Positions 1 through 28,280 of a stretch of DNA of 28,280 nucleotides are shown here, piece after piece. Made by a program: the position numbers and the translations under genes. This DNA comes from a virus. Numbering within the stretch: position 1 is the first letter of the stretch; each line of letters begins with the position of its first letter. The stretch covers positions 1 to 28,280 of the IMG/VR virus record IMGVR_UViG_3300046476_000336; one strand, 5' to 3'. A model generated the notes under the pieces. That model did no database searches, was not told where the DNA came from, and saw only the letters and a program-made list of their open reading frames with translations.

Positions 1-14
1 AAGGAGCAAAACAA

Positions 15-323
15 ATGGCAACCAACGGACAAGGCGATAGCGAAGCATTGCAAAGCATAGAGAGGGCCATCACCGGCGTCGGCAAAGCACCGGCCCGCCG
101 GGATGCAGCGCCGAACGATGACAGCATCAGCACATTCAACGAAATGTTGGCCGAGCAATATCGTGCGCTCGGCAAGCATGCACTCGAACATGGGCAATAT
201 ATTTCCCATGCCTGCAACGAGTACGCCGACCGCTTGCTATCGGAGCATCGCCGATTGGTGGGAACTGTGTTGCAGGCCGAGCGCAAGCTGGTGGCCGACG
301 CCGAGAGCTTCATTGGAAAATGA
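15..323 (+). CDS. Hypothetical small helical phage-type protein
   Basis: This 102-residue protein is not recognised. It is hydrophilic, has no signal peptide or membrane segment, and from about residue 40 to the end looks alpha-helical (Glu, Ala, Leu, Arg rich), so a small cytoplasmic helical protein is likely. The start is supported by AAGGAG at positions 1-6, eight bases before the ATG. Its stop overlaps the start of the next gene (ATGA at 320-323), so the two are probably translated together. It lies on the strand opposite the phage late genes, in the accessory module. The call as a real gene rests on the good ribosome-binding site and coupling; the function is unknown. Confidence 0.7.
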   Translation: MATNGQGDSEALQSIERAITGVGKAPARRDAAPNDDSISTFNEMLAEQYRALGKHALEHGQYISHACNEYADRLLSEHRRLVGTVLQAERKLVADAESFIGK

Positions 324-517
324 AGATAGCCCAACGGTGGGAGGCGGTTTCAGTTTGGCTGAACGCTGATCTCAAAGCCCGGCGCATTGATGCGATACTG
401 CTGGTCGGGGGTATTGTTTGCGTTACCTATTATTATTGGGCCAGCGGTTGGCAGGGCGCCTTAGTCGGCGGCCTTATGTATATCATGATGGTTATGATAT
501 CGGTGTGGTTGATATAA
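320..517 (+). CDS. Small membrane protein, about two transmembrane segments
   Basis: The 65-residue product has a short charged N-terminus (MKIAQRWEAV), then hydrophobic stretches around residues 24-42 (ILLVGGIVCVTYYYWASGW) and 46-65 (GALVGGLMYIMMVMISVWLI), which read as two membrane helices with almost no C-terminal tail. It begins inside the stop of the preceding gene (ATGA), so translation is probably coupled. Such small proteins with two helices include holins, but it is far from the lysis cassette and on the other strand, so no function is assigned. After its stop there is an 86-base gap that carries the promoter of the next gene. Confidence 0.65.
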   Translation: MKIAQRWEAVSVWLNADLKARRIDAILLVGGIVCVTYYYWASGWQGALVGGLMYIMMVMISVWLI

Positions 518-518
518 G

Positions 519-548
519 TTTCGAGTCCAAAAATTAACGGTATATAAT
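519..548 (+). promoter_or_regulatory. Candidate sigma-70-type promoter
   Basis: A perfect TATAAT box lies at 543-548 in an AT-rich gap, within GGTATATAATACTGG. The best -35-like hexamer at an 18-base spacing is TTTCGA (519-524), which matches the consensus weakly. Transcription would start near 555 and lead into the secreted-protein gene at 604. The support is the perfect -10 element and its position in the only AT-rich gap here; the weak -35 box limits confidence. Confidence 0.4.
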
Positions 549-603
549 ACTGGACAAACCTATTAGACTACCGGCGTGACTAAACCTGATGAGAGGAACT
601 GAA

Positions 604-1365
604 ATGAACAGACTAATCCTAGCTGCCGTCCTGCTGGCGGGAACGGCGTTTGCGTCATTGCCAGCGAAAGCGGACATTGTTCTTGGTGGTCAGACTTGGA
701 CCTTCAACGGAGTCGATAACCTGACGTTGACTCCGGTGGTGCCAGGCGGCAATCAACCGCAGAACATTCAGTGCGTGATCTGCGGCGATAACCAGCCGCA
801 GCAAGACACTACCTTCGGCTATACCAACTTCAAGAACAGCGGGAATGTTTCCAGTGAGGCGTTCTTCTCGACCAACGTGTCGGGCGGCGGCAATCCGGGC
901 CTCAACACCATTGGTACGCCCTATGACGGCTCATTCCTGCGGGCGTTCTTGCTTGCCGGTGGCGATCCTAACCTGACGTTCTCAATCGGTGTGGATGTCA
1001 ACGACACCAACAAGGCGCAGACCTTGATGTCGTTCTATCTCTTGAACTTCACGACCAAGACCGTGCTGGCAGCCTTCGACGGGCCGGTGGACGTGCCGTC
1101 GCAGAACAATGGCACGGGCTTCCCCGATTACACTCTCGGCACGTTCAACATCAACATCGGCACCGACATCCATGCGGGTGATCAGTTGATCTTCTTCGCG
1201 CGGCTCGACAACGCAAACGATGGGCCGGACTCGTTCTTCCTTATCCCGACTCCTGTACCCGGTCCCATCGTGGGTGCCGGCATCCCCGGCATGATCGCCG
1301 CTTGTGGTGGTCTATTCGGGCTCAACTTCTGGCGCCGCCGCCGCAATGGTACGCTGCCGGCATAG
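604..1365 (+). CDS. Secreted protein with PEP-CTERM-like C-terminal anchor
   Basis: The product (253 residues from this start) begins with a clear Sec signal peptide, MNRLILAAVLLAGTAFAS then LPAKA, with likely cleavage after AKA at residue 23. The body is Gly/Asn/Thr/Phe rich and probably beta-structured, with one CVIC pair. The C-terminus has a Pro-rich linker (PTPVPGPIVGAG), a hydrophobic segment (MIAACGGLFGLNF) and an RRRR cluster, the three-part layout of PEP-CTERM and related exosortase sorting signals, in a variant I associate with Bradyrhizobium-type proteins. I chose the ATG at 604 because GAGAGGAA (591-598) sits five bases before it; the ATG at 589 would place that site inside the gene. 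It is flanked by its own promoter and terminator, as in phage morons. Ligand and role are unknown. Confidence 0.8.
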   Translation: MNRLILAAVLLAGTAFASLPAKADIVLGGQTWTFNGVDNLTLTPVVPGGNQPQNIQCVICGDNQPQQDTTFGYTNFKNSGNVSSEAFFSTNVSGGGNPGLNTIGTPYDGSFLRAFLLAGGDPNLTFSIGVDVNDTNKAQTLMSFYLLNFTTKTVLAAFDGPVDVPSQNNGTGFPDYTLGTFNINIGTDIHAGDQLIFFARLDNANDGPDSFFLIPTPVPGPIVGAGIPGMIAACGGLFGLNFWRRRRNGTLPA

Positions 1366-1390
1366 CTCGTAAGGCTTCCAACAATAGTGG

Positions 1391-1414
1391 CCGAGGCGCA
1401 CGCGCCTCGGTTTT
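1391..1414 (+). terminator. Intrinsic terminator of the secreted-protein gene
   Basis: CCGAGGCG and CGCCTCGG form an 8-bp GC-rich stem around a four-base CACG loop, followed directly by TTTT. It begins 25 bases after the stop codon of the secreted-protein gene, where an independent transcript would be expected to end. Confidence 0.8.
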
Positions 1415-1426
1415 CCGGGGGACACT

Positions 1427-1696
1427 ATGCCGTCAAAAGTTCGTTGGCGATCAGACGAGCCGGGGCGCGAGCCGGCATATCGCCGATCGCAGAATATCAT
1501 CCATGATCGCCTCGCCAATCAGGACGGCTGTATCACGTTCCTGCTAGTTGAACTGCGCGCATTGCAGAAGCGCGTGGCCAAACTTGAACAACACAATGCA
1601 CACACCGCTGCCAATATGGTCAGAGCGGCTTACGAACGCGTGGAGGAAGTTCGGGACGAGTTGGAGCAGCGTGATGAATTGAGCGCACAGCCATGA
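1427..1696 (+). CDS. Hypothetical coiled-coil protein
   Basis: An 89-residue protein of unknown function. The N-terminal 25 residues are Arg rich. From about residue 38 it is a probable coiled coil, with regularly spaced Leu/Val and many Glu/Arg (LLVELRALQKRVAKLEQH, later ERVEEVRDELEQRDEL). It begins 12 bases after the terminator hairpin. GGGGGA at 1418-1423 is a close, imperfect ribosome-binding site. Its stop overlaps the next start (ATGA at 1693-1696), and it ends in SAQP, the CAGCCATGA junction that recurs through this module. It may be a small phage regulatory or structural accessory protein; nothing more specific can be said. Confidence 0.6.
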   Translation: MPSKVRWRSDEPGREPAYRRSQNIIHDRLANQDGCITFLLVELRALQKRVAKLEQHNAHTAANMVRAAYERVEEVRDELEQRDELSAQP

Positions 1697-1980
1697 CCGC
1701 CTTTTGCCGCAGTTGCGACTTGCTCACAATTGAGAATGCCGAGCTACGGGCCGACAACGATCGGCTGCGGGCCGGAATGCGAGAGTATGCCTGCACTGGC
1801 ACCGATCATCCATGCGGGTGCTACACTCAATTTCTTAGTGAGCGCGCCGACAACGAGCGGCTGCGGGTGGAAAATAAGGGACTGCGCGAATTGATCCTGA
1901 ACGCTTCTGCGAACTTCGAACATTACGGCTTATCGGCGCACGCTATGGCCTACCGCCGCGCCTTGGAGCCAAAGCCGTGA
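1693..1980 (+). CDS. Hypothetical coiled-coil protein ending in RRALEPKP
   Basis: A 95-residue protein with two related coiled-coil blocks: IENAELRADNDRLRAGM at about 13-29 and ADNERLRVENKGLRELIL at about 51-68. A Cys-containing stretch, CTGTDHPCGCY, lies between them. The two blocks share the pattern ADN-RLR and may be an internal duplication. Start and stop overlap the neighbours (ATGA upstream, GTGA downstream), so it sits in a coupled chain. The last residues, RRALEPKP, are encoded by a DNA repeat that also ends the next gene. Function is unknown; the Cys residues could bind metal. Confidence 0.6.
   Translation: MTAFCRSCDLLTIENAELRADNDRLRAGMREYACTGTDHPCGCYTQFLSERADNERLRVENKGLRELILNASANFEHYGLSAHAMAYRRALEPKP
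1953..1980 (+). repeat. Gene-end repeat, copy 1 of 3
   Basis: A 28-base sequence (CCGCCGCGCC, then TTGGAGCCAAAGCCGTGA) encodes the terminal RRALEPKP of the coiled-coil gene and carries the GTGA that ends it and starts the next. Near-identical copies lie at 2133-2159 and 2273-2300. Confidence 0.85.
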
Positions 1981-2159
1981 CTGACACCAGAGTGCGGATG
2001 CTACTTGTAGAGAGCGACCGCGCTGTATGCGTTGGCGGGCGGTGGGATGGTTGGCTGTTCTGGCTGCATCCAAACGGGAGTTGGATTTCCGCTAGAAAAT
2101 TAACTGAAACGGAACCAACAATTGACCCGGCTCGCCGCGCCCTGGAGCCAAAGCCGTGA
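1977..2159 (+). CDS. Hypothetical small protein ending in RRALEPKP
   Basis: The 60-residue product starts at GTG inside the upstream stop (GTGA). It looks like a compact beta protein: RVRMLLVESDRAVCVGGRWDG is followed by WLFWLHPNGSWISA, suggesting paired strands rich in Trp. No family is recognised. Its final eight residues, RRALEPKP, match those of the preceding gene although the rest is unrelated, which suggests that gene bodies have been exchanged next to a fixed end sequence. Its own stop again overlaps a GTG start (2156-2159). Confidence 0.55.
   Translation: MTDTRVRMLLVESDRAVCVGGRWDGWLFWLHPNGSWISARKLTETEPTIDPARRALEPKP
2133..2159 (+). repeat. Gene-end repeat, copy 2 of 3
   Basis: A 27-base copy of the gene-end sequence, differing from copy 1 at one internal base (CCCTGG for CCTTGG). 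It is in the same reading frame, encodes RRALEPKP and carries the GTGA stop/start overlap. Confidence 0.85.
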
Positions 2160-2272
2160 TCGTAGAGTTCGTGCAAAATTATTGGCTTGACGCGCTGATA
2201 GTGCTGGCCGCCTTGATTGTCGCACCGACGATCATCGCAATAATTTTAGTAGAGTGGACCGGCGGCGGATGA
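2156..2272 (+). CDS. Very small single-pass membrane protein
   Basis: This 38-residue ORF starts at GTG in a GTGA overlap with the previous stop. Residues about 12-32 (DALIVLAALIVAPTIIAIIL) are one strongly hydrophobic helix, flanked by the short N-terminus MIVEFVQNYW and by VEWTGGG. The coupling and the clean hydrophobic segment argue for a real gene despite its size. Function is unknown; a small membrane-acting phage peptide is possible. Confidence 0.5.
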   Translation: MIVEFVQNYWLDALIVLAALIVAPTIIAIILVEWTGGG

Positions 2273-2300
2273 CCGCCGCGCCTTGGAGCCAAAACCATGA
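2273..2300 (+). repeat. Gene-end repeat, copy 3 of 3, without its gene
   Basis: A 28-base copy that keeps the RRALEPKP reading frame and ends in ATGA rather than GTGA. It lies just after the stop of the small membrane ORF (2270-2272), and the repeat's own frame is closed by a TAG at 2250-2252, so no sizeable gene now uses this end. It separates the two tiny membrane ORFs. Confidence 0.8.
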
Positions 2301-2383
2301 CCGATGTGCTGCTGATACTGATTTGCATTGCACTATGGATCATAGGAGTGGGGGTGATGGCTCTGTTGGAGCTTAGGCCATGA
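2297..2383 (+). CDS. Very small membrane peptide
   Basis: A 28-residue ORF that starts at the ATG inside gene-end repeat copy 3. It is almost wholly one hydrophobic helix (VLLILICIALWIIGVGVMAL, residues 4-23) followed by LELRP. Its stop overlaps the next start (ATGA at 2380-2383). Coupling on both sides and the uninterrupted hydrophobic segment support translation; the role is unknown. A chance hydrophobic ORF cannot be excluded at this length. Confidence 0.4.
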   Translation: MTDVLLILICIALWIIGVGVMALLELRP

Positions 2384-2556
2384 CCGAGCGCAAATCATTC
2401 CCTTGTGCGGTGTGCGGAAGGCCAGACGCAATATCAATTGACGAGGCCCTTGATGGCTACGACACATGCACCGACTGTGTGCCACGCCACCGCCCACTAA
2501 ACGCGGACCAAGTCCGAGCTATGTTTGCGGCCAAAGACACGGCAAGGCAGCCATGA
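2380..2556 (+). CDS. Small zinc-ribbon-like protein
   Basis: The 58-residue product has two CxxC pairs, C9-x2-C12 and C30-x2-C33, separated by 17 residues, the usual spacing of a zinc ribbon or treble-clef knuckle. The rest is polar. Both ends overlap neighbours by ATGA. Its first bases (ATGACCGAGCGCA) are identical to those of the next gene, another sign of shared junctions in this chain. It could be a small DNA- or RNA-binding phage protein; the metal-binding call comes only from the cysteine pattern. Confidence 0.55.
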   Translation: MTERKSFPCAVCGRPDAISIDEALDGYDTCTDCVPRHRPLNADQVRAMFAAKDTARQP

Positions 2557-3059
2557 CCGAGCGCACAGCAGTCCATCCCGACGCGGTCGTCTACACCTGT
2601 CTATACAGGCACTTCGATAAGGACGGAGCGCTTCTATACGTCGGCGTATCGCTGAGCGCGGTCCACCGGCTCGCCCAGCATCGAGACGCATCGCATTGGT
2701 ATGCGGAAATCGCGAGCGTCAAAATTGAGCGGTTCACCGACCGGAAGGAAGCGCTGACCGCCGAACGCGCAGCCATCACAGCGGAGAACCCGCGTCACAA
2801 CTTATACAGGCCCTCTGTCAAAGAGGTTGCCAGGACCAGAGCGGACGACAGCCGGCAAGACCTAGTTCGCAGGCTTGTACAGTTCAACCCACTTTATTCG
2901 CTAGAAAATGCTGCTGTCGTTCTGCAGTGTGGCAAGACCGCCATCGATAGACTTATCAATTCTGGTGAGCTTGGCTTCGTCACTATTCCCCATGGTGGGG
3001 GGGCACGTCGTCGCATTACTGGCTGGCAACTGATTGACTTCCTTGAAGCTCGCGCATGA
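2553..3059 (+). CDS. GIY-YIG nuclease-like domain fused to a helix-turn-helix
   Basis: A 168-residue protein in two parts. Residues about 12-86 resemble the GIY-YIG nuclease fold: VYTCLY and LLYVGVS correspond to the GIY and YIG strands, followed by RLAQH (R39) and a Glu-rich helix (AERAAITAENP) near the usual catalytic Glu position. Residues about 113-166 look like an excisionase/HTH_17-type domain (SLENAAVVLQCGKTAIDRLI, then RRRITGWQLIDFL). Such proteins could cut DNA at a site chosen by the HTH. I chose the ATG at 2553 because it overlaps the upstream stop (ATGA) and a 29-residue upstream extension would overlap the zinc-ribbon gene. A G7 tract lies near the 3' end. Catalytic activity is unproven. 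Confidence 0.7.
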   Translation: MTERTAVHPDAVVYTCLYRHFDKDGALLYVGVSLSAVHRLAQHRDASHWYAEIASVKIERFTDRKEALTAERAAITAENPRHNLYRPSVKEVARTRADDSRQDLVRRLVQFNPLYSLENAAVVLQCGKTAIDRLINSGELGFVTIPHGGGARRRITGWQLIDFLEARA

Positions 3060-3265
3060 CCGAACGAATGGCTTTCAGCGTTGAAGAAGTCTGCGACATA
3101 CTCGGTGTGTCGCACGTGACAGTCTATGCGCGGATCAAAGACGGCACCTTGCGCTCGGCCTCATTCGGCAGGCGACGCCTGATCCTGCGAAAGGACGTTG
3201 AGGCGCTGTTTCAGACCATGGGCCGTGATATGGGCAGGAAAGCATTAGAGGAAAAACAGCAATGA
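3056..3265 (+). CDS. Excisionase-family helix-turn-helix DNA-binding protein
   Basis: The 69-residue product matches the common phage excisionase/MerR-like HTH_17 layout: FSVEEVCDILGVSHVTVYARIKDGTL forms the two-helix DNA-binding unit, then SFGRRRLILRKDVEAL forms the wing and C-terminal helix. It could be an excisionase, a repressor-like regulator or another small DNA-binding protein. It overlaps the GIY-YIG gene by ATGA and may share its targets, since both carry related HTH modules. No integrase is nearby, so a role in excision cannot be inferred from position. Confidence 0.8.
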   Translation: MTERMAFSVEEVCDILGVSHVTVYARIKDGTLRSASFGRRRLILRKDVEALFQTMGRDMGRKALEEKQQ

Positions 3266-3472
3266 ATTCAATGGGAGGACGAGGCCATTGTGGCCGCGCT
3301 TCCTTAGTTCGCAGCAATAAGCGGACGGAAGCTTTCCACCAAATTACCCCGCAGAAGCAACGAGATACATGCTCCAATATGCGCTGCCCGTAAGGCAGCG
3401 GAAGTGCACGTAAAGGCAGTGAAGATGGTCTGGGATATGGGACGGTTTCAACTTGAGGTAGCGCAGCCATGA
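3266..3472 (+). pseudogene. Broken ORF, possibly Myb/SANT-like, interrupted by TAG
   Basis: One frame reads as protein on both sides of a TAG at 3305-3307: QWEDEAIVAALP before it and FAAISGRKLSTKLPRRSN, IHAPICAARKAAEV and FQLEVAQP after it, ending at 3472 in the CAGCCATGA junction typical of this module. The pattern W-D/E-E then LPRRS-IHA-AAR resembles small Myb/SANT-like phage proteins. There is no good start codon, so it looks like a gene broken by a nonsense change. A 7-bp hairpin (CGCTGCC, CGTAA loop, GGCAGCG) lies at 3382-3400. Alternatively, a 43-residue ORF (3262-3393) starts at the ATGA of the HTH gene, but it has no recognisable character. Confidence 0.35.
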
Positions 3473-3582
3473 TGCCGCGCTGGGCCGTGCCGCTGGCCTG
3501 GATACTGCTGTGCTTGGCGGTCGGCACCGTGCTGGCGATCCTGCTCACCGGCTGCCAGATGCCGCTGCGGACCATCCCATGA
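3469..3582 (+). CDS. Tiny lipoprotein, possible outer-membrane spanin-like peptide
   Basis: A 37-residue ORF with a hydrophobic N-terminus (WAVPLAWILLCLAVGTVLAI) and a consensus lipobox L26-T27-G28-C29, followed by only QMPLRTIP. Signal peptidase II processing would leave a nine-residue lipopeptide. It starts in the ATGA overlap with the broken ORF and ends at the minus-strand late terminator. Short lipoproteins beside lysis genes include o-spanins (Rz1-like), and this one faces the lysis cassette, but it is on the opposite strand and unusually short. The lipobox is directly visible; the spanin role is speculative. Confidence 0.5.
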   Translation: MMPRWAVPLAWILLCLAVGTVLAILLTGCQMPLRTIP

Positions 3583-3611
3583 AAAAGCCCCGGCGGGAGG
3601 GCACCGGGGCT
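3582..3611 (-). terminator. Intrinsic terminator ending the late operon
   Basis: Read on the minus strand, AGCCCCGG, a ten-base loop and CCGGGGCT form an 8-bp GC stem, followed by TTTTT. It begins 24 bases beyond the stop of the last minus-strand gene, so it is well placed to end the long late transcript. The plus strand has no T-run after the stem. Confidence 0.85.
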
Positions 3612-3635
3612 GCGGAATCAGGGCTTCCGCGGGAG

Positions 3636-3926
3636 CTATTTGCTCAGGACATTCTTGATCGCCGGGATCGAAATATCTGGCAGGTTGCTGCGCTTGCGCT
3701 CGTCCGGCGGCACGATGCACTGCGAGAGGATTTCGCGCACGTTTGCTTGTGCAGCAAATACAGAAGCTAACAGCTCCTTGCGCTCGTTGTATGCATTGGT
3801 GCCCTGCATGTACAAAAGGAACACGATGCCGCCGATGATGAGCGACTGTACCAGCAGCACCGGCTGCGTGCCGAGCGCACTGATGTAGCCGCCGACCGCC
3901 TTGCCGCCTTCCTCGAGGGCACCCAT
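3636..3926 (-). CDS. Single-pass membrane protein of the lysis cassette
   Basis: The 96-residue product has an N-terminal segment of about 21 residues, one strong membrane helix (PVLLVQSLIIGGIVFLLYM, about 22-40), then a charged domain of about 55 residues (NERKELLASVFAAQANVREI, then CIVPPDERKRSNLPD). One helix plus a helical soluble tail suits an inner-membrane spanin, a holin-associated protein or a class III-like holin. It lies just downstream of the amidase gene, where lysis proteins are usual, and is the last gene of the operon. The exact lysis role is inferred from position only. Confidence 0.6.
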   Translation of the reverse strand: MGALEEGGKAVGGYISALGTQPVLLVQSLIIGGIVFLLYMQGTNAYNERKELLASVFAAQANVREILSQCIVPPDERKRSNLPDISIPAIKNVLSK

Positions 3927-3936
3927 GGCATGCGTC

Positions 3937-4923
3937 CTAGCTTGTGGCCGGATAGATCACCGTCACCTCGTCGTCGGTGCTCACGCCGAGGCTGTCGGCG
4001 AGCGCCGGCGAGAGGTCGGCCGCCCGGCCGGTCTGTTCCTCGTGCGGCCCCCAATCGGCCGGATGCGCCAGCCGCGACACGCCGGTATCCTTGCTGGTCA
4101 CCAGCGCCATCTGGCCGCTGTCGCGCAGCATCGTCTTGGGCGTCACATCGTAGTCCCAGCGGCAGGCCAGATAGAACACGCTGGGATCGAGCCTGCGGGC
4201 AAGCCCGCTCGTCCCTGCCGGCTGATATTCCAGAAATAGCCAGGGCGCCTCGTCGTAATCGTAGATGAATGCGAGGCCCTCGCTCGGCGACACGCCGGTA
4301 TCGGCGGGACCACCAAAGGTCGAGCACGTTCCTTCGGCGAAGAACAGCACACCGCTCGGCGGCGGTTCCGGTTCCGGCCCCGGCGTGGCCTCATCGCCTG
4401 CCAGCGCGCCGGCAATAGCCGAGCAGATATCGCCATACTTTGCCCGGTAGATGTCGGTGTCGGCTTTCGCGTCGACGAAACAGACTTCGACGAGGCATGC
4501 CGGTTTGTTGGTACCGTTGAGAAACGCGAGGTCGGATCGGTGTTTTGCTCCACGCTGGATCAGTCCAGAAGCGGTACATACGGCCTCGCAAATTGCCTTG
4601 GCGATCTTCTCGCCCTTGCTGCTGACATAAAGGCACTCGTGCCCGCGCCCGCCTTGCGTCACCTCGTAGGCATTGAAATGGATCGACAGGTCGGCGTCCC
4701 TGGTCTGCTGGTTGTGCCACGACACGATCTTATTGAGGTTGGCCGACTGCGAGGTCGACGTGTCGTCGTGGAACGTGACGCAGTCGACGCCCATACCGCG
4801 CAGTTCTGTTGCCGTCGCCTCTACAACTTTCCTGGCCTCGTTGACCTCGTCGAGTCCCCACGGGGATGGACCGGCAGCGCCGCGCACGATCTTCGAATGG
4901 CCGCTCGACATAGCTATTTTCAT
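3937..4923 (-). CDS. Endolysin: N-acetylmuramoyl-L-alanine amidase with C-terminal barrel-like domain
   Basis: Residues about 1-175 match the zinc-dependent Amidase_3 fold, which cleaves the lactyl-peptide bond of peptidoglycan. Visible residues are SSGH (H9), E29 in VNEAR, H82 in SIHFNA and E146 in LVEVCF, the three zinc ligands and the catalytic Glu (numbered from the ATG at 4923). A Pro-rich linker (PGPEPEPPPSG) leads to a domain with FGGPADTG, CRWDYDVTPK, HPADWGPH and GRAADLSPALADSLGV, which resembles RlpA-like double-psi barrels and may bind the cell wall. The ATG overlaps the upstream stop (TGATG); a GTG one codon earlier is an alternative. There is no signal peptide, so export needs a holin. 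Confidence 0.85.
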   Translation of the reverse strand: MKIAMSSGHSKIVRGAAGPSPWGLDEVNEARKVVEATATELRGMGVDCVTFHDDTSTSQSANLNKIVSWHNQQTRDADLSIHFNAYEVTQGGRGHECLYVSSKGEKIAKAICEAVCTASGLIQRGAKHRSDLAFLNGTNKPACLVEVCFVDAKADTDIYRAKYGDICSAIAGALAGDEATPGPEPEPPPSGVLFFAEGTCSTFGGPADTGVSPSEGLAFIYDYDEAPWLFLEYQPAGTSGLARRLDPSVFYLACRWDYDVTPKTMLRDSGQMALVTSKDTGVSRLAHPADWGPHEEQTGRAADLSPALADSLGVSTDDEVTVIYPATS

Positions 4924-5039
4924 CACGTCACCACATCAGACCATTGGTCCCAGCCGAGCCAGGATAGGAACGCCAGCACCAGCAGCGCCGTGATGAAGAT
5001 GATGATCCACGGCAGCGCCTCGTAGCGGCGAGGCGTCAT
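4923..5039 (-). CDS. Small single-pass membrane protein, holin candidate
   Basis: A 38-residue protein: a charged N-terminus ([10 protein letters not shown]), one hydrophobic helix ([20 protein letters not shown], residues 11-30) and a short acidic tail. It starts within the upstream stop (ATGA) and its stop overlaps the endolysin start (TGATG), so it is translated directly before the endolysin. Position and topology suit a minimal holin or pinholin-like peptide. It is too short for confident family assignment. Confidence 0.6.
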
Positions 5040-5620
5040 AGCGACGTGCTGTAATTGACGTTGAGCGTGTCGCCGTTTACCACCGACTTGTCGCCGGTCG
5101 AGAACGTGCCGGCCGACCATAGCGTGCCGGCGGTGTTGTCCTTGGTGTTGAGCGCGCCACTGCCGTAGCAAAGGAACGCGCCCTTGACCGTTCCGGTGCT
5201 GGTGATGGCGAACGACAGCGCCGCCGACAGCGCCTTTGATCCCGACGCCGCGGCCGACCAAACTGCGGTCTTGCGATTGCCGGAATATGTAGGCGCGTTG
5301 GTGCCACCGGCCTCGAGCCAGCCTGAATGCGAAGCCATGGTGTCGCCGGCGGCCACCGCCGTATAGGACACCGACGAGATCAGGCCCATGAATGGTCCGA
5401 CCACAGTATAGGTCGACCCGGCGAGGAACGAATCGAGCGCCAGGTTCTTGCCGACGGTGGCAACTACGTTGTCGATCACATCGCGCCATTTCAGCTTGCC
5501 GTCGGCGCCGATGCATTCAACCTCGTAGCGGCCATGCGCCTCGGCATGCTCGCCGATCCCGTTGCCGCGAGTTACAGATGCGTCGCTGCATTCGCGCGCG
5601 TCTGCGCGTTCCTCAGTCAT
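5036..5620 (-). CDS. Phage virion-associated protein of a common tail/fibre-region family
   Basis: The 194-residue protein has the pattern [20 protein letters not shown], then [29 protein letters not shown], and a terminal [21 protein letters not shown] recognise this layout from many siphophage genomes, where it lies among tail-fibre genes; its biochemical role is not known to me. It is probably beta-rich. AAGGAGA at 5629-5635 is a strong ribosome-binding site for the ATG at 5620. The first 30 residues are acidic and low in complexity. It precedes the lysis genes and overlaps the holin candidate by ATGA. Confidence 0.65.
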
Positions 5621-5644
5621 CTGGATGTCTCCTTTGGAAAGCCG

Positions 5645-6898
5645 TCAGCTTGTAGGGAATGCCCGATTGGAAACCGTGTAACCGCTGTCAGATGCCGTGC
5701 GGGCGCTACCAACCGTCAGACGGACGCCGCGGCAGTTCCCTACAAAACCATTGGAGGGGCTAGCGCCGGAATTGCCCACGCTCAGAACCTCCGTGCAGTT
5801 GAAGATTGTGCGCAACGTCGTCGAGCTGGCGACCATCGTGCCGTCTTTATAGAGGCGGTATTTAGTGCCATCAAAATCCACGCGCCATCTGGCCCAAGTA
5901 TTGATGACCAGCGTTCCCGCCGAGGATGTAAGTTGCACGATATTATCGCTGCCCGTGGTACTGACATTGAACGCTACCGCATTGGCGTTCTGATATAAGG
6001 CCCATCCAAGCTGCGGCGAATTGAACCAATGAGCAAACCAAAAGTGGGTTCCGGTGACGGTGGTTGGCCGCGCAGTAAAATCAAGAGTGAAATTGACCGC
6101 ACCGATTGTCCACCTCGCATCGTCTGCAAATGAAAGCTGATCAACCGAACCATCAAACAGGAAAGTCGATGTCCCATAGAGCGGCGTTATGCCCGTGTCA
6201 TGCTGGGCGTTCCCACCAACTGTCATACCGCCGCCGCTCTTTTGGTCGGTGAAAACCGCGTTGCCGTCTGCAGCATCGTAGTCGAGCAGCAAATTGACGT
6301 TGCTGTAATACGGGTCTTTGTATGCAATTGTTAACGTGAACGCGGCAAGATCGGCCGTCGCTCCGAGATTGTCGGTCACCCTGATGACAATGCCCGCGTA
6401 GGCCCCGGCGGTCTGAAATCCCGGCGTGCCCGACACTACACCCGTGCTGCTGTTGAGCGTGATGCCGGACGGCAGCGTGCCTGCCGCCACGCTGTAGGTA
6501 TACGGCGAAGTTCCGCCGGATGCGGTAGCGGTGAAACCCGCATAAGTCGAGCCGACGCCATGCTCGTATTCGGTGCCGGTCGTTACCGGAGTGCCGGCTA
6601 TACTTAACGTGAGACCCGCAACTTTCGTGGCATCAGGTGAATCGGTGCAGGTCATCGCCTCAACAATCCCCGTGGCATAGACAAGTCCGGCGTCCCATGC
6701 GTCCCCGCTGCTCGCTGCCTCGAGCATGATCTCGCCGAGATAGGCATCGACGATCTCGCCCACCGATGCCGGGTCGTCAACCAGCGTGGCGAAAACAACA
6801 TTCCCGGTGCCCGCATTGTCCGAGGCCACGGCGGCCTCGGCCAGGTCGGCCGCAATCCCCGAGCGCGGTGGCCGCAGGCTGACATTGCAGACCAGCAT
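5645..6898 (-). CDS. Tail fibre/adhesin with Ig-like and LamG-like domains
   Basis: The 417-residue protein has three parts. Residues 1-95 are of unknown fold. Residues about 118-192 are a putative Ig (He_PIG) domain, marked by GGTSPYTYSVAAGTLPSGI, then SSTGVVSGTP and RVTDNLGATA. Residues about 197-405 resemble a concanavalin A/LamG jelly-roll (LLLDYDAADGNAVFTD, FTLDFTARP, WARWRVDFDGTKYRLYKDG). These are typical surface-binding modules of phage fibres, so host receptor or polysaccharide binding is likely. The ATG directly follows the upstream stop (TGAATG). Confidence 0.7.
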   Translation of the reverse strand: MLVCNVSLRPPRSGIAADLAEAAVASDNAGTGNVVFATLVDDPASVGEIVDAYLGEIMLEAASSGDAWDAGLVYATGIVEAMTCTDSPDATKVAGLTLSIAGTPVTTGTEYEHGVGSTYAGFTATASGGTSPYTYSVAAGTLPSGITLNSSTGVVSGTPGFQTAGAYAGIVIRVTDNLGATADLAAFTLTIAYKDPYYSNVNLLLDYDAADGNAVFTDQKSGGGMTVGGNAQHDTGITPLYGTSTFLFDGSVDQLSFADDARWTIGAVNFTLDFTARPTTVTGTHFWFAHWFNSPQLGWALYQNANAVAFNVSTTGSDNIVQLTSSAGTLVINTWARWRVDFDGTKYRLYKDGTMVASSTTLRTIFNCTEVLSVGNSGASPSNGFVGNCRGVRLTVGSARTASDSGYTVSNRAFPTS

Positions 6899-7969
6899 TC
6901 ATGTCTCGCCGGTTGACAACGATGCGCTGGTGATCGTGTTGATAACTTGATGGGAACCATCTGGTGCCTGCCAGACGACCTGCCATGTGGCACCATCATC
7001 AATCGATGATGCAATTCGAGCGCGAAAATCTCCACTCGACAAATCCAACGCACCACCCGCCATCAAAATTCCATCCGCGTATGTCACGCAGGTCACATAA
7101 GTCATCGGGACTGTCTTTGTCGCCGTGGTTTTTGTGCCATCCTTCAAAATCGTGACATCAATCGAGTTGTCATAGGCAGTAAAATTTATCAGATCATTTA
7201 AATACCACTGCTCGTCGAACTTCGTCGGGATTGCTAGATAACTTTCCACGATCACGCCCCCGCTATCCTTCTTTTCGTAATAGCCATATTTTCCATCAGG
7301 TAACTTCGCGACAGGATTGAGATGCACCATGAACGGCGCCGGTGGGTCCGAATTTGGAACAGGCGGATCGGGATAATTTTCATCGCTGTCATCGCGGAGT
7401 TCGGCCGCTGCCTCCGACCAACTCACACCGTCGCTTGAAACCAACAACCTGTCATAAAGTTTTGTCGCGGTGTGATGATCCGGCTCGGGAAAGTAATATT
7501 CAGTTGAGCTGACGCGGCCATAGAACTTACCCGCATCCAATGCAAAGGCCATGACACGCGAGTCGTTGCCAACATAGTCCGGCCATTGTTTGCGAAACGC
7601 CCTCGTCCAATTATTCCCATTGTGCGAAACCATAATCACCGATCCAGACCCAACTGATCCAGTGGATTCATCTACGATGACAACATTGCCACCAAGAACA
7701 AAGGTTATCTTTCGATTGCCTTCACTATCGACAACCGCCTTGCAGGAACCACCTCCAATATTGGGAGATGGTGCAGATGTTGCATCGCCTTCAATTATAA
7801 AAGCATCAAGATCGCCGAGATCGGAAAACACCTTATGTCCACTCAAATCGTCTTTGCTTTTAATGTTGGCATACAAAACAAACGCGCCGTAGCCGCCGGC
7901 AACGAACACGACTCCAGCCTCCCAACTAACATTTACAATCTGCTGCGTAAGATCGAGCCCAATGGGCAT
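6899..7969 (-). CDS. Tail fibre protein with Asp-box-like repeats
   Basis: A 356-residue, beta-rich protein. Three segments resemble the sialidase Asp-box/BNR motif S-x-D-x-G-x-x-W: SHNGNNW (about 115-121), SSDGVSW (178-184) and SSIDDGATW (321-329). This suggests a beta-propeller such as those in glycan-binding or glycan-cleaving phage proteins. Catalytic sialidase residues cannot be identified. Its start overlaps the upstream stop (TGATG). The gene is visibly richer in A and T than the surrounding tail genes, which suits recent exchange of a host-range module. Confidence 0.55.
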   Translation of the reverse strand: MPIGLDLTQQIVNVSWEAGVVFVAGGYGAFVLYANIKSKDDLSGHKVFSDLGDLDAFIIEGDATSAPSPNIGGGSCKAVVDSEGNRKITFVLGGNVVIVDESTGSVGSGSVIMVSHNGNNWTRAFRKQWPDYVGNDSRVMAFALDAGKFYGRVSSTEYYFPEPDHHTATKLYDRLLVSSDGVSWSEAAAELRDDSDENYPDPPVPNSDPPAPFMVHLNPVAKLPDGKYGYYEKKDSGGVIVESYLAIPTKFDEQWYLNDLINFTAYDNSIDVTILKDGTKTTATKTVPMTYVTCVTYADGILMAGGALDLSSGDFRARIASSIDDGATWQVVWQAPDGSHQVINTITSASLSTGET

Positions 7970-8736
7970 CAGATATCCGTGCGCAGGAACGGCAGCGTCA
8001 CCGACAGGCCGGCCGGCACTGCGCTGTTGGACTGCGTCACCCGGAGCGCATAGCGGTCGCCCTCGGCGAAGTCAGTGGCGGCCGGGATGCTGAACGTGCC
8101 GTCCTGTGCATTGGCAGCGATGGTGATGGTGCCGATCTCGGTTGTGTTCTTCTGGATCGACAGAATGACGGAGGTCGCTCCTACCGGGTTGGCGACATCG
8201 AGGTGGGCATAGGCGTCGGCATTGCCAGCCGCCAGGTTCATGGTCCGGTTGGCAACGCCCTGGAACAGCAGCTCCCCGGCGGTGCGCTGGATGCTGCCGG
8301 GCACGAAGATTGCAGCGTCGTAGTTGACATCGCGCAGCGGCATCCAGAGCGAATAGAGCGGCCCGGTTCCTGTGGCGTTTGGATCAAAGGTGGCCGGTAG
8401 CGCCGGTGTCGTATGGGCCTCAAGCACCTGATAGAAGCCGTTGCCGGCCGAGATCATGTGCCCGCGCGTGTACGGCGTGCTGTTCGTCCACGTTCCTGCA
8501 TATGTGAGTGTAGCGATCGGCAGCGGGATGACTTGCGACGATCCATCGGTGAAATGGAACGTCATGCTGTTCGAGGTATAGGTCACGCTGTCGATGCGCT
8601 TGCCCTCGGCCACGTCGGCGACGAGGTCGACGATGCGCTGATCGACATCGTAGAAATTGCCGTCGACCTGGGCCGCGCTGTTCGGCGTGCCCGTGCCCGT
8701 GCCCCACGCGCCGGTCGAGACGTAAACGATCGTCAT
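7969..8736 (-). CDS. Tail fibre-like protein
   Basis: The 255-residue protein starts with a Gly/Thr-rich segment (STGAWGTGTGTPNSAAQVD) and a short helix (DVDQRIVDLVADVAEGKRI), a common layout for the N-terminal anchor of phage fibres. The middle (TWTNSTPYTRGHMISAGNGF, then YQVLEAHTT) resembles small carbohydrate-binding modules that recur in tail proteins. The C-terminal 110 residues are beta-rich. AGGGA lies seven bases before the ATG. It precedes the two adhesin genes and probably forms part of the same tip or fibre complex. Confidence 0.6.
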   Translation of the reverse strand: MTIVYVSTGAWGTGTGTPNSAAQVDGNFYDVDQRIVDLVADVAEGKRIDSVTYTSNSMTFHFTDGSSQVIPLPIATLTYAGTWTNSTPYTRGHMISAGNGFYQVLEAHTTPALPATFDPNATGTGPLYSLWMPLRDVNYDAAIFVPGSIQRTAGELLFQGVANRTMNLAAGNADAYAHLDVANPVGATSVILSIQKNTTEIGTITIAANAQDGTFSIPAATDFAEGDRYALRVTQSNSAVPAGLSVTLPFLRTDI

Positions 8737-8738
8737 GA

Positions 8739-9191
8739 TTATTCCCTGGCGTTCGGATTCTTCTTGATTATGTCTTTGTTCCTAATCTCGACGTTGTTGG
8801 TTTCCTCGACGCGGGCATAATCGGTCTTGGTCGTCACCTTGCCGCCCTGGTTAGGAACGAAGACGTTGCCCTGGATGCTTCCCACCGACGGGTCGACCGT
8901 CCAAATCTTGTTGGCGACATGCATGTCAACAAAATTGTTCCGGTTGACCGTGCCGTTGTCGTCCTGCTGATAGATGCGCACCTCGTCGACGCGCCGCTGT
9001 GTTTCCTGCGGCCTGGTGTTTGAGGTGCTGACACTCCAACTATACGGCAGATCCACGGTCTTGCCACTCGAGCCTTTGATGACGCAAACACCCTTGGTCG
9101 GATCGCTCGACGAGGGCGGCAGCGACCGCGACGGTGTCGGCCGGATGTTGGGAAACACGGCTGGCCGGACGACGACTTCGAAGCCCGCCAT
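8739..9191 (-). CDS. Unrecognised tail-region protein
   Basis: A 150-residue protein (from the ATG at 9191) with a Pro/Ser-rich N-terminus (VRPAVFPNIRPTPSRSLPPS) and a polar, probably beta body (WSVSTSNTRPQET, VRIYQQDDNGTVNRNN, KIWTVDPSVGSIQGNVF). The C-terminus is Lys/Asn rich. The ATG overlaps the tail-hub stop by one base (TGATG); a GTG one codon upstream is an alternative. Its place between hub and fibre genes suggests a fibre-attachment or tip accessory protein. No family was recognised. Confidence 0.55.
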   Translation of the reverse strand: MAGFEVVVRPAVFPNIRPTPSRSLPPSSSDPTKGVCVIKGSSGKTVDLPYSWSVSTSNTRPQETQRRVDEVRIYQQDDNGTVNRNNFVDMHVANKIWTVDPSVGSIQGNVFVPNQGGKVTTKTDYARVEETNNVEIRNKDIIKKNPNARE

Positions 9192-11185
9192 CACACCGCC
9201 TCGAGGTCAATGCCGGTGGGGATTTTCAGGTCGGTGACCTGCAGCTCGTAGTCGCTTGCGAATCCGCTGGTCATGCTCTTGAGCTTGAAGGTCGCGCGCG
9301 TCTCGTATTGCTTCAACAGGTTCTTGAGATATTCGGTGCGCACCGCGACCGCGGCCTCGGCCGCAACCTTGAAGGCGCTGTCGCTGACGTTGCTTGAAGT
9401 TGCGCCTTGTGACTTCACTATATTATCATTGAGCGCCGCCTCCTGCTCGTCCGGCCCAAATTCGACGACGAGGTCGGTCTCGATCACGTCCTCCGCTCGC
9501 AACGGCGACATAAAGTTGATGCCATCGTCGTTCGGTGCGGCATCCGGCGGTTGATATCCGACCGACGAATCGAACTCAGTCGGGACCACCGTGCGACCGA
9601 CGAACTGCTGATAGTCGGCGCCGGCATAAGCGGTCACGCAATAGCTCGGCGTGCCTGATGTTGTCGCCACCGTGCCGCCGCGGCCGATGGGGCAACCGAT
9701 GCGGACCTCGCAATTGATATGCCCGTCGGAGCCGTCGAGCGCGAGCGAATAGCCGATGATCTTGCCCGTCGCCTCGCCCACGCGCGGCTCAATCAAGAAC
9801 AGATTCTTGCGCAGCGTAATCTCAGACATGCGCGCCAGCTTTGGTGCAAACGCGATCTCGACCGCCCGCGCCCGCTTCATCAGGTTTGCCCGCGCCAGCG
9901 CGATCAGGTGTTCCAAGCTCTGGTTCCCGCGCGGTGTCGCGATGTAGGACCGCCGCGCCGGATCGCCGATGATTCCGCCTTCGGTCAGATTGACCGACTT
10001 GACATCGTCGATGCGCAGTGCCTCGCCGTCCTCGGGATCGGTCAGGATCGGCTGCACGTCGGCATATAGCGAGAACGACACCCGCTCGGTGCATTGCCGC
10101 CCGGCGGTGTAGCCCGCGATCAACGTCGCCTGCACGCCCTGCATCGGGATGAAGCTGTCGACGCTCGAAAAGTTGCGGCTGAACGACGAGGTGTAGAGCA
10201 GGCCGTCGCCGTCGTGGCTGTACGACACGTTGATGTCGTCGGCGGTGACAATGCCGCCGACACCGATGTTGGCGTGTGCGCCGCAATAGCTTGTCGTCTG
10301 TGTGTATGTGGTTCGGCTGCTGTCGCCGTCAGCCCACTTGACGATCAGTGTCACGCCTTCGGTCTTGCTCTTGACCGTGTAATCACCAATGTCGTAGGCG
10401 GTCGATTCCGCGACCTGCCAACCATCGCCAATACCGGCCCCATTCTTCGGCCAATCCGAGGCCGACAGTGTGTACGAATTGATGATGCCGTTGGTGACGC
10501 CAGGCCAGCGCGAGAGCAGATAGCCGGTCAGGTCGACGGTGCCGCCGGCTTGTTGCGTCCAAGTATATTCGGCGCTGACATCGACGCGCGCCAGCGGCCC
10601 AGACGTGAGCGTCAAGCCGAGCCCGTCATAGAGCACCTTGCCGGTGTCGCTGGTGCCGTCGAACTCGACCAGGCCGTCCTCGCCGGTGAGCTCGTCCGAC
10701 ACGGTGATGACATGGGTCTCGCGATCGTAATGCCATATCTTGGTGTAGCCCTCGAGCACTACATCGGGATCGTCGCGCCGCGCCGGGTCGATCACCGCCT
10801 CGTCGTAATGCGGCAGCACCCGCAGCGTGTCGGCAACCGCGGCCTTCTGCGCCACCACATCGATCGGCCGCGCCACGAATTCCAGCGTGACCAGCTCCTC
10901 GAATATGCTGGTCGGGATGCCGACGAGCCGGCCGCGGAACTTGATCAAGGCCGGGCCGCAGTCGAACGCGAACCACGCCCAGATTTTGCGGCCGGGACCG
11001 AGCAGCCCGATCGCGTCGCCGGCGACGTTGACCGGCCGGCGCACGACCACGGTCAGGCTCGCCGGGTCGCCCTCGTCCTGCTTGAGCGTGAACGAGAACA
11101 CCTGCTCGTCCCAGCGCATGTGCTCGGAGCCGAACACGGTTTCGGTCGCATCGATCCAAGCGAAATACGGCAAGCCGGCTGGCAT
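9191..11185 (-). CDS. Tail tip/baseplate hub protein
   Basis: The 664-residue protein follows the distal-tail gene, the normal place of the tail-tip hub. The N-terminus is beta-rich, with FSFTLKQDEGDPASLTVVV and RPVNVAGDAIGLLGPGRKIW, then FRGRLVGIPTS, the pattern of hub-fold domains that open with paired beta layers. The long middle is rich in Thr/Tyr/Gly strands. The C-terminal part has an Ala/Glu helix (AAEAAVAVRTEYLKNLLKQY, about 610-629) before a final beta segment. It probably closes the tail tube and carries the fibres. Hub identity rests mainly on size, fold pattern and position. Confidence 0.65.
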   Translation of the reverse strand: MPAGLPYFAWIDATETVFGSEHMRWDEQVFSFTLKQDEGDPASLTVVVRRPVNVAGDAIGLLGPGRKIWAWFAFDCGPALIKFRGRLVGIPTSIFEELVTLEFVARPIDVVAQKAAVADTLRVLPHYDEAVIDPARRDDPDVVLEGYTKIWHYDRETHVITVSDELTGEDGLVEFDGTSDTGKVLYDGLGLTLTSGPLARVDVSAEYTWTQQAGGTVDLTGYLLSRWPGVTNGIINSYTLSASDWPKNGAGIGDGWQVAESTAYDIGDYTVKSKTEGVTLIVKWADGDSSRTTYTQTTSYCGAHANIGVGGIVTADDINVSYSHDGDGLLYTSSFSRNFSSVDSFIPMQGVQATLIAGYTAGRQCTERVSFSLYADVQPILTDPEDGEALRIDDVKSVNLTEGGIIGDPARRSYIATPRGNQSLEHLIALARANLMKRARAVEIAFAPKLARMSEITLRKNLFLIEPRVGEATGKIIGYSLALDGSDGHINCEVRIGCPIGRGGTVATTSGTPSYCVTAYAGADYQQFVGRTVVPTEFDSSVGYQPPDAAPNDDGINFMSPLRAEDVIETDLVVEFGPDEQEAALNDNIVKSQGATSSNVSDSAFKVAAEAAVAVRTEYLKNLLKQYETRATFKLKSMTSGFASDYELQVTDLKIPTGIDLEAV

Positions 11186-11563
11186 CTATTGCCTCTGCTC
11201 GGCCTCGAGCTGCCAGGCGATCTCGGCCGCCCACTCGTCGCGCGAGGTGTTCCACGTCGTGACCTTGGCGAGAATGGTCAGCACGTCGCCCGCCGTATTG
11301 GAGGCGCCGAGGCCGGGGATGCAGGTGATGGTGATGTCCTGCCCCGGCCACACGTCGGTGAGCTCGGGCACCTCGTGGTCGGTGCAGGTGATTGACACCT
11401 TGTATTGCCGGAACTGCGCGATCGAGATATCGGCGAGCGCGCCGCGGCAATCGCGCGCCAGGTTCTTGGCCTGGTCGATCGGCTCCAAGGTCATGGTGAT
11501 GCCACGCACGGCATACTGCGAGAAACTGATGTCGTCGATCGCAAGCAGCGTATAGGCGGACAT
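11186..11563 (-). CDS. Distal tail-like minor tail protein
   Basis: A 125-residue protein between the tape measure and the hub. ISFSQYAVRGITMTLEPIDQ near the N-terminus, then KVSITCTDHEVPELTDVWPG and ITCIPGLG, suggests a small beta-barrel tail protein, and the position is that of the distal tail protein in siphophages. The start overlaps the tape-measure stop (TGATG) and its stop directly precedes the hub start. It probably forms a ring joining tail tube and tip. Confidence 0.6.
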   Translation of the reverse strand: MSAYTLLAIDDISFSQYAVRGITMTLEPIDQAKNLARDCRGALADISIAQFRQYKVSITCTDHEVPELTDVWPGQDITITCIPGLGASNTAGDVLTILAKVTTWNTSRDEWAAEIAWQLEAEQRQ

Positions 11564-13110
11564 CAGGCGTACCGACTCGGCTTGCGGCCACCGGAGCGGA
11601 CCTGTGCCAGCGTCGCCGCCCGGTGCAATTGCTCGACCACGTCGGACGAGGCGCGCAGGCCGCCGATCGCCGGCAGGCCGGGGAAGGCAATGGTGACATT
11701 ACTGCCACCCGCGAGACCACCAGTGGCAAACGCCGGCATCGAACCGCGCACCATGCCGCCGAGCGCAAACCGGCCCATGCCGTCGAGCACCCGGCTCAAG
11801 TCACCGCCCGAGCGCCGCAGCGCCTCGAGGAACGACAGCACACCGGGCTGCGCGACCGCGGCCGCCGGTGTGATGTATTCGCCGCGCGACACCCAGGCGA
11901 GATTGCTGTCCGAGGTGCCGGTGCCGCGGCCGCCAATGAAGCCGCCGCTGGCAAAACCTTGGTCGACATTGGGACCACCGCCGCCACCGCCACCAAGCCC
12001 CAACGCATTTTTTATCTTCTGGCCGAGGATGGCCGCATTGGCGACTACGCTCTGACCGAACTTGCCGAAGTCGTTAAGGATGGCGTCCCATAAACTCACG
12101 TCCGGCGTCAGTCCGTTTTTAATTCCGGCGAGAACAGCGTCGGCAAAAGCCGACCCGGCGGCCGATCCCATCGCGGTAATGATCGGCAATATCACTTGGC
12201 CCAACGCGCTGAGTGCCGGGGCAAGCCGACTGCCGGCGTTGGCGATTGCCTGATCGAGCGGCATATTCTGGAAATCTGAAACAATGCCCTGCAGCACTGG
12301 CCGGAAGGCAGTCAGGATTTGGGCAAAGGCCGGCGCTGCAATGGCACCTATCTTGTCGAAAAACGCCGATAACAGTGAGGTGAACTGATTCCACCCTTGC
12401 GCCATTTCCTGCAGCGCCTGCTGATTGCTGCTTGTGAGCGTCAACCCGAGCCGGTCGGCCTCGGCTGCCATCTCCCTGAGTTTTGCACTGCCTTGACTAA
12501 GCGTCGCGATTGTTTCCGGCGACAATCCCAGCGCCTTGCCGATCTGTGCTCGCTCTAGGTCAGTGCCGAGGTTCTTGAAAATGTCGGCGAGTCTAGACCA
12601 TTGATCCGCAGCAGGTACCCTGGCGAGGGATACCAGCAGCTCATCAACCCGTTCCTTCAACGTGATCGCCGGCAAAGCCGCTACTTTTAAGCCCTTGCCA
12701 ATATCCTCGAGTTGCTGCTGGATGGCTTGCTGCTTGGCCGCCTGTTCCCCTGCTGCCGCAATATTCTCCGACAATTTGCCGAACTCGGAGGCAAACTGCT
12801 TGAGCGCGGTGCCGCCCCTGGCAAACACGTTCGATAGCGCCGATAAATTCTGGAAGGTTTGACCGCTGACCCTTTGTAATTGAGTGAGAGCTTTTTCGGT
12901 TTCCTCGGCAGCGTTGGCAAACTCAAGTACCTTTTTGGTAGCGACAACGATACCGGCGCCAATCCCGACGGCAAACACTGCCGATAATTTGGTGGCCGCC
13001 TCGGCGATGCCGAGAAATGCATTCCGGCCGGCCAGGCCGATGTTGTACATTTGCGACTGGACCTCTTCGCTTCCATCCAGCGCGATCTCTACCGCTAGCT
13101 TTTCAACCAT
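11563..13110 (-). CDS. Tail tape measure protein
   Basis: The 515-residue protein has the typical layout: an N-terminal VEIALDGSEEVQSQMYNIG segment, Ala-rich hydrophobic helices (FAVGIGAGIVVATKK), a long helical middle (LSENIAAAGEQAAKQQAIQ, QLEDIGKGLK), hydrophobic segments near 290-330, a poly-Gly stretch (LGLGGGGGGG) and a Gly-rich end with FASGGFIGGRGTGTSDSN, LAWVSRGEYITPAAAV and FALGGMVRG, recurrent in tape-measure C-termini. By the usual proportion between tape measure and tail length, this short protein implies a short non-contractile tail. It follows the tail-chaperone genes as expected. Confidence 0.85.
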   Translation of the reverse strand: MVEKLAVEIALDGSEEVQSQMYNIGLAGRNAFLGIAEAATKLSAVFAVGIGAGIVVATKKVLEFANAAEETEKALTQLQRVSGQTFQNLSALSNVFARGGTALKQFASEFGKLSENIAAAGEQAAKQQAIQQQLEDIGKGLKVAALPAITLKERVDELLVSLARVPAADQWSRLADIFKNLGTDLERAQIGKALGLSPETIATLSQGSAKLREMAAEADRLGLTLTSSNQQALQEMAQGWNQFTSLLSAFFDKIGAIAAPAFAQILTAFRPVLQGIVSDFQNMPLDQAIANAGSRLAPALSALGQVILPIITAMGSAAGSAFADAVLAGIKNGLTPDVSLWDAILNDFGKFGQSVVANAAILGQKIKNALGLGGGGGGGPNVDQGFASGGFIGGRGTGTSDSNLAWVSRGEYITPAAAVAQPGVLSFLEALRRSGGDLSRVLDGMGRFALGGMVRGSMPAFATGGLAGGSNVTIAFPGLPAIGGLRASSDVVEQLHRAATLAQVRSGGRKPSRYA

Positions 13111-13112
13111 GC

Positions 13113-13673
13113 TTACTTGCCTCGGAAGTGCTTGGCGAAGATCGCCGCAAAACCCGCGACGTGTTTCTTGACGATCTCGAAGATGCGAAACTTTTTCGGA
13201 ATGCGCGCCGACTTGACGCCGATATAGAGCGGTTTGCGGTGGCGGTCCTTATCGTTGGCATCGAACAGCATCGGCTGACCGCGGACGGTGGCCGAGACCA
13301 GTTTCTTGCCCGACCGGCTGGCGGTCGGTGCGCCGTGCGTGGTCGGTATCCACAGCAGCGGCTTGCCCTGGATGGTCGCGCCGTGTTCGAACACGCCGGC
13401 AATGCCGTACCGGTGGAAGATGACGGCCTTTGCTTTCAACGACGGTGCGCCGCCTTCGGTCGCATCCTTTGTCAGATATTGCAGCCCGCTTTGCCACTTC
13501 GCATGCCGGAACCCCGGCCCGGCGGCGCCGATGTTTTGGCGGCCTTCCTGCACTGCATCGGCGGCGACCTCACGCAGCGCCGCGACCGCAGCCGTCGCCA
13601 CGGCCTGCTGATCCTCGCGGATTTTCAGCAACCAGAGCGGCTCATCGAATTTGACTCTTAATTTCATGGGCAT
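13113..13673 (-). CDS. DUF6441-like phage tail-region protein
   Basis: A 186-residue protein with LREVAADAVQEGRQNIGAAG, FHRYGIAGVFEHGATIQGKP and LLWIPTTHGAP. The 'hydrophobic-EHGATI-P-LWIPT' core recalls the DUF6441 family of phage proteins encoded near tape measures; I am moderately sure of the name. The C-terminus is Lys/Arg rich (KSARIPKKFRIFEIVKKH). It lies between the tail chaperones and the tape measure, starts in a TGATG overlap, and could act in tail assembly or as a minor tail component. A second in-frame ATG two codons later is a possible start. Confidence 0.6.
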   Translation of the reverse strand: MPMKLRVKFDEPLWLLKIREDQQAVATAAVAALREVAADAVQEGRQNIGAAGPGFRHAKWQSGLQYLTKDATEGGAPSLKAKAVIFHRYGIAGVFEHGATIQGKPLLWIPTTHGAPTASRSGKKLVSATVRGQPMLFDANDKDRHRKPLYIGVKSARIPKKFRIFEIVKKHVAGFAAIFAKHFRGK

Positions 13674-13825
13674 CAGTTGCCCAAATCCTTCAAAGTTTTT
13701 TCGATCACCTTGCTGTCGCCCTGCGAGCCTATGGCGGCGATCATCAAGGCGTCGGCCCGTTCGATGCGGTCGAGTTTGCCGCTGAATTCGAGAAAGGCCA
13801 CGATCTGCCGCGGCGTCAGCGTCAT
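13673..13825 (-). CDS. Tail assembly chaperone, T-like downstream segment
   Basis: A 50-residue ORF (MTLTPRQIVAFLEFSGKLD, then ALMIAAIGSQGDSK, VIEKTLKDLGN) that resembles the second part of siphophage tail chaperones. It overlaps the upstream gene by ATGA, in the -1 frame relative to it. The same frame stays open upstream of the ATG and reads GATADIAIAITALIRRGF, then PPDYA, natural-looking protein, whereas the upstream gene's overlapping end is a low-complexity SPSPSPPSSG tail. The segment may therefore be made mainly as a frameshifted extension, as for lambda gpG-T, or by coupled reinitiation. A canonical slippery heptamer in the right phase was not found. Confidence 0.6.
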   Translation of the reverse strand: MTLTPRQIVAFLEFSGKLDRIERADALMIAAIGSQGDSKVIEKTLKDLGN

Positions 13826-14286
13826 TGCATAGTCAGGTGGGAATCCTCGCCGGATGAGGGCGGTGATGGCGATGGCGATGTCCGCAGTCGCACCTTGACG
13901 GTTTTGCTTTCCCCTTCGCCCGCTCCCAGGAGCGCCGCCACCGTTTCGACGAAGGAGCTCAACCCGTTTGGGAATGTCAGCCCGATAATTGCTTTCAATA
14001 ATTTCAACTGGTCTTCGACCAGCAACGTGGCGGCATGCTGCTCATATTTTTCCTCGCCGAGGTGGCCACAGCCCGCCGCAATGATCGGGCCGATGGCACC
14101 GCCGAACCGCTCGATCAACTGCGATCCAATGTCGGCACCGCCGCCGAGCAATGACCCGAGTTCGGGAAAGCGCGCCACAATGGACGCAATGGCATTGCCG
14201 TGGAGGCCGCGCACGGTGATCCGGTTGCCGTCGATCTTGACTATCTCGACCGCCGTCGAGGGCGCAATGTCCAGAAGGTCTGCCAT
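13822..14286 (-). CDS. Tail assembly chaperone, G-like
   Basis: A 154-residue protein located just after the major tail gene and before the tape measure, the standard place for tail chaperones. Residues 1-130 are a helical/beta protein (APSTAVEIVKIDGNRITVRG, ASIVARFPELGSLL, LVEDQLKLLKAIIGLTFPN). From about 127 it becomes Ser/Pro rich (RTSPSPSPPSSGEDSHLTMQ), probably reading past the point where ribosomes shift frame. The -1 frame contains the T-like segment. The region GGGGAAAGCAAAAC (minus strand, 13914-13901) is the most slip-prone stretch seen. Confidence 0.65.
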   Translation of the reverse strand: MADLLDIAPSTAVEIVKIDGNRITVRGLHGNAIASIVARFPELGSLLGGGADIGSQLIERFGGAIGPIIAAGCGHLGEEKYEQHAATLLVEDQLKLLKAIIGLTFPNGLSSFVETVAALLGAGEGESKTVKVRLRTSPSPSPPSSGEDSHLTMQ

Positions 14287-14287
14287 G

Positions 14288-15055
14288 TTACCCGGCTATC
14301 CATGTCAAGGTGAAGGTCGCACCCGTGCCGGCGCCGCTGCTCGAGACCTGCGCCACCGGATTCGTCGGCGGCGTCGAGGCCGCTGGAATGCTGCCCGGAT
14401 TGGTGATGGTCACCGTCGCAACCGCGGTGGTCGTCAGCGTGGCAACGGTGAGCACGACACCGTTCCCCACCGAGATAGTGTTGCCGACCGCATAGCCCGT
14501 GCCGCCCGCAGCAACCACTGCAACGCTGACTTTCTTGAATGCGATATCGTGGACAGTCCAGATTCCGAACTCGCCGGTGCTGCCCGGTTGCACCTCGGCC
14601 TCGATCTCGATCTTGGAGAAGTCGTCAGCGTCGGTGATGAAGCTAAAATCACCGGACGGAACGAACGAGACCGTTGCGGTGAAGTCGACGGTCTGGCCGA
14701 TGTCGTTGGTGCCGACGACCTTGATGTCGCCGGTGAATTGGGTCTTCGACAGGCCGCTCAGCTTGATCTGGCCCGGCGTGGTGGTGTCGGTTGTGGCCAG
14801 CGCGAAGAATGCAAGGTTTCCGCCGGTGATCTCGTCGAGCGTGAACTTGACGGTAGCGCCGACCTCGGTGATGGCGGTGAAATCCTTAGTCTTTATTCCT
14901 TCTCTGGAACTGAAGTGCTCCTTCTTGGTGACCGTCGGCGTGTAGATGAACGACGGCGCGTTGCCGAGATCGACAAAGCTCCCCGCGCCGGCTTCCTTGA
15001 AGGAGACGATTCCTTTTCCGATGTGATAGTTGTTGACGTTCGGTGACGTGGGCAT
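14288..15055 (-). CDS. Major tail (tube) protein with extra C-terminal domain
   Basis: The 255-residue protein (from the ATG at 15055) forms the tail tube. Residues 1-175 have the expected beta character (YHIGKGIVSFKEAGAGSFVD, LGNAPSFIYTP, EVGATVKFTLDEITGGNLAF). Residues about 176-255 are a separate Thr/Val/Gly domain (AAGGTGYAVGNTISVGNG, later SSGAGTGATFTLTW) of a type often appended to phage structural proteins and probably displayed on the tail surface. I chose 15055 because GAGGGAG lies eight bases upstream, outside the preceding gene; the longer frame to 15163 would overlap that gene almost 100 bases. Confidence 0.8.
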   Translation of the reverse strand: MPTSPNVNNYHIGKGIVSFKEAGAGSFVDLGNAPSFIYTPTVTKKEHFSSREGIKTKDFTAITEVGATVKFTLDEITGGNLAFFALATTDTTTPGQIKLSGLSKTQFTGDIKVVGTNDIGQTVDFTATVSFVPSGDFSFITDADDFSKIEIEAEVQPGSTGEFGIWTVHDIAFKKVSVAVVAAGGTGYAVGNTISVGNGVVLTVATLTTTAVATVTITNPGSIPAASTPPTNPVAQVSSSGAGTGATFTLTWIAG

Positions 15056-15069
15056 TGGTGATTCTCCCT

Positions 15070-15525
15070 CTAAAGGTCGTCGGGCCGCAGCGTGTACTTG
15101 AACAGGAACTGCGCTTTCAAAGCGCCAAGCATCGAGCGGCCGAGGCCAAGATCGGTCTGGCATCCGAGATAGCGGATTGCGCCGTTGCCGAAACGTCCGG
15201 TTTTCACGATCTGCTCGTTGAGCTTGATGTCGGTCAGCACCCGCTTGATCAGCTCGCGCCGCAGCGTGGTCAGGTCGGAGCCGACCTCGTTGGATTGCTC
15301 GGCCAGGATGATCTCAGGCGTCATATGCACGACGGTCGGCCGGTTCGGCGGACGCATCGACAGGTCGGTCGAGTCGTTGGTTTCCTCGTCGCCGTCGAGC
15401 ACCAGCGCGGCCGGCAACTGGTCTTCGGTGATGTCGATGTTGTTGCGATGGGCCAAGCGGATATTCGGGATGGCGGCAACCACCTCGACCAGCCGCGCCA
15501 GGATGTCCTCGCGAACGTCAGCCAT
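15070..15525 (-). CDS. Tail terminator/completion-like protein
   Basis: A 151-residue protein with an N-terminal helix (DVREDILARLVEVVAAIPNI), a central strand (LPAALVLDGDEETND), MTPEIILAEQSNEVG, and TTLRRELIKRVLTDIKLNEQI. The order fits tail terminator proteins, which cap the tube and join it to the head, and it directly precedes the major tail gene. It overlaps the preceding gene by eight bases. The terminator assignment is by position and fold pattern. Confidence 0.6.
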   Translation of the reverse strand: MADVREDILARLVEVVAAIPNIRLAHRNNIDITEDQLPAALVLDGDEETNDSTDLSMRPPNRPTVVHMTPEIILAEQSNEVGSDLTTLRRELIKRVLTDIKLNEQIVKTGRFGNGAIRYLGCQTDLGLGRSMLGALKAQFLFKYTLRPDDL

Positions 15526-15862
15526 CGACGGCCTTCAATAAAAACCGCACCTCGCCGACATCCTCGCCGTTGGGACTGCCGCGCAACTCGTAGGAGCGCA
15601 CCACCCAGGAGCGGCCATTGAAGGCGAGCACCGCGTCGAAATAGTCGTCGCGCGCGATCCCCTTGCCGGTGAGTTCGACGATGCGGGCAAAGGCGCCGGG
15701 ACCGACGCTGCGCACCTCCACGGTGCCGCTGGTGGTGGTCTTGGGCCGGGTGTCGTCGATCACGATCACCTCGACCTCGGCCGCGGTCGCGGTCGTCAGC
15801 GTGGCGTCAACGCCGAGCTCGGCATAGACCGGGTCATAGAGCAGTGCGCTGTAGTCGATCAT
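15518..15862 (-). CDS. Head-tail joining/completion protein
   Basis: The 114-residue protein (MIDYSALLYDPVYAELGVDA, then EVIVIDDTRPKTTTSG, RIVELTGKGIARDDYFD, FNGRSWVVRSYELRGSPNGE) matches the pattern of small beta-barrel phage joining proteins encoded between connector and tail terminator. I used the ATG at 15862, which overlaps the upstream stop (ATGA); the longer frame to 16015 reads unnaturally (Arg/Gly/Cys rich) and overlaps the membrane-protein gene. It probably sits at the head-tail interface. Confidence 0.65.
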   Translation of the reverse strand: MIDYSALLYDPVYAELGVDATLTTATAAEVEVIVIDDTRPKTTTSGTVEVRSVGPGAFARIVELTGKGIARDDYFDAVLAFNGRSWVVRSYELRGSPNGEDVGEVRFLLKAVDG

Positions 15863-16098
15863 GCCAGTAGCCGCCCCGCCGCGCCGATGATCCGCACCGA
15901 GGGAATGCCGAATAATAGAGCGACCAGCATGTAAAGGCCGATCAGAGCCACCACAGCGAGGTAGCCCTTCTGTACATTGCCCGGCACCGACATTCCCATC
16001 CACGACAGAAACCAAAGGATGATTGCACCGACCAATAAAAGGACCGCAATCACAATGGCTATGTTTATGACGCCGAGCACTAGACCGCTGAGTGACAT
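15859..16098 (-). CDS. Small two-helix membrane protein within the connector genes
   Basis: The 79-residue product is mostly two hydrophobic segments (VLGVINIAIVIAVLLLVGAI with ILWFLSW, about 8-34, and YLAVVALIGLYMLVALLFGI, about 46-65) joined by GMSVPGNVQKG. AGGAGG at 16104-16109 is a perfect ribosome-binding site five bases before the ATG and overlaps the stop of the upstream gene. Membrane proteins are unexpected among head-tail joining genes. It could be a holin-like protein, a superinfection-exclusion protein or a moron; the sequence does not decide. Confidence 0.65.
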   Translation of the reverse strand: MSLSGLVLGVINIAIVIAVLLLVGAIILWFLSWMGMSVPGNVQKGYLAVVALIGLYMLVALLFGIPSVRIIGAAGRLLA

Positions 16099-16107
16099 GG
16101 TGGCCTC

Positions 16108-16767
16108 CTATGCGACGTGCAGGCGCCGGTACGGCTTGATTAGATCGACCGCAGCGGCCGACAGGAACCCAGACGAGGCGGTCGAGTATCCCGCCGTGAA
16201 ATAGCTGATGCGGGTGTCGCCGTGCTGCACCTCGCGAATGCCGGGATCGCGCGTGGCAGAGGTGCGCCCGACATTGACCGCATCAATCACCGCGCGCTGT
16301 AGCCTGGCCGGCGCTTCTTCCGGCAGGTCGTAGCCGCCCGAATAGCTGACGGCGATCGTGGTGCCGCCCCAGCACTGCCACGGCCGCTCGGTGGCCCAGG
16401 CGTTTGCCTTCCACGGCCACAGCCGGCCGCTGACCGGATCGAAATCATAATCGGGTGTGGGAGCGCCGCCGTTCGATACCGAAACGTCGGTCACCTCGAG
16501 CACCGGGTAAAGCGACAGCGTCAGCGCCTGCCGTGACAGCATGCCCTCGTAGTGATCGAGGGTGAATGTCTCGACCGCCTGCGCCAGGCCGAAACGGCGG
16601 TTGCAATACTCTGCAATGATGCGTGACTGAAACGTGATAGCCGCCTGCAGCGCAGCGTCGTCGGTGGTGCCTTCGATGCCGAGCGCAAGCTTGAGGTCGT
16701 CGAGGCTGATCAGGTCAGGCCCGGCGCTCGAAGGCGCCTCGCTGATGATCTCGAGGATGGAGTGCAT
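16108..16767 (-). CDS. Head-tail connector protein (gp6-like)
   Basis: The 219-residue protein has the N-terminal pattern LISLDDLKLALGIEGTTDD, AALQAAITFQSRIIAEYCNR, RFG, typical of HK97 gp6-like head-tail connectors that form a ring under the portal. It continues with a beta insertion (YPVLEVTDVSVSNGG, YDFDPVSGRLW) and a C-terminal helix (PARLQRAVIDAVNVGRTS). The ATG at 16767 overlaps the upstream stop (TAATG). In HK97-like phages this gene normally follows the capsid gene; here a block of other structural genes comes between. Confidence 0.75.
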   Translation of the reverse strand: MHSILEIISEAPSSAGPDLISLDDLKLALGIEGTTDDAALQAAITFQSRIIAEYCNRRFGLAQAVETFTLDHYEGMLSRQALTLSLYPVLEVTDVSVSNGGAPTPDYDFDPVSGRLWPWKANAWATERPWQCWGGTTIAVSYSGGYDLPEEAPARLQRAVIDAVNVGRTSATRDPGIREVQHGDTRISYFTAGYSTASSGFLSAAAVDLIKPYRRLHVA

Positions 16768-17297
16768 TACTTGAACCTGACCGGCTCGAGTGCGCGTTCG
16801 GTGCGGGCGTCGCGGCCATCGCTGCCGCGCTTGACGGCGAGGCGCCAATCGTCCGACTTGCCCGGCTTGGCTGACGTGTCGGATTGCGCAATGAAGAACG
16901 AACCGCCGAGCGTGACGCCGTCGCCGGCGACATAGGCGGTGCCCTCTTTCCAGACGCCGGCATCGAGCACGATGGCGGTCTTGATTTCGTGAACGGTGTC
17001 GCCGATCGCCCAGCGCAAGGTTCGGCCGCCATCGACCGTTGTGACCGTTGCAGCCTTGAACATGCGTTCAAACCGCTGATCGATATGTTCCTGCAGCAGC
17101 GCCAAGTCGGCGGCGTTGCGGCCGGTCTCGCCCTTGACGCCGCGTTCGCCCTGTGGCCCGCGCTTGCCTTCCGGTCCCGGTTCCCCGCGCGGCCCCGGTA
17201 TTCGCGCCAGCGCGCGAACCTCGGCCAGCGCGCGCAGGGCTGCGTCGAGGCAAACACCGATGGCCTCATGCATCGTATATTGCGGAGCAGGGATCAT
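16767..17297 (-). CDS. Structural protein with collagen-like repeat
   Basis: A 176-residue protein in three parts: an N-terminal helix (HEAIGVCLDAALRALAEVRA), eight Gly-X-Y triplets at residues 35-59 (GPRGEPGPEGKRGPQGERG and on to GETG), then a beta domain with IVLDAGVWKEGTAYVAGDGV and GGSFFIAQSDTSAKPG-SDDW. The last part resembles a small carbohydrate-binding module with the W-x-Y-x-x-GD-V pattern. The collagen-like segment probably trimerises into a short fibre. AGAGG lies upstream of the ATG. I recognise the overall layout from rhizobial-type phage genomes but not the function. Confidence 0.65.
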   Translation of the reverse strand: MIPAPQYTMHEAIGVCLDAALRALAEVRALARIPGPRGEPGPEGKRGPQGERGVKGETGRNAADLALLQEHIDQRFERMFKAATVTTVDGGRTLRWAIGDTVHEIKTAIVLDAGVWKEGTAYVAGDGVTLGGSFFIAQSDTSAKPGKSDDWRLAVKRGSDGRDARTERALEPVRFK

Positions 17298-17306
17298 CGC
17301 TGCCTC

Positions 17307-17891
17307 TTATGCCGCCAGCAGGAATGCGATCACGGCCGCCTCGTCGTCGTTCTGTTGCCCGGTCGCAGTGCCGCTGAATTTCACGATCATGCCCGAGCCT
17401 GTGCCGCGGGTGCCGACGGCACCATTGCCCGCGACCGACAGAGTTTTGAGCACTGCCGCCGCGTTGCCAGCTTGGCCGCAAGCGCCGACCGCTGCGGCAC
17501 GAACAATAAGCTGCGCCGCGCTCTGGCCGACGACGCCGACCGTGCCGTGCGCCTCGCCCCATAGCGGCGGCAGGATGCCGTAGCCGATGCCATAGACCGG
17601 CAACGGCCGCCGCCGGTGTGCCCGGCCACCAACCGGGGCAACGGGCACCTCGACGGAAACAACATCGGCATCGAGTTGATCGAGTGCATTGGCCGCCTCG
17701 GCCAAATCTGCCAGGGCGACAACAACCGCATCGACGTTATCGACCGTCGTGTCGGCAATTGCCGTAGCATCGAATATATCGAGTGCATTGGCCGCCTCGG
17801 CCACATCTGCGGCAATGCAGATAATCCGGCCGTCGGCCGTGACGCAAATTGTGTCGGCAGTCCAGAGCGTACTGTCGGCAGTGACGGGCAT
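17307..17891 (-). CDS. Phage structural-region protein with internal AEAANALD repeat
   Basis: The 194-residue protein is not recognised. The first half is Ala/Asp rich with a duplicated motif: DVAEAANALDIFDA near 29-42 and DLAEAANALDQLDA near 62-75. The middle is a short basic/Pro stretch (GGRAHRRRPLPVYG) and the C-terminal part is Ala/Gly rich and probably beta (GTVGVVGQSAAQLIVRAAA, GTGSGMIVKFSGTATG). The duplication is visible in DNA as a 33-base repeat. The start overlaps the upstream stop (TAATG). It may be a decoration or fibre-base protein. Confidence 0.5.
   Translation of the reverse strand: MPVTADSTLWTADTICVTADGRIICIAADVAEAANALDIFDATAIADTTVDNVDAVVVALADLAEAANALDQLDADVVSVEVPVAPVGGRAHRRRPLPVYGIGYGILPPLWGEAHGTVGVVGQSAAQLIVRAAAVGACGQAGNAAAVLKTLSVAGNGAVGTRGTGSGMIVKFSGTATGQQNDDEAAVIAFLLAA
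17679..17711. repeat. 33-bp direct repeat, copy 1
   Basis: Copy of a 33-base sequence beginning ATCGAGTGCATTGG inside the AEAANALD-repeat gene. It matches 17778-17810 with one mismatch (A for C near its right end). The copies are exactly 99 bases apart, that is 33 codons, so the reading frame is kept. Confidence 0.9.
17778..17810. repeat. 33-bp direct repeat, copy 2
   Basis: Second copy of the 33-base sequence found at 17679-17711, differing at one position. Both encode the same AEAANALD segment on the minus strand, indicating an internal duplication or a unit able to expand and contract. Confidence 0.9.
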
Positions 17892-18289
17892 TAGCTAAAG
17901 ATTTCGTCGGCGCGTGCCTGCGTCAGGATGCCGTCGGTCACAAGCGACGTTCTCAATGTCGTCACCTTTTTCTTGTTCATATTGAGCGCCGTATCGAAAA
18001 ATACGACATCCCAGTTCTTGGCATTGCCCGCAGTTCCCCGCCACGTCGTTGCGGTAGCGGCCCGATATTCTGCATTGGTAAATCGACCAATTATCTCCGA
18101 TGTTACTACCGTCGACTTTGCGTCAATTGGAATGGTAGCGATGACGTTATTGCCGGCGTCGATCTGAGCCTGGGTTGCGCCAGCGCCCGGCACGAATGAC
18201 CAAGTCGAGCGATTATTCGCATCGCCCACGGTCACGCTGGCGACAGGGCAAACCTCGGCAATGGCATTGTGCAGAGTACCGGCATCCAT
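17891..18289 (-). CDS. Unrecognised phage structural-region protein, XkdW-like layout
   Basis: A 132-residue protein: TLHNAIAEVCPVASVTVGDA, then WSFVPGAGATQAQIDAGNNV, IATIPIDAKS and a C-terminal EIIGRFTNAEYRAATATTW segment. The opening 'HNAIA-VCPV-SV-VGD' followed by ATQAQIDAGNNVIA resembles small XkdW-like phage proteins found beside fibre genes, but this is weak. AGGA-type ribosome-binding sequences lie just before the ATG. The gene groups with its fibre-like upstream neighbour. Confidence 0.5.
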   Translation of the reverse strand: MDAGTLHNAIAEVCPVASVTVGDANNRSTWSFVPGAGATQAQIDAGNNVIATIPIDAKSTVVTSEIIGRFTNAEYRAATATTWRGTAGNAKNWDVVFFDTALNMNKKKVTTLRTSLVTDGILTQARADEIFS

Positions 18290-18292
18290 TTC

Positions 18293-19303
18293 CTACATCC
18301 TCAGAAGAATGTGCAGGCCAGTCTGGATGTGATCCGGCAAGCCTAAGTCTCCCACATAAGTTGCGACTGCACCGGCTTCGGCATATTCGAGCGCAGTAAC
18401 GGTATTGAAGCCAAGCCTGGGATAGGCAACACAAGTTGCGAGCACCGGAAGGCCAGCGGCGTAAAGATTGAAGCTCGTCGTGCCAAAGTAAGTCGAAGTG
18501 GAGTTGAGGCCGATGCCGACCACGGCGCGGTTTGATCCGTCATCTACACCGATCGCGTTATATTGCGCCACGAGCCCATCTACTATCCCGCCAACTACAA
18601 ATTGATGTGACACACCTCCTCCATTGGCGGCGCGCCACGCTGCTACGGCGTAAGTCCAAGTGTTTGCGCTCTCTCCCGCCAATGAGGCAAGCAGCACGCG
18701 GTTGTAAGCATTCCACACGCCGAAAAACGAAGAGCTTCCGCCCGTCCCCACAATCCCATAAATCCAATTCAATTGAGATGAGGCATCGCTCCGAGTCGTC
18801 CCTACATACGTACCGCGGGAGGCCGCCGGCCCGTTGGTGATGGAGGCATTGTTAAGCAGAATGCCGTTGACCGTGACCAACGCTGTGCCTGCGGATCGTG
18901 CCGTGTCGCTAGTCCAATCCGGCCCGTGGCCGATGCGAACGGTGCCAGCATCGTTCCACACAAACCAGTCATTGACCTTACTCGCGCCGATGGCGGCCGG
19001 CGATTTGGTCGTATCGGTGGTGGCGACGCTCAACTCAGCGAATGTCGTCATTACCATGTTGGTGCCGTCGTAGATCGGCACCTTGTTGCCGACATACGGC
19101 GTGTAAAAAATAGTTGTCTTTGCCGACTGCGTCGTCGTCATCACCGGCGTTGCGGTCTGTAACGTCAGGCGGCCCTGCGGGGGTGTGGGGTCACCTGCAT
19201 AAAGTTCGGTGAAATTGAGATTGCACTTGTCGAACGACGAGCGCAGTTGATCGCCGGTGCCGTCGTTCGGTGCCGCACCGATGTTGATGATCTGCTGGGT
19301 CAC
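18293..19303 (-). CDS. Fibre-like phage protein
   Basis: The 336-residue protein begins IINIGAAPNDGTGDQLRSSF, DKCNLNFTELY, an N-terminal segment common to phage tail-fibre and spike proteins. The rest is beta-rich (TFAELSVATTDTTKSPAAIG, NDWFVWNDAGTVRIGHGPDW, LVTVNGILLNNASITNGP), a widely shared phage surface-protein pattern whose exact role is unknown to me. It starts with GTG overlapping the upstream stop (GTGA). Finding such a protein between portal and connector is unusual; it may decorate the head or be a second fibre. Confidence 0.6.
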   Translation of the reverse strand: MTQQIINIGAAPNDGTGDQLRSSFDKCNLNFTELYAGDPTPPQGRLTLQTATPVMTTTQSAKTTIFYTPYVGNKVPIYDGTNMVMTTFAELSVATTDTTKSPAAIGASKVNDWFVWNDAGTVRIGHGPDWTSDTARSAGTALVTVNGILLNNASITNGPAASRGTYVGTTRSDASSQLNWIYGIVGTGGSSSFFGVWNAYNRVLLASLAGESANTWTYAVAAWRAANGGGVSHQFVVGGIVDGLVAQYNAIGVDDGSNRAVVGIGLNSTSTYFGTTSFNLYAAGLPVLATCVAYPRLGFNTVTALEYAEAGAVATYVGDLGLPDHIQTGLHILLRM

Positions 19304-19662
19304 GGCATCCCCAGCCGGAACGAGTTGATCAGCACCGGAGCGCCGCGGTTGATCTGAGTGGATGTAAGCCTGACCACGGCGTCGCTGTTCTCGTCGCCGG
19401 CATCGCAGGAAAAGATTTCAGTGCCGTCGGCCGCGACAACACGCGCAACCGCGGCAGTACCTTTCGCCCGCGCGATGTCCTGGGCGATATCGGCAAACTC
19501 GAGTTCGCCGCCAACCGCGGCCATCGCTGCCGGATAGGACAGCATCAACGAGGCAAGGACGCGGCCGTCGCCGGTCAGCAGTTCGATACTGCCGCCGTCC
19601 ATCAAGGACGACAGCGCGTCGAGCATGGCATTCGACGCGGTTTCAGACAGGTTGATCGTCAT
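19300..19662 (-). CDS. Unrecognised small phage protein
   Basis: A 120-residue protein (MTINLSETASNAMLDALSSL, MDGGSIELLTGDGRVLASLM, then AADGTEIFSCDAGDENSD, RLTSTQINRGAPVLINSFRL). The pattern of a short N-terminal helix and two beta halves resembles small virion proteins, but no family is clear. I used the ATG at 19662, inside the end of the previous gene (20-base overlap); the longer frame is Arg/Cys rich and not protein-like. Confidence 0.55.
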   Translation of the reverse strand: MTINLSETASNAMLDALSSLMDGGSIELLTGDGRVLASLMLSYPAAMAAVGGELEFADIAQDIARAKGTAAVARVVAADGTEIFSCDAGDENSDAVVRLTSTQINRGAPVLINSFRLGMP

Positions 19663-19879
19663 AGACCGGAACAAAATTGCCGTCGGCGTCGCGCTCGATG
19701 CGGGTGACCTTGGGCGGCCGCAGCACCTCGCTGCGCAGGGTCGGCGACTCGTGCAACAGCCGCACCGCGCTTGCGATCTGCTCGGCGAGTTCGGGCGGCA
19801 CCGCAGTTGCCTCGGCGATACATTCGCGCACGAACGGCACCATACCCTCGGCCAGCGCGGCAATCTCAGCGTGTTCCAT
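19643..19879 (-). CDS. Small unrecognised phage protein
   Basis: A 78-residue protein, helical in its first half (HAEIAALAEGMVPFVRECIA, EATAVPPELAEQIASAVRLL) with a short basic/acidic tail (KVTRIERDADGNFVPVYDDQ). The ATG at 19879 overlaps the upstream stop (TGATG). The tail motif 'RIERD-DG-V-VYDD' resembles ends of phage proteins that work at the head, but the function is unknown. Confidence 0.5.
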   Translation of the reverse strand: MEHAEIAALAEGMVPFVRECIAEATAVPPELAEQIASAVRLLHESPTLRSEVLRPPKVTRIERDADGNFVPVYDDQPV

Positions 19880-20709
19880 CAAACATGCTCCGTGATTGAG
19901 AGCGTGACGCGCGAGGCGCCGCCCATCCAGCGCGCCGCCACGCCATTGATGCCCAAGGTTTGATTGCTGCCATTCAGATTGCCACATCGCAGTTTAATCG
20001 TTGTTGCGGCTGTTGTGCCCGCCGCGATATCGATGTCGAGCTTTGCAACAGCCCCCTTATTGTTGCCGGGAGCAAAGGCCACTGAGGCATCGATGGCCGC
20101 CGCCGTGTTGTCTCGAAACAGTGCAAACCACGCCCCGCTTGCTTGCGTTGACCCAAACGGAATCGTGGCCTGAACACGAAGCTTATTGGCGGCCCGTTTC
20201 GGGATAATCGAAGCGGTCAACAGTTGTATGCCATCGGTCTGTTGCGGAATCGTATCAACGGCGCCCACCATCTGTATGGTGGTGGATATGTATGCCGTCG
20301 ATTCGACATAGACGGGAACAGCGACGGCTTTGCTATTGGCGGTGAAGAGAACAATGATTTCCTGATTTTCACGGGAAAGAACATTGCCAGTTGCTTCCAG
20401 CGCGACGTAAAATTGAAACCATCCGCCTTTATCTATGGGCAGAGATTGCAGGACATAACGCGCCCAGGAGGTACTAACGAGTGAGTCCTGTGCCTGGATG
20501 ATGTCATCGACGAGCATCGACCGCAGCACATCGGCCCGATCAATACCCTGTAAGGTGATGGCATGAATAGCAACCTGAGTGGCGTTGCCAACGGTGCCGG
20601 TATTGGTGCGAAAGCGGCCCGTGACCGGAGCTGTGCTGGTGTCGGTGCTTAGCGCATTAAAATTCCACAATCCTCCCCTGGCACCGCCGACGATCTCAGT
20701 GGATGCCAT
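19879..20709 (-). CDS. Beta-rich phage structural-region protein
   Basis: The 276-residue protein is rich in Thr, Ala, Val and Ile with beta character throughout (NTGTVGNATQVAIHAITLQG, GGWFQFYVALEATGNVLSRE, SGAWFALFRDNTAAAIDASV). It resembles virion surface or fibre proteins but matches no family I can name. It overlaps the portal gene by 14 bases and is the first gene of the structural block inserted between portal and connector. Confidence 0.5.
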   Translation of the reverse strand: MASTEIVGGARGGLWNFNALSTDTSTAPVTGRFRTNTGTVGNATQVAIHAITLQGIDRADVLRSMLVDDIIQAQDSLVSTSWARYVLQSLPIDKGGWFQFYVALEATGNVLSRENQEIIVLFTANSKAVAVPVYVESTAYISTTIQMVGAVDTIPQQTDGIQLLTASIIPKRAANKLRVQATIPFGSTQASGAWFALFRDNTAAAIDASVAFAPGNNKGAVAKLDIDIAAGTTAATTIKLRCGNLNGSNQTLGINGVAARWMGGASRVTLSITEHV

Positions 20710-22099
20710 GGCTGACCATCGCGGCTTTCTTCAATTCGGCGGTGAACATGGCAGCGAGCTTTTGCGGGTCGGGCTTTGGCTTGGCGGTCGGCGGCGGGTT
20801 ATCTGCGCCAGGTTGAGGCGGCGGCGCCGCTGGTGGCGTTGCAGGCGCGAATGGATCGGCCTGGGCGTCGCGCTTGGCCAATGCCTCGAGGCTATAGTTC
20901 TGCTGCTGCAGATATGGCGCGTCGCCGCCCGTCACCGGCTTAAGCTCGAGTTTGGCGCGGCCCTCGTTCGGCGACATCACGCCGGCGCCGACCGCATCCT
21001 TGATGGCGGTGACCTGAATCGCGGTATCCATGCGCAGCAGATTGTCGGTGTCGAACTCGGTGCCCATACCGACGGACCAGCCGATGCCGAGCGCCTGGTC
21101 GAGCAGTTCCTCGATTTCCTCGAGGTGGGTTTGCAACGCCTGCGAAAAGTATTCGACGTTAAGCGCCTGGATGTTGGCGATATGCGACGGCAGCGGATTG
21201 ACGCCGACCTTGAACGGCGGGACGTGGTAAACGCTGCAGACGACCTCGGCCGACCAGCGCAGCGACTCGACCATCTGTCCCTCGACATTGGTCATCGCCA
21301 TCTTCTCGTATTTGGCGCCGCCGGTCATAACAGCGACGCGGCCGAGATTGACGCGCGAGAACCTTGTTTCCCATTGCTCCTTGAACCGCTGTTCTTCTTC
21401 CTGCGATATCTCGCCGGGCAATGTCAGAATGCCGCCAGGCGTCGAGGCATTTTCAAATAGCAACGCCGAGGCCCGTTGCGCATTGAGGCCGAGCATCGAG
21501 GCAAGGCCACTGGCAAACACCGGCGGCGTGCCGATCAACGGATGGAATAGGCAATTCATCCGGTCGTGGATGATCTCGCGCGCCGGCACGGTGACCTCGT
21601 CGATACCGGCGAGGTAGTCCTGGCTCAGACTATAGAACACCGAGCCGTCGGTCGATACCAGCGGCTGCACCCGCGTCGGGTCAAGCACATGCAGCGCGGT
21701 GACGACGTTGCGGTTGTCGCGCACCTTGAGTACATAGGTATTGCCGCGCGACAGTTTCGACAGCACCCAACATTCGAAGAACTGATTGCGGGTCTGGTAA
21801 TCGTTCGGCCGCCGCAGCACCGGACTGTATGCCGAATTGCTGGTCTCCGACCAAATCTCGTCGCTATCCTGCTCGGTGAGTTTGACCCGCAGCTTGGCTA
21901 TGTCGCGCGCGATCAGCGTCTTGCACGCGAAGTCGGCGTGATACGACGCCGCGCTGTCGGTCGTGATCGAGCGGTTCTGCTGCCAGGCGCCGGGGAACGG
22001 CTCGTGGATGATCGGATACGACGTGCCGACATACGGCACCGAGCTGAGACCCTTGCGGGTCTCGCCGGTGAACGGGATCGGCACTCCAAGGATGCGCAT
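20696..22099 (-). CDS. Portal protein, HK97 family
   Basis: The 467-residue protein has the portal pattern: SAASYHADFACKTLIARDIA, RRPNDYQTRNQFFECWVLSK, LSRGNTYVLKVRD, LHVLDPTRVQPLVSTDGSV, then LLFENASTPGGILTLPGEIS with QEEEQRFKEQW, and the late helix-rich NIQALNVEYFSQALQTHLEE. The C-terminus is Pro rich (PPAAPPPQPGADNPPPTAKP), a common tail of HK97-type portals. It forms the dodecameric DNA gateway at one capsid vertex and docks the terminase. The ATG overlaps the upstream stop (TGATG). It lies downstream of the capsid gene, which is unusual. Confidence 0.9.
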   Translation of the reverse strand: MRILGVPIPFTGETRKGLSSVPYVGTSYPIIHEPFPGAWQQNRSITTDSAASYHADFACKTLIARDIAKLRVKLTEQDSDEIWSETSNSAYSPVLRRPNDYQTRNQFFECWVLSKLSRGNTYVLKVRDNRNVVTALHVLDPTRVQPLVSTDGSVFYSLSQDYLAGIDEVTVPAREIIHDRMNCLFHPLIGTPPVFASGLASMLGLNAQRASALLFENASTPGGILTLPGEISQEEEQRFKEQWETRFSRVNLGRVAVMTGGAKYEKMAMTNVEGQMVESLRWSAEVVCSVYHVPPFKVGVNPLPSHIANIQALNVEYFSQALQTHLEEIEELLDQALGIGWSVGMGTEFDTDNLLRMDTAIQVTAIKDAVGAGVMSPNEGRAKLELKPVTGGDAPYLQQQNYSLEALAKRDAQADPFAPATPPAAPPPQPGADNPPPTAKPKPDPQKLAAMFTAELKKAAMVSHGIH

Positions 22100-22293
22100 C
22101 AGCCTTTTACCTTATAGAGATCACGTTCCAATTCTTTTGCTAATCCTCGCTTCGTAGAAATCCTGATACCTTTCAAAATGGCTTGCTCTGTTTCGGCCGA
22201 AAGCGTGCGACCACTTTTCTCCATGGCCTTTAACAATCTGTCCTTGGTGCCGCCGCTGACGATAACGCCGATCTGATGTTTTGTTTTCTGCAT
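22099..22293 (-). CDS. Ribbon-helix-helix-like small DNA-binding protein
   Basis: A 64-residue protein: IGVIVSGGTKDRLLKAMEKS, GRTLSAETEQAI, then a basic tail (RISTKRGLAKELERDLYKVK). The strand-helix-helix pattern 'V-VS-KD-L-A-SGRTLSAE-E' resembles Arc/MetJ-type ribbon-helix-helix regulators. The first strand, if paired in a dimer, would contact DNA. It overlaps both neighbours (TGATG), so it is co-translated with capsid-region genes. A regulator here is odd and could control a nearby or host gene. Confidence 0.55.
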   Translation of the reverse strand: MQKTKHQIGVIVSGGTKDRLLKAMEKSGRTLSAETEQAILKGIRISTKRGLAKELERDLYKVKG

Positions 22294-22589
22294 CAGGCCA
22301 CCGTTGCCGAGCTCGCGGTGTCGATCGTCGTCGAGTCATAGGCATTGCTGCCGGTGACGCGGCATTTGACGGTGTGGGTCTGGTCGGCGCCGATCAGCGC
22401 GTAGACCGAGCCGGTGGCGCCTGCAATCACCGTATTGGCGTCGCGAATCCACTGCCGGGTGATGGTGATGGGCTGTGGCGTCCACACCCCATCATTGCAG
22501 GTCAAGTTCTGGCCGACCGTGGCCGTGCCGGAAATAGAGGGCGCCGCCGCGGCATAAGGCCGTGGCGTCCCGCGCCGACGCCCGGCCAT
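22293..22589 (-). CDS. Ig-like domain protein of the head region
   Basis: A 98-residue protein. After a basic start (MAGRRRGTPRPYAAAA) it is a single Ig-like unit: PSISGTATVGQNLTCNDGVW, TRQWIRDANTVIAGATGSVY, ALIGADQTHTVKCRVTGSNA, the familiar bacterial/phage pattern with two conserved Cys (TCNDG and KCRVT) and a central Trp. Such small Ig-like proteins are often attached to phage heads or tails and may bind surface sugars. The ATG overlaps the upstream stop (TAATG). Confidence 0.65.
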   Translation of the reverse strand: MAGRRRGTPRPYAAAAPSISGTATVGQNLTCNDGVWTPQPITITRQWIRDANTVIAGATGSVYALIGADQTHTVKCRVTGSNAYDSTTIDTASSATVA

Positions 22590-22870
22590 TACTCTTTGGC
22601 CTTTGCAGCTCGGGTCTCGTAGCCGTGCGGCCCGAGCGGCTCGTTGGCGACAATGGTCTTGGTGATGACGGTTTGCCCGCTCTTGTCGTCCTGCTTTTCC
22701 TCAACCACGATGCCGAGCTTGGCGAGGTCGTTTTCCTCTTGCGTCGGCGTCGGCTGCGATGTTTCCATCCGCTTCATCGCTTCTTCGTTGGCTTTCTTGC
22801 GCTCGTCGCGCTGTGCCTCCATTGCCTTGACGCTGGGATGATCTTTTGTCTTTGCGGGTGTCTGCGCCAT
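22589..22870 (-). CDS. Charged small protein downstream of capsid gene
   Basis: A 93-residue hydrophilic protein (from the ATG at 22870), rich in Lys, Glu and Thr (HPSVKAMEAQRDERKKANEE, AMKRMETSQPTPTQEENDLA, KLGIVVEEKQDDKSGQ), likely helical and partly disordered. GGAGG lies eight bases before this ATG; an ATG two codons upstream would be only two bases from it, so 22870 is the better start. A terminator-like hairpin separates it from the capsid gene. It could be a head-assembly accessory protein; no family recognised. Confidence 0.55.
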   Translation of the reverse strand: MAQTPAKTKDHPSVKAMEAQRDERKKANEEAMKRMETSQPTPTQEENDLAKLGIVVEEKQDDKSGQTVITKTIVANEPLGPHGYETRAAKAKE

Positions 22871-22890
22871 ATTCATGGCCTCCGGTTATG

Positions 22891-22919
22891 AGAAAAGATA
22901 AGGCCGCATTTGCGCGGCC
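22891..22919 (-). terminator. Candidate intrinsic terminator after the capsid gene
   Basis: On the minus strand GGCCGC, a six-base loop (GCAAAT) and GCGGCC form a 6-bp all-GC stem, followed by TTATCTTTTCT. It lies just past the capsid stop codon and could partly stop transcription, giving more capsid mRNA than downstream portal and tail mRNA. The T-run is interrupted, so it may be leaky. Confidence 0.5.
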
Positions 22920-22931
22920 AGTTGCGGGACG

Positions 22932-24890
22932 TTAATTCCACGTCATCGTTTGCGTCCAGGCGACGACGCCCGTGCGCCTCATACCCCAATTGAGGTCGAG
23001 CAACATGCGAACGCCCACGCTGTCGGTCTGCCAGAGAGAACGGGCCGGTGTGGCGAGCACGCCGGAACCTTGCGCGCCGGTTGCGATCTGCAGCGGCGTG
23101 GTGTCTTCCATGTGCAGCGTGGCTTGATTGCTGACATCAAATCTCGGGGAATCGCCGGTGACCGAAACGAAGTCAGCGGCATCGACCAGCAGCATGATGT
23201 CGGATGCGACGTTGCTGCTTTGAATCACCGGATAGCCTTGTAGCGTGCCACCCGATAGTTCTTCCTTGAACGGGAATTCGCCGCCGCCTGCGATGGCGGG
23301 AAGCAACGAGGCCGCCAGCACATCGCCCGGATTCATAATCCACACCGGCGAGCGCAGATTGCCGTTGCTGCCGCCGATCAGCGCAGTTGTCAGCGCGCGG
23401 ATATCGCCGATCATGGCCGCAATGCCGCCGCCTGCCGTGGCCGTGGTGGCGGACACGCCGGCACGCAAGCCAGCCGGCCTGGTGGTGGTCGCCGCGACGG
23501 CGTCGAGCAACACGGTGTCAATCGCAACGCTGGTGTCCTCAATGATGGCTTGCCGGATCAGGCCATCGATCGCCGGCGTGGAATGTTCGGCAATCTCACG
23601 AGTGAAGGTCGAGATCACGGCCATTTTTTTCGGCGTGAACGTAATAGCCGAGAACGCTCCCTGCCGCACCGGAATCGGCGCACCTTGGGCAACGAACGAG
23701 CCGGCGATAGTTGGCGTGCTCGCGCGTGTCGGCATCTGCACGATGCCGGCGGTGCCGAACGTGAACTTTCCACCGCGCGACGCCAGGCCCGGATAAACCG
23801 CGTTCGGAATAAGCGCGGCGAAGAAGCCCTGGATCGAGGTCTCGACCAGTTGGCTCGCCCAGCCCGAGGTGATGGTGTCGGCCGGAACGCTTGCCGCCTT
23901 GGTGATGGTATTGAGCACCAGGCGGGTGGGCTCGTCCTCGCCATACTCGTTCTTGAGCACCTGCAGCGCGGTCTGGCCGGTGAGGTGTGCCTTCAACGCG
24001 CAGACCAGCGAGCGCCACACATACTCCTGCGGCTCGATCTTCTGCGCCGGCACCGCGTAGATCGGAGACATGCCGCCGCGCGCGAGACTGCCCTCGTGCG
24101 TGGTCTCGACCCTGGCCACCGCCTTCGCGGTCGCCGCCTTGGCCTGCTCGAGCTTTTTTAGCCGGGTCAAGTCCTTGTCGATCGCCTCAATCTCGGCGCT
24201 GATGGTGTCAACTTCGTCACCCTCGGCGGCGTCGCTGGTACGATCTTCCTCGACAGCCTTCAACATCACGGTTTCCATACGCGCCGCGTTGGCGGCCCGT
24301 TTGTTTTCAAGCGCGGTAATCTGCTCTGCAATGGTTTTCATCTTGACACCCTCCTGGGTGAACTTCCGTGGGGGATGTCCCGTGACGCCGGGAGGGTTGG
24401 GTCGATGCAGCGTTGATTGGCCGGACGCGGCCCGCTGCGCAGTGTCGATCGATTTGATCGTCGCAATGGTTGCTTCTTCGTTTGCCGGAATGGTCACGGC
24501 CGATAGCTCCAGCCACGACCACTTGATGAAACGAACACCTTTCGTTTCCTTGATGAACTCGTGCTCGATAGCCTTGAAGCCGATCGAGAGGCCGGGAACC
24601 AGGCCGGCCTTGATCAGCGCCCAGGCGCGATCGATCTCGGCGGTCACGCCCTTGGCGATCTTGGCGACGATCTCAATGCCGGCATTGGTGACCTTGGCGT
24701 GCGTGACATGCCCGATCGGCTGACCGGAATCATGCTGCCACAGAAACGGAATCGGCAGCTTGAACTGCGCGCCCTTCGGCTCGACCACATCTTGCAAACG
24801 ATCCGGCGACGGCGTTGTCGCCATGCCGGTGATCGTGCGCGTGTCCTCGTCCACCCCTTTCAGGGTGAGAATGGAATAAGCCCGGTTCAT
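22932..24890 (-). CDS. Fused prohead protease and HK97-type major capsid protein
   Basis: One 652-residue reading frame covers two usual proteins. Residues 1-150 are an HK97/S78-type prohead protease with probable catalytic H53 (LWQHDSGQPIGH), S102 (GLSIGF) and E128 (WLELSAV). A Pro-rich linker (HRPNPPGVTGHPPRKFTQEG) precedes M184, then a delta/scaffold-like helical region (about 184-265, with IDKDLTRLKKLEQAKAATAK) and the HK97 capsid fold (TITSGWASQLVETSIQGFFA, KKMAVISTFTREIAEHSTPA, TVLLDAVAATTTRPAGLRAG, GYPVIQSSNVASDIMLLVDA). A separate strong start lies at M184. The protease start is next to AAGGA in the end of the KilA-N gene. It makes the head shell and cleaves the scaffold. Confidence 0.9.
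   Translation of the reverse strand: MNRAYSILTLKGVDEDTRTITGMATTPSPDRLQDVVEPKGAQFKLPIPFLWQHDSGQPIGHVTHAKVTNAGIEIVAKIAKGVTAEIDRAWALIKAGLVPGLSIGFKAIEHEFIKETKGVRFIKWSWLELSAVTIPANEEATIATIKSIDTAQRAASGQSTLHRPNPPGVTGHPPRKFTQEGVKMKTIAEQITALENKRAANAARMETVMLKAVEEDRTSDAAEGDEVDTISAEIEAIDKDLTRLKKLEQAKAATAKAVARVETTHEGSLARGGMSPIYAVPAQKIEPQEYVWRSLVCALKAHLTGQTALQVLKNEYGEDEPTRLVLNTITKAASVPADTITSGWASQLVETSIQGFFAALIPNAVYPGLASRGGKFTFGTAGIVQMPTRASTPTIAGSFVAQGAPIPVRQGAFSAITFTPKKMAVISTFTREIAEHSTPAIDGLIRQAIIEDTSVAIDTVLLDAVAATTTRPAGLRAGVSATTATAGGGIAAMIGDIRALTTALIGGSNGNLRSPVWIMNPGDVLAASLLPAIAGGGEFPFKEELSGGTLQGYPVIQSSNVASDIMLLVDAADFVSVTGDSPRFDVSNQATLHMEDTTPLQIATGAQGSGVLATPARSLWQTDSVGVRMLLDLNWGMRRTGVVAWTQTMTWN
24341..24355 (-). 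promoter_or_regulatory. Internal ribosome-binding site and ATG for the capsid domain
   Basis: On the minus strand AGGAGG (24355-24350) stands eight bases before an in-frame ATG (24341-24339) at codon 184 of the protease-capsid fusion. Starting there gives a 469-residue scaffold-plus-capsid protein (MKTIAEQITALENKRAANAA). This is a better ribosome-binding site than that of the full-length fusion, so separate capsid synthesis is likely. Confidence 0.7.
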
Positions 24891-24894
24891 GGGG

Positions 24895-25683
24895 TTAGTC
24901 CTTATTAGGCAGTCGCAACCAAAACCCTAATTGTTTAGGCTGCATTCGTGCACATGAATTCTGAAATTCTGGAAATGCGGTCTGATCAAATCGCCGCCTA
25001 GATGCAACATCGTTTGTAATCCGCTGGTGACATTCTATCGCCAGCGGAATCGTTGCCTCTGGTCGATTATCCCAGGCACCATATTGATGGTGATATTCCC
25101 AAGTGTCTTGAATAAACCCATTCTCATTTGCGATTTGAATGTCGCACTCCCCGCATGGACAATTAAAATAGTAATGACGACAAATTCCCTTATGATGAAA
25201 TCTCTCGGTCTCTACAGTTGGCCTCTTGCGTCCCTTATTCGAGTTGTCGACGACAAGCTTCAAATCAGTTTTGATTTCTTTGATATCGCTCCGTATTGGT
25301 TCAAGTTTTTGATCGAACAGTTGAGCAAGGGCTGTCATTTCTGACGGTACCGCGATTCTCGTAAGTTGCATGTGCGAACGCACAACCGTATTGCACCATG
25401 CATGGAATTTGGGTGACAGATATTTGGCGTAGGCCAATCCAATTTGCCAATGCGCCCATGTCGATCCGCTTCGTCCTTGCTCAATTTGTAAAAGGTCAGA
25501 ATTTCTGACGTTTAAACTCTCCTCTAAAAATCTAATGAAATTTTTGGCTTCCACTGATGCCAGCCAATTTACTGGCCGTTTACTGGGATCACTTCCAGCC
25601 GCCCGCCACATCTCGGTGAGACACACCATTTCACCGCGAGTGCGAATTGGCGTATCACCATAGATCAACTGACCGGACACCAT
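24895..25683 (-). CDS. KilA-N domain protein with C-terminal HNH/zinc-like domain
   Basis: The 262-residue protein has an N-terminal KilA-N domain (about 5-105: YGDTPIRTRGEMVCLTEMWR, KNFIRFLEESLNVRNSDLLQ, GSTWAHWQIGLAYAKYLSPK), a DNA-binding module common in phage regulators. Residues about 110-150 are helical. The C-terminal part has C175, C177 and C180 (NCPCGEC), an HH pair (H198, H199 in EYHHQYG) and H219 (ECHQRIT), resembling a zinc-containing HNH nuclease domain. AGGAG precedes the ATG. The gene is visibly richer in A and T than its neighbours and interrupts the terminase-capsid order, so it is probably an acquired moron. Nuclease activity is not shown. Confidence 0.75.
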   Translation of the reverse strand: MVSGQLIYGDTPIRTRGEMVCLTEMWRAAGSDPSKRPVNWLASVEAKNFIRFLEESLNVRNSDLLQIEQGRSGSTWAHWQIGLAYAKYLSPKFHAWCNTVVRSHMQLTRIAVPSEMTALAQLFDQKLEPIRSDIKEIKTDLKLVVDNSNKGRKRPTVETERFHHKGICRHYYFNCPCGECDIQIANENGFIQDTWEYHHQYGAWDNRPEATIPLAIECHQRITNDVASRRRFDQTAFPEFQNSCARMQPKQLGFWLRLPNKD

Positions 25684-25772
25684 GTGACGCTCCTCGCAAG
25701 CGTTGCGTGGTTAGGCTCGGCGGGGCGGCGAAACGTCCCGTCGGGCCGCTTGAACTAAATAGGCAGGATCAG

Positions 25773-25799
25773 TGTTGTCTTGCCGCAGGTGGGACAACA
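25773..25799. promoter_or_regulatory. Dyad between divergent genes, possible operator
   Basis: TGTTGTC and GACAACA form a perfect 7-bp inverted repeat separated by 13 bases. It lies in the 129-base gap between the KilA-N gene (minus) and the Pro/Asn-rich ORF (plus), where a shared control site would be expected. No convincing -35/-10 pair was identified on either strand. Confidence 0.35.
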
Positions 25800-25812
25800 A
25801 CGAGGCAACACA

Positions 25813-25914
25813 ATGGGAAACGACCCGAACAATCCGCACGATGATCCGAAACCAAATCCGAATCCCAACCCGAACCAGCCGAAGCCGCAGCCGCCCAACC
25901 AGCCGCCGCGCTAG
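25813..25914 (+). CDS. Tiny Pro/Asn-rich ORF opposite the late genes
   Basis: A 33-residue ORF (MGNDPNNPHDDPKPNPNPNP, then NQPKPQPPNQPPR) almost wholly made of Pro, Asn, Asp, Lys and Gln, with NP repeats. GAGG lies seven bases before the ATG. It is divergent from the KilA-N gene and meets the terminase gene tail to tail: the two TAG stops share the palindromic CTAG at 25911-25914. The strongly biased composition and ribosome-binding site favour translation, but a 33-residue ORF in repetitive DNA may also be chance. Probably unstructured; function unknown. Confidence 0.4.
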   Translation: MGNDPNNPHDDPKPNPNPNPNQPKPQPPNQPPR

Positions 25915-27647
25915 GCAAAGAACAGCCGAACCTCGGGCCGCTGCTGCGCCATCGGATTGGTGGCCAGCAGCGCGCTCGCGTTGAACAGCGCCATCAGCGG
26001 ATCAATCTTGCCATAACCCGAATCATCTCTGGCAATCCGCATCCCGGTCGGCGTCGGCACGATGCGCGCATTGCCGGCGCACCACGTCATCAACGCTTGC
26101 CCGCCGTGCTTGAAACTGCCGTCGACGAGCTTGCGCTCGACCGTCTTGATTGCGCCCATCAACGAGATGCCCTGCCGGACGCCGGCGAGCAGGTTGTTTT
26201 CCTGGGTGACTTGGATTTTTGCGAGGGCATCGACAATGCCGCCGATCCCGATCGCGTCCACGCCGACACCGGCAAGTTTTTTCGTGCCTTTAACTTTTTC
26301 CACGATTTCGACGACAGTTGAAATGTCATCCGGCAATTCCTCGACGATAGTTAAGTCGCCGTCGGCCACAAACTTATCATAAAACCCGGTATTAGCTTTG
26401 CGCCGCTCTAACCCTTCCGGGGAAATCAGCGCATGCGTCCAGGCCAGATGATGCTTGGTGTCCTTCTCCCGACCGATGACCGCTATACCCAGCAGGTCAT
26501 CAAGACCGCCACCATCAATGCCAACCACAACCGCTTCCGAACGAGCAAGCACAGCATCGAGATCAAGCCCTTCCTCGACACCGCGGGACCAGTAATTTGC
26601 GCCGGCCCAGCCGTCGGCGCGCAATGACATTCCGATTTGAACATTGAAATGCTGGCTCGCGATCAGGGCGACTGCGGCCGGCCCATCGGCATCGGCCCTG
26701 AGAACTTCGCGGGCCAAAAAGTCTTCGTTCGTCGACCTGCCCAAGTTCGGGTTGACGATCGGCCAGTACCGCCGGTCCCGCCAGCCGCCGTCACGCGCCA
26801 ACCTGTCGGGAAGCTCGTACAGCACCGGCAGCAGCGGCATGGCCATCTTGCCGTCGCGCACCGACCGCGCCATGGCGAGCTCGGACGCGAACACCCCGGA
26901 CGGCGTGCTTTTGCTCTGGGTCGTCGTTTGGAACAGGAAGCCGTCCGGCCTTTTCGTCAGCGCGCCGCGCAGTTCGATGAACACCTCGGCCGCGTTCGAT
27001 TTCTTGGCGAACACATGGGTCTCGTCGATCATCGTCCCGGTCGCCTTCGACCCGGTGATCACGTCGGTGTCGGCGGCCTTTATCTGCAGCGTGGCACCCG
27101 ACCGACGATGGGTGATTTTCCTTATGTGATCCTGCACATGGAACAGTTTGCTCAATTCCGGGTCGAGCCGGATCGTGCCCTTGGCCTGCTTGTAGGCGAT
27201 CGACGCCACCTCCATCGTGGGCGCGACAAAAAGGAATTCCGCCTCGGGCCGGCGGTTGACGATCATAGCCGTGAGCATCACGGCGCCGCCGTTCGACGAC
27301 TTGCTGTTGCCCTTGGGGATGAGCTGGAACACCTCGGAAATCCGCCGGACGTTGGCCGCCGGGTCCAGGCTACCGAACAGCGTGGCCACGATCGGGAAGA
27401 ACCACGGCCCGCAAACATCGCCCATGGTCGGCGTCCCGATCACGTCGGGTAACCGCAGCCGCTTGAACACCCGCAGCGCCCGCGCCGCCTCGGCCTCGTA
27501 CAGCGGCAGGTCCGGCACCAGGCTGCGGCCGTCTAGTATCCGTTCCTCCCAATCCGGGCAGGAGGTGTCCCAGGACTCACCGTCGAGGACGGCCGCAGGA
27601 GGTGGTAGGACGGTTGCGGGTGCGTCGTCCGGGATAAATTGGAGCAT
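25911..27647 (-). CDS. terL: Terminase large subunit
   Basis: The 578-residue packaging motor has an N-terminal ATPase and a C-terminal nuclease. The Walker A-like loop is IPKGNSKSS (about 110-118, a variant lacking the classical GKT/S), Walker B is GTMIDETH (D208, E209), and QTTTQS after it resembles the coupling motif. The RNase H-like nuclease shows D378 (VGIDGG), D464 (VGVDAIG) and D549 (GKIDPLMAL). Length and motif order fit the Terminase_1/HK97-type family. It cuts concatemeric DNA and pumps it into the head through the portal. No good ribosome-binding site precedes the ATG; it begins three bases after the upstream stop, suggesting coupling. Confidence 0.9.
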   Translation of the reverse strand: MLQFIPDDAPATVLPPPAAVLDGESWDTSCPDWEERILDGRSLVPDLPLYEAEAARALRVFKRLRLPDVIGTPTMGDVCGPWFFPIVATLFGSLDPAANVRRISEVFQLIPKGNSKSSNGGAVMLTAMIVNRRPEAEFLFVAPTMEVASIAYKQAKGTIRLDPELSKLFHVQDHIRKITHRRSGATLQIKAADTDVITGSKATGTMIDETHVFAKKSNAAEVFIELRGALTKRPDGFLFQTTTQSKSTPSGVFASELAMARSVRDGKMAMPLLPVLYELPDRLARDGGWRDRRYWPIVNPNLGRSTNEDFLAREVLRADADGPAAVALIASQHFNVQIGMSLRADGWAGANYWSRGVEEGLDLDAVLARSEAVVVGIDGGGLDDLLGIAVIGREKDTKHHLAWTHALISPEGLERRKANTGFYDKFVADGDLTIVEELPDDISTVVEIVEKVKGTKKLAGVGVDAIGIGGIVDALAKIQVTQENNLLAGVRQGISLMGAIKTVERKLVDGSFKHGGQALMTWCAGNARIVPTPTGMRIARDDSGYGKIDPLMALFNASALLATNPMAQQRPEVRLFFA

Positions 27648-27650
27648 AGG

Positions 27651-27926
27651 CTAGTCGGCTACGGAAAAATCTTTTTGACGCATGGGAGGTGCCTCCCTGC
27701 GTCTTTCCGTAGCCTTCCATTTCAAAGATCGGCCTTGTTCCCCGCCTTGGCGGGCGATCCAACCCCACGCCGCATCCTTGGCGCGGGTCAGGTTAGCCAT
27801 TTCAGAGGTTGGAGCATCGGGCCAATGTACCCGGTACATGCTCGGGTACTTGGCATCCGACCGGACTACGATGCCGGTAGATTTGGTGCCGAGGTACAAT
27901 CGCCATTCAGCCATGGACATGCTCAC
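27651..27926 (-). CDS. Conserved small phage protein upstream of terL
   Basis: The product is 91 residues from the GTG at 27926, which overlaps the preceding stop (GTGA); ATG codons at 27920 and 27914 are alternatives. The core, WRLYLGTKSTGIVVRSDAKY, PSMYRVHWPDAPTSEMANLT, RAKDAAWGWIARQGG, is a pattern I know from phages of rhizobia, always near terminase genes, with no known function. It is basic and probably binds nucleic acid or regulates packaging. Its last 19 codons overlap a 58-bp two-step palindrome, so DNA or RNA structure constrains the C-terminus. Confidence 0.6.
   Translation of the reverse strand: MSMSMAEWRLYLGTKSTGIVVRSDAKYPSMYRVHWPDAPTSEMANLTRAKDAAWGWIARQGGEQGRSLKWKATERRREAPPMRQKDFSVAD
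27657..27714. repeat. 58-bp two-step palindrome before terL
   Basis: Outer arms GGCTACGGAAA (27657-27667) and TTTCCGTAGCC (27704-27714) are perfect 11-bp inverted copies. They enclose a second hairpin: GACGCA (27677-27682) pairs with TGCGTC (27698-27703) and GGGAGG (27684-27689) with CCTCCC (27692-27697), with one bulged T. The nine-base AATCTTTTT lies only on the left. It covers the 3' end of one gene and stops 10 bases from the terL start. It could be an mRNA structure, a terminator-type element or a protein/packaging site. Confidence 0.85.
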
Positions 27927-28216
27927 TGCGCCCGGTTTTCAAACTCGAGGTCGTTTGACCACGGCGTTCCCATGCCGGCCATCTCGGCGGCGTCAGCCTC
28001 ACGATCTTTTTTGCCGACTTTCTGCGGCTCAATTAGCCGGGGGTGGCAATAGGGTGCCGCCGCAATTGCAATCCGGTCACGACGCTCTGGCGCCACGGTT
28101 GCATCATTGATAACCGTGAGTAGATAATCGAGTGGCAACATCCATCCGGGTTGCATATCTGCCCTTTTCAGCATTCGCGCCTGTGTCCTAGCCTGCTTAA
28201 TCACCGATTGTGTCAT
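27923..28216 (-). CDS. Possible terminase small subunit
   Basis: A 97-residue protein: a basic helical start (TQSVIKQARTQARMLKRADM), then PLDYLLTVINDATVAPERRD, RIAIAAAPYCHPRLIEPQKV and GKKDREADAAEMAGMGTPWS. 'PLDYLL-VINDATV-P-RRD-IAIAAAPYCHPRL' recurs in small phage proteins encoded just before the large terminase and would suit a DNA-recognising helical small subunit. It is shorter than most, so this is tentative. Weak ribosome-binding sequence (GACGGAAA) lies before the ATG. It opens the late operon in this window; the 64 bases beyond it hold no clear promoter. Confidence 0.5.
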   Translation of the reverse strand: MTQSVIKQARTQARMLKRADMQPGWMLPLDYLLTVINDATVAPERRDRIAIAAAPYCHPRLIEPQKVGKKDREADAAEMAGMGTPWSNDLEFENRAQ

Positions 28217-28280
28217 GTGGTATTTCCGTCACACTTACGCCCCCAACCGCCTAAACTGGCCAAAAAAATCTGTGCGTGAT

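Follow-up and report, generated by a model that had tools for sequence, protein, structure and literature searches.

The question raised by this locus is why a run of very small viral genes carries one and the same short sequence at three successive gene borders. The DNA analysed (the window) comprises 28,280 nt, positions 1 to 28,280 of IMG/VR record IMGVR_UViG_3300046476_000336. The pattern CGCCGCGCCYTGGAGCCAAARCCRTGA has exactly three matches there, all on the plus strand and in the places given by the first-pass annotation; 100 dinucleotide shuffles gave none even when three mismatches were allowed, and the chance expectation is 0. That annotation had gone on to propose that small genes are swapped, gained or lost by recombination at this fixed junction, which also keeps translational coupling. 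The features of the region are:

1693-1980, plus strand: cassette gene 1, 95 aa, coiled-coil-like, with two ADN(E/D)RLR heptad modules and the tail RRALEPKP
1954-1980, plus strand: junction copy 1, the in-frame RRALEPKP tail of the ORF at 1693-1980, with Shine-Dalgarno (SD) GGAG and a GTGA stop/start overlap
1977-2159, plus strand: cassette gene 2, 60 aa, without known family, tail RRALEPKP
2133-2159, plus strand: junction copy 2, the in-frame RRALEPKP tail of the ORF at 1977-2159, with a GTGA stop/start overlap
2156-2272, plus strand: cassette gene 3, 38 aa, a hydrophobic (membrane-like) peptide that stops before the junction
2269-2272, plus strand: ATGA, in which the stop of the ORF at 2156-2272 overlaps a start codon fused directly to copy 3
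2274-2300, plus strand: junction copy 3, out of frame with the preceding ORF, with the ATGA start of the ORF at 2297-2383
2297-2383, plus strand: cassette gene 4, 28 aa, a hydrophobic (membrane-like) peptide whose start is supplied by copy 3
2380-2556, plus strand: next array gene, 58 aa, Cys-rich, with below-cutoff similarity to Lar and an ATGA overlap with gene 4
2551-3059, plus strand: small protein joining a GIY-YIG and an HTH_17 domain, at the end of the array
3056-3265, plus strand: HTH_17 (excisionase-like) gene, the conserved right flank
3937-4926, minus strand: endolysin gene, convergent

The genes between the copies had been called unrelated, and their products (one coiled coil, one 60-aa protein outside any known family and two membrane-spanning-looking peptides) indeed have nothing in common except the tail. 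The RRALEPKP tail with its stop/start overlap had been ascribed to all three copies; it is present at copies 1 and 2, but copy 3 is not the tail of the preceding gene. The ORF at 2156-2272 ends (stop at 2270-2272) in a different frame, just 5′ of copy 3, and the ATGA at 2269-2272 together with copy 3 looks like an empty, frame-shifted slot. The earlier statement, that a gene has been lost at copy 3, describes this arrangement fairly, although copy 3 still starts the 28-aa ORF of gene 4. A similar emptied-slot-like state is found in L006 and L060; L101 has a 14-codon mini-ORF (MTDLIARRALEPKP) that results from the in-frame fusion of a start to the junction. All three copies possess GGAG, an 8-nt spacer and overlapping stop and start codons, a geometry which is consistent with the coupling that had been proposed. 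Smaller repeats are also present: the heptad modules of gene 1 correspond to a DNA repeat (1747-1771 and 1843-1867), and the start module GCCATGACCGAGCGCA of the gene at 2380-2556 recurs at 2550-2574.

The junction recurs in other viral contigs. A scan of 2.9 million of them for the strict pattern returned 47, and looser patterns raised this to 62-63; overall, about 65 viral contigs contain the core CGCGCCCTGGAGCCMAAGCCRTGA, at up to six sites per contig, and they come from 40 metagenome datasets (counted by contig name in the last looser-scan list). The comparison set used below consists of metagenome contigs gathered by the junction motif itself. A scan of 257 Gb of cellular genomes gave one match, at an apparent ispD/ispF border in a Lysobacteraceae MAG (the identity of these genes is our reading of the proteins). 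Because this sole match is apparently due to chance, the junction is regarded as viral sequence. A host-prophage junction was rejected on the same grounds, and the term prophage, used in the first-pass annotation, is not borne out, since the window also lacks an integrase-family match.

The window array has no match in cultured-phage DNA. Searches with very short queries revealed single, degenerate copies of the junction, each at a gene border, in Rhizobium phages RHph_I1_23 and TM3_3_14B, Pseudomonas phage AF, and cyanophage Cy-LDV1. Most of the E-values lie between 0.03 and 1 or are worse, and we therefore accept as a likely relative RHph_I1_23 alone (E 6e-5), whose degenerate junction lies downstream of a gene annotated as ERF. 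As a separate observation, the cultured phages RHph_I1_23 (L112) and RHph_TM3_3_14B (L115) both possess small-gene arrays with the degenerate junction and have swapped protein pieces in common (SALAPQAGDNAEEPVA, SHPCTSTPVVSQNAP).

The 93 copies with distinct flanks are characterized by a conserved 24-nt core preceded by a weaker GCCCGC; the information content of the core is high, and the conserved stretch ends near -6 and +25. These 24 bp hold the tail of a gene (RALEPKP), the Shine-Dalgarno sequence GGAG eight bases 5′ of an ATG or GTG, and the overlap of that start with TGA (RTGA). Among the copies encoding RALEPKP the silent sites are near-fixed for GAG (69/69), AAG (68/69) and CTG (66/69), against background frequencies of 0.64, 0.54 and 0.43, respectively; those of the Ala and first Pro codons are variable. 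When every synonymous codon was allowed, the scan of the 2.9 million contigs gained a single contig, from which it follows that the DNA is conserved and not the peptide alone. Peptide-level selection on RRALEPKP alone was rejected for this reason. The upstream frame is coding, third positions holding 110 of the 160 substitutions.

At the 126 sites analysed, 70 upstream and 65 downstream sequence families meet in 84 pairings; 11 upstream families have several downstream partners and seven downstream families several upstream partners. The same short DNA therefore borders non-homologous genes in different phages. Upstream family U3, for instance, is joined to D1 in L012, L022 and L039 and to D5 in L013 and L030, while U6 is joined to D8 in L008 and L034 and to D13 in L017 and L045. 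Several of the alternative pairings recur in more than one dataset, which makes assembly chimeras unlikely as a general explanation; single cases may be chimeric. Comparison of 68 cassette proteins with Pfam and PHROGs revealed almost no function beyond HTH_17, AlpA, and HNH.

Where, then, do related contigs part? Representative pairs sharing the upstream gene are approximately 90-100% identical through the TGA and about 30% identical within 2 nt after it, and in pairs sharing the downstream gene the switch in identity falls at the 5′ edge of the motif. L013 and L030 are 97% identical over the 1,587 nt ending with copy 2 and likewise from the start of copy 3 onward, the junction-flanked unit between (272-299 nt, ~0.3 kb) being missing in L030. 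The gene before the first junction is common to L013 and L030 and is replaced in L028, while the genes after it are common to L013 and L028. Compared with L011, L044 contains one further unit of 440 nt, and in L020 and L037 the divergence lies between junctions. The same junction thus borders different small ORFs in related contigs and its copy number differs, whereas an invariant set of three genes in one order, without reuse of the junction, was not seen. These comparisons support the exchange at a fixed junction that had been suggested from the window.

With breakpoints collapsed within each contig, 61 alignment-block ends fall at the junction, as against 18.7±4.5 under a local-shift null (maximum 35 in 500 shifts); the contigs are related, and therefore the counts are not fully independent. 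Near the arrays, 179 of 240 breakpoints lie away from this junction. The DNA encoding the heptad (A)EIERLRA in coiled-coil genes has 36, compared to 14.2±3.8 expected, and L008 and L034 differ by 84 nt between two copies of it. Placing the breakpoints at the gene-end junction was thus correct but incomplete, since they also gather at this intragenic module, and the shuffling covers parts of genes as well as whole genes. AAEIERLRA-coding DNA is a recurrent breakpoint inside coiled-coil small genes in the pairs L008/L034, L055/L104, and L020/L037.

The neighbourhood of the arrays points to a candidate enzyme. In sister contigs the array is located 0.5-2.6 kb downstream of a Red-type operon in which an SSAP gene and an exonuclease gene, Erf and YqaJ, are adjacent. 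Erf is found upstream of 35 array loci and YqaJ of 40, always on the same strand, and the convergent endolysin lies downstream in 33 of the loci counted (window included), its orientation kept without exception; some are near-duplicate loci drawn from different datasets. Erf is 29-100% identical to the two queries, whereas the junction hardly varies. Eight of the 22 longer records encode Erf and three RecT (11/22). The window has neither Erf nor YqaJ; the left flank of its array, at just 1.95 kb, is too short to show them, and the enzyme is accordingly deduced from the sister contigs. With the array loci the window shares the endolysin and the HTH flank, the latter with 79% DNA identity in L012, L022, and L039.

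A P22-type portal scores above the family cut-off in four records. The window encodes a tape-measure protein and a portal of another PHROG group, which we read as HK97-type; neither its portal nor its terminase matches anything in the other records, which are fragments, so that this absence weighs little. Judged by these assignments, different head modules appear to carry the same array junction, the P22 portals being the positive evidence. Two terminase families were uninformative as lineage markers. To the left of the array, window positions 589-1365 encode a secreted-looking protein with a PEP-CTERM-like end (VPGPIVGAGIPGMI...RRRR), relatives of which, up to 70% identical, were found in 20 fetched loci.

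In our view the repeat is likely to serve a small-gene array as its conserved boundary (linker) sequence, one which preserves translational coupling and at which units are exchanged by homologous recombination, likely through Erf and YqaJ. A single block of 24-30 bp unites a gene's end with the overlapping stop/start and with the ribosome-binding site used by the gene that follows. With this block repeated at many slots, homologous recombination could take place between two copies, whether they sit in a single genome or in two phages infecting the same cell, and could insert, delete or exchange whole genes; since each block closes one gene and supplies the ribosome-binding site and start of the following one, such an exchange would leave frame, stop and translation start intact. 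The exchanges were probably made by the phage's own annealing recombinase with its exonuclease, as synteny in the sister phages suggests, and translation across the junction is presumably coupled. The block is about as long as the minimal pairing length (MEPS) of Redbeta (23-27 bp) and slightly shorter than that of RecA (31-34 bp; PMC3945230); by analogy, Erf may behave like Redbeta here.

The alternative that survives best, which we nevertheless regard as improbable, is that the block is kept only as a good coupled ribosome-binding site, its copies having arisen by convergence or selection and not by recombination. GGAG stands 8 nt 5′ of the starts; constancy is greatest in TGGAG and AAGCCRTGA, even at silent sites; and a long open frame runs into the tail at approximately 80 of 91 sites, while at the remaining 11 (short or out-of-frame) the block is kept without being translated as the tail of a long gene. 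The SASs of Cluster K mycobacteriophages are similar in position: in the passages of PMC3203893 consulted they are conserved, short, SD-bearing blocks before the starts of unrelated genes, in one orientation and absent from hosts. Those passages give a 13-bp consensus (GGGATAGGAGCCC), mostly after gaps above 50 bp, and describe no cassette exchange; the junction consensus differs, and the block lies inside the end of the upstream ORF at 80 of the 91 sites. Moreover, the motif is missing from 63 of the 142 stop/start overlaps in these arrays, conservation reaches upstream of the SD to about -6, and the precise loss or swap of units between near-identical contigs is left unexplained by a ribosome-binding role. 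Under the boundary-sequence reading the block may be kept both as a working ribosome-binding site and by its spread through recombination, two causes not separated here.

An old gene duplication, in which diverged paralogues retain RRALEPKP as a functional C-terminal peptide, is very unlikely. As this would predict, many of the proteins encoded upstream are coiled coils of the EIERLR kind whose natural end is IARRALE-like, but the same tail is carried by hydrophobic peptides and Cys-rich proteins as well as by coiled coils, the nucleotide-level edges are sharp, synonymous variants of the peptide are nearly absent in the 2.9 million contigs, and some copies are not translated as a tail.

We give similarly little credence to a site-specific cassette system, integron-like or integrase-driven, even though gain and loss proceed unit by unit at a fixed site and five of the 22 longer records have integrase-family (tyrosine-recombinase) matches, among which the integron type is not distinguished. 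The Erf-bearing records and the window have no integrase match, and the block is short, asymmetric and unstructured, whereas integron attC is a folded site of imperfect inverted repeats. Folding revealed no structure above that of shuffles (MFE z +0.48; core fold -1.5 kcal/mol), and an RNA hairpin or attC was rejected accordingly. Least credible is homing by free-standing HNH or GIY-YIG nucleases that cut and drag neighbouring genes between phages: HNH genes adjoin junctions in L027, L040 and L101 and the window has the GIY-YIG domain at 2551-3059, but only one HNH-matching cluster was found among the cassette proteins scanned, so that for most swapped units none of the genes at the junctions encodes a nuclease, and nucleases would act alongside the shared junction, not in place of it.

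Short conserved boundary (linker) sequences have been proposed to account for phage mosaicism (refs 21, 22 cited in PMC3029335). As summarized there, these are short stretches of conserved DNA at module borders with non-homologous genes between, at which homologous recombination was suggested; here, by comparison, the same block occurs up to six times per array, includes a ribosome-binding site and stop/start, and adds a peptide tail to unrelated genes. In Cluster I mycobacteriophages, the adjacent Island3 genes for gp67 and gp68 have a common 18-residue C-terminus, alike at the DNA level too; gene 68 is absent from Brujita, and recombination at the repeat was proposed (PMC3029335). That was a single event, as against about 90 distinct junctions in approximately 65 contigs and many gene families. 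Relaxed homologous recombination by the Rad52-like Redbeta/RecT drives phage mosaics (PMC3945230, PMC2327257). The likeness lies in a phage-encoded Rad52-like recombinase tolerant of short homology, and the difference in that diverged homologous genes are exchanged there and a dedicated-looking, uniform adaptor is present here. No description of this junction was found in the literature searched (subscription papers lay outside the search), and it is an unusually clear new form of the boundary-sequence idea. The role of such sequences in mosaicism is an old question, which becomes testable since one boundary is here obvious, repeated, countable, and beside a recombinase operon. The junction also suggests how tiny phage genes come and go without breaking the translation of their neighbours, and provides a sequence by which shuffled accessory genes can be located in metagenomes.

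A more speculative extension, put forward tentatively, is that phages keep a set of standard DNA adaptors (gene-start, EIERLR heptad and gene-end/stop-start modules) with which Erf and YqaJ might assemble and exchange small accessory genes or gene halves combinatorially, an integrase-free analogue of the integron common to soil phages whose portals are of the P22 and HK97 types. A 25-nt gene-start module, RTGACCGACATYGTYGARCGGCTGC (MTDIVERLR), shows no breakpoint enrichment (6 vs 6.6 expected). In a broader range of phages (L052-L096) it stands before small genes of many kinds and occurs up to three times in 1.5 kb, for example at L054:50-637.
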